A DNA stretch of 64,000 nt. It comes from Saccharomycodes ludwigii. Lineage: Eukaryota; Ascomycota; Saccharomycetes; Saccharomycodales; Saccharomycodaceae. Location: assembly GCF_020623625.1 (NCBI RefSeq), contig NC_060205.1, forward strand, positions 923,501-987,500, in the 5' to 3' direction. Position numbers and translations under genes: made by a program. The notes under the pieces are model-generated. The model was given only the letters and a program-made list of their open reading frames with translations, had not been told where the DNA came from and did no database searches. Below, piece by piece: positions 1 through 64,000 of this stretch (position 1 is its first letter; every line of letters starts with the position of its first letter).

Positions 1-2502
1 AGTACTGCTATCGCTGCCAACACTACTACTGATCGAATTAGTTGAAGGAGAGCTAGGCGTTATAAGTGTAGGATATACATGATGGTTAATTTGTAATGGA
101 GTGGGAATCGCTTGTGTTTGTGAATAGTACATCGCTTGTAAAAATTTTGGATTAAAATTGCCGTACGCATAATTGTTATTGTTATGGTTATAACTATTGT
201 TATGAATATTATTTATACCGTTTATACTATTGCTCTTGCCAATATACCTTTGATAGTATGGTATGGCATGTACATTCTGATTCGTATGCGTTGCAGATGA
301 ATATCTTCTCCTTGTCGTAGAAATATTGTCAGCACTATTATCATTACCAGCGTTACTATTATTATTTGTTCTTTTTGCAGCAAACGAGACATACAGTACG
401 TGGTTATCATCTACTCTCAAATTGTTCGTTTCTAGCATGGCTCTACTTGCATCCAATGGGTTTTTGAAACATACAAATGCATATCCTTTAGATGCACCTA
501 TGGGTAATCCGTTGTTATTATCGTGGTTGCTTGTATTCTCCTCATAATACTGCATAGTGTTTTCCGCTAATGTATCATTGGCGTTAACCCCTTCACCACC
601 ATCATCCTGTTGATGCGTTGTTACGGCTTCATTCGAATTTTTTTTGCTACCACCAACAGTAATAACTTTGGCGCTTATAATCTCGCCAAATCTTTTATAT
701 AATTCAATTAAATCATCATCTGTCCACTCCAACGGCAAATGTTTAATGTACAAATTCGATTCCTGTTGATCCCTCGTGGGAATAGGCAAAGTTAATGGCA
801 AAATAATAGGTTGTTGAGTATTGTTAGTGTTGACATTACCATTGGTATTATTAGTATTGATATTGATATTATTATAATTTGCAACAGGAGTGGTGGTCGT
901 GATATCATTATTCTGACTATTACCAGGACTCAGTGTGATCGGTGTTAATTGTTCTAATGGTGCTCGAGGAATAAACACTGGCAGTGAAGTACCTCTAAAA
1001 TTAGGCACTGGTGTCTGAGGTAGTGTCGTGCTAATATATTGAAAGGGTATTGTTGGATGCGGCAGTATAGGCGGTGAACTTTGGAAAATACTCGTTGAAG
1101 CCATTTTAACGTTATTGCTTTCATTATGCATATCAGTATTAGCAATACCATTATTAATAGGTATAGATATGTTAGAATTACTTTTGATCGCACTGGGCGG
1201 TTGTGGCGAACGAACTGTAGCACTAGGCGATGTATTTTGGATAGCTTTGTTAACTACCAATTTGTGTTGTAACCATTCGTACCCATTGAGCAACTCAACC
1301 ACTTTTAAGGCCTGGGCATGCGTTTTAAATTTCATAAAGCCATAGCCCTTTAAGGGACTGATTTCATCACGATTATCACAAGTTTCCGCATTTTTGGATA
1401 GTTCGCCCTCCTCTTGTTGACTTGAATCAACGGAATATTCTTCGTCTTCCTCTGTATCATGATATGTTATGTTTGTTTGAGAATTGTGTTTCGGAAAGTA
1501 AAACGAAACAATCTCGATTTTTTGCTTAATATTTTTTTTTGTTAAAACGTCTATTATCCTCTTAACTACTTGGATTGGGGTTATGTAATTTTTAACTTCG
1601 TTGGCTGTAGTATCGTAAGTATCGACAATAGTATTGGTACTCGTTATTGGCAAATTTCCAATGAAAACACCTCTGAATTTTGTGTCGTCATTCCCCTCCT
1701 TAAGTTGATCCAAATGCAATCTTTCTCTTTCTTTTCTCTCAACATGGTAATTAATAAACAGCAATGAACCATTCATATACTTTCCATTTAATTTTTTAAC
1801 ACATTCAGCAGCTTCGCTGCCCAAGGAATAACTAACAAACCCATAACCTAACGATTGGCCCGATTTCTTATCATGGATAATTTTCAAGTTTAAAACATGG
1901 CCGAAATTTGCAAAAATAGGCTGGATGTCATGTACCTTTAAATTTAATGGTAGTCCTCTGATATACAAATTTCCGGGATGTGTTAATGCATATGGGTTAA
2001 AGGAAATGGCATAATATATTTTATCGTTATATTGGATTAGTTTATTATAAACATCATCCCTCATTTTTTGTAAATCTAGCAAATTTTTGAACTGAAACTG
2101 ATAAATTTTGGTAAAGTTTACAGTGGATAACAAAGTTGGATCATTTAAAAAGTTATTTTTATATTCAACGTCACCCATTTCAAAACTTAAACAATTGGAC
2201 TGGTCTTTTATAAAGTGCAATCTTTTCTCTTGAGGCCAATATTGATATTTTTCAATTATATCACTGTTTATTTGAGAAAAAGATGAAGGGGGTACGGTGC
2301 TACTTAATGAAATAGCTATTTTATTAATGGTATTAGTTATGATTGAAATGCTTGATGTTGAATTTTGTTTGCTTGCTAGCCTTATAGTTAATATATTTGT
2401 ATTGGACAATTGTTCCAGTTGTGACATTGTAAAACTAGGTACGCTGGAGTCGGCACCCTCTTCTTTATTATCTCCTGTGAAATTAGTACTAGTGCTAATC
2501 AT
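1..2502 (-). CDS. RIE1: Multi-RRM RNA-binding protein, probable RIE1 orthologue (3' end missing)
   Basis: A reading frame starts at the ATG at 2502-2500 and stays open to the window edge (834 codons), so the C-terminus lies outside. Three RRM-like domains are visible. The first, at about residues 178-255, has RNP2 LYIRGL and RNP1 LGYGFVSY. The second, at about 275-400, has VFIGNL and GYGFMKF, split by a long acidic insert. The third, at about 585-690, has LYIKHL and KGYAFVCF, and a loop containing VGGSKK. Asn/Thr/Pro-rich linkers separate them. Three RRMs with a split third domain and the GGSK loop resemble S. cerevisiae Rie1 (YGR250C), a cytoplasmic stress-granule RNA-binding protein. Pes4/Mip6-type proteins are the main alternative. 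The RRM assignment is secure; the orthologue name is moderate and comes from memory of the family. Confidence 0.65.
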   Translation of the reverse strand, partial: MISTSTNFTGDNKEEGADSSVPSFTMSQLEQLSNTNILTIRLASKQNSTSSISIITNTINKIAISLSSTVPPSSFSQINSDIIEKYQYWPQEKRLHFIKDQSNCLSFEMGDVEYKNNFLNDPTLLSTVNFTKIYQFQFKNLLDLQKMRDDVYNKLIQYNDKIYYAISFNPYALTHPGNLYIRGLPLNLKVHDIQPIFANFGHVLNLKIIHDKKSGQSLGYGFVSYSLGSEAAECVKKLNGKYMNGSLLFINYHVERKERERLHLDQLKEGNDDTKFRGVFIGNLPITSTNTIVDTYDTTANEVKNYITPIQVVKRIIDVLTKKNIKQKIEIVSFYFPKHNSQTNITYHDTEEDEEYSVDSSQQEEGELSKNAETCDNRDEISPLKGYGFMKFKTHAQALKVVELLNGYEWLQHKLVVNKAIQNTSPSATVRSPQPPSAIKSNSNISIPINNGIANTDMHNESNNVKMASTSIFQSSPPILPHPTIPFQYISTTLPQTPVPNFRGTSLPVFIPRAPLEQLTPITLSPGNSQNNDITTTTPVANYNNININTNNTNGNVNTNNTQQPIILPLTLPIPTRDQQESNLYIKHLPLEWTDDDLIELYKRFGEIISAKVITVGGSKKNSNEAVTTHQQDDGGEGVNANDTLAENTMQYYEENTSNHDNNNGLPIGASKGYAFVCFKNPLDASRAMLETNNLRVDDNHVLYVSFAAKRTNNNSNAGNDNSADNISTTRRRYSSATHTNQNVHAIPYYQRYIGKSNSINGINNIHNNSYNHNNNNYAYGNFNPKFLQAMYYSQTQAIPTPLQINHHVYPTLITPSSPSTNSISSSVGSDSST

Positions 2503-3469
2503 GATTAGTGATATGTTTTCTAGACCTGTCCTATTTACTTTTATTTTTATCTTAGAAAAAAAGAAAAAAAAAAAAGGTTTTTTTTTTTTTTAATTCTTTT
2601 TCCTGTTTCTAAAAGGAAGATAAGAGGGGAAGGTTTATTTAGATAATTTTAGTTTTAAAGTTAGAATTAAAGTTAAAATTAAAGTTAAAAAAAAAAAAAA
2701 AAGGAAGAGAAAACAAAGAAGACAGAAAAAAGAAAGAGAGAAATTAAAAGGAGAAAGAAGATAATTATACAATTCTATATATATATAGTTGTAATAATTT
2801 ATGATATTATGTGGTTTCGTAGGAAGAAAGGTAATAAGTTAGTAAGAAAATGAGAAAAGATGATGATGATAAAAATAAAAGATGATTTAGTTTGATAAAT
2901 AATACGATATATAACATATGAAATGATTTGAGCGAGTAAAGTTAAGAATTACCCCTTTTATACAAGTATGAATATAATATTTTATTATGTCTAGTTTTGT
3001 ATGTTATAATATTTAATTATTTTATATCAAATATTAATAATATTACAACTGCGTATCACCACCACTGCCACGAATAACAACGACAACGACAACGACAACA
3101 ACAACAACAAATGAAAAAATAAAATTAAAATTAAACGTTGTTGGGAAACTCCGAACAAAAGTTTAAAAATTAAAAAAGTTATAAAAGGGGGCAGAGAATA
3201 GCACTGGGATATGATACATTTATACAGGAAAGAATAGACAGTAAAAGCAAGTAGAAAGAAAGAAAGTAAACAGAACAGAAGGAAATACAGAGAGAAAATT
3301 AAATATTAACAACTTCTTTTGTTCTAGTCTTTGGAGGGCTTCTATTATTATCTTATCGCATACGAAATCACGCACTTTCATAAAAACTCAAAAAAATCCC
3401 TCTAAATTCTCGGCATTCAATATTACTGATATTACCGAAAACTTTCCGAATTCAACAATTAACATCAAA
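2503..3469. other. Intergenic: RIE1-like promoter and DNA2 3' flank
   Basis: No coding region is supported. It holds A-rich tracts, an ACGACA/ACAACA-type triplet run near 3070-3110, and a pair of CCGAA motifs at 3435-3450 close to the DNA2 stop codon. The part next to 2503 should contain the promoter of the RRM gene. Confidence 0.6.
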
Positions 3470-6400
3470 TTAATTATACTCACTCAAAATGTCCTTTATA
3501 ATCGGTTTATTTTTCACAAACTTAGAATCCTTACCAATTTTGTTATTAGCCACCACTAGTGGTTTGGATTTGTCTCTTTTCCTTTTTTTGGTATCTACAG
3601 TTCCAACATTTGCACCATCACAACAATAACTTTGTGCCCAATAAGAATTTGTGTCTGCTAAATCTTGGTCTCTCAAATCATAAACCCAAGATTCATCTTG
3701 TAATAACTCGATTACAGATCTCATTGTCTTAATTCGATTTAAAGTTTTGATAGATCCAATTATGATTAACTTGCTTTTTGCTCTCGTAATCGCCACATTG
3801 ATTCTTTCCCAATCCGCTAGTAATTTTCCTGGGTTTAACTCCACATTATTTCTTACCATACTGATAATAACACATTCCTTGTCTCTACCCTGATATTGAT
3901 CCGCTGTTAATATTTCTAAATTTCGGTACCTTTCCTCCTGGAACTCATGTTTCAACAGCTTTAATTGACCTCTATATAAACTCATTAATCCTATGTCCTT
4001 CAAATCCAATGAGTTATCGTTACTATTTAGTCTTGATACAATCTCTTTAATTAACAAACTTTCACCCCTATTTTTAATATCATCTCCTACAACAATTTCA
4101 TGAAATAAATTTAGTGTTACCAAGTCATAATTTATGAAAACAACTTTCCTCTCATTATCCAATATCCAATCATCAATCCAGCTAACTCCACATTTAGGTA
4201 ATTCGTCTAATTTTCGGTTTTTATTAACCGAATTCCCACATTTCAATTTCCCACTGTAAATCAACGTGTTAGATAATTTCATAATATCTTCGTTCATCCT
4301 ATATTGATATGTCAACATTTTACAGCTAGAAGGATGTTTATCGTACAAGGCTTTAAACAAGCTCATTTCCAACCCCTCTCTTTTCGCCTCTTCGTCTTTT
4401 ATTAAGGGTGGCAATTGATAGTGATCCCCGACTAAAATAAATTTCTCTGCAAGTTGCAAAGGACCAATGGCAATAGGCAAAGATAATTGACTAGCTTCAT
4501 CCAATATACAATAATCAAATAAAAAACCCCTGCCATTTTCTTCCTCTCCCACAACAGACTTGGAAAGGCTCCAATCTTGAATCCCCAAAGATGTTACAGC
4601 CACAACATTACTTTCAAAATATGCACTTTCCAACTCTTGCAGATTTTTAAACTTTTTATTGTGAGGTGAAAATTTTTTGGTTTCGACGTGTAATTTATTT
4701 AAACTTCCTAATCTCAATATACTCATATCTTCAATCAACGAGCCATAATCTTTCATAAATTTGATCAAAATATTATCTACAGCAGAATGTGTATATGAAC
4801 TTAATAATACTCTTTTCTTATTCTCAAATATTAATGTTTTTATTAATTCACATATAACCGTCGTTTTTCCAGTACCAGGCATCCCCAATATCAAAGAATA
4901 CAAATCACATGATAAGCTCGCTTTTATAGCCAGCTGTTGGTCCGCATTAAATTTGTCCCAGTTTATATTTGCAAAACTTATTTTAGAAGCATTATTAAAA
5001 GTAGGCATAGACGAATTAATCACAATATCTTTTAGTTTAAGTAAATTATTAGAAAACAAATTCAATAGATTAAATCTGGCCAACGATAATCCAATGCCTA
5101 TCTCATTTTTATCGACCCTATAAGTCACTGGTCGGACATGTGTAGGCAACCTGCTCTGTAATTTACTCATATTCGTATTGGTCATTAAAATAATATCTCG
5201 TTCTGTATCAATAATATCAAACAATGTCCCATTACATAAATAGAAATGCCCCATTTCATCACTTAGTATTACATGATCACCTTTGCTTAACTTTAAATTA
5301 ATTTTTCCATCTTGCAATTTTGAGTTATAGTGTAGTCTTAACTTATACGCCTGTAATTTACTTAAATACTCATTTTTAATAATGGTCAACCCATTTAAAC
5401 AAGTACCCCTTTTTACCTTTTTTTCATTACCATCTAATAAAAACATTTCCTGGTTCATACGATTGATACTCCTCTCCTCCTTATTAATTAAAGTGTTAAA
5501 CTTGTGGAAAAAACGCATTTCATTGTCCTTCATATTTTTGGTCATTTCATTCGCAAATTCCTTGGTAACCAGCAAATTTTCAAAATTTTTGGTATTTTTC
5601 TCAAAATCTTCCAATTTACTTAAAATTGTGCATTCTTTATTACAATAGCAATTTTCACACTTTTCTGAACCAGTTGTTAAAACAGATGGTAAATTTAAGG
5701 TGAGATTTTTCTTGGGATCCAAATATTGACTAATCAAATTCCTATTATTAAATATATGCTTCAATTCCATGAGGTTAACAATATGCCTAGTAATAGTCTT
5801 ACCTTCCACATAACACAAAAGAAATTGGTTGCAGTTCTCATTTTCATATCGATCCTTAAACAGTAATGTGTATAATGACCCCTGGGCAACATGTGCATTT
5901 GAAACGTACTTCCCACTTTTGATTTCCAAGGGAATTGGAAGTGGAGAGTTGCACAGTAATGTCACATCTATAACCCCCTTGATACCTAATACTGGTGACC
6001 AAATCTTTTCTTCAACTTCTAAGACATCTGAGATATGAAAGTAATCCTGTATATTGGATCCAGTAACTCTGATGGAACCTCCCTGATTATAATAGTTTTT
6101 TATAAACTCTAAGATGTATGGGACATATCTTTTCATTATTTCTTCTTTAAGTTCAAGCAAGTCCTCAACACCACAACATAGTAGCATCCGCTGATAACTA
6201 ATTAACAATTCATCTAAAAAATCATTGTTTATGGTTTCCATATTTATATCTGTGTTATTTGGTTTCCCATCTACATAAAGTAACATTTTTTGGAACAATT
6301 CATGAACAATAATACCCAAAAGCATAGTAAGGCTGGGTTCCCCGGGCAAGGAAAATAATTCATTTATAATTGTTCTCCTATTACATTCAATTGAACTACC

Positions 6401-7689
6401 GATAATAGTGGCTGTTAACAAAATATCCGGGTTCATAATTAACAACAAATCATTATCACGATCCATAACAAATTTTCTTTGTCCCTCTAGCTGTCTCAAT
6501 TGGTTTTCATTAACTTTCTCAATCTTTACGATATGGATTACATTGCCCTTATGGAATTGAATGCCATCAAGCAACCAAAAATTGTTGACTTCCACAGTGA
6601 ATACGTTTGTTTTATTATCAATGCACATCAACTCAACACATTTTTGAAATTTAATATCTACAGTGCTTTTAATTTGCACAATAACTAATCTCCTGAACCA
6701 TTTAAAGTTTGTCTTACCATTATTACCCGTTTCAAAATCGATATCAACTGTATACCCTGGAATTGAACTGTATTTAGCCAACTCGACCCATTCAGGTTTG
6801 ATTGTAGTTAGCTCTTCTTTTTCGGTCTTACTTAACGGGTAAGTTTTGTTTCTTTTGTAAATAGTTTCCAATTTTCTTTGGGTCAATAAATTTTCTATAT
6901 CATCAATTAATGAATCTTCGTTAGAACCATCAGCTAAATGGCTTTCATTACTTTCATCTTGAACATATGGTTCAATAGATGGAAGTGGTTCGCTTTTCAA
7001 ATTATTTGTTGTAAGATTATATTCGTGTGACCAGCTGTCATCGCCTAATATACTCAGCAACTCTTGTTCTAACTCTTCTTTATTTGTCTTTTTGGTGATC
7101 CCAATGGTATCTACGGAAGTAGTGATGTCGGCATTTTTATTTTTTTTGGGGGATGAGGTTCTATTTTGTAAGGGTGATGTAAATATTTTTTCTGGAGAAG
7201 AGTTGATCTTATTTATTGCCAGTTTTTGTGGTTCATTTATTGTACTATTTCCCATATCAGTTTGAAGTTCGTCTATTATATCATCTATATCCTTATCAAA
7301 ATCATTAATATTTATATTATTCCTTTCTGTATATACACTGCCCTTGTTCCTTGTTGGTGAATTTCTTCTAGCACGTTCAAAGGAACTATTAGGTGATGAG
7401 GAAATATTTTTCAAATTTAAAACACTGCTGTACTTTTGGTTAACAATGGGAATCTTTTTTTTGTTAGGCTTTTCATCAAATTCTTCATAATTGATAGTAA
7501 AATTATGGGATGCACTAATACTTTGTTTATTTTTTAATGATCTTGTCTTGGTTGGCATTACTTTAAGCTCCTTTTCATATATAAAATTTAAAGGATCATT
7601 TTTTCTGTTGATGGGTGAGTATTTCCATATAATGCTATGATCCAAGTCTTCATCATACTTTTTACTACTATCGCTATTACTATTATTAT

Positions 7690-7741
<52 letters not shown>

Positions 7742-7993
7742 GCTATTATTGTTATCAGCAGTAGTAGCAGCATCATTGCTACCGTTGTAACTAAAAGTTG
7801 AAGCATTTTCTACAGACGCTTTATTCTCTTTCAAATTAGTAATTTTTAATAAAGTTTTCTTTTCAGTTCTAATTGTGGCTTCGGGTACAAATGCTTGTTT
7901 TAATGTATTTTTCGGTTGGAAAAATGTATATTTGTGTTCTTTTTTTTTTTTCACTGGGTGTATATTAGTATCATGGTCAGTTGGATTTGACAT
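3470..7993 (-). CDS. DNA2: DNA replication ATP-dependent helicase/nuclease Dna2
   Basis: Dna2 cuts and unwinds long 5' flaps during Okazaki-fragment maturation and resects DNA ends in the nucleus. At 1507 residues it is close to the S. cerevisiae protein (about 1522). The N-terminal ~370 residues are disordered, with a poly-Ser run encoded by the TAC-type microsatellite near 7680-7735. The nuclease domain has Asp676 (GVID) and the Glu690-x-Lys692 pair in EIKSGK. An iron-sulfur cluster is predicted at Cys537, Cys779, Cys782 and Cys788; the last three keep the 3- and 6-residue spacing of yeast Dna2. The superfamily 1 helicase has Walker A GMPGTGKTT (1037-1045), DEASQL, and a C-terminal ADQYQGRDKE ... 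NVAITRAK block. All catalytic residues looked for are present. The start at 7993 is the first ATG of the frame. Confidence 0.97.
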
Positions 7994-9025
7994 TCGAATA
8001 TATGATTGCTGGAACTATAAAATACCGTTCAATATTTATAGATAGATACGTGAAGTAACTTTTAATGAGATAAGTTTATAATTACTTGTTTGTTATCAAT
8101 ACTTTCACCTGGTTTTATTTGACACTTTATATTACTGAACCGAAAGATTCTGTGGATAACTTTGATTATATAAGCAAACAAAAATAGAAACATAAATATT
8201 GGGTAAAACGTCAATATCCGAAATTGTTCATGTCCGAAATTAGTTGAAATATCTTGTGCCGAATAAAATGGACGAGTTTACACAACACAAGTAAAAAAAA
8301 AAAAAATATATAGGCCAATGTTATAAAAGCTAAGGCCTAATCAAATGCTGAAGATCAAAGAAGTTATGATGTTAAATAATAAAATAAAAGGATTATTTTT
8401 TTATATATATACGTAATGTTTATAGAAGAGAAAAAGAGTATTAATGTTACCAATATACCAGTTATGCCCCAAAAATGGTGATATTATTTACACTGTCTAT
8501 ACACTCCCAATTAGCGGGTGAAAGAGAGAGGGGGGGGATAATAAATTAAACTGTTAATATGAGATAAATTAAATTTAAAAAAAAAAAAAAAAAGAACAAA
8601 GTGGGAGAAATCCCGTAAATGAATTCAAATAAAACATTACGTATCATTCACGTTTATTGAAATGAAGAAAAAGGCAATTACGAATGTCACATCGATCTTT
8701 AATTAGCTCTACAGGGCATAAAGTATTAGAAGAGCCTTCGGTATCCTATATAGAAAAAAAGGATGGATATGTAAAAAATTCAAATGTTAAATGCATGAAA
8801 TGAATTTGTTATATGTTAGTAAAAAATATATTCTAGGAAGACATGAAAAATAGAAAAAAAAAAAAAAAAAAAAAAAAAGTATAATAATTGCTTCCAAAAG
8901 CAAATAGAAAAGTGACACAGCACTAAAAAAAAAAAAAAAAAAAAAAAGAAAACAAATCTAAAATTATTTTTCTAGACAGTCTAGCTTTTAAAATTATCCA
9001 TTTATATTTTATTTTCCTCTTTTTT
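7994..9025. other. Intergenic: DNA2 promoter and 3' flank of the 660-residue gene
   Basis: DNA2 promoter side: four CCGAA motifs lie within about 120 bp (near 8140, 8218, 8234 and 8259), two of them in ATATCCGAAATT and TGTCCGAAATT, 16 bp apart. Further right are A-rich tracts, a possible spliced exon on the minus strand at 8644-8745 (listed separately), two long A runs (8856-8878 and about 8926-8947), and a 13-bp near-palindrome CTAGACAGTCTAG at 8972-8984. Confidence 0.6.
8644..8745 (-). CDS. Possible 3' exon encoding a CCCH (zf-C3H1-like) zinc finger
   Basis: On the minus strand a consensus branch point TACTAAC (8821-8815) is followed 70 nt later by a T-rich stretch and a 3' splice site, TATAG, ending at 8746. 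The next 33 codons are open and end in TGA at 8646-8644. They contain C-x8-C-x4-C-x3-H in LCPVELIKDRCDIRNCLFLH, which resembles the short fungal zf-C3H1 domain of Red1/ZFC3H1-type proteins. The upstream exon is not identified. In-phase but non-canonical 5' splice sites exist in the gene to the right (GTATAT at 9148-9143 and GTAAGG at 9433-9428). Using either would replace that gene's last residues with this zinc finger. Splice signals and motif are seen; gene membership is inference, and the match may be chance. Confidence 0.35.
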   Translation of the reverse strand, partial: DTEGSSNTLCPVELIKDRCDIRNCLFLHFNKRE

Positions 9026-11008
9026 TCATCCAAATTTATAATATTTCTTTAGTTTACGAACCTTAAAATCGACTTGAGCAATGATTGTCTCATTGACCAA
9101 CTCATTAAAGTTAGCCTTTTTTGCTGTATCTTCAGTATCATTATATACTACTTTTGGTCTCGATCCAGGGCCCTGATTTAGATCTGGTGCAAGAATATTG
9201 TGGGTAGGAAAAGAATATTTAGATAATAGAGGCTTTGACAACTTTTTATTTTGAGTAGCATTAAGTATATTGAGATCTTTATTAGCATTTTCAATATTTT
9301 GATTACTGGACAATGTTAAGTTACTTTGAATAACGTTTTCCCTCGCTATTTGTATATCATCTGTGTATCTAGCAGTATTATTATTTTCAGCAGAGAGATT
9401 TAGGCCTTTTTTGTTCATTTTCAGTTTCCTTACCTGCTTATTATAGACATTTTTGCCAGTCTCAATTTTTGCAACTCTGTTTTTGGTGTTTCCAGTAACG
9501 TTATTCATGGCTGCATATGTAGCCTTCACATTATCTTGTAAATTTCCGTCTAAGCCTTCATTATGAACAGGTCTCCCACTGTTTTGCATCTGAGTATTTT
9601 TGTCAATTAAATTTGTAATGTACGCTTTCGAAATATCTTTTGCTTTTGTATTATTTCTTAAATCATGCAATCTTTCTCTAGTAGCATTTAAATTGTTGTT
9701 TTCTCTAGTATCAGTGGTAAAAGAAGTTGTTTTAGCCTTTTTTAAGGACATTTCCTCTACAAGTTTCAATTTATTCTTCCTGTCCGAATCTACTTTGATA
9801 ATTAAATTATCGAAAAGCTTTGTAGTATGATTAACAAAATCTTTTTTTTTTTGTTCAAATAATTCTTTATTAATCGCACTTGTATCTAGTTCTCCTTTGT
9901 TAATTTTTGCTTGTAATTTCATAAAATCAGCTTTGAATCTCATCATTATGCGACTTAGTTCCATGGTGATACTCATTGATGACGAACGCTGATTATCCTC
10001 CGGTGTAAATGTTTTTAATTCTTCTTTCTTTTTTCCCTCATCCTCCTTTGCTACCTCCACTACATTTTCTTCTTCCTCATATTCGCCATCAGTTTCTTCT
10101 TCACTTGAAGATACCTTTAAAATTAGGTCATCAGCCCACTTTGGTCTAGAAAAAAAAACATTTCTGCGTTTTTTATGCATATTGGTTGTATAATCACCAT
10201 TATTACTTGACAAGGTGGTTGGAACAATATTAGGAAGATGATCGACTTTATTTTTAATATTATCATTTATAATGTTACTTGTAATGTTAGTGTTGTCAAC
10301 ATGGTCATTACCTCTATCCTGATCTATATTAATAATATCGTTTCCGCGATTTATACTATTTTTTTGTGCAAGATTTTCATTTTTTATTCTATTTGGATAA
10401 TTTTCAATATCATAATCCTTCTCTATAACATGTTCTTTTCCTAACTCTGTCTTTTTTATGATTTTTGGAGGAATATTTTTTGAGACCCTTTCCGGAAGTT
10501 TTTGCACAGGAAAAATCAATTCGCCAAAAAGATCATCTAAAAACTCTTTATTTATGTGATATCTATAAATTAAATCCACATAACTAACTTTCATAGTATT
10601 TAGTAGTTGTAAGCATAAATCTAACTCGTTATTTTCAATAAGGCACTTAATATAATCACTTTTAGGTTTCCCTATGGTATTATCCTCTGCATTAGGTTTT
10701 GTTTTTATAACAGATACATTTTTCACGTTATGTTTTTCAGAAGCTGTAATTTCATCATTTAATTTGCAAGAACTTGGTTGTGATGTGGATTTATCTATTG
10801 TAGCTTGTAAATTTGGGGGAAATGAGTTTAATAAAATTGATTCAGACAAGGAGTTATTTATCATGGATGTATTTTTATATTCTGGGCTTTTAAATTCCAA
10901 ACTTGTATCATTGAATTCTGAAGTGGCAGATTTTTGCATATTTGAATATTTGTGAGTTGAAGGAGGAAAAATTTTAGTATTATTTTTTTTTTTGGTTTTC
11001 TGATGCAT
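9026..11008 (-). CDS. Unrecognised 660-residue low-complexity protein
   Basis: No family was recognised. The protein is Asn/Lys-rich and mostly predicted to be disordered. Visible parts are a hydrophobic, probably helical stretch at about residues 125-180 (containing LDLCLQLLNTMKVSY and FGELIF), a short RPKWADDLILKV motif near residue 290 followed at once by a strongly acidic Ser/Glu cluster, a probable coiled coil at about 345-420, and a basic tail ending in LKKYYKFG. The acidic cluster after a Trp-containing basic motif and the Lys-rich tail would suit a nuclear protein, but nothing shows its function. It lies between DNA2 and MHP1, which are not neighbours in S. cerevisiae, so synteny does not help. 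Its 3' end may be longer if the zinc-finger exon at 8644-8745 is spliced on. Confidence 0.75.
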   Translation of the reverse strand: MHQKTKKKNNTKIFPPSTHKYSNMQKSATSEFNDTSLEFKSPEYKNTSMINNSLSESILLNSFPPNLQATIDKSTSQPSSCKLNDEITASEKHNVKNVSVIKTKPNAEDNTIGKPKSDYIKCLIENNELDLCLQLLNTMKVSYVDLIYRYHINKEFLDDLFGELIFPVQKLPERVSKNIPPKIIKKTELGKEHVIEKDYDIENYPNRIKNENLAQKNSINRGNDIINIDQDRGNDHVDNTNITSNIINDNIKNKVDHLPNIVPTTLSSNNGDYTTNMHKKRRNVFFSRPKWADDLILKVSSSEEETDGEYEEEENVVEVAKEDEGKKKEELKTFTPEDNQRSSSMSITMELSRIMMRFKADFMKLQAKINKGELDTSAINKELFEQKKKDFVNHTTKLFDNLIIKVDSDRKNKLKLVEEMSLKKAKTTSFTTDTRENNNLNATRERLHDLRNNTKAKDISKAYITNLIDKNTQMQNSGRPVHNEGLDGNLQDNVKATYAAMNNVTGNTKNRVAKIETGKNVYNKQVRKLKMNKKGLNLSAENNNTARYTDDIQIARENVIQSNLTLSSNQNIENANKDLNILNATQNKKLSKPLLSKYSFPTHNILAPDLNQGPGSRPKVVYNDTEDTAKKANFNELVNETIIAQVDFKVRKLKKYYKFG

Positions 11009-11333
11009 TTTAGATTTTTATTTTTATTTTTAAATGTATTCCTAGATGTACCCATGTTTATTGATTTTAATATGATCTTTGTTGAGTTTTAATTTAATTT
11101 TATTTTATTGTTATAAAGGAGAATTAATATTGTTGATATTTGATTTGAATAAGATACAATGTAAAATTATAAATTGAAAAGAAAATATATACAATTTATT
11201 TCATTTTACACGAAACAGATGATTTGTCTGTATCGTATAAAATGATATATATATATAATTTGCTCCCTAAATTTCCTTTTAAAGTAGAATTGAATTGAAT
11301 TATAAGTTACAATGCCGTATAATAAAAGTAAAA

Positions 11334-11364
<31 letters not shown>

Positions 11365-11992
11365 ACAAAGCGTCATACAACAAAAAGTTGTTTTTGTATT
11401 TATTGATATTGTAATTTTATTGGATAAAATAATTTACTGCTTTCTTTCTTTCTTTCTTTCTTTCTTTCTACGGTGACTTCTGTGCTTTATCAAATAGCAT
11501 ATATTTGTATTTTGTTAAACGTTTATAAAATCCACAGAATTATTTATTTTATAGCCAAACAAGGAAAAAAGAAAGAGTTTACAATATATAAATTTAAATA
11601 AACAAGAGATAAAACAATATAATATAATATAAATTATATATATATAGTCATATATTCATAATTGCCCCTCTTCTTTTATTTTCCTTTAAAGAGAACAAAT
11701 CAGCTAATAATTAATATAAGAAAAATAACTAAAACTATAATAAAAGTCTGATTAAATTATACAATCAAATAACCAAAGAAAACAAAGCGACCATTCCTTT
11801 TATTTATTTTTCTTCTTTTTAAGTACATATTTTTGTGCGTTATAAACATCTAATTATATATATATAACTTCTTTATCCTTTTTATTTTATATTTTTTTTT
11901 TTTTTTTACTTTTTATCGACCAACCCATTCATAAAAGGCTAACAGAAAAGAAAAGATAAAAAAAAAAAAAAGAAAAAAATAATAAAATAAAA
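11009..11992. other. Divergent intergenic region upstream of the 660-residue gene and MHP1
   Basis: Divergent promoter region with no supported gene. It contains an AAAT microsatellite (about 11334-11364), a CTTT microsatellite (about 11441-11469), short TA runs near 11250 and 11637, and an A-rich leader just before the MHP1 ATG. I recognise no clear factor site. Confidence 0.6.
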
Positions 11993-14900
11993 ATGTCTAA
12001 TAATACTGAAAAAAGAAAGAAAGAATTGCTAAATGAAATTGGGGATAAATTAAACGTTGATTGGCTTTTAAGAGAAAAATCAAGCGATATAGGCATACAT
12101 CATCATCCTTATCATAACACCAATGATGACAAAACCAAGACTTCCGCCACTCACAGTTACCAATCTAATAATAATTCATCAGTTGATGAGAAACCCACTT
12201 CCCATATTTCTAGTAAAGACTCGAACGAGATTCCTACTACATTAGAAAATAAAGATGTGAATGAGAATTATAATAGTAATAGGTTATATAGAAATGATAC
12301 AAGGTTAGATAATTTTTCACCATTTGATTATAATTTGGCAAATATCGCTAAACATAATGATAATAACATTGATGCCGTCCCATTAAGAAGAACTAAGTCT
12401 TTATCTGTTAATTCTGCTGGCCATACTGAGAGGGTTCCCTATAATATAGCGCCGGTGCCTCCTACTACAAAAAAGAGAGGTTTTTTTAGAAGTTTATTTA
12501 GTAGACACAACAAGGAACATGAACATGAACATGAACATGAACATGAACACGAACATCAACAAGAAGAACGGAAATCCCCCGTACCATCCATGTCTAATAG
12601 AAGCAGATCTAACAGCATTAATAAAATGAACTCTTCAAAATATTCTGAAAACAAGAACATTAGTAAATCACATGATACGGCTTCAATCAAGAAATTTGAC
12701 CCACCTGTAACTGGAAGCAACAATGGTCCTAATAATGTTGGCTCGACAAGATTGTACAAAGCGAGAACCACTGGTTCTGTTTCATTGAATGACGTTGATC
12801 CCAGGTTAGAAGAATTTTTACAATATTATAAAGCTAGAAATATGAAAAAATTAAAAGAGGAGGAAAATGAAGAAACAAGCAACAATGATAATATTAATGT
12901 TAAGAAACTTAAAGCTACTTTTCAACTAAATCCAAAGGATAATACTAGTAACAAGTTTCGTAATAAAAAATCCAATGTTGTAGATGCCAAAGGAAGGCCT
13001 ATTCCACCGCATCCAGATAAACCTAAATTACCACCAGCTATTAACAGAAAATATTATATTTCCAATACTAGTAGTGATAGTAGCATAGGGGAAAATTCTT
13101 CGACAGATCATTATCATCATCATCATCACCCTCACCACCATCAGAACCATAGTCCTCATGGTTATGATCATCATGATATTAGAAACAATAACAGTGCTCG
13201 TAGTGATAGCAACATATCCACCGGTAGTGGTAATAGATTAACAAACAGATTATCCAGAACATTGTCTGGTAGAAGTAATAGTAATAACTCTAACCTCAAC
13301 AGTGGCTCAGCTAAGACAACCAGCGGTACATCCAAGTTTGGTTCATTTTTAAGGAGAGTTACTTCTCATATAGAAGAGGAAGACGAAGACGATAATGATG
13401 CCGGTAGTGGCCAGAAAAGAAAACAAAGAAAAGAGTCGCAGCACCATGCTAGTACCGCTGATTCTAATTCAGATGACGATTATGACGATTATAGCGACTA
13501 TAGTGACTACTCAATTTCTTCCTCATCTTCAGACAGTTCTTTATCTGATGAGGATAATGAAAATGATAGCACCAGCAGTAATCTCATACTTAAGGAGGGA
13601 CTACCACCTGGTTTAGAAACGGTTAAACCATTAAAGAAAGTTTCATTTGCCATAAATACCTTTTTCAACGATCCACCTCAACAAATTTGTAGCAGAAACC
13701 CCAGAAAGGGCGAAGTGGAAATAAAACCTGATGGTAGCGTTGTTATTCATAGATTGACTCCAGAGGAAAAACGCAAGATTATGGAAACCGCCACTTGCGG
13801 TATTGTTATTGGTGGTACTGGTCCTTTGAAATTGTTAGATGATGAGGACGTTGATGCTCAAAAGGTGAATCCAAAAAAATTGGAGGAAAAAGCTCCTGAA
13901 TCAATTCATGAGAAAGCAGATGTGCCATCTCCAACAACGGTTAATACAACGCCTACCACCACTGCTAATAATAATAACAAGACTCGTAAAAGTGCCGATG
14001 CTAAAGAAGAAGAGGAAGAAGAGGAAGTAGGTGTTTCCAAAACAGCTTCTGCAGTTAAGATTGATAAACCAATATTGACTAGACGTGCTGGCTCAGCTGT
14101 TTCTATGGCATCATTTTTATCTAGCGGCGGCGATGATGATGATGATAATTGCTTTGTTTATCCTCCACGCAATTTGAAGATAGCAAATGATATTTTATAT
14201 ACTAGATGTTGTCATCTACGTGAAATTCTACCCATACCGTCTATCATGAGACAGATTGTCAAAGGTAGTACTGATCCAATCCCGATGTTGCAAATGAGAA
14301 ACCCTCGACCATCGATGATAGAAATTTTATCATTTAGTGATTTTATTAGTATTGCCCCAGTTTTATGTATTTCGCTAGATGGTATTTTTTTAAGTTGTGA
14401 AATGTTCAGGATTATTTTAGCCTCATTACAGTATAAACAAAACTTTGAGAAACTTTCACTAAGAAATACTCCATTAGATGAAGAAGGTTGGAAGAATTTA
14501 TGTTATTTTATTTCGAAAAGTAGATCTTTGAAATGTATTAACTTGACCATGGTACCTGGTGCTCGTGTTAATGTACAAAAACCTTCTAGATCCTCTTTGA
14601 AATCCAACATAGTTAGGATGCAATGTAATATGAATAACAGGAGTGACCGTAATTGGAACTTGTTAACGGCAAGCATTGCTGGCAACAAATCGCACATAGA
14701 GGAAATTATTTTATCCGGTGCCAGAATGAGTTCGCTAGAGGAATTTAAAAATTTCATTGAAGTTGCTTGTATATATACTAAAAGATTAGGTCTAGCTTAT
14801 AATGATTTAACATTTGATCAATGCTCGGCCCTGGCTAAATGGTTAGGTCAGTCTAGAGTTACTGGACTAGATGTTGGTTATAACAACCTATTTGGCAAGT

Positions 14901-16813
14901 TGTCCCCTTTCATTGACGTCATTTTGACTAAGATCAAAAATAAGAAAACAAACGAATTTAAATATCTATCCTTGAACTCTACGGAATTGGCCGTTGGTGA
15001 GAAGGATACCAGTAAAGACAGCGAAGTTATTAAACTATTAAATGCGCTATGCTATTGTGACAATTTAAAGTTTTTAGATTTATCCAACAACCCAAAATTA
15101 TTTCCATACGGCACGCATTTTTTGACTGAAAGTTTACCGGTTTGTGTTAGTTTGGTAAGACTACATTTAGATTATAACGATATGGATCCAGCTTCTATAA
15201 TTGCTATTGCTGAAGTTGTTCCCATATGTCGTACGTTAAGTTATTTGTCTTTGATTGGAAATAAATTAACTCCGATTTGTTGTTCTGCGCTAGCCAATGC
15301 AGCACGAAAGAGCAATTCCTTGATGAATTTGGATTTGGATTATGATGATGTGCCAAGTTCTGTAAGACAAAAGATGTCAGTTTATACTCTAAGAAACACG
15401 GAATTGCAAGTTAAGAAAATGAAGGTTAAAAATGCTTCTGGTTCAACTTACGAATATGCGACAGACACTGTTTCCAAACTACAAGAAGAATTAAACCATT
15501 TGTTAGCGAAAGGTGATCTCTCCGACGATGAAGCTTATAATAAAACAGCCAGTGAAGTTATCAGCAAAATAACCAACATTAGGAATGGGCTACAAAATGT
15601 TATTGAGAATTTGTTTAAATTAAGAATGACTAATGAATTAAATACTGAGGGCAAAGAGACATTGATTAGGCTATGCTTTATTGATTCATCCTTGGAAAAA
15701 GGTGCAGAATTGTTGTCAGACAAGCTAAAGAATACTTTCACTGACACTAAGGCTTCCGCTGGTAATAATGCCAGTATTCCTGATACTTCTAAGTCAATCT
15801 TCTTGCACACTATGGAGGAAGTTAAAAAGGGCCACGAACATTCTTTACCGGTGTTAACTGAAAATGATAGCAGTGTTTCAATGCGGAAACAAGGTACTGA
15901 CTCTAGTACAGGTTTGAGAGCCTCATCCAAATTTAACTCACATCTCAATTTGTTTCCTTTTCAAAATTCATCCGGAACCAATTCTCCAACTTTGCAAACA
16001 TTTGAACCAGACGAAGCAGTACATTTTGACGGGGATGCCAACAACAGTTCTCAAATTGCCTTAGATCAACTAAGGGAAGAGGGTAGCATTTTGAAGAAAA
16101 CTACTGCGTTGATGAAAACTATGAAGGGGACTTCATGGTCAGATGAAATTAGTCAAAGCTTGAACAGCGCTTCCGATAGCATATCTTCTACTGACATCAA
16201 ACAATTTATCTTGACACATGATGTGGGAAAGGTGATCGATTTGTTGAATCAATTGAAAAAAGAAGGTGTAGACTACAAAGAGTTGTTTAAAAAGAACGGA
16301 AATTCAAGTAATAATGAGGGGACCGAATTAACTAGTCAAAATGGTACCAACAAGGGAAGTCCAAATGACAGTACAACCAGTAATCCATCCAGTGTTGCGA
16401 ATAAAGTAAGTTTGCCTACCAATACTAGCACCGATGCCAGTATTCATGTCAATACCGATACCAGTACCAATGTTAATACCGATGCTACTACTGATGTTAG
16501 TGCCGATACTAATGCCAATTCTAATACCAATTCTAATGCTAATGCTAATACTAATTCTAATATTAATTCTAATGACAATCTTACTACTGGAGATAGTAAC
16601 ACACATCTTAAAACTAATTCTGTTGCTGGATTGGATGCAATTTTGAAAGAAGACAGATCTAAATATCACGACTCAAATAGTGATGAGGACAGCGTTATTA
16701 CTACTGACGATGAAGAACGGGATGCAAAAGACACACAAGACAACACTGATTTTGATAAAGCTTATGATCAAGTGCTAGACAAAATTGAAAGGGTCAGGAC
16801 CAATAATAACTGA
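11993..16813 (+). CDS. MHP1: Microtubule-associated protein Mhp1 orthologue
   Basis: In S. cerevisiae Mhp1 (YJL042W, about 1398 residues) is an essential protein reported to bind and stabilise microtubules. Here it has 1606 residues. Diagnostic blocks seen are an N-terminal DWLLR, a basic KKRGFFRSLFSRH motif, a conserved KKVSFAINTFFNDPPQQI block at about 548-565 (the KVSF part fits a PP1-docking RVxF motif), KGEVEIKPDGSVVIHRLTPE, and YTRCCHLREILPIP. A leucine-rich-repeat-like domain follows at about 760-1130, with FLDLSNNP and LRLHLDYNDM units. The end (VLDKIERV) also recalls yeast Mhp1. Expanded low-complexity tracts explain the extra length: a HE run (EHEHEHEH), two His-rich runs and a C-terminal Asn/Thr/Asp-rich region. 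Position and orientation before NSP1 and NUP192 support the name. Confidence 0.9.
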   Translation: MSNNTEKRKKELLNEIGDKLNVDWLLREKSSDIGIHHHPYHNTNDDKTKTSATHSYQSNNNSSVDEKPTSHISSKDSNEIPTTLENKDVNENYNSNRLYRNDTRLDNFSPFDYNLANIAKHNDNNIDAVPLRRTKSLSVNSAGHTERVPYNIAPVPPTTKKRGFFRSLFSRHNKEHEHEHEHEHEHEHQQEERKSPVPSMSNRSRSNSINKMNSSKYSENKNISKSHDTASIKKFDPPVTGSNNGPNNVGSTRLYKARTTGSVSLNDVDPRLEEFLQYYKARNMKKLKEEENEETSNNDNINVKKLKATFQLNPKDNTSNKFRNKKSNVVDAKGRPIPPHPDKPKLPPAINRKYYISNTSSDSSIGENSSTDHYHHHHHPHHHQNHSPHGYDHHDIRNNNSARSDSNISTGSGNRLTNRLSRTLSGRSNSNNSNLNSGSAKTTSGTSKFGSFLRRVTSHIEEEDEDDNDAGSGQKRKQRKESQHHASTADSNSDDDYDDYSDYSDYSISSSSSDSSLSDEDNENDSTSSNLILKEGLPPGLETVKPLKKVSFAINTFFNDPPQQICSRNPRKGEVEIKPDGSVVIHRLTPEEKRKIMETATCGIVIGGTGPLKLLDDEDVDAQKVNPKKLEEKAPESIHEKADVPSPTTVNTTPTTTANNNNKTRKSADAKEEEEEEEVGVSKTASAVKIDKPILTRRAGSAVSMASFLSSGGDDDDDNCFVYPPRNLKIANDILYTRCCHLREILPIPSIMRQIVKGSTDPIPMLQMRNPRPSMIEILSFSDFISIAPVLCISLDGIFLSCEMFRIILASLQYKQNFEKLSLRNTPLDEEGWKNLCYFISKSRSLKCINLTMVPGARVNVQKPSRSSLKSNIVRMQCNMNNRSDRNWNLLTASIAGNKSHIEEIILSGARMSSLEEFKNFIEVACIYTKRLGLAYNDLTFDQCSALAKWLGQSRVTGLDVGYNNLFGKLSPFIDVILTKIKNKKTNEFKYLSLNSTELAVGEKDTSKDSEVIKLLNALCYCDNLKFLDLSNNPKLFPYGTHFLTESLPVCVSLVRLHLDYNDMDPASIIAIAEVVPICRTLSYLSLIGNKLTPICCSALANAARKSNSLMNLDLDYDDVPSSVRQKMSVYTLRNTELQVKKMKVKNASGSTYEYATDTVSKLQEELNHLLAKGDLSDDEAYNKTASEVISKITNIRNGLQNVIENLFKLRMTNELNTEGKETLIRLCFIDSSLEKGAELLSDKLKNTFTDTKASAGNNASIPDTSKSIFLHTMEEVKKGHEHSLPVLTENDSSVSMRKQGTDSSTGLRASSKFNSHLNLFPFQNSSGTNSPTLQTFEPDEAVHFDGDANNSSQIALDQLREEGSILKKTTALMKTMKGTSWSDEISQSLNSASDSISSTDIKQFILTHDVGKVIDLLNQLKKEGVDYKELFKKNGNSSNNEGTELTSQNGTNKGSPNDSTTSNPSSVANKVSLPTNTSTDASIHVNTDTSTNVNTDATTDVSADTNANSNTNSNANANTNSNINSNDNLTTGDSNTHLKTNSVAGLDAILKEDRSKYHDSNSDEDSVITTDDEERDAKDTQDNTDFDKAYDQVLDKIERVRTNNN

Positions 16814-17069
16814 AATAGAATAATATTATTTTTTTTTGTTCTACTTTGAAATATGTTGAATTAAGACCTTATTCAACTCCTCATTCATTTTATTTCTCTT
16901 ATGTTTTACTATGTTTGAATGTGCTCTTTTTTTTTTTTTCTTTTTTTTTAACTGGTTTATTACAATTTTAGATTATTAGGAACTTTTTTTATACTTATTT
17001 ATTTTTTTATTTTACCCTAATGAATCCATAAAAATGGCGTTTACTTCAATTATGATCATATTATCATAC

Positions 17070-17074
17070 ATGTA

Positions 17075-17115
<41 letters not shown>

Positions 17116-17172
17116 TATTATTATATCATTTATTATTATATCATTTATTATTATATCATTTATTATTATATA
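17070..17172. repeat. TAT microsatellite with 16-bp tandem units
   Basis: About 15 TAT triplets run into three to four tandem copies of a 16-bp unit of the form ATCATTTATTATTATAT. The plus-strand frame across it gives a Tyr/Leu-only peptide that I read as spurious. Confidence 0.85.
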
Positions 17173-17611
17173 ATTTTAATTTTTGTAATATAATCTTTTA
17201 CAATTGCCAAGAAGAAAAATTGTACATGATAGACATTTAAAATTTTTTTCTTTCAATACCAATTTTATTCATCTTTGTAAACCAACTTGTGCACATGTTT
17301 CATACATTTTTTCTTTTGTTTTTATTTTGCAATACTGGAGTCAGTTGAATAACTCTGTGAATCAATATAAAATATAAAACAATCATTTTGACAGTGATAT
17401 TATGTAATATTGAATAATAAGAATAAGAAAAAATATGAGACAGAAAAAAATATCGCAATCATTGAGCACTGATGATAAAAGTAGATCTTTTATTATCATC
17501 ACGACAAAGGGTTTGTGCAACATGGAGATTGTATATAGTTTATATTTTTCTTGCATTTTTTTTTTAATATAAACTTGGTACTTTTAAGGCGTCTTTGTAG
17601 ATGCTCAAAAA

Positions 17612-17641
17612 GGAAATTTCTACTAGGCCCATAATTATGAC
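17612..17641. promoter_or_regulatory. Candidate Mcm1/alpha2-like operator upstream of the a-factor gene
   Basis: Read on the minus strand this is CATAATTA, then CCTAGTAGAAATTTCC. It looks like a degenerate form of the S. cerevisiae a-specific gene operator, in which a CATGTAATTA half-site flanks a CCTAATTAGG-type Mcm1 core. It lies about 410 bp upstream of the pheromone ATG. The match is partial and spacing differs, so it is only a candidate. Confidence 0.2.
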
Positions 17642-18049
17642 TTATTTTCCATATAAACAAAAACAAAACCTTTGTTAAAAATTAACCACAAAACAAAATA
17701 TGTGTATTTTTAATTACTAAATTTGTTGCATAAAATAGAAGCAAGATCTAAATTTGAAGCTTTTTATTATGAAATCAGACTCCTCAACACTTTTATTTTA
17801 CTAAAGATTATTTTAATTAAATTTTAATTATTATCAAGTTTCATGGCAGAGGAAAGTTTAAATTTAAAAGACTACAAAAAAAAAAAAAAAATAGAATATA
17901 AATAAGGCTCTGTAATGATATATTAATCTTAACATTCGTTTTTCTTTTTATTAATCACTCCTCTCATACTTACTAATATAGGTACCAAAACAAATAATAT
18001 AACACTGAAAAAACAAACCAATATAAAATAAACAAATAACTTTTAAAAA

Positions 18050-18166
18050 ATGCAACCAACCTCTGTTTCTGTTTCCATTTCCAATAAAGACAAAAAATCA
18101 GCCGAAAAAAAGGATAACTTTGGAGTGAAGGGCGTCTGGGTTGACCCACAATGTGTCATTGCTTAA
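18050..18166 (+). CDS. MFA: a-factor mating pheromone precursor
   Basis: A 38-codon gene starting MQPT and ending in the CaaX box CVIA. Its layout matches S. cerevisiae Mfa1/Mfa2, which also begin MQP, carry EKKDN before the mature peptide, and end CVIA. By homology, cleavage after the Asn of EKKDN would release FGVKGVWVDPQC, to be farnesylated and carboxymethylated at the Cys and exported by a Ste6-type transporter. S. cerevisiae a-factor is YIIKGVFWDPAC, so the KGV and DP-C positions are kept and the rest differs. The gene lies between MHP1 and NSP1, which are adjacent in S. cerevisiae. The leader before the ATG is A-rich, typical of yeast. The identity is strongly supported by the combination of MQP, EKKDN, the peptide and CaaX. 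Confidence 0.95.
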   Translation: MQPTSVSVSISNKDKKSAEKKDNFGVKGVWVDPQCVIA

Positions 18167-18752
18167 AATAGCTTGGATTTCCTTTTTTCCTAGACTTTGT
18201 TGAGGGAAGATCTTTAAAAGTTTTTTGGCTGAGTTTTCGTATAATTTTTATTTTCATATTTATTATTAGTTGAGAAAAATAATTGAAATGAGTTAAAATT
18301 GTTAAAATAAAGAACAATTTGATTATTTTATATATTTTTATTAACCATATATAGTTCAGCGTATATAATAATAAACTTTAATTTTTTTTTTTTTATTCAG
18401 TTAAAAATAAATCAGTTCCGTGTCACAGACACAAACATCTTGCAATATTTATTCGGATATTTTGATATATTTCGGTTTTTTATTGATTTTGTCCGGATGA
18501 TATCGCACAACGCGGATTTTTGTGTAAAAAAAAAAAAAAAAAAAATGAATTGAAATTTTTAATAGCGAAAAAAATTTTTTTTTTTTAGCTTGCTTCATTT
18601 TCCATAAAACAACAATATTATAATCTTTTGTTTATAATTCTGTTTATATTGAAAAAATTTGTTGTAATTGGTAAAATATATATTTTATTACACAACACAG
18701 CATAACAATTAATAATATCAACAAACAACTTATACATAATAACTTTGGAGTA
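18167..18752. other. Intergenic: a-factor 3' flank and NSP1 promoter
   Basis: No gene is seen. It contains A/T runs (for example about 18525-18544) and a CGG-rich patch at 18420-18520 with TTCGGATAT (18452-18460), ATATTTCGG (ending 18475) and TGTCCGGATGATATCGC, a cluster of the CCGAA-type motif found in other promoters here. NSP1 has an intron near its start in S. cerevisiae; none is needed here. Confidence 0.6.
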
Positions 18753-20999
18753 ATGAGTGGGTCTCCTTTTACTTTTAATCTTAACCAACCAAACAATAAT
18801 AATAATAATAATAACGATAATAACAAAGGTACTTTTTCATTTGGCCAGACGGGAACATCTAGTGGTAACTCAACTGCGCCTTCATTTTCATTTGGATTAA
18901 ACGACAAAAATAATAGTGGTACTAATAGTACATTACCTGCCTTTGGTCAATCTGCTACAACTGCCTCCAAACCACTATTTGGCCAATCTGGTTCCACACA
19001 GACTTTTTCCTTTGGTGGTGCTAATAGTATAAATCCAACGGCAAATTCTTCCAATGGTAATGATGTGAAAACCCCCTTTACATTTGGTGGCCTAAATAGT
19101 GCTACATCCAATGGTGCTTCTGAAAAACCTACTTTCGGTTTCGGATCAAATACCGGTGATAAACCAGGACTTTCTTTTGGAATTAATAACTCTAATACCA
19201 TTTCGACAACAAACACCGAAAATAAGCTACCAATCTTTGGTGCAGGCACTACTGTTACAAGTAAAACCGCTCCTTCTTCAAATGCTTCAGCTGGCTCTGT
19301 ATTAAACAATAATACACAATCTACCGAGACTGCCAAACCAACGGCTTTTAATGGAGCCGATGCTAATACCGGTGAAACGAAGAATGCCTTTTTTTCATCA
19401 GACAACAATTTGAGTCTTACAAATAATTCTGGGGCAACGGAAAGTGCCACTTCTAAACCTCAGTTTTCATTCGGTACTGAATCCACTGAAAAAAAGGATG
19501 GTAAACCTGCGGTTTCATTTGGTACTAATCCGAACACCGTTACGGAAACCAAAGCACCGGTGTTTTCCTTGGGTAATGCTACAACTACTTCCTTAACAAA
19601 TAAACCGGCGTTTTCATTTGGCGCTACTACTAATGCTATCGCGACCAAGACTGGAGAACAAAAGGATGATACAAAACCAGCTTTTTCATTTGGTGCTACT
19701 ACGACCGAAGAAAAAAAGGACAAACCAACATTTTCATTTGGTGGTGCTACTAATGCTACCAAAACCGATGGCAAGAAAGATAGCTCAACAACAAAACCAG
19801 CTTTTTCGTTTGGTGGAGCTACTAATACTGCAAATTCTGAGGACAAGAAGGATGGCTCAACAACAACAGCAGCTTTTTCATTTGGCGGTGCCACTGCTAC
19901 TGCCAAAACCGATGACAAGAAGGATGCTCCAACAACAACACCAGCTTTTTCATTTGGTGCTGCCAAAACTGAAGAAAAAAAGGACAAGCCATTGTTTTCA
20001 TTTGGTGGTGCTACTAATACTACAAATTCCGAGGACAAGAAAGATGGAGCAGCAACGAAACCAACTTTTTCATTTGGCGGTGCCACTACTACTGCCAAAA
20101 CCGATGACAAGAAAGATAGCTCAACAACAAAACCAGCTTTTTCGTTTGGTGGAGCCACTAATACTGCCAAAACCGATGACAAGAAAGATAGCTCAACAAC
20201 AAAACCAGCTTTTTCATTTGGCGGTGCCACTAATAGCAGCAACATATCTAATGATAACAATAAGAAAGAAAATGCTCCTATTGCTAATATGAATTCTAAT
20301 TCTGCAAATAATATGACCGACAATAAGAATGGTCCTAAAGAGGTCAATTTACCTTCTACCAAAACAAAAACAGTTGATGTTCCACCAATTACGTTAGACA
20401 ATAAAACACTAGATGATTTAGTTTCTAGATGGTCTTCTCAACTATCCACTTCGTCTGCTCATTTTGAGGAGTACACCAAAAGAGTTAATGAATGGGACCA
20501 GGTTTTAGTTCAAGGCGCCGATCAAATAAGTAAATTATATTCTAACACTTTATTGGCAGAACAAACTCAAAATAAGGTTGAACAATCATTACAATATATT
20601 GAAAGACAACAAGCAGATTTAGCAATAACTTTAGATAATTTTGAGAACAGAACTTCATCCCTATTATCTGATTTATCATTGCCTACTACCACCACCACTA
20701 CCACCACCACCACCGATTCTAATACAACGGGCACTGATGATGAAAGGAGAAAACAAGCTTACCAGACTGCTCTGCAATTAGATGAAAACCTAGATACTTT
20801 ATCAACTAATCTTTCCTCACTAATTGAACAAATCAATGAAGTAAGCGACAAATTTAATAAAGTTTCCAATATTAATTCTTCTAACCAGGAAGAATCAACA
20901 GAAATTATTAAATTGTTAAATTCGCACCTTAAGGCTTTAAGAGCCCTAGATACAAATTCTAATGTTTTAGAATCCAAATTAAAAGCATTTAATAAATAA
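18753..20999 (+). CDS. NSP1: FG-nucleoporin Nsp1
   Basis: Nsp1 is an essential FG-repeat protein of the nuclear pore central channel and of the Nup82 complex. The 748 residues compare with about 823 in S. cerevisiae. The N-terminal ~530 residues are FG repeats: first GLFG-less FGQ/FG units, then highly regular FSFG units separated by charged TDDKKD-type linkers, exactly the Nsp1 pattern. The C-terminal ~190 residues form the coiled-coil domain that binds Nup49-Nup57 and Nup82, beginning near LDDLVSRWSSQL. A Thr run (TTTTTTTTTT) interrupts the coiled coil at about 645-655. Its place between MHP1 and NUP192 agrees with S. cerevisiae chromosome X. Confidence 0.97.
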   Translation: MSGSPFTFNLNQPNNNNNNNNDNNKGTFSFGQTGTSSGNSTAPSFSFGLNDKNNSGTNSTLPAFGQSATTASKPLFGQSGSTQTFSFGGANSINPTANSSNGNDVKTPFTFGGLNSATSNGASEKPTFGFGSNTGDKPGLSFGINNSNTISTTNTENKLPIFGAGTTVTSKTAPSSNASAGSVLNNNTQSTETAKPTAFNGADANTGETKNAFFSSDNNLSLTNNSGATESATSKPQFSFGTESTEKKDGKPAVSFGTNPNTVTETKAPVFSLGNATTTSLTNKPAFSFGATTNAIATKTGEQKDDTKPAFSFGATTTEEKKDKPTFSFGGATNATKTDGKKDSSTTKPAFSFGGATNTANSEDKKDGSTTTAAFSFGGATATAKTDDKKDAPTTTPAFSFGAAKTEEKKDKPLFSFGGATNTTNSEDKKDGAATKPTFSFGGATTTAKTDDKKDSSTTKPAFSFGGATNTAKTDDKKDSSTTKPAFSFGGATNSSNISNDNNKKENAPIANMNSNSANNMTDNKNGPKEVNLPSTKTKTVDVPPITLDNKTLDDLVSRWSSQLSTSSAHFEEYTKRVNEWDQVLVQGADQISKLYSNTLLAEQTQNKVEQSLQYIERQQADLAITLDNFENRTSSLLSDLSLPTTTTTTTTTTDSNTTGTDDERRKQAYQTALQLDENLDTLSTNLSSLIEQINEVSDKFNKVSNINSSNQEESTEIIKLLNSHLKALRALDTNSNVLESKLKAFNK
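19610..20225 (+). repeat. Tandem FSFG-linker repeats inside NSP1
   Basis: About eight in-frame units of roughly 57-78 bp encode FSFG(G)AT plus a charged linker. The last units, around 20090-20225, are almost identical in nucleotides (shared AAAACCGATGACAAGAAAGA), which points to recent unit duplication or gene conversion. Confidence 0.85.
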
Positions 21000-21241
21000 A
21001 TTGGTATCAGTTGGCTATCCGACTTATGATTGTGCTTAATTTTTTTTTATTTAAGTAATAGTATAACGTATATAGATTATAAGCATTTTTATTTTCCTTT
21101 CTTTTTTTTTTTTTTTTGGGAAAAAATTGGCACTGGCTAACAAACTTGGTTTAACAATACGTATTTATGTTAGAAGAGAAGTAAATGTACAATTATCTTA
21201 ACTACAAAATTAAATATATATGTATATATAGCTTTTTCCAT

Positions 21242-24200
21242 CTATGAATCCTCACCAACATAACCAGTCAATGTACACAATAGAACAATCAACTCAAGTA
21301 ATTCTTGTAGGCCCTGTGCAGTATTTTTTTCAGTCAAAACATAATCTCCACTTTCAATCAAAGCATCTTTCTTCACCACACCTTGAACTAATTTACGGAA
21401 TCTGTATAACAATTTTCTTACACTTTTCAAACAATATTTATTTTCACTACCCATACTCAAAACGATGGCAGTCAATAATTGAAATACCGGAACAAATAAT
21501 TCAAATAGGGAAATAGTATTACTTTCTTCTGGCCCTTTAACAGTTAAAGGTTTATCAAGGTTTAATTTAATTTCAACATACGGAACACCATTGTTAAACA
21601 GTTCATTAAAAACCAATTCTAAACCCAAATCAGGATCCAACTGTAAGAATTCACAGGATGATATAATTTTAAAGACTTCATTTTGAATCAATTCTTGAGC
21701 ACCAGCCTTGGTTTCCGCGATACGAATCAAAAAGTTCATTGTTGTTTTGAAAGCGGTTAATTCATACAATAATCTATCGACAGAAATATTTTCATTTGTT
21801 GCATATAATAATTCATCCGTTGCCTTTAATGATCGGATAATCAATAAGAGCATATTACTCCTCGACAAGTTTTCTAAAACAAAATTAACTTTACCCAAAC
21901 TAGCCAATTGTACTAATGAGTTTAAAAATAAAATACTAGTAATTCTGTGAGAACCTTCACCGCAAAGAGCATCTGAACCCACTACTTGAACCAAATTTTC
22001 ACTTGACATTTTCATTTCATACAAAATTTCTTTGGCCAGTGACAACCCTTGTTTATTTTGTTTCAACAGATTGGAAATAAATTTAGTACACATAACATAA
22101 AAATCAGATCTTAGAGACAACGTGGATAATGGGGATACGATGCCATAGATGCATGTCTGAAATAATGAATATAATTTTCTATCAATACTTGTCGACGCGT
22201 CATTAAGCAATTTACGATCTTTATCATACAAGTCGTATAAGAAAACACATAAAGATACTAACTCTTCTGTATATTCAATGTTACTGTCAACAAAATCAGC
22301 AACTTTTGGAATTATGGCTTCGAAAATTTCCATTATAAAATTAGATCTGAAAATTGGGGACAAAGGATTCTCAGTAACCATAACTTGAACTAGTTGAACC
22401 CAAGAATGTAACACAGATAAATGAACCGTGTTAAATTCTTCTACCACACGCACTGTACTAATATAATTTTTAATCAAATTGCATTCAACTTGCTTCTGAG
22501 TTAAGTCAACAGCGGTACCTTTAGTTTTGGCCAACCAATCACTTCTTAAATCCAACAAAGCATCCAATGAGCTGAAATCAAAAATACTATTAGAACTTGA
22601 GTCCAAAACCTCCAGATGAGTTAACATTTTTAAGATACAGCTCATATCAATACCGGTTTTATATAAAGATAGTTTTTTCAAAGATTCTTCAGAATTGGTA
22701 ATAATGCTTGTGGTATTAAAAATATTGCTCAAATACCTAATTGTATCCAGATAAGAAAATATTTTAGGAGATCTCAAAACCAGACTTGTAGTTAAACCAG
22801 TAACATATTTTTCACCTTTGTCTGTACCGTTTAACCTATGTATCTCTAAAGAAAAATATGATAATAAATAGCACCTGAAGGTTAGAAACGATAATAAAGT
22901 TTCAAAAGACATTGCTGATTGTGTTAGACTTTCTAAAGTATGGCCATTCCATTTTGTATAAATATCAATGCTAATACCCAGTTCTAACAACTTTTCAAAA
23001 AAAGTTTCATCATCTAAAGCTTTTAAAGTCATTTGACCAGTTAAGTTATTACTGCATAATTTCGAAATAATAGAAAAAGCTTCTGAAGCTAATTTTATTG
23101 GATAGTAGTCTATAGAATTTTTGTTAATAAAGGCCAAAGAATCTAGTATAATTGTTATCAAAGTCTTTAAAACAGAGGAATCAGAAGCAATATAAGTACT
23201 TAGTTCCGGAGAACCAATAGAAAGTATGGGAGTAATTTGAAAACCCAAAATGAAATGGGATACGGTTGGTGTACTACTGGAACTTAAATTATTTTTGATG
23301 AAGTTTATGATTTGTAGCTTTAAGGCAAAATCATTCTTATCTACAATTGACCCATTTAACTGATCAATAAAACATTGTTTTATACGAGAACTTTCGTCAA
23401 TTGAATCTAATGTGCTTAATACGATACTCTTGTTTGAATTGAAAACTGTTATCCTATTTAAAAGGGATATTGAAGTGGAGGCTATTGAAAAATTATCAAC
23501 GCCGACATACAATGCAATTTGAGCAATTAGTGGTAAATTGAACAAAATAGCGTCAAAGAAATTACGCAAACCATGCAACCCGATCGATCTTGGAACGTAG
23601 TATATGCTGGAGGATCTGCTTTGGCGTTTAATTAAGGGATAAATTTCGTCAATAAATGTATCTTGTAAAGTGAATATCTTGTCTAAAATTTGTAAACTCT
23701 TATCGCATAATATAGCTATTTTTTGCCCCTTGCGTTGAGAGTTCAATGTTTCTAACAAGGTGTCATATCCGCATGAAATGCTTTGGAAAATGATTTTGTA
23801 AACTGGTTCGTCAAACAAAAAATTTAGGATGAATCCCATAGGAGATTCCATTATATAATCAATAAAGTTTTGTTGTGGAACTAAAGAATCCAAATTGGTA
23901 CCAATCGAAAATACGGAATTTAGAATTACTGTATAATCAAAAGACGACAAACAACTCAGAATTATGTCATACACCAGATCTTGCAGAGCATGTTTTTCTC
24001 TTTGATTGATTATTTTAACTGAATTGGCGAGTACGTCATTGATGATATACTCTAAGTATGGGGCTATATTAACTTGGATTCTATTTTCCGTACCAAAGGC
24101 GATGGGAACAAGTAATTTTCCAAAGGGAACAAAACCTTGCGAATTCAATTCAGATGGCGCTATTAACTTGCTAAACAACTTTAAAAACCCCAAAATGTCT

Positions 24201-25215
24201 TTAAAGTTTGTTAAGGAACTTATAAAAAAATTTTTCTGAGTAACAGAAACACGAGTTGCACAAACAGCATTGACCGTTGTAACATTTGTGGTTAAATTAG
24301 TAGCCATGGTGACATTTGTGTTACTAGTGGTGGGTAAATTGTTATAATTGGAGTGGAAAATCCATTTGTCCAAAGAATTCCAAAGAGATGACTTTTGATT
24401 TTCATCTTCTGGAACCAATGACGTCAAAGTTTCCAATGCAGCTCCAACTAACGGAGTATTTAACTTTAAAAACTCGAATAAAACGTTAGGAAATAAGTTA
24501 AAAAGCTGGTTTTTATGTTCTGGGGGCAACTCAGCAGAGATTGAACTTATTAAGGTGAATAACGATGATAAATAAATAACTACTTCCTCACTCAACTCAT
24601 CGTTTTCATTGATAGTCTCTTCATTAATGATACCATTAACATAGCTGGAGCCAATGCTATTCAAATTGTTGTTATTATTGTTATTGTTATTTAGTGTTTC
24701 ATATTTTAATTTTTGTTGTTGCTGTTGCTTGATTTCCCAATTGGATATTTTCAAAATATACTCGCTGATGCAAGTCGCGATAGAATCCCACGTAAAATTA
24801 TTGTTGTTTATATTGACAAAATGGAAAACATTAGTGGAATTTTCTTCACCGTCACTTAAGGCAGAAATCATTAAGTTATAACAAGATTTCATTAAAATAT
24901 CATTACATTTAGAAGCCCATTCAATAAAACCATACGAACTCGACTCTTTATCTGACCAGAAAACGCTAGCTAAATCAGGTCTATTTTTATAAAAGTAATA
25001 AACAGTAACGAAAAATCTTTCCAAATCTGCTTTTTCAGTAATATCATCCAATAATAGTACACGATCGCTACTACTTAATAATGAATCTTCTTCAGCATCT
25101 TTAATTTTAGTCAATAGAAATGCACAATTGGCAATAAATTCTTGTAAGAAACCATGAAACGTGGGTAAAAATAATTGATTTAATTCGTTAGATAACGAAC
25201 ACTCAGTAATATCGG

Positions 25216-25264
<49 letters not shown>

Positions 25265-26533
25265 GTTAATATAATTATTATTATTATTAATATTATTATT
25301 AATATTGTTAACAGTATTTGTATTATTAATATTGTTGTTGTTAATAATGTTTGTATTACCGATATTATTAGTATTAGTATACGTATCAGCATTAGGTTCA
25401 GTTAATTGTATGGGAAATAATTTAGGAAAGTGTTTTTCTAATAGGGATCTAATGTCATAAAACAACTCTAAATCGGAATCAGATATTTTGGTAGTTTCAG
25501 CTGCATATGACATCAAAATTTCAATGGCTCCCAAATTTACTAAATCGCACATGGGCTTATCTACACTATTTTGAAAATCAAAAATTTTAGCCCTTTCATC
25601 TGGTGATTCTTTACACCAACTTATAAAATATGTTAAAAAGGCAAAAATAAATACAACTTTTAAGGGCTTTGTGTACAATTTTTCATCAGATCTTAAAGAC
25701 TCCATTAATGAGGTATACAGTGTTTTAATTGAAGAATCTGACATTGAATCCAAATTAGATACTATTTTTAACAAAGAGGGTAAGTAAAATAAACCAAAAT
25801 AATCATTTGATTCCAATTCGGAAGTAATATGAGTCAATAAGTTTTCAACATTGGTAATACCATTTGTACCTGTAAACAAACCTTGGGATATCAATCCAAA
25901 TAAAATTTGACCTAATAAATCATACTCTGTGGTCAAGAAGTCTCTTCTAAATTGTACATTACGTTGTTGAAAAATATTATATTGATCCAAAATTTGATAC
26001 TTGTTGACTAATTCTTGAATGTCTTTCAATTCTTTGTGTATAGATTGAAAAGAAGGTATAATGTTATTCACAAATTTTTGCAAATTAGATTCGTTGCCAA
26101 ATAAACTAATCAAATCATCCTTATCCTTGGCAGTATTTAATAAATACGAGACAATTTGTAGAATATATTGTTTCCGTAAATAGTAATTAATTTTTGATTG
26201 CTTTAATAATTTCAAAGTGTTATTCGAACTTTCTTTAATGTCAGAATTTAATAACATTAATTGAGCCATAACCAATTCATCAATGTTTAATTCATCGGAC
26301 AAAGTAATAACAGCAACTACGAATTCTTCGTTAACTTCATAAATGGCGTCATCTTCAGCTATGGTAACCTTTTTAGTAGATTCTAGGCTTTGTCTACTAG
26401 AGGTTGATTTGGGGAAATTATTTAGACTTAAATTAATAAGATCAGGCAATAGTTTTTGAAATAAAGGGTAATTAGGATCATTATTTTGAATTGATAGATA
26501 TAATTCTTCAAATTTATCAAGTCCCCAATACAT
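21242..26533 (-). CDS. NUP192: Inner-ring nucleoporin Nup192
   Basis: Nup192 is a large alpha-helical scaffold of the nuclear pore inner ring. The 1763 residues compare with 1683 in S. cerevisiae. The N-terminus (MYWGLDKFEELYLSI), the helical-repeat composition throughout and the C-terminal ELIVLLCTLTGYVGE fit the family. Two low-complexity inserts explain the extra length: an Asn run with Ile/Thr-Asn repeats at about residues 382-445, and a Gln/Asn run at about 605-630. The gene is convergent with NSP1, with only 242 bp between their stop codons, as in S. cerevisiae (YJL041W-YJL039C). I used the first ATG of the frame. Confidence 0.95.
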
Positions 26534-26780
26534 GGTAGTTTTTGTGGTTGATATTTAGCTTTATTTTTTATTTCTAATTAAAATGCATATTTATATCAGA
26601 AAAAAAAAAAAAAAAAAAAAAAGAACATTAACTTAAAAGAAATGTATGCATATTATCAAATGAGTGTAAAGAAAGCTTTTGGTTTAATGTAAACAAATGA
26701 AAAAGAAAAAAAAAAAAATTTTTTTAACAAAAAACAAAAAAAAAAAAAAAAAAAAACCAAAAGAAAATTATATATATATG

Positions 26781-26787
26781 TTACCCG
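26781..26787. promoter_or_regulatory. Reb1-like site
   Basis: TTACCCG matches the Reb1 core (CGGGTAA on the other strand). It lies between NUP192 and tRNA-Arg. The match is seen; binding is inferred from S. cerevisiae. Confidence 0.45.
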
Positions 26788-26830
26788 CACATATTTCTAT
26801 TTTTTAATAGAAATAAAAATAAAAATATAC

Positions 26831-26838
26831 AAAAAAAA
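26831..26838 (-). terminator. Pol III terminator of tRNA-Arg
   Basis: Eight T residues in a row on the minus strand, directly after the discriminator base of the tRNA. This is the expected RNA polymerase III stop signal. Confidence 0.85.
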
Positions 26839-26910
26839 CACTCACACTGGGGGTCGAACCCAGAATCTTCTGATTAGAAGTCAGACGCGTTGCCATTACG
26901 CCATGCGAGC
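26839..26910 (-). tRNA. tRNA-Arg (anticodon UCU)
   Basis: A 72-nt cloverleaf can be folded by eye. The acceptor arm is GCTCGCA paired with TGTGAGT (G-U pairs allowed). The anticodon arm TCTGA-CTTCTAA-TCAGA gives anticodon TCT (26878-26876), and the T arm contains GGTTCGACCCC, which is also the internal B box. It is nearly identical to S. cerevisiae tR(UCU). No intron is present. The discriminator base is G and CCA is not encoded, as expected for a eukaryote. Confidence 0.97.
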
Positions 26911-27582
26911 AAATGTTATGATTTATCGTAAGCGTAACTCAGGATTAGTCGTAATAATTACGGGTTCGGATTATGGTAATTAATTTCTTGTTTTATTTCG
27001 GTCTTTACATATAATAATATATATAATAAAGATTTATTTAAAACTATAACTTAAATACTTTTGATGAATAACTTGATAATAAATCATCTCTTTATATATG
27101 ATTTATTTTCACATTTATATTTGACGTTCATATTAATCTTTTCCAACATTTCGTTGTTGTTCCTTAGGCGGCATCTTGGTTACGGTGTTTTCCTGTAGAA
27201 GTGATTTCCATTACGGAGACTTCCTATTAAGGTAATTTCCATTGCGGAGACTTCCTATTAAGGTAATTTCCATTGCGGAGACTTCCTATTAAGGTAATTT
27301 CCATTGCGGAGACTTCCTATTAAGGTAATTTCCATTACGGAGATTTCCTGTATGTTGGTTGTAATATATGTTTACTTGGTTTCATATTACGACATGATTT
27401 CTTGCCTGTATGTAAAACAAAATAAGTTGTATGCAATAAAGATAATCTAAACTACTTTTTTTTTTTTTTTTAAATTATTTTTTAAATTCTTTTAAAAGGA
27501 AAAAAAAAAAAAAAAAAATAAAAATTATAAAAATAATACTCACAAGTTCCAAGAAATCATACAAAAACAAATACTACTCACT
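26911..27582. other. Intergenic: tRNA 5' flank, minisatellite, DPM2-like promoter
   Basis: No gene is seen. Just upstream of the tRNA is a GC-richer patch containing TTCGGATTATGG, then AT-rich sequence, the 31-bp minisatellite at 27206-27350, and T and A runs before the small plus-strand gene at 27583. Confidence 0.6.
27206..27350. repeat. 31-bp minisatellite, about 4.6 copies
   Basis: The unit starts TTCCATTGCGGAGACTTCCT and ends ATTAAGGTAAT. Copies begin at 27206, 27237, 27268, 27299 and 27330, exactly 31 bp apart. The three inner copies read TTGCGG, while the first and last read TTACGG; the last is truncated and has one more change. Interior uniformity with diverged edges is typical of unequal exchange. 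The sequence is markedly less AT-rich than its surroundings. Confidence 0.95.
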
Positions 27583-27795
27583 ATGAACACCAAAATACTT
27601 ATTATAACGGCGTTTTTTACATACTATTTAGTATGGCTATTCTTACCTATTTTTGATTTAAAGTCTTATCATTTGGTAAATAGCTTGTTTCCAATTCCAA
27701 GTATTTACGCCGTTTATCTGCCAATTGCTATAGTACTAGGCGGGTCACTTATAGTAGTAACGTTTTTAGGTTATTTATTAATTACTCAAAGTTAG
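27583..27795 (+). CDS. DPM2-like small membrane protein
   Basis: A 70-residue protein with two membrane segments (about 5-25 and 45-67). It carries the DPM2-type landmarks FTYYLVWLFLPIFD after the first segment and IYAVYLPIAI in the second; human DPM2 has FTYY, a WxxLLPFID-like turn and YAVAIPL at matching places. DPM2 is the small subunit that stabilises dolichol-phosphate-mannose synthase in the ER membrane and also associates with GPI-GlcNAc transferase. S. cerevisiae Dpm1 works alone, but that yeast has a similar small protein, YIL102C-A, which this resembles (FTYY, LLPIF). The gene is convergent with SRP102. I leave the symbol empty because the role in yeasts with a single-subunit Dpm1 is not settled. 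Confidence 0.75.
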   Translation: MNTKILIITAFFTYYLVWLFLPIFDLKSYHLVNSLFPIPSIYAVYLPIAIVLGGSLIVVTFLGYLLITQS

Positions 27796-27926
27796 ATACC
27801 TTACAAATAAATAAATTGAATCATTACACGTATAAGCAATTTGTTTTTTTTTTATTTTTAATAGACGTAACAGAAAAAATGCCAACTTATTTGTACAGCT
27901 AACTGGATAGAAAATATAGCTTTTTT

Positions 27927-27966
<40 letters not shown>

Positions 27967-27996
27967 TTCTATCACATAAAGACTGGGAATTTTGTT

Positions 27997-28848
27997 TTAC
28001 AACTTTTCATCCATCCATTCTAGCCAGTCATCTATGTTCTTATTAACTACACTACCATTTTTGAAAACAATTTCAGATTCTAATCTATCAAATTTGGGAT
28101 CAGAACCTAGCTGCTCCATAATAACTTCTAAAGAGTTACCAATACCATTATTATCATTACCATCATCAGTATTATCAAAAGTACTGTTTTTTTCACCAAC
28201 ACTTTTTTTTTTCCTATTTATGATTTCCTTTAAATTTTTTTCTAATTGTTCTTTGATTTTCAAACTTGGTCTAGAGGCAAACAGATCTGATTTGTTACAA
28301 GCAACTAAAACATCAATTCCATTTTTTTCAGTGATATTCAGGATATCTAGTAAACATTCGGCAGTATATACCATTTGTTCAGCGTTGACTGTTGAATCCA
28401 TGAAAAAAACCACACCCCTGATATTACTTTTATTTTTCAATGTGTTTTTAAAATAATTTAACAATTGATATCGTAATCTTATATGACCAGGAAAATCGAT
28501 AATATTGCAAACTTTCTTTTTTGTCAAGTTGTTAGCATTTCTATAATTTCTAAGAACACTGTATTCCTGTGTAGTAACTGTTTGAAACTTAGTATTATTG
28601 GGTTCACGTAATCTGGTTAAAAAGGAGGTTTTACCGCTGTTACTTGGACCGGCCACAATAAAAACAGGGCCTGAGGTGGAACTGCTACTGTTGGCAATAA
28701 AACCACTATTTAAAAATATTCCGCTTTTAAACAATACTGAGGTAATTATAACTACAAATATTGGAATTATTATACCAAGCAATAATTTAATGTTGACATC
28801 TAAATCGTTTGCAATAGCTATTATCATATTTGTGACTTTACCAGACAT
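27997..28848 (-). CDS. SRP102: Signal recognition particle receptor beta subunit Srp102
   Basis: Srp102 anchors the SRP receptor in the ER membrane and is a small GTPase. The 283 residues compare with about 244 in S. cerevisiae. One membrane segment lies at residues 21-40, with a short lumenal N-terminus. GTPase motifs are G1 GPSNSGKT (67-74), G3 DFPGH (118-122) and G4 NKSD (185-188), followed by a G5-less long insertion. The C-terminal DWLEWMDEKL fits the family. The gene is divergent from RSM22, the same arrangement as YKL154W-YKL155C. Extra length comes from a Ser-rich spacer before G1 and an Asn/Asp-rich loop near residue 230. Confidence 0.95.
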   Translation of the reverse strand: MSGKVTNMIIAIANDLDVNIKLLLGIIIPIFVVIITSVLFKSGIFLNSGFIANSSSSTSGPVFIVAGPSNSGKTSFLTRLREPNNTKFQTVTTQEYSVLRNYRNANNLTKKKVCNIIDFPGHIRLRYQLLNYFKNTLKNKSNIRGVVFFMDSTVNAEQMVYTAECLLDILNITEKNGIDVLVACNKSDLFASRPSLKIKEQLEKNLKEIINRKKKSVGEKNSTFDNTDDGNDNNGIGNSLEVIMEQLGSDPKFDRLESEIVFKNGSVVNKNIDDWLEWMDEKL

Positions 28849-29314
28849 TTTTTTTTACCATAAATGTGAGTAATAAAAAAAAAAAAAAAAAAAAAAAGAA
28901 GCTCAAATATATACACACACACACTCTATCCCTTTTAGTGAAAACGAAGTTTAGATTATATTTGTATTGGTTTATTGCTTTTTAATATTATCATCTTGGA
29001 GAATAACGACATTTAGAATAGAAAAGTTTTTTTATTATTTTAATAAACGAACATTTATGATTTACTTGTGATTTACAGGAAAAAAAGAAAAAGAAAAAGA
29101 AAAAAAAGAAAAAAAGAAAAAGAAAAGAAAAGAAAAGATTTTTTTTTTTTTCATTCATTTTTCATACGGCAAGATAAAAAAAAGAAAACATCGATGATAG
29201 TTTACAAAACTTACCTATGCTACATTCGTGACTTTAAAGCTTTATAAATAACTTTGAATAATAAGACAAAGTCCGTAAAAGAAAAATTGGTTATAGCAAT
29301 AAATAAATAAATAA
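28849..29314. other. Divergent SRP102-RSM22 promoter region
   Basis: No gene is seen. It contains A runs beside the SRP102 start, a short CA run (28913-28924), a purine-rich AAAAAG stretch at 29080-29137 followed by a T run, and an AAAT repeat just before the RSM22 ATG. Confidence 0.6.
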
Positions 29315-31528
29315 ATGTTAAGAAATAAAACTAGCTCTCTAATAGTAAGCAATATTTATAAAAGATATTCCAGCGATTTCAAACATACCACATTTCGGTC
29401 AAACGATGTTAATGGTTTCCCAAAAAAAAGTTTGGGTGAAATAGTTCCAGATACAACCACTGATTCAGGAAAAATTAAAGTTATTAAACAAGATGATCTT
29501 TTTCAAAAATATCAACTCTCAGCTCCAAAAAATTCTATTGCATCGCGTTTGCATCCCAAAACGCTCCTAGGTAAAAATACTTTAACTGGACAAATTAAAT
29601 TGAATCCAATAGTGGCTAACGCTATAAACAACAGTATTCTAAAAGTACATGTCCCCAACCATTTAAGAAGGTCTGCAGCAAATTATTTTATCGAGCTACA
29701 AGAAAAAAATCTACATAGACCAGCAAAAAGCTTAGTTGAAGTCGACGCTCATATTGCATCTATCTTTTTACAAAATTATGCCAGTATTTACCAGTCTTTA
29801 TACGAACTAAAGAAAAAGGTACCCAATTTTAACCCAAAATCTGTTTTGGATGTTGGATATGGTCCGGCAACAGGGATCGTTGCCTTGAATGATTTGATGG
29901 GGAAAGAATATAGACCCTCTAAGAAGGAAGCAGTAATTTTAAGTCACAGTGAAATGATTAAAAGAGCAAAAATTATTTTGAGCAGACAATTGAATGAAAT
30001 ACCTGATGATTTATTGTACGAAGAGAAAGCTACAAGATCACTAAAAGATGCAGAAACAGAATCGGCATTTGCCAGAGAGCACAGTACTATTGACGAAGAA
30101 GAAAAAGAAGATGATGGTGATTTGGTAGGTGTAGTTAAAACTAAACAAATAAAAATAAATACAATTTTAAAGGATTCTGTTCCAGGTGTGCCAAACCAAT
30201 ATGATTTAATAATTTTAACTCATCAACTTTTAAAAAATGAGGAAAAATTTCCATATCAAGTAGAAGATAATTTGGAACACTATTTAAGTTTATTGGCTCC
30301 TGGAGGTCATTTAATTATAATTGAAAGGGGTAATCCCCTAGGGTTTGAAATTATTGCCAGAGCAAGACAAGTTATGATCAGACCCGAAAGCTACCCTAAC
30401 GAGCATGGGAAAATCCCTAGGCCATGGCTCAGAGGCTCCATAAATAAACCAAAGAATTCATCATTATATGATGCAGTAGAAAAAAATGATAAAGATGGGA
30501 ATTCATTATTAGCAGACATTAATAAAAAATTTGGCGAAATAAAAGAAACTGATTTAAAATTTGAATCTGCATTGGAAGAAAATTTGATAGAGCCAGATAA
30601 TGAAGATGCTAATAATATTGATTTTCACTTAAAAATTTTAGCACCATGTTCTCATCATCGCAAATGTCCCTTACAAGTTGGAAAACCACAGTACTATGGT
30701 TATTCTATCGGGAAAAACTTGAAATTTTGCAATTTTCAAAAAATCGTTCAAAGGCCAAAATTCAGCATTGAGTTGAAAAGAGGCAAAATATTGTCATCTG
30801 AATGGCAAGAAAAGGGCATTGGCGAGTCGAAACCTGGTTCTGGCAGGGAAAATTGTAAGGATTCTGAAGTTTTGAACTACTCCTACTTGATAGTGGAAAG
30901 AACACTAAACGATCAGGCTACAATTAACAAAATTGTCGAGGCAAGAATAGCACAGAAAAATTCCCAAGAATTGTTGGATAAAAAAAAGTTTGATGTAGGC
31001 TACACTGGTGATGATAACTATGAATTATGGCCAAGAATTATAAATGATCCTCTTAAAATGAAGGGACATGTCACAATGGATGTTTGTGCTCCGTCTGGGT
31101 TTTTAGAAAAATGGACAATTCCAAAATCGTTTTCTAAACAAGCTTACCACGATGCTCGTAAATCTAATAAAGGTGATGTTTGGGCATTAAATGCAAAAAC
31201 CAAATATAAAGGCGTAAGTAATCTAAATGTAGCCAAGTTTGAAAGAATGGAAAAGTTACTTAAAAAGCAAAAGATGAAACTAGAAAAAGAGAATGAGATC
31301 AAATTGCAAAATGCCATTAGCAAATTGGAAAATGAAAAAGACATTACAATTAGTAATAAAAATGGTGTCGAATCTATCGAAGGGGTTTCTAAAAATATGG
31401 CAAGAACTATTGATTTATTGTCAGAACAACACGGCAAAGAATTTGAAAAAGCCAGTAGTAAAAAAATCAAAAAGTTTAATAACTCATTGCTATCCGACAT
31501 GCCATTAAAACTACAGCAACAAAAGTGA
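29315..31528 (+). CDS. RSM22: Mitochondrial small-subunit assembly protein Rsm22
   Basis: Rsm22 is a methyltransferase-like factor needed for mitochondrial small ribosomal subunit assembly and translation. The 737 residues compare with about 628 in S. cerevisiae. The N-terminus is rich in Ser, Arg and Lys, as expected for a mitochondrial presequence. A SAM-binding-like motif DVGYGPATG begins at Asp179. A four-cysteine-type patch follows, with Cys445 and Cys451 (CSHHRKCP) and Cys472 (LKFCNFQ), proposed in this family to hold a metal or Fe-S centre. The C-terminal ~120 residues are a Lys/Glu-rich coiled coil, longer than usual. A further acidic insert lies at about 250-275. Convergent with RPS27, as in YKL155C-YKL156W. 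Confidence 0.95.
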   Translation: MLRNKTSSLIVSNIYKRYSSDFKHTTFRSNDVNGFPKKSLGEIVPDTTTDSGKIKVIKQDDLFQKYQLSAPKNSIASRLHPKTLLGKNTLTGQIKLNPIVANAINNSILKVHVPNHLRRSAANYFIELQEKNLHRPAKSLVEVDAHIASIFLQNYASIYQSLYELKKKVPNFNPKSVLDVGYGPATGIVALNDLMGKEYRPSKKEAVILSHSEMIKRAKIILSRQLNEIPDDLLYEEKATRSLKDAETESAFAREHSTIDEEEKEDDGDLVGVVKTKQIKINTILKDSVPGVPNQYDLIILTHQLLKNEEKFPYQVEDNLEHYLSLLAPGGHLIIIERGNPLGFEIIARARQVMIRPESYPNEHGKIPRPWLRGSINKPKNSSLYDAVEKNDKDGNSLLADINKKFGEIKETDLKFESALEENLIEPDNEDANNIDFHLKILAPCSHHRKCPLQVGKPQYYGYSIGKNLKFCNFQKIVQRPKFSIELKRGKILSSEWQEKGIGESKPGSGRENCKDSEVLNYSYLIVERTLNDQATINKIVEARIAQKNSQELLDKKKFDVGYTGDDNYELWPRIINDPLKMKGHVTMDVCAPSGFLEKWTIPKSFSKQAYHDARKSNKGDVWALNAKTKYKGVSNLNVAKFERMEKLLKKQKMKLEKENEIKLQNAISKLENEKDITISNKNGVESIEGVSKNMARTIDLLSEQHGKEFEKASSKKIKKFNNSLLSDMPLKLQQQK

Positions 31529-32143
31529 TTGCACTGTAGACATTATTATTTGGTCAATATGAGCGTCGTATTTTTTCTTTCCCCCCCCAATTAAATTATT
31601 AATTTTACTGTATATAAAAACAATCAAATGATCGTACATTCAACTTTTCCATCCTATAAATAGAAGCTATTTTATATACACAACTTTCTTTAATATATTA
31701 TTTGCCACATTTATACATAATTTTTTTTTCCATACTTCAATGTATGTATAGATATATTTCTAACTGTCTATAATTGTGAAAAGGGACCAGTGCATATCTT
31801 TTATATATTCAATATATATCAACTTTGTTACTTTGATAAGAGCGCATTTCCAAATGTGCTGCATTACATCACGGCACAAGAATAAGTACAAAAAAAACTC
31901 AGAGCAAAAACCATTTTTTTTTTTTTTTTTGTATGTGCTCTATTTTAAAAACAAAGTAAATTGTATATAATTAGAGATACATTGGTTTTTATTTAATTCA
32001 ATTTATAATTGACTTTATTTAATAAAAAAAAAAAATTTAAATTTATATTGGTAGTAAATTATTCAGGAGGAAAAAAAAAACTTGCATTATATACGTATAC
32101 ATATACAATATGTCGATGCCACTCTTCTTTTCTTTTAGCTATT
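31529..32143. other. Convergent 3' region between RSM22 and RPS27
   Basis: Only 3' flanks are expected here. It shows a C run (31583-31590), a T run near 31915-31931 and AT-rich sequence. I see no gene. Confidence 0.6.
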
Positions 32144-33329
32144 TTACTTTCTTCTGAAAGAAGTACCTTCAGTCAATCTAGCTTTACCACCAGTTGGTTG
32201 ACATAAAACCTTGGAACAGGATTCACAGGTAACAGCAGTTTGAGCGTGAGAGAAAACAGTAGTAATGTTCAAACAACCTGGGCATTTAACGTCCAAGAAG
32301 TAGGATCTTGGAGCTTGGACCAAAGTCTTTAACTTGTGTTTCTTAGCTTCAGAAGCAGCGGTTGGGTGCAATAAATCTTGAACTAAAACCTGTAAAAACG
32401 CATAAATAAGTTGCTCATAATATATATTAATAATATTTGAACGCAATTTTTAAATATCAAAGTTAGTAAAAATGAAATTAGGTTGTTATTCAATACTAGC
32501 TAGAAAACATAGAGAGAGAAAAAAAAACAATACATTTTATCAGGAAAAGCTTTTATCCGGACCATCCAACTTAGGCAAAACATATGGAACAACACAATCT
32601 CGTAACTATTTGGGAAGTATCTACACAAATCGCAGACCTCAATATTACGGAGTTCACACACTTCTAAATTTCTTCATAGCATAGAAATAAAAGAAAAACA
32701 GTTTGACTCCACAAATTTCAAGTGCTTCAAACGTCCCTCTAATACAAGCTATTCATAAAATAGAAAAATTATTGCCTCGACTTTGTCATTTTTTTATCAT
32801 CGATAACTAGTCTATGTATGTCCTTCTGCAGATAAAATATTAATTTTAGAGGTTGAGCCGCAAAACTGATACAAACACTTTCAATAGCAAAGCTAATGTA
32901 AGACATTTGCTAACTAATCTTTATCAAAGCACATTTAACATGCCTATCAATAGATGTATGCAATTGCGCAACATTCAGTAAGACAGAACTCATCCAATAA
33001 TAATATATAAAAGGAACATAACAATATCTACATCGTTTATTTGAAAAAGTGCTTCCACTAGGTGGCAAAATAAAGCGTGCAAAAGTTCCTGACAATGGTA
33101 TATCATAATCAAACATTCTTTTCAGTCCCATCTCCCAATTAATTTACAGATCACTTCCCACAATACTTAAGTAACTGCATGCTAACTTATCATCTTGTTT
33201 TCTTTTTTTTTTTTTTTTCCTTTTCCCTAATGAAACAAATATTTGGTTCTTGTTTATCTCTCTAATGTTTCCTCGACCAGTGTCTTATATATTTAGTTTT
33301 TAATCCTATTAATCTTTGTAACATACCAT
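32144..33329 (-). CDS. RPS27: 40S ribosomal protein eS27, spliced
   Basis: Exon 2 (32389-32144) encodes [10 protein letters not shown] through GTSFRRK, the near-invariant eS27 sequence with its zinc finger C-x2-C ... C-x2-C. An in-frame upstream ATG would add residues that the family lacks. Instead, a 3' splice site (CAG, ending at 32390), a TACTAAC branch point (32468-32462) and an ATG directly joined to GTATGT at 33329-33321 define a 3-nt first exon (33329-33327) and a 937-nt intron. The spliced product is 82 residues, exactly the S. cerevisiae length. RPS27A there also has an exon 1 consisting of ATG only. The protein is a small-subunit component at the solvent side. Splice sites are read from sequence; the join is inferred from these matches. 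Confidence 0.93.
32390..33326 (-). other. RPS27 intron
   Basis: A 937-nt intron: 5' site GTATGT at 33326-33321, branch point TACTAAC at 32468-32462, and 3' site CAG ending at 32390, 72 nt beyond the branch-point motif. Short open frames inside it (for example 32472-32684 on the plus strand) show no conservation that I recognise. I saw no clear snoRNA boxes. Confidence 0.88.
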
Positions 33330-36300
33330 CTTGGACTATGTGCTCTTTGTTTTATGTGTACTTTTATATTTTTTGAAGCAAAATGTTAATAAAAGAATAT
33401 AGAAATATAGAAAAAGGTTATAAGAAAATAAAAAATTAAAAAAGGTTATAAAAAAATAGAAAGGCAGGGGGATAGTATAATGATGTTTTAATGAATCTTA
33501 ACAATAATAACTAAAAACGAATGGCAAAAGACAGAGGATTTGGATGTATGATAGAGAAAAAAATTAAAAAAAAAAAAAAAAAAAAAAGAAAAAAATATTT
33601 TTTTAAGATAAAAAGAATTGGTGCAAGATATGTTTTCATAAATGTTTTCAATCAAATATCTTTTCTAACTTTGTTTAGAGACAAAATTTATTTGTAGGTA
33701 ATTTTTTTCTTTCTAAAAGAAAAAAAAAAGGAAATAATAAAAATTAAACGCCATACATCGCTTTTTTTTTTCTTTTAGTAATTTGTGATTTCTTTTTTTT
33801 TTTCTTTTATTAGCAAGTATGTGTTTTATGAGTCTATTTTGAATAAGATAACATGAAAATTAAAAAAAAAATAAATATTTTTGGAAATTAAATAGAATGC
33901 ACGGGTGTATATAATTGTCGCAAGCAGTCATATTTATTTATCTGTAAAGCCCTAAAATAGCATTTTTGGGCTTTATTAGAAGGGATGATTGAGATCTTTG
34001 TCAAAGCCAAAAAATATAATACATAACGGTTGAATATTTATTTTGTATTTTTTGAGTTTTATTTTTTTTTTTTTTTATTTTTTTTATTTTTTTTAATATA
34101 AACGTGCACGAATACTATTGTTTTGAAGTAAATGTATTGTGTGTTTTTGCCGGCGGATGTTAATAAAAGCTATGTATTATTATTATTAAAGGGATTTGAT
34201 CCCCCCTTTCACTTAAACGACTTTAACCCCAAATGCCCTTTCTCTCAAACAACAAAAATGAATATTTTTATGTAATAATATATAAATATGCATATGTTTT
34301 ATAGAATATTTTTTTTAAATTATTTCTTTTGGGGGGTTTTTTTTCTCAGTACTAAGCTTGGTAAGTAACTTTGGCTAGCTAAATTTTCTTTTTATTCTTT
34401 TTTTTTTTTTTTTAACAAAAGATGTAAAGATATGATTTGATTTTTTTAACTACTAAAGCAGCCTTAAATAAATACAATGCAATTTTGATAAAAAAAAAAA
34501 ACAAAAAAAAACAGCAGCAACAAAAAGGATACTACACATATACGTACGCTATTCGAAACCTTGTATTATTGATAGACCTTTTAATTTTATTACTATCAGT
34601 TGCTTAGCAATGCTCAATAACAAATTAATATTTAACTGTGTTTCATATATAAAATTTGTAACGCTCACATGTTTTCGTATAAAGTTGGGATACTCCATTT
34701 GTCCCTTCCGGTTTTTCTAGGTCTTAACAAATAAATAACTAAAAATTTTATGTTTAATTTAAGAGCTTTTATTTTATTTTTTTTTTTTTTTTCCCTCGTT
34801 CTTTATTTCTTTCTTTTATTACAAATATATATTAAAAAAAAAAAAAAAAAAAAGAATATAGTCTTGGCAACGTATAAGTACTTATTTATGGGTAAAAACT
34901 GTAGATACTGATCGTAATAATAGTAAATTAAAATGCTATGCAATAACCATTATTTCTGGAAATAGAATAAGAAAAATATTAACACTGTTTATATACAGTT
35001 TTAGCAAACAATCAAGAAACGTCCCACCGATTTAAAAAAAATCTCTGTTCAGAACCTATTTCCTCTGAATAAAAATATTGTTTAAATATAACGCTCAACA
35101 TAGGGTGTTGACCACTTTTTTTGGTATATTTCGTTTTATTATTATTACCAGTCCAAAGTCAGTCTTTAAACTTTTAGATACTTTCATTACTATTTGTCTA
35201 ATAGCATTTTTCACAGACCAAGTTCATATTTTAACTTTAAAGTAGAGATTTTGACCGCTAAACTTTTTTCTTTATTGCTTTATTAGCCATTACGTTTTGA
35301 ATTCACAAAAGATAATACTGCTGGACCAACAAAAACTTACTAATCCAAAAATAATCATAATTCTTTAACATATAGAAAAATGGAATATATTGCATTAGAA
35401 TAAGATGCTATTTTTAGAACTCCTTAACGATCTATGGGTTCCACTTTAATAAACTTATAATTTTATTTTTTTTTTTTATTTTTTCCATGAATATAAAGTA
35501 TATGTTGGTCACAAATGAAGAATGCTGTTTTTAAGTAACATTTAAACTCAAACTTTGGGACAATGGTATTATAACAAATAAAAATGCTATTTGATACATA
35601 TTTGTGACCTTTAACGATAATTATTCTTAGAATAAGTCATTTACTGTTATTTTGAAGATTAAACTGTTTAATATCTATAGTTTTTCCTCAAAAGGAAAAA
35701 AAAAAAAAAAAAAAAAAAAAAAAAGCAAATGGTTTTATTACAATTTTTTTTTCACCAATAAGTATGGTATTGAACTATATTTTTTTTCAATTATCTTTTA
35801 AAGAAAATTAAATGAAAGTAGAATAATTGCCTGAATACATCCAGGTAGCATCTAAAAAGACATTCAGAACACTGATAAATAATATTTCTTACAAAAGAAA
35901 AAGGTGGGAAAAAAAAAAAACAGTCAACAATTATTACAGTCACAAATGAAAAATTACTGTTTTGAGCATGAATAGAAGTACTATTTTTAATAGAATTATA
36001 TTTTTTTAGCTTTTTATAAATAGTAGACTTTACTTGTGAAGCAATTAGAGGGCAATATTTTTTTTTATAAATGTTTCGATATATTTATAGGTTACAAAAA
36101 AAAACTAATCAGAAGGGCAGTAAAGGAGAAGAAAGGATCGCATAAATAATTATAACTAATTAGCTAGCATTAAAAAATGGTAAGAGTCAAACTAATGTCT
36201 CCTTCCCATTTTTTACTAATTGACTTTTAGCACGATCCTGTAAGCAAATATGTATATACAGACATTTATAAGCAATGAAGAATTAATTTTAGAATCTTTG

Positions 36301-36593
36301 TGATGTTTAAACATATAATTCACTCTAATGTTCAATCAGAAGTGTAAATTATTAGGAAAAGAAAAAAAGGCAGAAGCCAATCTATGAAAGGATGACAAAA
36401 TAAAAAGAATAAATTTACATTAAACTTATCTATATTTCTTTTACACTCTATCTATATATATATATATATGCATGCGTATTAATGACAATAAATAGCAACA
36501 AAAAATCAAATCAATAATAATGATATAACAATAAAAAAAAAAAGAATAAAATAAAATACAATGCAAGGTAATATGATTACCATAATTCAGTTA
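33330..36593. other. 3.26-kb gene-free region between RPS27 and the Ras-like gene
   Basis: No protein gene is supported in six frames. The left end should be the RPS27 promoter; a Rap1-like ACACCCGTGCAT (minus strand) sits near 33899-33911. Structured elements are a hairpin at 33945-33975, GGGAT-TTG-ATCCC near 34192-34204, and a 10-bp inverted repeat (35507-35516 with 35600-35609) whose arm sequence recurs at 35938-35949. Many A/T runs occur, for example about 35697-35724. The segment could hold a non-coding RNA gene or a diverged element; nothing identifies one. Confidence 0.6.
33945..33975. other. Strong 31-nt hairpin in the gene-free region
   Basis: Arms TAAAGCCC and GGGCTTTA pair perfectly over 8 bp. 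After one T-T mismatch a further 5 A-T pairs close a 3-nt AGC loop. It is GC-richer than its surroundings and could be part of an RNA gene or a transcript end. Confidence 0.8.
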
Positions 36594-38240
36594 TTACATG
36601 ATAATACAACATTTATTTTCAACACTGGTTTTAGAAAAAACTTTAATCGTGGGGCTCCTAAAAGAACGAGATTTCCCCTTTTTATTTTTGCTAGTGTTAT
36701 TAACATTTTTGTCCTTCAGAGGCTTGTCAGAATTTATATTTTTAACATTTCTAGTTGTCACAACATTTTTATGAATTAAAGGTGTATCAGTATATGTTCC
36801 ATTGAGGGACGTAGAAACAATTAACTTAGATTCAAATGTACTAAGCTTATTACTGGTCTTGTCAAGTTTGTTATCGAGTTGATCACTATTAGTGTTTCCA
36901 TTGGTATTAATCATTTTTTTCTGTGATTCATACTTTTCCCTCTCTACTTCCCTTTCGTTACTTTTTTCTTTCCCCTCTTCTCTGTTATCCGCTCCTCTTT
37001 TATTCACAGAAGAAGTCGTAGATTCTTTTTTATTATTACTAGCACTTTCCATAATATCTTTACTAACATTAAAGGAAGATTTTAAGTTGGGATTACCGTC
37101 AGACCTTTTAACATTATTAATGCCATTATTATTGTCATTATCGTCTGTCTTTGTTGTTGTTGTCGTAGTAGTTGTTGTTGTAGTGGTTGTTGTTGACCCC
37201 TTTCTCCCCGTACCGCTTCTAAAATTTTCTGTTTTACCACCAACCTCCTGCTTCAGCATGTGATTTTTATTATTTCTAATAAAAGATCTCTTCATTAATT
37301 CTATTTTTTTTAACACCTGAAAAAATAAGGTTTCGCTTTCAAACAGCTCACCCTCGTTACCAGTATTTAAAGCACTGGTTTCATAATAAACACCATTACT
37401 TGGGGAAACGCTATTGTAATCATACTTCCAAATATCATTATTATCTAGCTGTGAGGTAATACCATGACCCACAATATATTTGTTTGGATGCAACCCCATT
37501 CTCTCTAAGCAATGAATAATATGGACATCAACCATTTTATTGACATACTCGTCACACTTAGAAGCAGCAATAAAAATATTTAACGCATCATTTTTATCGC
37601 TGGAAGGTCTTTTAATTTCTAGGATATAATTGTAATAGGTTATCAAATCAAACAAGCTTTTTTCATTAGTAGAATCAAATAATAACACAAAAGCATTTGC
37701 CTCCTCTATTGGTAACCTTTTAATTTCAGAATAACTGTTCAAAGAACACATATCTATTTGCGATAGCAAGATTTGGACGCTGTGGTCATAATTAACTCGT
37801 ACTTTGCTTATTACATCTTTATTTGCGTCAGGAAATAATTTTAATATCGAAGAAATAGAGGATCCATTGTTTTGGCTGCCAGTCGTATCATTTGTTTTTG
37901 TTGCCTCAGTTTGTTTTGCTAATTCCTTGAAATCTTCAAAACTGCGGGAATTAACCAAATTATCCAAGTTGACATTCACATAAGCAACGTCTTCAATATA
38001 ACTATAAAGGTTGGATTTATTAATCTCATTGGCATTAGCAAAATCAGCAGCAACGGTAGTAGCACTACTGTCTTCAAATTGGTTTGATAATATGGAATGA
38101 TGATGATGCAGTTGATGCGGGTCGGAAACCCACTTGGTAATTAAAGAGGATTTTCCTACACCTTCATCACCGAAAACACATATCTTAAAGGTGGTCAAAT
38201 CATATTGGTTTTTCTGCGTAGTTAAATTGACGTTATCCAT
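36594..38240 (-). CDS. Divergent Ras-like GTPase with a CaaX tail (positional YHR022C counterpart)
   Basis: A 548-residue protein. The G1 motif is clear: GDEGVGKSS (24-32). A Ras-like fold continues with AFVLLFDSTN, a G4-like ASKCDEY and a G5-like ETSAL. The G3 DxxG motif is not obvious (IDMCSL stands where DTAG would be), and a long insert separates G1 from the rest. About 200 residues of low-complexity sequence follow, including a Thr run and a Lys/Glu-rich segment. The end is CCIIM, a CaaX box with an adjacent Cys that could be palmitoylated, so membrane attachment is likely. S. cerevisiae YHR022C, a poorly studied Ras-like protein, lies between RPS27B and MYO1 on the same strand, matching this position. 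Nucleotide binding is probable; efficient hydrolysis is doubtful. Confidence 0.8.
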   Translation of the reverse strand: MDNVNLTTQKNQYDLTTFKICVFGDEGVGKSSLITKWVSDPHQLHHHHSILSNQFEDSSATTVAADFANANEINKSNLYSYIEDVAYVNVNLDNLVNSRSFEDFKELAKQTEATKTNDTTGSQNNGSSISSILKLFPDANKDVISKVRVNYDHSVQILLSQIDMCSLNSYSEIKRLPIEEANAFVLLFDSTNEKSLFDLITYYNYILEIKRPSSDKNDALNIFIAASKCDEYVNKMVDVHIIHCLERMGLHPNKYIVGHGITSQLDNNDIWKYDYNSVSPSNGVYYETSALNTGNEGELFESETLFFQVLKKIELMKRSFIRNNKNHMLKQEVGGKTENFRSGTGRKGSTTTTTTTTTTTTTTKTDDNDNNNGINNVKRSDGNPNLKSSFNVSKDIMESASNNKKESTTSSVNKRGADNREEGKEKSNEREVEREKYESQKKMINTNGNTNSDQLDNKLDKTSNKLSTFESKLIVSTSLNGTYTDTPLIHKNVVTTRNVKNINSDKPLKDKNVNNTSKNKKGKSRSFRSPTIKVFSKTSVENKCCIIM

Positions 38241-39803
38241 AGCTTTCGGGATAAATTCCTTGGTCTTTCTTCTCTTTTTTTTCTTTTTTTTTTTTATTTA
38301 ATATGTATATATAATTAAAGGGGAAGGAAGAAGAAGGAAAAAAAAAAAAAAAAAAAAAAAAAAAAGGTAAAAATGATCTTATTTACAAAATTTTGTTGTT
38401 CTTTGTTATTATTTCTATAAAAGGTTCTATTGTCTTATTTGTACTGGAAATATGGTTATGCTGGTGTATGGGTTCTTCTTTAAGATACAAATATTCCGTT
38501 TTCTACGACACGATCTGTGTATCTTCCCTATTTTTATTAATGGAAGTTCGATGTAGTGATTTAGAGTAATTTCTAGTTAGAGCAATATATGTATATAAAA
38601 GATCTGTGCTTAATACGGGGGGTTTTAAATGGTTCGTAAAAAAGTAATGAAAAAAAAAAAAAAAATAAAAATCACGGTAATAACCCAGTTAATGAAAGAT
38701 AAAGCTAAAATGTGTCTTTATAGGAAAAGGAAAAAGAAAAAAAAAAAAAAAAAAGAAGAAAAAAAGTAAAATGAATAAAAAGTAAAATAAAACACAATCC
38801 ACGTTATAGGTTATTTTTATATTTAAAATAATTTAACTATAACTTGGAAAAAAAAAGAAAAAAAAAAGAGGGAAAAAAAAGTGAAAAGAGCAAAAAAAAA
38901 AAAAAAAATAAAAAAATCAAAAAATCAAGTTTAATAACTAAATATTTGATACACAGTATTATTTATGTGGTTCGATTACTGCTAATAATAGCAATGATAA
39001 TAAACCGTTAGGTTTTTTTTTTTATTGCTTTTTTTCTTTTTTGTTTTTGTTTTTGCTTGGACTAAAGAAAAATATTTTGTATTACAGATTTGAAATTTTT
39101 TGAAGAAATACCAATTTTTTCATAATTTAAATGGTTATGCCCAGATATTAAATATGCTGCCATCCATAAAAAGTACGAGAAAAAAACAATTTTTTGTCGG
39201 AATCTAGAATGTTCTACGAGTTAATCTGACACAGATTCATATCTTGTGACTATTTGTGTATTTATGTGGGTATTTTTTTTTTACTGTGTATTTTTAAAAA
39301 TAGATGTTAAAATGCTCAAAGTGCACATTCAGGGAACAACCGGATATCAAAAAGCTTCATTCATCTTATTTTTATTACACAACAAAAAAAAAAAAATATT
39401 GATAAATTATAAACGCCCTTCCTTTTTTATTTCAATGCCACAAAAAAAAAAAAAAAAAAAAAAAAGATGTTCTTAACGCTTTAGATTAGAAGAATTTTTC
39501 TTATCCCCCTTTAATTTTTTTTTTTTTTTTGATTTACTGATTAAAAAAAAAAAAAACAAAACCTAACTGATAGTATACTAAAAGACAAGTACGATTCTCT
39601 CCTTTTTAAACACTTCAGAAAACTGCTTATCCTTTCTATAACGTATATTACGTAAAGAAATTTGATATTATTTTACGCTTTTTAACCAACTGTCAACCAT
39701 AATTGTTGAGCCAGTTATTATTCCTTAAAATTACCGTGTAAGATTATTTTTTTTTTGTAAGATGTGGATATATAAATATATAAGTATATAAAAAAGTACA
39801 CAA

Positions 39804-39842
<39 letters not shown>

Positions 39843-40225
39843 AATTTCACAATTAAACTAATAATACGTGCCGGTGATAAAGGATTATACAATTTCTTCG
39901 GCTAAAAAATAAAAAATAAAAGGCTTATCAGTATAAATATTAAGCACTTTTTAAAACCAAAGTCCGGCTCCGACTATTTCTATAGAAATGGCTTTACAGA
40001 ATAATATTTTATTCAAAAATTAGCGCATAGACGTGTACATACACATCATAAAAATGATTTAGCAACTTGGTCAATTTACATAATAATAACCGTTTGATAT
40101 TTAAATTACAAAAATAAAAAAAAAAAATAAAAAAAAAAAACGTTATTAATAAGCTCTAATATATATAAATACATATATAGATATATTATAGAATATTTAA
40201 GGAAATGGGGTGTATAAATGCACAT
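38241..40225. other. 2-kb gene-free region between the Ras-like and F-box genes
   Basis: Promoter of the Ras-like gene on the left and 3' flank of the F-box gene on the right. It is dominated by homopolymers: A runs near 38338-38365 and 39441-39464, and a 35-A run at 39807-39841. Short frames here (for example 39246-39476 plus) encode only low-complexity peptides. One GATTCCGACAAA site near 39198 was examined as a centromere element and rejected. Confidence 0.6.
39807..39841. repeat. 35-bp A homopolymer
   Basis: An uninterrupted run of 35 A, the longest homopolymer I noticed in the window. Length may be affected by sequencing or replication slippage. Confidence 0.85.
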
Positions 40226-42346
40226 CTACACAAAAATACGTATTTTCTCATCAAACCAATCAGAATACATTAAAATATTCCCATTATTATCATCCACAGT
40301 AGTACTATCGACGGAACTGTTTTTTTTAAAAATCAATTTCCCCCCATATTTTATATACGACAATGAAGGAAATCTTTTGAAATAAGATACAGATAAATTA
40401 CGAAAGTAATTTGTTTCTGCATAAAAAGTATCATCTGTCCTAGTATTTATCAACCCGAAATTAAATCCAGTGGAATTACCTCTAAATTTACCTGTCAAAT
40501 GCAAATACTGCAAATTAGGAAGAAGGGCTTTCGATGTACCAATGTTACTAGGAAAAGACCTGTTATCTATCTTTAAACCAGTTAAATTTTGCATAGCTTC
40601 CCAAAACTTTAACTCATCTAATTTTTCTAAGTTAATGAATTTATCAAATTCATAATAATCCTCTTGGTTTTCAATTATCTCTAAAGACAACTTCGTTAGT
40701 GTGCAATGATGTTGCATAATAGATTTGGCTAAAGTTGTTGATTTGCTATTGCTCCAAGAGATATTATTTTCTTTGTACCCATCCCATCTCATTGAAATAT
40801 CCAATTCCCTTAAACCTCCGTCAGCAGATATCAGTGTTTTATCCAAAACATATTCTACGGTATCAAAATAAGGCTCGTGAATGTTTATTTTTAAAATAGT
40901 TAAATTTTTCATAGCATCCCAATTAATTTTTTTTAAAAACCTATTGTCAGTACATTGTTCAAGATGTACTAACGGAGTCAAACAATATTCCCTTATGTTA
41001 TTTAATGAGAGCTTTCTAATTTTATCCAAAGACAATATTTTGTTTAAAAATTTAGCGTCATTGGGTAAAACTGATGTGTTATTCAATTCAAATGTCTCCA
41101 AGTTAGTAAAATTGCTTGGTCTTTTATGCAAGGAGAAAAGCAATTCATAATAACTGCAACCTAAATGACTCAGATATAGTTCTTTATTATTTATTTTAAC
41201 CACTGTTGGAAAATCATTTTTAATAGTGGCATTAGTCTTGTTATTATCGACAGTAGCATTATACGCCTCAAGTAAATTAAAATCCAACGATTGTGTAAAA
41301 AAATTTTTCCTGTTTTTTTTAATGCCAAAAATACCACTATTATTCTTGTATTTCTCTTCCGTTAAAGTTAACTTTAGATGTTTTAATGTTTTAAACAAAC
41401 TGTTTTCGTAAATGCGCATAAGACATATAAAGGATTTCATACTAGTCAGTTCCAAGTTTTCCAAACTTTGAACAGTCAGTGAGCTTGATGGTTTAACATG
41501 ATGATCATGACCGCTGGTATTGCTGATGAAAGTTATCTTACCGCAGCTTAATTTTTGTAATGACCAAAATGGATAAACATATCCTTCATTAGCATCGCTG
41601 TATCCTAGCACATAATGACAACCACAGTCAAATATATTTAAAGTAACATCTAAAGGCAACTTAATAGTCTTTGCATGATCTAAGTGATACAAAATATCAT
41701 TATTAAACGCAGCATCTAATGAACAAATACCATTTTTTAAACGCAAATTGCTTGGTAAATTAATTACCTGAAAGTGTTCAATCAAATGACCATATAACGG
41801 AAGATTTTCTAAAAGCTTATTAAAACTGTATGGTTGTTTAATATACGTGCCATGATGATACCCTTGCGCTTGACTGTGATGTGTTAAATTCGAATAATTC
41901 TGATCTACAATAATTGAATTATACAATTCTATAATACAAGCCGCATGGAAATTTTTACAGATAGATGCTAAGATAATTAAATCGTACTGGTTTAAATATC
42001 GTACTATTCTCAATTTGATCTCAAATGGAAGTCCAGTAAAGATATTTCCACTGCTTCTAGTACCAGCATACACATCGCTTAATATATTACCGCAACTGCT
42101 TTCAGATACAAAGTTGTTAATATATTTCTGTGATTTTTCTGAGTCGGTAGAAATTTGAAAATATAATGGCATTAGATATAATATGGATGGGTGTTGCGTA
42201 AAATATTTTGTATCATTAACGTAGAGCTTCCTTTTCAAGCTGTTAAGATTGTATTGTGGAAATTCGTGAGATGGTATTGCTTCCTTCACCTCATTGCCAT
42301 TTATGATTTTGTCTCTATTTATAATGTTGGTGTTTGGAACATTCAT
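40226..42346 (-). CDS. F-box protein with leucine-rich C-terminal region
   Basis: A 706-residue protein. An F-box-like stretch lies at about residues 103-145 (FTGLPFEIKLRIVRYLNQYD, then LIILASICKNFHAAC), the motif that binds Skp1 in SCF ubiquitin ligases. The following ~550 residues contain irregular leucine-rich units such as LENLELTSM, LKHLKLTL, LRELDISM and LQYLHLTG, consistent with an LRR substrate-binding domain. This places it with yeast F-box/LRR proteins, but I cannot choose between candidates such as YLR352W-, YDR306C- or Skp2-like members. It interrupts the YHR022C-YHR023W order known from S. cerevisiae and is divergent from MYO1. Confidence 0.8.
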   Translation of the reverse strand: MNVPNTNIINRDKIINGNEVKEAIPSHEFPQYNLNSLKRKLYVNDTKYFTQHPSILYLMPLYFQISTDSEKSQKYINNFVSESSCGNILSDVYAGTRSSGNIFTGLPFEIKLRIVRYLNQYDLIILASICKNFHAACIIELYNSIIVDQNYSNLTHHSQAQGYHHGTYIKQPYSFNKLLENLPLYGHLIEHFQVINLPSNLRLKNGICSLDAAFNNDILYHLDHAKTIKLPLDVTLNIFDCGCHYVLGYSDANEGYVYPFWSLQKLSCGKITFISNTSGHDHHVKPSSSLTVQSLENLELTSMKSFICLMRIYENSLFKTLKHLKLTLTEEKYKNNSGIFGIKKNRKNFFTQSLDFNLLEAYNATVDNNKTNATIKNDFPTVVKINNKELYLSHLGCSYYELLFSLHKRPSNFTNLETFELNNTSVLPNDAKFLNKILSLDKIRKLSLNNIREYCLTPLVHLEQCTDNRFLKKINWDAMKNLTILKINIHEPYFDTVEYVLDKTLISADGGLRELDISMRWDGYKENNISWSNSKSTTLAKSIMQHHCTLTKLSLEIIENQEDYYEFDKFINLEKLDELKFWEAMQNLTGLKIDNRSFPSNIGTSKALLPNLQYLHLTGKFRGNSTGFNFGLINTRTDDTFYAETNYFRNLSVSYFKRFPSLSYIKYGGKLIFKKNSSVDSTTVDDNNGNILMYSDWFDEKIRIFV

Positions 42347-42863
42347 TTTAACAATAATAGTATTTCTTTTTTTTTTTTTTTATTTTTATTTTTGTCTTTT
42401 AAATTTATCTAATTTTTTTTACAAGGTGCAAAATACTATCCAATACTGTTAATTTTTAACTTTAGGCTTTAGCATCACTTATATGTGGCTTTCGTAGCCT
42501 ATTAATAATTTTCTTTTTCTTTTTTTTTGTTTCAATTGAATCGTTGTAATGATTCTTATTGTGGTTTTATGTATAAGGGTGGAAATACACCCTAAGTTGT
42601 GTCATACAATAAGAACACTTCGTTTAACAGCGAAAGATTTCTGCTGCCTATAATGATGATGAAAAGGGTGTGATAACTTTGAAAAGGATGAAAACAGGAA
42701 GATTGATTTAATTTTAAACGTATTTGGCAAAATAACTTTTAAATGCACCCGACGGCTTTTTTGTTTTTTATTGTTATTAAATTGGATCATTATTATATGT
42801 GTCCGTTCCTTGCCCAGTCTAAAATCAAGAAACGGACAGTGCAGTGATATTTTTAGTGTCCGA

Positions 42864-42894
<31 letters not shown>

Positions 42895-43339
42895 TGTTTT
42901 TTTTTTATAAATGAAAAAAAATAATAATTATCTATCGCTTGTTTATAGTTTTTACCTTTTTGGGAAAAAATGTATATACAGTTTCACACTTGTTTGGATT
43001 ATAGCCATTTTAGGAAATTATCAAGAAAGAAAAAAATAAATAAATAAATAAAACAAAACAAAACAAAAAGAAATTAATAAACTACCGCCCAAGCTAAAAA
43101 TGTATAGATATATCTCTCTCTCATTTTTTTTTTTTTTTTTTTTTTTAAATAATTTAGAGCTTAGAAAACTAATCTCATCATTAAACCTTATCCTTTCTTC
43201 TTTCTCTCTTCCTGTATTTTTGATTATAATTTATCTGTATCCGAAATGACAACCTTAATAAGCAAAAAAAAATTAAAATTAAAATCAAAATCAAAATTAA
43301 ATAATTAAATAAATTAGTATACCTAGTAGCTTCATCATA
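42347..43339. other. Divergent promoter region of the F-box gene and MYO1
   Basis: No gene is supported. It contains a T run (about 42869-42895), a small inverted repeat CGGACA ... TGTCCG (42834-42862), a second T run near 43125-43146, and TATCCGAAAT at 43238-43247, about 95 bp before the MYO1 ATG. Confidence 0.6.
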
Positions 43340-46300
43340 ATGTCTAATATCCATTCTTGGTTCTGGATACCAGATAAGCAAAATGTTTTTACAAAGGCGC
43401 AACTGATTACCAAGAATGATAAAACGGCCAAAGTTAAATTGGAAAGAAATGGCGAAATAGAAGATGTCAAAATATCAGAATTAAATGAAGTTAATCCTGC
43501 TTCATTTGACAAGGTTGACGATATGTCAGAACTGACACATTTAAATGAACCCTCCGTTTTATACAATTTAGAAAATAGATATAAAGATGATTTAATTTAT
43601 ACTTATTCTGGTTTATTTCTAGTTGCCATCAATCCATATCATCATTTGACTATCTACAGTCAAAATTATATCAATTTATATCATGGGTCCCCAAAGGAAG
43701 ATACTAAACCACATATTTTTGCCACTGCTGAACTGGCTTATAGAAATTTATTGCAGCAAAAACAGGATCAATCTATATTGGTTACAGGTGAATCCGGTGC
43801 AGGTAAAACTGAAAATACCAAAAAGATTTTACAATATCTAGCATCAATAACCACAAGAGAAACTCAATTGTCCACTTCCACCGCCAACAAGGAATCGTTT
43901 GAACAGAAAATTTTACAAAGTAATCCGATTTTGGAAGCATTTGGTAATGCACAAACCGTTCGTAACAATAATTCTTCTCGATTTGGTAAGTTTATAAAAA
44001 TTGAATTTGATGAATACGGGAAAATAAATGGTGCCCATATAGAATGGTATTTATTGGAAAAGTCAAGGGTTGTTTTACAAAATTCCAAAGAACGTAACTA
44101 TCATATTTTTTATCAATTGCTAGCAGGCATGGACCAGAAAACTTTAACTAAATATGAAATTCCTAATAAAAAGGCTACAAACTGGAACTATTTGAAAAAC
44201 ACAAATCTATCTATTCCTGGTGTGGATGATGGTTCAAATTTTACCGAATTGATAGAAGCCTTCAATACCGTTGGATTTACAACGGAAGAACAAGAAAATA
44301 TTTTCCAAATAATATCAGCAATTCTACATTTGGGTAACATTGAATATACATCCGAGAGATCCGAACAGGCTAGTATTCGAACTGACTTGGCATCCCTGGT
44401 CAAGTTATTGGGGGTAGAGGAAAGGGAATTCAAAGATGCTATTTTAAAACCAAAATCTAAAGCAGGCCGTGAATTTGTTCACAAGTCTAAAAATGCTACT
44501 CAGTCCAGGCACATCGTCAATTCTCTATCTAAAATAATTTATGAAAAATTATTTGCCTTTATAGTAGAACGCATTAATCACAGTTTAAACCATGGTTCTA
44601 TGACAGAAAATTTTATTGGGGTGTTAGATATTGCAGGTTTTGAAATTTTTAAAGATAATTCTTTCGAACAACTTTGTATCAATTATACTAATGAAAAACT
44701 ACAACAGTTTTTCAATCATCACATGTTTGTATTGGAGCAAAATGAATATATGCGTGAAAACATCCAATGGAACTATATCGACTATGGTAATGATTTACAA
44801 CAAACCATTGATTTGATTGAAGGCACAAAACCACCAGGTGTATTGGCTTTATTAGATGAAGAATCAATACTACCCAAAAGTACCGATGACCAATTTTTCG
44901 ATAAATTAATAACCAGCTGGGAATCAAAATCAGATAGATTTAAACGTTCTAAAAAACATAAAATGTTTATACTAAAACATTACGCCGGTGAAGTGGAGTA
45001 TAACATCGACGGCTGGTTGTCTAAAAATAAGGAACCATTGAATGACCATTTGTTAGCCGTTCTATCCAAATCCAACAACACCTTGATCAAAGAATTTTTT
45101 GATTCCGAAGAAATATTGAATACAACAGCAAAAAGTTCCAGGGGCTCCGCTTTTAGAACGCAAGCTCAGCGTCATAAAAAACAATTAAATGAGTTAATTG
45201 AACAATTAACTTCTACTTCTCCCCATTTTGTTAGGTGCATTTTACCAAATAACAAAAAGAAAGCCGCTGAGTTTGATAGAGCTTTGATTTTAGATCAATT
45301 AAGATGTAATGGGGTTTTGGAAGGTATAAGAATTTCACGAGAAGGTTATCCAAATCGTATTTTTTTTAAAGAATTTTACCAACGCTATAGAATCCTGGGT
45401 GATGATCATACTTTCAAACCAGCCGTTAATAATTCCAAAAAGAATTGCGAAATGCTTTTATCTTCATTGAATTTAGATCCAAGCCTTTTTAAAGTGGGTA
45501 ACACTAAATTGTTTTTTAAATCTGGTGTTTTGGCTAAGTTGGAAAATTTTAAACAACAAAAGTTGACCATGCTCACGGATAGGCTTATCGGCATCTTCAA
45601 GGGTAAAAAGCTCAGAAAGGAATATTCTCTAAAATTAAAAAAGCTTCAAGCTGCACAAATCTTGGCTGAAACGTTTACCAAATATAACACTCTAACAGAA
45701 AATCAATGGTACCGGTTATATGTTAACATTAAACCGATGCTATCATCTTCAAAAGATATAAACAAAACAAAAAAAATAGCTGAAACTGTAAAAGTTTTGG
45801 AAAAGAAATTATATGAGGCAGTTGAACTAAACGAAAGCCTAACAAAAAAGAATAAACGCTTGAACAACGAGCTTTTGGAGGTCAAAAATAAATTACAGAA
45901 TGAATCTGATAAATTGCAAAACTTTCAACGACTATTGGTCACAGTCCAACAAAGACAAAAAGAGGTGGAATTAGAAATTTCCCAAAATAAAACGAATGTA
46001 CAAAAATTGGAGCAGGAAAAGGCAGAGGCTCTGACAAAATTGACCAAGGCAAACGACGAAAGTAACAAATATGAAAAACTATTAAACGACTCTAAAATGG
46101 CTATCAAATCTTTGGAAGGTAACAAATTGCAATTGGAACAAAAGGTAAAGTCTACCAACGCTGAATTAGACTCAATTAAATCCAAAGAGTTACAAACCGT
46201 TGAATTTAAAAAAAAACTAGAAGATCAGCTTCATGTTTTGAAAAATTCTGAGAGGGAAAAGTCAGCTATTATCATAGAATTGAACCAAAAATTAAAAGAC

Positions 46301-48844
46301 TCAGATGTGCAATTGGAAGGTAAATTGAAAACATTGGAAAATTCTTTTGGTAAAGCGAGTAAAAATATGATGAAATTAGTTGGAGAAAATAAAAGTTTAC
46401 GTGAACAAATTCAGACAATTCAAGCTGAAAAAAGGGATATTGCAATGAAATTAAAGGCAAGCCAGGAGACTATTGAGCATCTCAATTCACAGACCGTGAA
46501 TCATGCCGAAGACTTGGCCAAGGTGACCAAAGCTAGGGATGAACTTATAGAAGAATACAATAAGGTCCTGGAAGAATTAAAAGAACAGCGTTGTAAATAT
46601 GTTGACTACCAAAAACAGGCTGAAAAGTTAAAAGCGGACTATGTAGAGTTGCAAAATAAGTTTGAGGAAGAACTAAGGGCTAAAGAACTTGAAAAAAAGA
46701 ATCTAATGGAAAATTCTGAATTGAACGATAAAATTAGTGAACTAGAAGCTGAGCTTGCAAAACAAGGTTCCTTGAATCAATATCTACATGAAAAGTTATT
46801 GAGCAGTGAATTATACCCTAATGGCTTTAATTTTTCAAGTGGTGCCAAAAAAAATAGTTCTTCGTATGAAGATTTGGCACTTCAACTAAAACAAGTAAAC
46901 TATCAATTACAAAAGATTATCAAAGAAAAGGAAGATTGTATATCGAGGATAACTTTCCTAAAGACAAGATTAGCATCTGCTTCTTTCGATAATCAGATTA
47001 TGCGCAATCAAATTAAGCAATTAAAGGAAATTGTTACTACCCAGGTGCCAAACATTAAAGACATTGATGAAGTTTTGAAGACGTGTGGCCAAGTCGATTA
47101 TAACCAAGAGAAATTGATTCTAGAGATAGATGATTTACGGAGAGAATTGCAAAAAGAGAGAAGGGCTCGAGAAGATGCTGAAAATGTAAGTAACTTATTA
47201 AGTACCAAAATTACTAACATGAGCAGAGTTGATCTACACTCTATTGTATCTGATTTACAATTTGAGCGTGGATTACCAACAAAAACTTTGCCGTTTAGTG
47301 ATTCCTATAATACTTACAATGCCAATAGTGACCTTATAACACGTTTCCAAAATGATATTTCAAAGTATAAATTGGAAAATATGAAATTAAAGGATGCTTT
47401 AAATAATTATCATTCCAGAATGATGAACTTAAAAAACGAATTTTTAGCCAGTCAATCTAAGGAAAAAATGCTACATTCTGAATTGGATGCCCTTCACGAG
47501 GATTTTTCTATTGCTGAAAAGCAAAATTCATTGTTTTCATCTACTATCATGACCTACAAACAGCAGTATGAATCTTGTGCTAATGATTTAATGATTGCTG
47601 AAACAGAATTGAAAGAAATCAATTATGCCTTGAATCAATCAACTAATAATATCCAAAAATTGGAAGCCTATATTAAAAACCTAAAGTCACAGGGAAGACA
47701 AAATGAAAAGTTATTGTGGGAAAAAGATCAAGAACTAAATGAGTTGGAAGATCGATTAGATTCAAAAGATATTGAATTGCAAAAGTTAAAAAAGATAAAT
47801 ATGATGATGAAGGATGATATTGATGATTTGGCTACAAGATTACAAGACACAACCAGGGATGACAAATATATGGAGCAGATAGAGATGATGAACATTAAAT
47901 TGAACGAATTTGCTAGATCAGAGATTACTTTAAAAAAGGAAATTTCTTCGTTGAACTTTGATTTAGAGTCTTTGGAAAAAGAAGCTAATGAAAAAATCTC
48001 TGAATTGCTAAGGCAAAACGAGCATTATTTGGATGTTATTGAAGAACTAGGTGCTGACAAAGACAATTTGGAAACTGAGGTTGATCATTTGACCAACAAA
48101 CTAGAATCCTTGACAAGTGAAAATGATAAGTTAAACGATAGTATTGGAAAGCTAATTGAAGCTAATACCAGGTTTAAGGATGATAGGGAAATTTTATTAA
48201 ACGAGTTAGACGATAAAGATGATGAAATGGAAAAGAGTGCCAATTCTACCCACAACATAAAGAATGAGTTGGTTTCATTGAAAAATACATTAAAAGCTCA
48301 AGAAGAACGAACGAGACAAGGGGAACTTTTGTTGAATCAATTGAAAGAGGATAATGAAAACTTAGAATTAGAACTAGATGAGCAAAAAAAGGAGAATATC
48401 GATTTGCATGAAGAAAATAGAGTTTTGGGTGAAGAAAACAATAATTTACATTCCTTGTTGGAGAAATTAAAACAAAAGATACCAGATGCAACAGAGAAAA
48501 ATGTTTGGTTAACACGTATTCATGAATTAGAGGAGAAATATCGTAAGGAAACTGGTGCAAAATATGCTTTAATGAAAGATTATAAAGCAATGGAAAAAGA
48601 GGTTGAAGATATGACCGAAAAGATTGAACAGCAGGCAGAGGCCTTAGTTATGGCTAATAGGGATCGGGAAGACTTTGATAAAGAGATTAATGAATACTTA
48701 ATGCAAATGAAAGAAATGGATAAAAAATTAGTTTCTCAAGGGACTCACTTACACAATGTTGAAAGAGACAATGATTATTATAGATCAAAAGTAGCTGCAT
48801 TAGAAAAGGAATTGGAGATGTGGAAACAAAGATATACCGTTTGA
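43340..48844 (+). CDS. MYO1: Class II myosin heavy chain Myo1
   Basis: Myo1 is the conventional myosin of the cytokinetic actomyosin ring at the bud neck. The 1834 residues compare with about 1928 in S. cerevisiae. An N-terminal SH3-like segment (about 1-55) precedes the motor domain. The motor has P-loop GESGAGKT at 150-157, switch I NNSSRFGKF, switch II DIAGFE, and the relay/SH region LRCNGVLEGIRI. A weak IQ-like neck follows at about 760-800. From about residue 815 to the end runs a long coiled coil, broken by a few non-helical stretches (around 1155-1175 and 1310-1335), as expected for a two-headed myosin. All nucleotide-site motifs are intact. It sits between the YHR022C counterpart and MAS2, as in S. 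cerevisiae. Confidence 0.97.
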   Translation: MSNIHSWFWIPDKQNVFTKAQLITKNDKTAKVKLERNGEIEDVKISELNEVNPASFDKVDDMSELTHLNEPSVLYNLENRYKDDLIYTYSGLFLVAINPYHHLTIYSQNYINLYHGSPKEDTKPHIFATAELAYRNLLQQKQDQSILVTGESGAGKTENTKKILQYLASITTRETQLSTSTANKESFEQKILQSNPILEAFGNAQTVRNNNSSRFGKFIKIEFDEYGKINGAHIEWYLLEKSRVVLQNSKERNYHIFYQLLAGMDQKTLTKYEIPNKKATNWNYLKNTNLSIPGVDDGSNFTELIEAFNTVGFTTEEQENIFQIISAILHLGNIEYTSERSEQASIRTDLASLVKLLGVEEREFKDAILKPKSKAGREFVHKSKNATQSRHIVNSLSKIIYEKLFAFIVERINHSLNHGSMTENFIGVLDIAGFEIFKDNSFEQLCINYTNEKLQQFFNHHMFVLEQNEYMRENIQWNYIDYGNDLQQTIDLIEGTKPPGVLALLDEESILPKSTDDQFFDKLITSWESKSDRFKRSKKHKMFILKHYAGEVEYNIDGWLSKNKEPLNDHLLAVLSKSNNTLIKEFFDSEEILNTTAKSSRGSAFRTQAQRHKKQLNELIEQLTSTSPHFVRCILPNNKKKAAEFDRALILDQLRCNGVLEGIRISREGYPNRIFFKEFYQRYRILGDDHTFKPAVNNSKKNCEMLLSSLNLDPSLFKVGNTKLFFKSGVLAKLENFKQQKLTMLTDRLIGIFKGKKLRKEYSLKLKKLQAAQILAETFTKYNTLTENQWYRLYVNIKPMLSSSKDINKTKKIAETVKVLEKKLYEAVELNESLTKKNKRLNNELLEVKNKLQNESDKLQNFQRLLVTVQQRQKEVELEISQNKTNVQKLEQEKAEALTKLTKANDESNKYEKLLNDSKMAIKSLEGNKLQLEQKVKSTNAELDSIKSKELQTVEFKKKLEDQLHVLKNSEREKSAIIIELNQKLKDSDVQLEGKLKTLENSFGKASKNMMKLVGENKSLREQIQTIQAEKRDIAMKLKASQETIEHLNSQTVNHAEDLAKVTKARDELIEEYNKVLEELKEQRCKYVDYQKQAEKLKADYVELQNKFEEELRAKELEKKNLMENSELNDKISELEAELAKQGSLNQYLHEKLLSSELYPNGFNFSSGAKKNSSSYEDLALQLKQVNYQLQKIIKEKEDCISRITFLKTRLASASFDNQIMRNQIKQLKEIVTTQVPNIKDIDEVLKTCGQVDYNQEKLILEIDDLRRELQKERRAREDAENVSNLLSTKITNMSRVDLHSIVSDLQFERGLPTKTLPFSDSYNTYNANSDLITRFQNDISKYKLENMKLKDALNNYHSRMMNLKNEFLASQSKEKMLHSELDALHEDFSIAEKQNSLFSSTIMTYKQQYESCANDLMIAETELKEINYALNQSTNNIQKLEAYIKNLKSQGRQNEKLLWEKDQELNELEDRLDSKDIELQKLKKINMMMKDDIDDLATRLQDTTRDDKYMEQIEMMNIKLNEFARSEITLKKEISSLNFDLESLEKEANEKISELLRQNEHYLDVIEELGADKDNLETEVDHLTNKLESLTSENDKLNDSIGKLIEANTRFKDDREILLNELDDKDDEMEKSANSTHNIKNELVSLKNTLKAQEERTRQGELLLNQLKEDNENLELELDEQKKENIDLHEENRVLGEENNNLHSLLEKLKQKIPDATEKNVWLTRIHELEEKYRKETGAKYALMKDYKAMEKEVEDMTEKIEQQAEALVMANRDREDFDKEINEYLMQMKEMDKKLVSQGTHLHNVERDNDYYRSKVAALEKELEMWKQRYTV

Positions 48845-49333
48845 GGATGGTACACACATATATATATATATATATATTTCCCCCTCCCCTTATTTTGCAT
48901 ACTTTCATTTTTCTTTCTTTCTTTCTTTTTTTTTTTTTTTTTTTTATTTATTTCTACTCTTCATTTCTGTTTCATGAATATTTTAATATTTTTATTATTA
49001 TTTTTATTTTTGTTTTTATTACTTTTTTTATAGCTTCAACCATAATAAATAATGCAAGTTCCCTCATCTCTCCTTTTATTGTTATAAGTAATATATTTAC
49101 AAGATATTGTTTTTCCATCCCTCTTCTTGATATAGTTGGTTTTACCAAAAAAAAAAAAAAAAAAAAAAAGCATATATAATATTATAGTTAAAACAGAAAA
49201 TGTCAAAAAAAAAAAAGAAAAACACTAATATTATTATTTCTGACTTGCACACGTCAAAAAAAAAATTACATATATATACATGAGATCAAATGTGTGTCAT
49301 ACATAGATTATTTAGCAAAGAAAAGGGATGAGT
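48845..49333. other. Convergent 3' region between MYO1 and MAS2
   Basis: 3' flanks only. A TA run (48857-48877) follows the MYO1 stop, then a T run near 48927-48945 and an A run at 49148-49168. I see no gene. Confidence 0.6.
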
Positions 49334-50812
49334 TCAAAACCAATTTTTTTTTTGTTTTGGTACCTCTAATTTCGGATAGTTCCCCAAACCGTAATATCTC
49401 AAAACAGTTTCAACATCACCGAATTTATCTCTTGGACCTTGCATAATAACAGTAGCTTTACCAGTGCCTTCGCCTCTATTAGAAACTTTGCCAGTAAAAA
49501 TCATTTCGGCGACTCTTCTTATATCTTCAGGAGTTACCTTCTCGATATTATTAATCATTTCCTGGACAGGCACTTTATAACCATCTAAGGATATTTGTCT
49601 ACCCAAATCCTCTAATTCCACAATTTTGGATTCTAAATTCATCAGCAATGAACTTTTCAATTGATTCTTAGCCCTGTTAATCTCATCCATGGTTAATTTA
49701 TCTTTACCGGTGGAAAACGTGTTTGCCATCTGCTGTGCCAATAACTCACCCATGACATGAGCAGCTTGTGGTACACAAGACAAGGATATCCCGAAAATAG
49801 CAGAATCACTGTAAGCGTGGTTAAATGCCACGCAATTTTCTACAAATCCATACAAGTTCAAAACATGAGTGTACAACCTGCTATACATACCTTTACCTGG
49901 ACCGCCGGCACTAAACGAGCCTCCTCCACCCAATAATATTTGCAAAGTTGCAGCTGCATAAATATCAGGGTGGCTGATAGGCAAGCCTTCAAAACCAATG
50001 TACATATGATATAATTCTGGCAAGCCACCATAAACTGGGCCTTGTGGAATACAAGTTTCGCCGCCTGTGTAATGGGCTGGTTTGATTTTATGAGCATATG
50101 GATGATGCGATTTCATATCACCAAAGTATTTTTCAGTGTATTTAATGGCTGTTTCATGATCCACACTAACAAATGCGGCAGTAATGTTTTCCGGATTATA
50201 AAACTTGTTTCTATAATCTTTGAGTAAATACCTCGAAACATTTGGAACTAATTCACGGGGACATAATAATGGGGAACCCAATGTCTCACCACCATAAGCT
50301 GTATTGTGTAATAATTCTGGCAAAATTAAATCAGATTTATTCCAAACTTCATCAATTTCATAAGAAGCGGTTTTTTTTTGTTCTTCGACTTCTTCTTCTG
50401 TAATACGTGGGAACCTAACCGTCTCAGCCATTAGCTTGAACATTGCTTCTAAATCATTATTAAAAACAGAAGCTTGGTACATCATGGTTTCTCTTGAAGA
50501 TGAACATTGATAATTTCCACCCAACAACTCCAAAGTCTCCGTCATTTCTCTACCCGAAATGTTTTCTGTCGATTGAAAGGCCAAGCGGTCCATGAAATGA
50601 GTACATCCCTTTAACTTAGGTGTTTCGAATCTAGAGCCCGCTTTAATGTACAATCCCAGGGCAGAAAAATGGCCCGGAACATTATTTGTAGCCACTTTGA
50701 CCCCATTATCCAAAGTTGTCAAAGTGTAGTCTTTTGTTGAATATAATCTTTTTTTAATTAGGTCAATGGTTGTTTTACCAAATTTGTTGGGAAATGATGA
50801 TGATTTTAACAT
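49334..50812 (-). CDS. MAS2: Mitochondrial processing peptidase alpha subunit Mas2
   Basis: Mas2 recognises presequences for the matrix processing peptidase, with catalysis supplied by the beta subunit Mas1. The 492 residues compare with 482 in S. cerevisiae. The first ~25 residues are Ser/Lys-rich with few acidic residues, a probable presequence. The M16 fold begins at [14 protein letters not shown]. The metal-binding motif of active M16 peptidases (HxxEH) is replaced by HFMDRLAF, as expected for an alpha subunit. The substrate-binding glycine-rich loop is intact at about residues 290-302 ([15 protein letters not shown]). The gene is divergent from THR1, as in YHR024C-YHR025W. Confidence 0.96.
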
Positions 50813-51197
50813 TTTTTTTTATTTTTTTTTTCAAAGAATGATGTTGTTTATATTTTCAATTTAATTTTATCCTTTTACTTATATTTTTATTAATTGTTAG
50901 TGTATTTAGTTGGGTTGTTTATTAGTAATTCAGTTTGAATTATATTGTATAATTTTTTTTCATTTGATTTTGAATTTTGTTTTAGGAAAGTGAAAAGGAC
51001 ATATTTTATCACCGTGAGAGCATTTCCTACAAGTCCGAGATACCGAATTCGACCTTTTGTTTTGAGTCTGTTATTTCGGTATTTCGGACTTTCAGTGGGG
51101 ATATATGATATATTATATATATATATTTTTTTTTTTCTTTTTTCTTTTTTCTTTTCTTATGGAAAATTTTTTTGAAAGCTGGCAAACTTAAAAATGG

Positions 51198-51230
<33 letters not shown>

Positions 51231-51311
51231 TGAAAAAAAAAAAAAATTATAATAATAAAATATTTGTATATACCTGAAGAGGAACAAACTCATAAAAGTA
51301 CAAATTGAATA
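50813..51311. other. Divergent MAS2-THR1 promoter region
   Basis: No gene is seen. The central part holds the inverted CCGAA-type repeat with a Gcn4-like site (51031-51091, separate entry). To its right are a TA/T run (51113-51136) and a long A run (about 51199-51228), typical of a nucleosome-depleted promoter before the THR1 ATG. Confidence 0.65.
51031..51091. promoter_or_regulatory. 17-nt inverted repeat of CCGAA dimers flanking a Gcn4-like site
   Basis: Arm 1 (51031-51047) is AAGTCCGAGATACCGAA. Arm 2 (51075-51091) is its reverse complement with one change in 17. Each arm holds two CCGA(A) units 8 bp apart. The spacer contains TGAGTC (51063-51068), a Gcn4-type half of TGASTCA. In S. cerevisiae THR1 is under general amino-acid control, which makes the Gcn4 reading sensible. 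The repeat itself fits no site I know. Confidence 0.6.
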
Positions 51312-52382
51312 ATGGTCCGCAAATTCGAAATTAAAGTTCCAGCTTCATCAGCTAACATAGGCCCGGGTTATGATGTTTTGGGTATTGGTTTGTCTTTATA
51401 TTTAACCTTGGATGTCTCCATTGACCCAAAAGATGTCGAAGAAACTAATTCTGATCCAAACAACTGTAAATTGACATACACCCCCGAAAGTGAAGGCTTT
51501 GATTCTGTTCCGTTGGAAAGCGATAAAAATTTAATTACTAAAACAGCCTTGTACGTTTTGCGTTGCAACGATATTAGAACCTTTCCAACGGGAACTAAAA
51601 TTATAATTGATAATCCAATTCCTTTGGGTCGTGGTTTGGGTTCTAGTGGTGCCGCTGTTGTGGCTGGTGTTATGTTAGGTAATGAGGTGGGTCAATTAAA
51701 CTTTAGTAAGCAACGCATGTTGGACTATTGCCTAATGATTGAGCGTCATCCAGATAATATCTCTGCTGCTATGATGGGTGGTTTTGTTGGCTCATTTTTA
51801 CGTGATTTAACACCACAAGAAGTGGAAAGAAGAGAAATCCCATTGAGTGAAGTATTAGATACACCAAGTGGTGGCGATGATACCGGTTTAACACCACCTT
51901 TACCACCAACTCTCATTAGTAGGTTTATTAAATATAACTGGAGTGAGCCAATTAGGTGCATTGCTGTTATTCCAAACTTTGAAGTGTCCACTGCGGATTC
52001 TAGAGGTGTTTTACCAAAAGCCTATACTGTTCAAGACTTGGTTTTTAATTTACAAAGACTAGCTGTTTTGACCACTGCTTTAACTCAAAATCCGCCTAAC
52101 CCTGAATTAATCTATGCAGCTATGCAAGATAGAGTCCATCAACCTTATAGGAAAACTTTAATTCCGGGTTTACCTGAAATTTTACAGTCAGTTACTCCAA
52201 AGACACATCCAGGTTTGTTAGGTATCTGTTTATCAGGTGCTGGTCCAACCATTTTGGCTCTAGCCACAGACAATTTTGAGGATATAGCTCATGAAATTAT
52301 TAATCAATTTTCCAAAAAGCATATTTCTTGTAATTGGAAGTTGCTCGATGTTGCTAATGAAGGTTCAACTGTTATTAAAAAA

Positions 52383-52385
<3 letters not shown>
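51312..52385 (+). CDS. THR1: Homoserine kinase
   Basis: Thr1 phosphorylates homoserine, the first of the two committed steps to threonine. The 357 residues match the S. cerevisiae length of 357. It is a GHMP kinase: an N-terminal PASSANIGPGYDVLG motif, the ATP-binding glycine-rich loop PLGRGLGSSGAAVV at about 103-116, and a C-terminal LSGAGPTILAL motif. A short acidic or Gly-rich loop (SGGDDTG) near 190 also fits the family. The protein is cytosolic. It lies between MAS2 and VMA16, as in YHR024C-YHR025W-YHR026W, and its upstream region has a Gcn4-like site. All motifs are intact. Confidence 0.97.
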
Positions 52386-52427
<42 letters not shown>

Positions 52428-52882
52428 CTTGATCTTTTCTTCTTTTTTTTTTTTTTTTAATGGAATGACTTTTAGCTAACTTGTTATCATTAAAATGGTA
52501 AAATGGCTTTTAAAAAAACATTTGTATCACGTGATTTTGCTTTAAATTATTTGCTCGGGTAATCTAACTCAATTTTTTTTTTTTTTTTTTTTTTTTTTCT
52601 TTTTTTTCGTTTTTTCATGGCTGCAAAAAAAAATAAAATTGAAAAAATTTTTGAAAGTTTGTGTGTTCGATACTTTTCTTACTTTTATGCCTCAATGATA
52701 TATTATATACAGTTGCTTCCCTAAAAAAGAAAAAACAAAAAAAAAAAAAAAAAAGTTGTAATTATTATACCATTATTAATAATAATAATACTATTAATAA
52801 TATAAGTAATTAAGTGATTCTGTAGATAGAGAAACCACTTTATTTAAACACCATTGATCATAACAGGTAAACTATTAAACAA
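52386..52882. other. THR1 3' flank and VMA16 promoter
   Basis: A TA dinucleotide run directly follows the THR1 stop codon (52386-52421), then a T run. A Cbf1-type palindrome and a Reb1-type site lie at 52526-52562, followed by T-rich and A-rich runs before the VMA16 ATG. No gene is seen. Confidence 0.65.
52526..52562. promoter_or_regulatory. Cbf1-type E-box and Reb1-type site upstream of VMA16
   Basis: ATCACGTGAT at 52526-52535 is a perfect 10-bp palindrome around the CACGTG E-box bound by Cbf1. CGGGTAA at 52556-52562 is a Reb1 core. Both lie about 320-357 bp upstream of the VMA16 ATG. The matches are exact; occupancy is inferred from S. cerevisiae factors. Confidence 0.6.
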
Positions 52883-53530
52883 ATGTCTACCAAAAGCAAT
52901 AGCGATTCTTTGACAATGGGAATTCCAATTCCATCCATTTCTAGCATTTTTAAATACACAATATTAACCATAGCAACAATATACGCAGGTTATAAAGTTT
53001 TTTTGGGACATGGTGAAGACATAAATTTTGGTAAATTTTTTTCTAAAACTTCACCATATTTCTGGGCCAATTTAGGTATAGCTTTATGTATAGGGTTAAG
53101 TGTTTTCGGTGCAGCTTGGGGGATTTTTATTACTGGGTCTTCAGTAATTGGTGCCGGTGTTAGAGCACCACGTATTACCACTAAGAATTTAATTAGCATT
53201 ATTTTTTGTGAAGTTGTGGCAATTTACGGTTTAATCATGTCCATTGTATTCAGTTCCAAGGTCACTGTAGCATCTCCAGAAACAGTATTTTCTCATAGCA
53301 ACATGTATACAGGTTTTTCTTTGTTTTGGGCTGGCTTAACCGTTGGGGCCTGTAATTTGATTTGCGGTATTTCTGTCGGTATCACTGGTGCTACAGCTGC
53401 TATAGCTGATGCTGCAGATAGTGCCTTATTTGTCAAGATTTTAGTTATTGAAATTTTTGGTTCTATTTTGGGATTGTTGGGCTTGATTGTTGGTCTATTA
53501 ATGGGTGGTAAAGCTGTAGAAATGAAGTGA
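52883..53530 (+). CDS. VMA16: V-ATPase c'' proteolipid subunit Vma16
   Basis: Vma16 (Ppa1) is one of the proteolipids of the membrane rotor of the vacuolar proton pump. The 215 residues compare with 213 in S. cerevisiae. Five hydrophobic segments are visible: one N-terminal (about 22-42), then four in two hairpins. The proton-carrying acidic residue is Glu110 in [11 protein letters not shown], matching Glu108 of yeast Vma16. The Gly-rich helices ([17 protein letters not shown] and [12 protein letters not shown]) are typical of c-ring packing. The first ATG is used; a second Met at residue 12 would give a protein shorter than the yeast one. It follows THR1 in the same direction, as in YHR025W-YHR026W. 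Confidence 0.96.
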
Positions 53531-54053
53531 GTTCTTTATTTCCTCTTTTTCCCCCTTTTTTTTTTTCAGAAATTAAATGCAAATAAGAATAATATAATCA
53601 AGTATAATTGTTTCTACTATTAAAAAAAAAATTTGTGTCTAATACGAATGTTTTATTTTTTTTATTTTAAGAAACTAAAGCAATTAAATAAAGAACAGAG
53701 GTTTCTGATGTTTTAAAATATATATATATATATATATATGTATGTATATTTAGTATAACTTCTATAATCATATATATATATATATATATATATGTATTAC
53801 TCTTATTAAATGCTTGGTATGAACACATTCTTAATGCAAGGAGAATCCAGCGCGTCAGTTAAAAATAACCAATTATCCAACCAAGATGGGAGATATTATC
53901 TTAATACACAAACAATTATATAATACTAAAAATGAGGGAAAAAAAAAAAAATTAAAATTAAAAATAGAAAAATAAAAAATAAAAAAGAATAATTTATATG
54001 CACAATTTAAATACTAATTTTCTTTTTCTGCCTTCCATGTGTTAGTATTAGCA
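53531..54053. other. Convergent 3' region between VMA16 and RPN1
   Basis: 3' flanks only. Two TA runs lie at about 53718-53740 and 53770-53793, with an A run near 53939-53951. I see no gene. Confidence 0.6.
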
Positions 54054-57000
54054 TCATTCTTCTTTATAATCTGGATTTTTCTTTAAAATTATAACCCCTT
54101 CAATTCTACTAGCATAACTTATGTACTCATTATTCTCTAACTCAGCCCTCTCACCATAATTCAATAATACCGGAGTAGATTGAGTAATCCATCCGGTAAT
54201 TGTTTTGGGTTTACCAGCTTGTCCCACAGTATCAACTGCTTCCCCCACTCTAACATTAACCTTCAGAGGTTCTCCATCTTCAGATAAAGCTATTATATAT
54301 TTAGGTCTAATACCACTGTTCAACAAGTATAGTAAATAGTGGTTTTTTAGCATAAAGTTTGGAGAACTTAGACCAACCAAGACTGTCAATAAAGATGCAA
54401 CAGTGACTTTATTCATAACATGAGCATCGTTAAAAACGTCTAGTGTTAAAGTGCCCTTTCCTAAATGAACCAACCCTTGAGCTAATCTAGTAATAAACAA
54501 AGAATCTTGATCTTTAGAATAATAGCTGGCCAATTGTCTTAGCAATTGAGCCAATCTAGCATTATTGGTACCAGCACCACACAAACCCATAGCAAAAATA
54601 GAAGTCATTGCAACATCCATATCAGCGTCATGTGAATACCTAGATAAAGTCTCAAATACATTTATTTGAGGGTTAGAAACAGAGATTAACCCCATAGCTA
54701 GTGGAACTGCACGACGAATTGCATCATTACCATAATGCATCAAATGACCAAAATGACGCAAGGACATCGCTTTACCAATATCTTCACCCATTGCTATTAA
54801 AGCTATCCCCAACACAGAGAAAATCAACTCATCCTCCATACTAACAGCTTTAGGACCCGTTTCTTTGTCGACGTCACCTTCGCCATCTTCTTGTTCTTCT
54901 TTATCCTTTGGTTCTGTAGTTTCATCTTCCTTCTTATTTTCCTCTCCGTCAACTTCCATTTCGTCTCCATCATTATCATTATTGTCAGTGATGGCTGTTT
55001 CGGCACTAGAGTTGTTATTAGTAGCTGCCGTTTCAGCATTAGCATTAGCATTGTCATTCGTGTCTTCATTATTATTCTCTTGCTGAATATCAACAACAGC
55101 CTCCCCTTCGGCAAAAGCGCTTAATCCATCTTCCAATGCATGTTCCTCTTCCTCTTCCTCTTCCTCTTCCTCTTCTTCTTCTTCCTCCGATTCATCATCT
55201 TTCTTTTCAGGTTTTGGCGTTAACCTGTGTAATAAATCTTGCAACAATAAAACATCACCCGTACCGGCAAATGCACAGACCTTAACCAAAACTTCTATAG
55301 AAGAAGTGATTGGATGCTCAATCGCGGCTATGGTTTCCAACACATCCTCAACAGCATCGCCCATGCCCAAGTACAATAAACCCAAAGACAAGCTTAAAAA
55401 TCTGGACCATTCAGTATTTAACTCAAATTCGGAACGTTCCAATAAATTATCCAAAATAGCGGAGGTAATATCACCATTACAGGTCCCAACAAAGGCATGG
55501 GATAAAGCTAAAGCAGCAACAGCTGTATTTTTTAAAGGCAATGAAGTATCTTCAACAAAAGGTAAAAGCAAGCCTAATAATTCATCATTTCTAGAACCTG
55601 CAAAGGCAATGCACAAACCTAAAATTGCTGAAGTACTAATTTTTGGATTGGCATTAGTAATATAATCTTCCAATAACAACATTGCTGGTTCAACATCACC
55701 ATCATGTACACCACAGGCAGCTAAACCGACACCTAATAATGCGCCAGCCTTTATTTCCGGTTCTTCCACGTACAAGTACTTGTCTAATTGTTGTAAACCA
55801 TCCACGTTCCATTGGTAAATAGCCCCTACACTAGCAACAGTAGATATCATGCCATCACCCTTTGTCTTGTAAACCCAATTATCGTCCTTTAAGATCAATT
55901 TATCACTACAGTAGCCCAAGTTTAAATAGCCATTAACAAAAGAAGCTGCCAAATTTTGTTGGGCAGAATCCAAACCTGTAGCAGAAAATGCATTATTAGA
56001 AGAATTATCCAAATAACTCTTATAAATATCTTCTGGAACTTTAGGTGTTTGCAAATTCAATTCTTTTGTTAGATATTGAAAATTTTCTGATAGTTTAACG
56101 TTACCAATTATGTCTTTGACTTCTTCACGTTCAAAAGGTGATCTCTGTTCGGATAAAATGTAAGCCAACTGTTTTTGCATAGCAGGTTCGGTAGTAGCAT
56201 CAAAAACGGAACTGATTAAAGATTCATCACCCAATCTAATGGCTAAAGACAACGCCTCTGTTAGTTGATTTTCTGTTAAATAAATTGAGTATGCTGTTTG
56301 CAAAAAGGAGACATCGTCTGGTGGTGGTAGAAGTGGAACACAACTAACCATATACTTGCAAACTCGCTCAAAAGTGTTTTCATCAACAAACTGGGATAAA
56401 ACATCAATAGATTCAATTTCCAACAACAAATCTACAGCATCGGCTTCGCCATTGTGTTTTAAAAAATAAGGAACAATTTCAAAAGCTAAATTTAGCAAAT
56501 CGTTCTTGGTGTAATCAAAGGAAGATTTAATATTTGCTTCATCAGCTTCTTCCTCTAGCATACTATTAAAAACATCCCCAATTTCTAAAGCCAAATGACG
56601 AACATATTCATGGCCCCAACCTTCAATATTGCTTTCTTGGGATAAAACTCTGAATCTTAATGAATCATGCTTCCCATTTTCTGCGTAAACCATACTTAAT
56701 ATAGACAAAATATCGGCCAACTGTGACTTCAATTTTTTATCAGACCATTTATCATAGACTTTTGCTAACTCAGCATAGAAAGGCCTTAAAAACTTCAAAG
56801 GTTTGGGAACAGCAGTCATTGTAGTTGTTGAATTTTGAATGCTTTCTTTCAATTGACGTAAAGAAGGTTCATACAAGCTAGTATCATTTTCTAATAATCT
56901 CGAGACAAGCAATTCTAAATCATCCTTCAATTTCAAATCTTCTTCAGACAATTCTTCTTCTTGTGGTTGCTCTTTCTTAACTAATTTGTTATTTTCTTCA

Positions 57001-57062
57001 TCTTGTTTGAGGTCTTGAGCCTTAACAGATACAGTTTCTTCTTTTTTGCTGGTATCAGTCAT
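54054..57062 (-). CDS. RPN1: 26S proteasome base subunit Rpn1
   Basis: Rpn1 is the large non-ATPase subunit of the proteasome base that docks ubiquitin receptors and Ubp6. The 1002 residues compare with 993 in S. cerevisiae. The N-terminal helical region is followed by proteasome/cyclosome (PC) repeats, seen as [42 protein letters not shown] and similar units at about 440-600, and again at about 760-860 ([29 protein letters not shown]). Between them is a strongly acidic, Asn-rich insert (about 620-735, with a long Glu run). The C-terminus ends in the conserved [20 protein letters not shown]-type sites upstream fit Rpn4 control. The order VMA16-RPN1-DAP2 matches S. cerevisiae. Confidence 0.97.
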
Positions 57063-57301
57063 GGTGATAACTTCTGTTTCTCTCTTTCTACCTGAGTCAA
57101 AATAAATTGTTTTTTTTTTTCTTTTTCCTTTTTTTTTCTTCTTCTTTTAACAATTTTACCGTTCCAAATTTTAATTACGTGAAGAATTTCTTATAACAAA
57201 AAACTGAAAGTTACAAAGAAAGACAAAGAAATCTTTGACAATTTGCTTTCAACTATTGAGGGTAATTTTTTTTTTTTTTTTTTTTTTTTTTGCGAGGGGG
57301 C

Positions 57302-57310
57302 GGTGGCAAA
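57302..57310 (+). promoter_or_regulatory. PACE element (Rpn4 site) upstream of RPN1
   Basis: GGTGGCAAA is an exact match to the proteasome-associated control element bound by Rpn4, which drives proteasome genes in S. cerevisiae. It lies 240 bp upstream of the RPN1 ATG. Its flanks are a 26-T run (57266-57291) and a 22-A run (57308-57329), the last three bases of the site being the first of the A run. Confidence 0.85.
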
Positions 57311-57351
57311 AAAAAAAAAAAAAAAAAAATATAGTTATAAAAGTCTGAAAA

Positions 57352-57360
57352 TCTGCCACC
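57352..57360 (-). promoter_or_regulatory. Second PACE-like element upstream of RPN1
   Basis: On the minus strand this reads GGTGGCAGA, one change from the PACE consensus GGTGGCAAA. It lies about 50 bp from the first site and in the opposite orientation, so the two could form a paired Rpn4 target. Confidence 0.55.
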
Positions 57361-57596
57361 AAATTTTAAATAACAAAACATCATTTTGTACTACTAAGGT
57401 TTCGGATATTCGGTATATTTATAAAAAAATCATACAATTTAAACTAATCATACAAAAAAAAAAAATTATACTGGTGTAATCTTTTGGTATAATGTTTTTG
57501 AAATATCAAAGAATAAACATTAAGCAAATCCAAAGAAAGAAAGAAAGAAAGAAAAAAAAAAAAAAAAAAAAAAAAGATGTGTTACACAAGTGTATA

Positions 57597-60137
57597 TTAC
57601 CAATTAATAAAATCATCATTGAAAGCATGGCGAATCCAATTCAACAACTTATCAAAAATAATATTGTTAGCATTATGAAAGCTGATACTATGATCTGAAT
57701 CGGTGAATACATGGACGTCGTAGTTTTCAATGCCGGCTAGATCCAACATATCCAAAAGCTTTAACGTGTGCTGGAAATGCACGTTATCGTCACCGGTTCC
57801 ATGCATTAATAAAAACCTGGTAGATTGTGCAATTGATGTGACGTTATGGACACTACACTCTGCATACCCACTCGGGTTCTCCTGAGGCGTGTGCATATAC
57901 CTTTCTGTATAAATTGAATCGTATAGCCTATAATCTGTCACTGGAGCCACAGCAATCCCATATCTAAATGTATTGCCAGAATCATGTTCTAAAGTTTTCA
58001 AAGTTAAATAACCACCGTAGGACCAACCCCAAATAGCTATTTTTTCTTTATTTACGTAAGGTAACGAAGCGTAATGTTTGGCGGCATTGATTTGATCTAT
58101 TGCTTCATAATAGCCCAAATTATCACGGACAACTGACCTGAATTTTTTTCCTTTGAAACCAGTACCTCTTCCATCAACAACAACTACAATAGCATTTAGC
58201 TGCGAGGCAATGATTTGGTTAAATCCTATAGAAAAAGTTTTAGTAACTTGCTGAGAATTTGGTCCACCATATGGGAAAAACAATACAGGATAATAATCAT
58301 ATAAGGCTGGATTAAAATTGTTTGGTAAAACTTCATAATAATTAACAATAACATCACCATCATTTTTTTTGTCTTGACCCAAATTTAATTCGCCAAATTT
58401 TTTTTCGGGAATATCAAACCTCTTTAAAGTTTCAGTTAAGTTAGCATTTTTTTCTAGATAGTACAAAGTTTCTCCCCTGATATTTCCTTGAACACGGTCA
58501 TCCTTACGATCAGAGCGAAAGTTAATAATTTTTTGATAAGGAACAGTTGGACCTCCGTATGTTAACAATGCAAATTTTCCACCCGCAGAGAAAGAGGTAG
58601 TATACCAACCGTCTTTAGAGGTGTCCGTTAATTCAATTATTTGACAGGGCTTAAAGAGGTTGACTAGGTACAAATGTCTTTCGATAGAAGATTTCTTTGA
58701 GGCTACAAAATAGATATCATTATTAGAATAATCAAAAGACACGTAGCCGTCGACAACCTCCCATTCACCACTGGTCAAGGTAATTAGCTCAGAAGAATTT
58801 GCGACTGGAGCATAGACTAAATGATTGAAGCCGTTAATGGGTTTGATGTCTATGTAGCCATCTGCAACTCTTCCTAAAGTATCATTCCTGGGTATAAATT
58901 TAACATTTTGGCCAATTTCATGCCATCCTTCACCAGAATTTTCCTGCCTGACCACTGTGAATGAATTATTGTCAGAGGCGTCGATTAGATAAACGAACAA
59001 ATTATCAAATCCACGATTAGTGGCCTTTGCCAAAATCTTATCATCACCGACCCAAACTACTTCAGAAATAATATAGGAGGAATCAGGTAATTCAAATGAG
59101 TGTAGCTCCCCATTATATAAATCAAAAGTGTCCAATTCAACGACAGGGTTCGGAGTGCCTGGTTTAGGATATTTTAAAACACGAAGTTCCGGGTATAAAT
59201 CATGCCCATCATTTTGTGCATAGTATGGAATCGGAAACTCCTTAACTTCAGTTTCATTAATTTTAAAAAAAACAATGTATCTGCTGTTTGGAGACCACCA
59301 AAATGCATAATCATCAGTGATGACTTCTTCTTCATAAACCCAGTCCGGTTTTCCATTGAAAATTAATTCGCTACCGTCGGTTGTGACTTGTTTAATGGTC
59401 TTACGCTCTTTGCTAGAGTACACATACAAATTGTTGGCCAATATATATGCAATGTATTGGGAGTCTGGGGACCAGTGGGCGACCGCGATATTTTCTCCAA
59501 TTTTACTGAAAAAATCATGAGAAATGTCATATAAATAATAGGTACCAAATGACGAATGTCTCCAGTTTTTGACAGTGTCTGATCTAATAATAACTTTGGA
59601 TAAATCGGGCGAGGCTATAAAAGAATCAATCGTTATATTTGTTCCCTCAAATACAAAATATTTCCCATTTAATAAAATCTTTGCATAGGAGCTATTAAAA
59701 ACAGATTTAACTAAATATTTATCATTTTCAAATGTTACAAATAATCCCTCATCATTATAAATAGAATCCTCAGTAACCAACCATTGTAAAGTCTTGTATT
59801 GAGGGGTGAAAGCTTTAGAACGAACATTTTGAAAATTAATTTTTTCTAAACTTCCGATATTGGAATTAGAACTTTTGTAACTTTTGTTTGATATTGAAAG
59901 GTCAGTGTCCTTATATCTACCAATAGTAGCTAAATGGCCAATCTCTCTAATAAAAATTGTAGCTGTCCATAATAAAATAATTAGGAATAAAATCATTTTC
60001 ATAGAATATTCCCGTACCCTGAATATATTATCATTGCGGTATATTTTTTCTTCTTCGTCGAATGTTTCTTTAGAAGTCTGTTCTTCTTTTTCTTTTTTTT
60101 TTTTTTCTTTGGGCGAATTGTTATCAAAATAAAGCAT
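57597..60137 (-). CDS. DAP2: Vacuolar dipeptidyl aminopeptidase Dap2
   Basis: Dap2 is a type II membrane serine peptidase of the vacuole that removes N-terminal X-Ala/X-Pro dipeptides. The 846 residues compare with 818 in S. cerevisiae. A charged cytosolic tail is followed by one membrane segment at about residues 47-66 (MILFLIILLWTATIFI). Then come a beta-propeller (DPP IV N-terminal) region with WVYEEEV, typical of the family, and the alpha/beta hydrolase domain. The catalytic triad is Ser in GWSYGG (near 706), Asp in GTGDDNVHF (near 781) and His in DSDHSI (near 816), all intact. The related Golgi enzyme Ste13, which trims alpha-factor, is an alternative by sequence; position between RPN1 and SLT2 favours DAP2 (YHR028C). 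Confidence 0.9.
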   Translation of the reverse strand: MLYFDNNSPKEKKKKEKEEQTSKETFDEEEKIYRNDNIFRVREYSMKMILFLIILLWTATIFIREIGHLATIGRYKDTDLSISNKSYKSSNSNIGSLEKINFQNVRSKAFTPQYKTLQWLVTEDSIYNDEGLFVTFENDKYLVKSVFNSSYAKILLNGKYFVFEGTNITIDSFIASPDLSKVIIRSDTVKNWRHSSFGTYYLYDISHDFFSKIGENIAVAHWSPDSQYIAYILANNLYVYSSKERKTIKQVTTDGSELIFNGKPDWVYEEEVITDDYAFWWSPNSRYIVFFKINETEVKEFPIPYYAQNDGHDLYPELRVLKYPKPGTPNPVVELDTFDLYNGELHSFELPDSSYIISEVVWVGDDKILAKATNRGFDNLFVYLIDASDNNSFTVVRQENSGEGWHEIGQNVKFIPRNDTLGRVADGYIDIKPINGFNHLVYAPVANSSELITLTSGEWEVVDGYVSFDYSNNDIYFVASKKSSIERHLYLVNLFKPCQIIELTDTSKDGWYTTSFSAGGKFALLTYGGPTVPYQKIINFRSDRKDDRVQGNIRGETLYYLEKNANLTETLKRFDIPEKKFGELNLGQDKKNDGDVIVNYYEVLPNNFNPALYDYYPVLFFPYGGPNSQQVTKTFSIGFNQIIASQLNAIVVVVDGRGTGFKGKKFRSVVRDNLGYYEAIDQINAAKHYASLPYVNKEKIAIWGWSYGGYLTLKTLEHDSGNTFRYGIAVAPVTDYRLYDSIYTERYMHTPQENPSGYAECSVHNVTSIAQSTRFLLMHGTGDDNVHFQHTLKLLDMLDLAGIENYDVHVFTDSDHSISFHNANNIIFDKLLNWIRHAFNDDFINW

Positions 60138-60483
60138 CGTTAAGTAATCTTGAAGGTAAGTTTTATGTGCGTAGATCTTTCTGTATTATATTTTATAGAT
60201 AAACTAGTTCATGTTTATCTATATGTATATTTTGTAATGTGAAATGGCTACTTTTAATTTAACTTCGAAAAAAAAAAAAAAAAAAAATAAATATAAAAAT
60301 AAAAAAAAAACCAAGGGGGTAATAAAATAATAAAATTGTATAACTTAATAACAAAATGGCTTTTTTTTTTTTTATTTTTTTTTTTTGCTTGTGTCATTTT
60401 TCACGCCTTTGCATTGGTTGTCTTTTTAAAAGAACATAAAGCTAATTATTCCTTCTAGCAAATAGACAAAAAAATTTTATTTC

Positions 60484-60518
<35 letters not shown>

Positions 60519-60725
60519 AATGAATGAAACCATTAAAGCATCGTTGGTTAATTTTATCTATTCAAGAATGTCTAAATAAACCTAAATAATATAATAAGTA
60601 AAAATTTTGGTCTAATCACGTATCAATGATAAAATGTAAAGTCCCTTTTTTATTTATTTATTTTTTTTTCTTAGTATCTTTATACCAAAATTCAAAATTC
60701 AAATATATATACATATATATACATA
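60138..60725. other. DAP2 promoter and SLT2 3' flank
   Basis: No gene is seen. It has A runs near 60268-60287 and 60486-60516, a T run near 60361-60385, and TA runs beside the SLT2 stop. In S. cerevisiae YHI9 (YHR029C) lies here; no trace of it is visible. Confidence 0.65.
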
Positions 60726-62357
60726 TTATAAGTATCTTCTATCTAATCCAAATTCTAATTCTTTTTCAAGATCTAAAAATTCATTTAATACATTATGTTC
60801 GTCAATTAAGTTATTGTTTAGATTATCGTGATTGGTGTTATCGTTATTGTTATTTAAACCTTGTACAGTTGCTGAAAATCCTGGAGAATCAGTGAATCTT
60901 GATAAATCAGTAGCCTTATCAGCACTGTTCATTCCTAATATCTGATCATCAGGCAATTCCATTTCTTGTGGTCTTGGTGGTAAATCCGTTCCATGCGGTG
61001 GTAAATTATCGGCCGAAATGCCTATAAAGGATTCAGAAGCATCATTTGAAGAAGAAGTCGAAAACATATTATTATTCCCTTGTACAACTGAATCATCATT
61101 TATATGTTCTATAGCATCAATGGTGTTATTGACCGGTATTCCATTATGGATATTTTCATGAATAGAAAATTCTTCTTCATACATCACAGTAGAGTCTGGT
61201 TGTTGCTGTTCTTGTTGTTGCTCTTGTTGTTGTTCCTGCTGTTGTTCGTTAATAAATGGTTGTCTGACAAAATTTCTAAAATCATAAACTTCATTAATTA
61301 CTAACTGCTTTAAATCATCCAACTCATTGACAGCTTCAAATCCAAAGTCAAAGGTTGTAGCGCAAACTGGTTCATCAGATGGATCATGCCATATAGCTAA
61401 ATACGGATGTTCTAAAGCTTCATTGACAGTAATTCTTTGTTGAGGATCAAACGCTAACATTCTTTCTAGTAAATCTAAGGCCTCTGGATTGGCCTTTGGA
61501 TACAATGTGGTAAATGGAACTTTAGGTATAAAACCTAACTGATGAATGTAATCTTGCACATTTTTGGACCCAATTCTTCTTAAAGTAGCCTCGGATGGCG
61601 TACCTAATACTTGTAAAATACGATTTAATTGATCCACATAATCTTTACCTTTAAATATTGGCTTGCAACCTAGTAACTCAGCCAATATACAACCTGTAGA
61701 CCAAACATCAATGGCTTTGGTGTACCCTTGATAACTTAGCATAATCTCAGGAGCCCTATACCATCTAGTGGCTACATATTCTGTCAAAAATTGATTGTTT
61801 TTCACTGGGTTTTCACTATAACCTCTTGCTAGCCCAAAATCACATATTTTCAATTGGCAATCCGCATTGACCAATAAATTGCCTGGCTTTAAGTCTCTAT
61901 GCAAAACATCCGCTGAATGAATATACTTTAGTCCGCATAATATCTGATAAATAAAACTTTGGTAATGTGCATCGCTTAAAGGCTGGCCAGATTTAATGAT
62001 TTGATGCATGTCACATTCCATTAATTCTTCATACAAGTATAGCCCGTTGAAATTATTTGTCACTTCGTCAAAAACAATATCCACATCATACAAGCAGGTA
62101 ATATTTTTATGGCCCCTAAAATGTCTTAATAGTTTTAACTCACGTAATGATCTCTTACACAATAATGTCTTGGAGAATATATTAGTTACCTTTTTAATGG
62201 CAACAGTTGTATCTTCAGCGGCCTCCATAAACCTAGCACTACATACTATACCGTAAGCACCATGGCCTATTTCTTTGATTAATTGAAATCTTTTATCGAC
62301 TGTGAAATCTTGATTGAAAACACGAAAGGTGTGGCGTTCGATTGAATTATCTGGCAT
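60726..62357 (-). CDS. SLT2: Cell-wall-integrity MAP kinase Slt2 (Mpk1)
   Basis: Slt2 is the terminal MAP kinase of the Pkc1 cell-wall-integrity pathway. The 543 residues compare with 484 in S. cerevisiae. The kinase domain (about 22-320) has [11 protein letters not shown] (glycine loop), AIKKV (catalytic Lys), [13 protein letters not shown] and the dual-phosphorylation loop Thr192-Glu-Tyr194 in [13 protein letters not shown]. The common-docking region and the ERK-type C-terminal extension follow. The tail holds a QQ-rich repeat (QQEQQ units, about 370-392), comparable to the Gln run of the yeast protein, and then an Asn/Asp-rich segment ending in [10 protein letters not shown]. All catalytic motifs are intact. 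The neighbouring RRM3 and DAP2 match YHR028C-YHR031C. Confidence 0.96.
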
Positions 62358-63528
62358 TTCTTTTGTTTTTTTGTTTTTTTGTTTTTTGTTTTTTCTTTTT
62401 TATTTTTTGTTATTATTGATTTTTAGGTTGCAATTGGTAGATTACAAATGTGGTTGATAACTAACTTATAAATCAGGTAGTAGATAATATACACTTTTGT
62501 TGTTATTATTGTCTCTTTTATTTAATTATATCAGTTATTTTTTTCTTTCCTTCTTTTCTATTTTTTTTCTTTTTTTTTTTATTCTTAACAGTAAAAGATT
62601 TTTAAAGTGAAAAGAAAGAAAGGAAAAGAGAAAGAGAAAGAGAAAGAAAGAAAAAAAATTTTCTTTAAGTTGTTTTATAAAGAACTGTGAATAAATAAAT
62701 AAATAAATAAATAAAAAAAAAAAAGAAAAGTTTTTTAATAAAATCGGAAAGAAAAAAGAAATTAGTTAATGATTCAATATATATATTTTTTTTTTATTCT
62801 TTTTTTTGATGATTTATTAAAACATGCCTTTGAAAATAGGAAAAGTAATTTAATTTCAAAGTTTGGATGTAGTTTATATATAACAGCCTGCCTGGCAACA
62901 TGGAAAATAATAACCACTTTTTTTTTTTTTTTTTTTTTTTTAATTTAAATACGGAAAAAACAAAAAAAAAAAGACAGAAAAGGGAAAAAAAAAATTACTT
63001 ACTTAATTAATTAATTAATATTTCCATCGCTTTTGATCTAAAATAAAAACAAATTTTATTGGTTTATTAATAAACCAATAATGGTAATCTACTATAACTC
63101 ATACTCTTTGTAATGAAGTCCTATCATTGTTACAGAGAAAGTTAATAACGGATACAAATAAACATATTACCATCACTGTTATAAAAAATCTATTTTAACT
63201 TTAAAAAAAAAAAAAAGATAATAATGTCACAAAGAATAGCTTAGCTATCGTTGAACAATTCAAAAAAAAAAAAAAAAAAACAATATACGCGACCTAAAAA
63301 GAAAAAAGCTATTTTTAACAGCAAAATAAGAAAAAAAAAATTTTTATTTTCGTTTTCATTTCTAAATTTAGAACAAAAAAAATAAAATTGTAAAAAAGTA
63401 GTTACAATTGACGCCGAAAGCAACAAACAACGATGATATCTTTTTTTAATATTATAAATGCCTTACGTGATATTCGTACATGAATTTCAAATCTCATTTT
63501 ATCCCGATTAGTTAAATTAAATGATGAC

Positions 63529-63560
<32 letters not shown>

Positions 63561-63582
63561 TCTTTTCATTTTACCCAGTATT
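62358..63582. other. SLT2 promoter and RRM3 3' flank
   Basis: No gene is supported. It contains a T-rich/TTTTG leader beside SLT2, GAAA-type and AAAT microsatellites (about 62616-62715), a T run (62919-62942), a perfect 26-bp palindrome at 63056-63081, and A and TA runs near 63528-63562. Confidence 0.6.
63056..63081. repeat. Perfect 26-bp palindrome
   Basis: The left half is TTATTGGTTTATT and the right half AATAAACCAATAA; the 26 bases equal their own reverse complement with no spacer. The inner part contains ATTGG/CCAAT boxes in opposite orientation. It lies about 700 bp upstream of SLT2 and 475 bp beyond the RRM3 stop codon. Confidence 0.9.
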
Positions 63583-64000
63583 TTACAGCTTCTCTAATGC
63601 TTTATAAAAATCCTTTACATTTTTGTTGACCCTGATTTTTCTTGGATCAAAATTCTGAATTTGCAAAGTTTCTTTAGAAACAGCTCTAGAAAGCGCTACA
63701 TAAATTTGTCCAACTTCAAATATTTTCTTTAAATTGACTTTTAACCTTTCAATTGTTTGTCCTTGAGCCTTGTGAATCGATACTGCCCAACATAAGATTA
63801 ATGGTAATTGGGATCTTGATATGGTATTTGATGCACCATTAACAGCTTGCTGGTCAATATTATTCCTCCACCTAGATGCCGTTTTTGGTTTTTCAAGTGT
63901 GAATTCATCAAAGTTAACTAATTCATCTCTACTGTCAGTTCCACTGTTAGTGGAAAATCTCACTATTGGTAATCTATCATCCAACTTTTCTCTAATAGCA
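63583..64000 (-). CDS. RRM3: Pif1-family 5'-3' DNA helicase, C-terminal part (probable RRM3)
   Basis: A 3' fragment: the frame is open to the window edge, so the start lies outside; there is no ATG start at the visible left limit (a TTG is only an internal Leu). The last ~139 codons hold the Pif1-family C-terminal motifs: LPLILCWAVSIHKAQGQTIE (motif V region) and GQIYVALSRAVS (motif VI). Rrm3 helps replication forks past protein-DNA barriers; Pif1 is its close relative. Position next to SLT2 (YHR030C-YHR031C) favours RRM3. The visible motifs are intact. Confidence 0.88.
   Translation of the reverse strand, partial: AIREKLDDRLPIVRFSTNSGTDSRDELVNFDEFTLEKPKTASRWRNNIDQQAVNGASNTISRSQLPLILCWAVSIHKAQGQTIERLKVNLKKIFEVGQIYVALSRAVSKETLQIQNFDPRKIRVNKNVKDFYKALEKL

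What the first reader, a model, noticed from the sequence alone, without database searches (positions are those of the whole stretch)
18050..18166. An a-factor pheromone gene with a divergent mature peptide between MHP1 and NSP1
The 38-codon gene keeps the MQP start, EKKDN processing site and CVIA CaaX box of Saccharomyces a-factors, but the predicted mature peptide FGVKGVWVDPQC differs at five or more of 12 positions from YIIKGVFWDPAC. Its locus, inside the otherwise conserved MHP1-NSP1-NUP192 block, is not that of S. cerevisiae MFA1 or MFA2. So short a gene is easily missed by annotation. A changed pheromone implies a co-evolved Ste3-type receptor.
Basis: partly seen in the sequence, partly recalled or inferred. 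Interest (0 to 1): 0.8.

Follow-up and report, generated by a model that had tools for sequence, protein, structure and literature searches.

The report
Two-copy a-factor pheromone of Saccharomycodes
The short gene is very probably a genuine mating-pheromone (a-factor) gene of the yeast Saccharomycodes ludwigii, one of two copies encoding the same divergent 12-residue pheromone; it is a new example of a well-known kind of gene, not a new kind of system.

Summary
The window encodes a 38-residue a-factor precursor at 18050-18166 (+), above the Pfam MFA1_2 cut-off. Its predicted mature peptide FGVKGVWVDPQC differs from S. cerevisiae MFA1 at 6 of 12 positions. The genome is Saccharomycodes ludwigii: its Ste3 is 100% identical to SCDLUD_003957, and one contig has the same length as that species' public contig.

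The main addition is a second MFA gene about 70 kb away, between CCT8 and a DEAD-box helicase gene. It encodes exactly the same mature peptide. From EKKDN to CVIA the copies differ by 7 synonymous and 0 amino-acid-changing substitutions; the leaders differ by 4 replacements and a two-codon gap. This points to selection on the lipopeptide. One STE3 and homologues of the processing and export enzymes are present.

The second copy, not the window's, has a good alpha2-Mcm1-like operator. MFA genes are already known to be short, divergent, duplicated and mobile (PMC3161974, passages). Verdict: real, a new member of a known kind, modest interest.

The parts
18050..18166 (+). MFA copy A: complete 38-codon a-factor precursor gene with stop, no intron needed
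   Evidence: ORF; PF17317, 39.7 bits, cut-off 25; 37.2 bits in the genome search, over cut-off
18050..18118 (+). N-terminal leader MQPTSVSVSISNKDKKSAEKKDN, predicted to be removed (Ste24-type then Axl1-type cleavage after DN)
   Evidence: EKKDN invariant in the 4-sequence alignment; cleavage inferred from S. cerevisiae biology, recalled
18119..18154 (+). Predicted mature dodecapeptide FGVKGVWVDPQC, C-terminal Cys to be farnesylated and carboxymethylated
   Evidence: identical in copy B with 5 synonymous and 0 replacement differences over these 12 codons
18152..18163 (+). CaaX box CVIA
17594..17624 (.). Weak alpha2-Mcm1-operator-like site upstream of copy A (doubtful)
   Evidence: best site of the 1,236-bp MHP1-MFA interval, 28, 11 or 9 of 179,903 scanned positions reach its score, depending on the matrix; consensus scan found nothing above shuffles for this promoter
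17897..17904 (+). TATA-like sequence TATAAATA about 150 nt before the ATG
   Evidence: by eye; not tested statistically
11993..16813 (+). Flanking gene MHP1 (1606 aa)
   Evidence: (relatives named Mhp1)
18753..20999 (+). Flanking gene NSP1 (748 aa)
   Evidence: (Nsp1_C)
21242..26533 (-). Flanking gene NUP192 (1763 aa)
   Evidence: (Nup192)

Best explanation
The ORF is one of two paralogous a-factor (MFA) genes of Saccharomycodes ludwigii. In a cells its 38-residue precursor would be farnesylated on the CVIA cysteine, lose VIA, be carboxymethylated, lose its leader in two cuts (Ste24-like, then Axl1-like after EKKDN), leave the cell through a Ste6-like exporter as the lipopeptide FGVKGVWVDPQC(farnesyl)-OMe, and be sensed by the single Ste3 receptor of alpha cells. 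Shown here: the gene, the second copy with the same mature peptide, conservation of that peptide at the amino-acid level only, one STE3, and homologues of the enzymes. Inferred from S. cerevisiae: processing, export, reception and a-cell expression.
For: Pfam MFA1_2 above cut-off for both copies. The second copy at G000:C6:871385-871492 (-), 89% identical over the protein, has the identical mature peptide. Codons 19-38 differ by 7 synonymous and 0 replacement changes; 36 of 180 possible single changes there are synonymous, so 7 of 7 has a chance of about 1.3e-5 under uniform random change, and 0 of 20,000 simulations kept the protein (no mutation bias modelled). Leader codons 1-18 carry 4 replacements and a two-codon gap, the pattern expected if only the processed peptide and its sites matter. 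Single STE3 (266.5 bits, 511 aa) and single STE2. Ste24-like protease, Axl1-like protease with relatives named Axl1p, farnesyltransferase beta subunit, ICMT, Rce1-like, probable Ste6. An alpha2-Mcm1-like operator lies 283 bp before copy B.
Against: No expression or peptide data. The sequenced strain is probably the MATalpha reference (a MATalpha1 gene is found; the published 12.5-Mb assembly is MATalpha, PMC8567612 passages), where a-factor genes are expected to be off. The window's copy has no clear operator. STE2 and both AXL1 promoters, also a-specific in S. cerevisiae (recalled), gave no good operator either. STE6 is assigned from one candidate: P-glycoprotein chains outscore the a-factor exporter 7qkr among solved structures, and the 6 other frames with two ABC_membrane domains were not compared. 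No a-factor of a sister species could be compared.
Confidence: 0.94

Rival explanations
1. Copy A, the window's gene, is a redundant or decaying duplicate and copy B alone supplies a-factor.
For: Only copy B has a good operator-like site (score 15.75, 1 of 150,824 background positions as high; copy A 3.09, 23 of 150,824). Copy B also fits the Pfam model slightly better (41.4 against 37.2 bits).
Against: Copy A keeps the start, processing site, mature peptide and CaaX box intact with 7 synonymous and 0 replacement differences over codons 19-38. If copy A were free to drift, part of this divergence should have changed amino acids. A weak operator-like site remains at 17594-17624.
Confidence: 0.15
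2. A chance open reading frame that resembles an a-factor.
For: Very short; six of the twelve mature residues differ from S. cerevisiae MFA1.
Against: Two Pfam hits above cut-off in the genome, 0 of 14 control genomes; identical mature peptide in an independent locus with synonymous differences; no MQP-plus-CaaX frame in 20 shuffles.
Confidence: 0.005
3. A CaaX-ended short protein related to a-factor but with a function other than pheromone signalling.
For: No expression or activity data; the species mates mostly within the tetrad (PMC8567612, passages), which could relax the need for a diffusible pheromone.
Against: Strict amino-acid conservation of exactly the mature peptide, processing site and CaaX box between the copies, together with a single full-length STE3.
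Confidence: 0.03

Closest known systems
Saccharomyces cerevisiae MFA1 and MFA2 (a-factor; Pfam PF17317 MFA1_2)
   Different: 6 of 12 mature residues differ from MFA1 and 7 of 12 from MFA2; different chromosomal loci (S. cerevisiae positions recalled); here both copies encode one identical mature peptide, while MFA1 and MFA2 differ at one residue (recalled)
Unannotated MFA genes of 11 yeast species found by SearchDOGS (PMC3161974, passages seen)
   Same: Short (32-38 residues), high divergence, repeated duplication and relocation; ten sites among 11 species; N. castellii has five genes
   Different: Those passages do not name the MHP1-NSP1 interval (0 occurrences of either name in the main text), but their Figure 4 and supplements could not be seen, so a shared site is not excluded. 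Among the species named in the passages there is no Saccharomycodes
Yarrowia lipolytica a-factor-like pheromone and its Ste6 (PMC7243462, passages seen)
   Same: Farnesylated pheromone whose peptide sequence varies across yeasts
   Different: Said there to lack any sequence similarity to S. cerevisiae a-factor, a far greater divergence than here

Membership tests
a-factor (MFA) pheromone genes | Match to the family profile PF17317 above its curated cut-off | tested here: met
   39.7 bits and 37.2 bits against 25; copy B 43.5 bits and 41.4 bits
a-factor (MFA) pheromone genes | C-terminal CaaX box | tested here: met
   CVIA in both copies
a-factor (MFA) pheromone genes | Charged processing site (EKKDN) before a short mature peptide ending in the CaaX cysteine | tested here: met
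   invariant columns E19 K20 K21 D22 N23 and C35
a-factor (MFA) pheromone genes | Mature peptide under amino-acid constraint | tested here: met
   5 synonymous, 0 replacement differences over 12 codons; 7 and 0 over codons 19-38; only two sequences available
a-factor (MFA) pheromone genes | Ste3-type receptor in the same genome | tested here: met
   one PF02076 match, 266.5 bits, 511-aa ORF
a-factor (MFA) pheromone genes | Enzymes for farnesylation, trimming, methylation and export in the same genome | tested here: met
   the exporter is a probable Ste6 only
a-factor (MFA) pheromone genes | a-specific regulation (alpha2-Mcm1 operator in S. cerevisiae) | tested here: inconclusive
   copy B site 15.75 and probable STE6 site 26.09, copy A only 3.09; STE2 and AXL1 promoters without a good site; the matrix rests on recalled S. 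cerevisiae sites
a-factor (MFA) pheromone genes | Expression in MATa cells and secretion of the lipopeptide | not testable with these tools
   needs RNA and mass spectrometry
a-factor (MFA) pheromone genes | Activation of Ste3 on alpha cells | not testable with these tools
   needs a mating or growth-arrest assay

The most novel reading that the evidence does not exclude
The two MFA genes have divided their regulation: copy B is a conventional a-specific gene under alpha2-Mcm1-type repression, while the window's copy has lost or never had that operator and is expressed in other cells or at another time, for example in germinating spores joined in pairs inside the ascus, where this species mates, so that one pheromone is made under two programmes.
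Probability: 0.08. Interest if true: 0.55.

Novelty: new member of a known kind. Interest (0 to 1): 0.27.

Why it matters
The gene pair gives a concrete pheromone sequence for Saccharomycodes ludwigii, a yeast studied because it mates mostly inside the tetrad with almost no crossing over (PMC8567612, passages). In the main texts held of the two S. ludwigii genome papers opened, the words pheromone, a-factor and MFA do not occur (supplements not seen). The matched set found here (a-factor, Ste3, alpha-factor repeats WQWL[TS]FQWGEPMY, Ste2) makes it possible to test whether pheromone signalling is still needed when partners are born side by side, and adds a lineage outside the Saccharomycetales for studying pheromone-receptor and operator evolution.

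Tried and rejected
Third MFA copy: the profile search listed a third place, G000:C2:815852-815914 (-), at 15.7 bits, below the cut-off of 25 and inside a long frame (668-aa ORF); rejected as chance.

Operator at the window's copy: a plain consensus scan gave 15 of 25, reached by 47 of 60 shuffles. The matrix scan gave 17594-17624 as best, with about 0.19, 0.07 or 0.06 such sites expected in the interval from the counts, depending on the matrix (those counts include the site itself). I treat it as doubtful. As a warning on the method, the second-best site with the S. cerevisiae matrix (L041:5291, 17.26, above copy B) lies inside an ORF, so it is probably chance. The scan also found a strong Mcm1-like box far upstream of STE24 (0 of 60 shuffles), not followed.

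Shared flanks of the two MFA loci: blastn found one match at the gene itself (157-bp alignment) plus five short matches with E-values of 5e-7 to 2e-5, all in the flanking genes or intergenic sequence and not collinear with it; no sign of a larger segmental duplication.

First naming of copy B's neighbours: my notes (and script labels) used the name CCT7 for the chaperonin gene; one search shows it is CCT8 (theta subunit), and the gene beyond it is VPS53.

Literature: 9 searches. No paper on an S. ludwigii a-factor was seen, but the listings were capped: 1 paper, 1 listed; 20 of 103; 20 of 743; 0; 20 of 494, none of the 20 naming S. ludwigii; 7 of 7, judged from the listing; 25 of 145; 0 papers for six peptide strings, including strings of the known S. 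cerevisiae precursor, so this search is insensitive; 12 of 16. Supplements could not be opened.

Not done: no homologue search with the a-factor itself, and no comparison with Hanseniaspora a-factors.

Full report
What is there. The window holds an ATG-to-stop frame of 38 codons at 18050-18166 (+), MQPTSVSVSISNKDKKSAEKKDNFGVKGVWVDPQCVIA. It scores 39.7 bits against Pfam MFA1_2 (PF17317), cut-off 25. It lies between MHP1 (11993-16813; relatives named Mhp1) and NSP1 (18753-20999; Nsp1_C), with NUP192 beyond. Chance is an unlikely source: of 312 ATG-started frames of 20-60 aa in the window, 2 end in a CaaX-like box and 1 of those starts MQP; 20 dinucleotide shuffles averaged 0.8 and 0.

Whose genome. 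The Ste3 of this genome is 100% identical over 511 aa to SCDLUD_003957 of Saccharomycodes ludwigii, its Axl1-like protein is 100% identical to SCDLUD_002483, and the contig length given for that record, 1,848,403, equals that of contig C3 here. The assembly has 12,500,424 bases in 8 contigs. The published haploid reference is a 12.5-Mb MATalpha assembly of 7 chromosomal scaffolds (PMC8567612, passages), and a MATalpha1 gene is found here (35.2 bits, cut-off 28.1), so this is probably that strain. NCBI places the species in the order Saccharomycodales, outside the group of S. cerevisiae.

A second copy. A whole-genome search found a second MFA gene at G000:C6:871385-871492 (-), about 70 kb from the first: MQPNTISVSIKDKKSSEKKDNFGVKGVWVDPQCVIA. 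The family profile finds exactly these two above its cut-off; a third place at 15.7 bits is below it. Copy B lies between CCT8 (best match the theta subunit of the yeast chaperonin) and a DEAD-box helicase gene with an SPB4-type extension, by my recall DBP4, with VPS53 beyond CCT8. Outside the gene, the two loci share no collinear similarity in a blastn comparison.

Selection on the peptide. The mature dodecapeptide is identical in the two copies although 5 of its 12 codons differ; from EKKDN to the CaaX box, 7 of 20 codons differ and all 7 changes are synonymous. With 36 of 180 possible single changes synonymous there, 7 of 7 by chance is about 1.3e-5, and 0 of 20,000 random draws preserved the protein (uniform change, no mutational bias modelled, so the figure is rough). 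The leaders differ by 4 replacements and a two-codon gap, besides 4 synonymous changes. The duplication is therefore not recent, and the part that has been kept is exactly the part that an a-factor needs.

How it most likely works. By analogy with S. cerevisiae (recalled): farnesylation of the CVIA cysteine, removal of VIA, methylation, two leader cuts, export, and sensing by Ste3 on alpha cells. The genome has the parts: a farnesyltransferase beta subunit (best solved match 3.3e-63, against 5.8e-24 or weaker for geranylgeranyltransferase-I chains apart from a mixed-function entry at 1e-51, on 335 aa of the frame), Ste24, an Rce1-like protein, ICMT, Axl1, a probable Ste6 of 1337 aa, one STE3 and one STE2. 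The Ste6 assignment is the weakest: P-glycoprotein chains score higher than the yeast a-factor exporter 7qkr (2.7e-138 against 3.2e-107), and 6 other two-domain ABC frames were not compared. The alpha-factor gene is found as a 152-aa precursor with three repeats WQWL[TS]FQWGEPMY; its three repeat hits are below the Pfam cut-off (17.8, 16.3, 16.3 against 19).

Regulation. Using a matrix of five recalled S. cerevisiae operator sites, I scanned 12 promoters. The probable STE6 promoter has a near-perfect site, ATTGTAATTTCCAAAAAAGGAAATTTACATG, 214 bp before the ATG (26.09; 0 of 150,824 background positions as high), and copy B has TTTGTAATGTCCCTATCGGGAAATTTATATT at 283 bp (15.75; 1 of 150,824). The window's copy reaches only 3.09 (23 of 150,824), at 17594-17624. 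STE2 and both AXL1 copies have no good site. Over 179,903 positions in 28 sources, copy B's site ranks third with the S. cerevisiae matrix, behind STE6 and a site inside an ORF. The alpha2 protein was not verified: the 181-aa partial frame next to MATalpha1 matched no Pfam family at 0.001. So a-specific control by alpha2-Mcm1 is plausible for STE6 and copy B and open for the window's copy.

Known or new. MFA genes are described as 32-38 residues, highly divergent, prone to duplication and relocation, and often unannotated; ten sites are known among 11 species (PMC3161974, passages). Everything found here fits that description. The S. ludwigii pheromone was not seen in print, within the limits of the searches listed under Tried and rejected and of the two genome papers, whose held main texts contain none of pheromone, a-factor or MFA. 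Whether the gene is annotated in the public record could not be checked, because the protein search takes no query under 40 residues.

Verdict. A real a-factor gene, one of a pair, with a diverged but conserved-in-pair mature peptide: a new member of a known kind. What is most worth following is the species: one that mates mainly inside the tetrad (PMC8567612, passages) yet keeps two a-factor genes under amino-acid constraint.

Noticed in passing
L012 and L013 (G000:C5:710850 and G000:C7:435817): STE24 has a second, 98.9% identical copy (1,315-bp alignment) on another contig. Relative to the first it lacks a stretch of 158 bp that includes the first copy's start codon, so it may be a non-functional duplicate.
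   Followed up: partly
L040 and L041 (G000:C3:521000-527500 and G000:C1:1873500-1880000): AXL1, the protease expected to cut a-factor, is present twice in a duplication 99.3% identical over at least 5.5 kb (the match runs to the end of the fetched stretch); the proteins differ by 10 substitutions and one has 27 extra C-terminal residues.
   Followed up: partly
L036:5026-5056: Near-perfect S. cerevisiae-type alpha2-Mcm1 operator before the probable STE6, in a lineage outside the Saccharomycetales; relevant to when that repression arose.
   Followed up: partly
L008:1156-1614: Alpha-factor precursor with three repeats WQWL[TS]FQWGEPMY, also divergent from the S. cerevisiae alpha-factor as I recall it; its repeats fall below the Pfam cut-off, so it is easily missed.
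   Followed up: partly
window 27204-27349: Tandem array of a 31-bp unit, 4.7 copies, 97% matches, between a tRNA-Arg gene and an SRP-receptor-beta-like gene; each unit also resembles the operator matrix built from the two S. ludwigii sites.
   Followed up: no
window 31529-36593: About 5 kb without any ORF of 150 aa, unusual beside the gene density elsewhere in the window, and no Rfam match there; nature unknown.
   Followed up: no
L038 and L039 (G000:C3:742000 and G000:C7:759000): Two diverged M16-type paralogues (73.8% identical over 2,069 aligned bp); one has HTLEH at the HxxEH motif, the other has no HxxEH.
   Followed up: no
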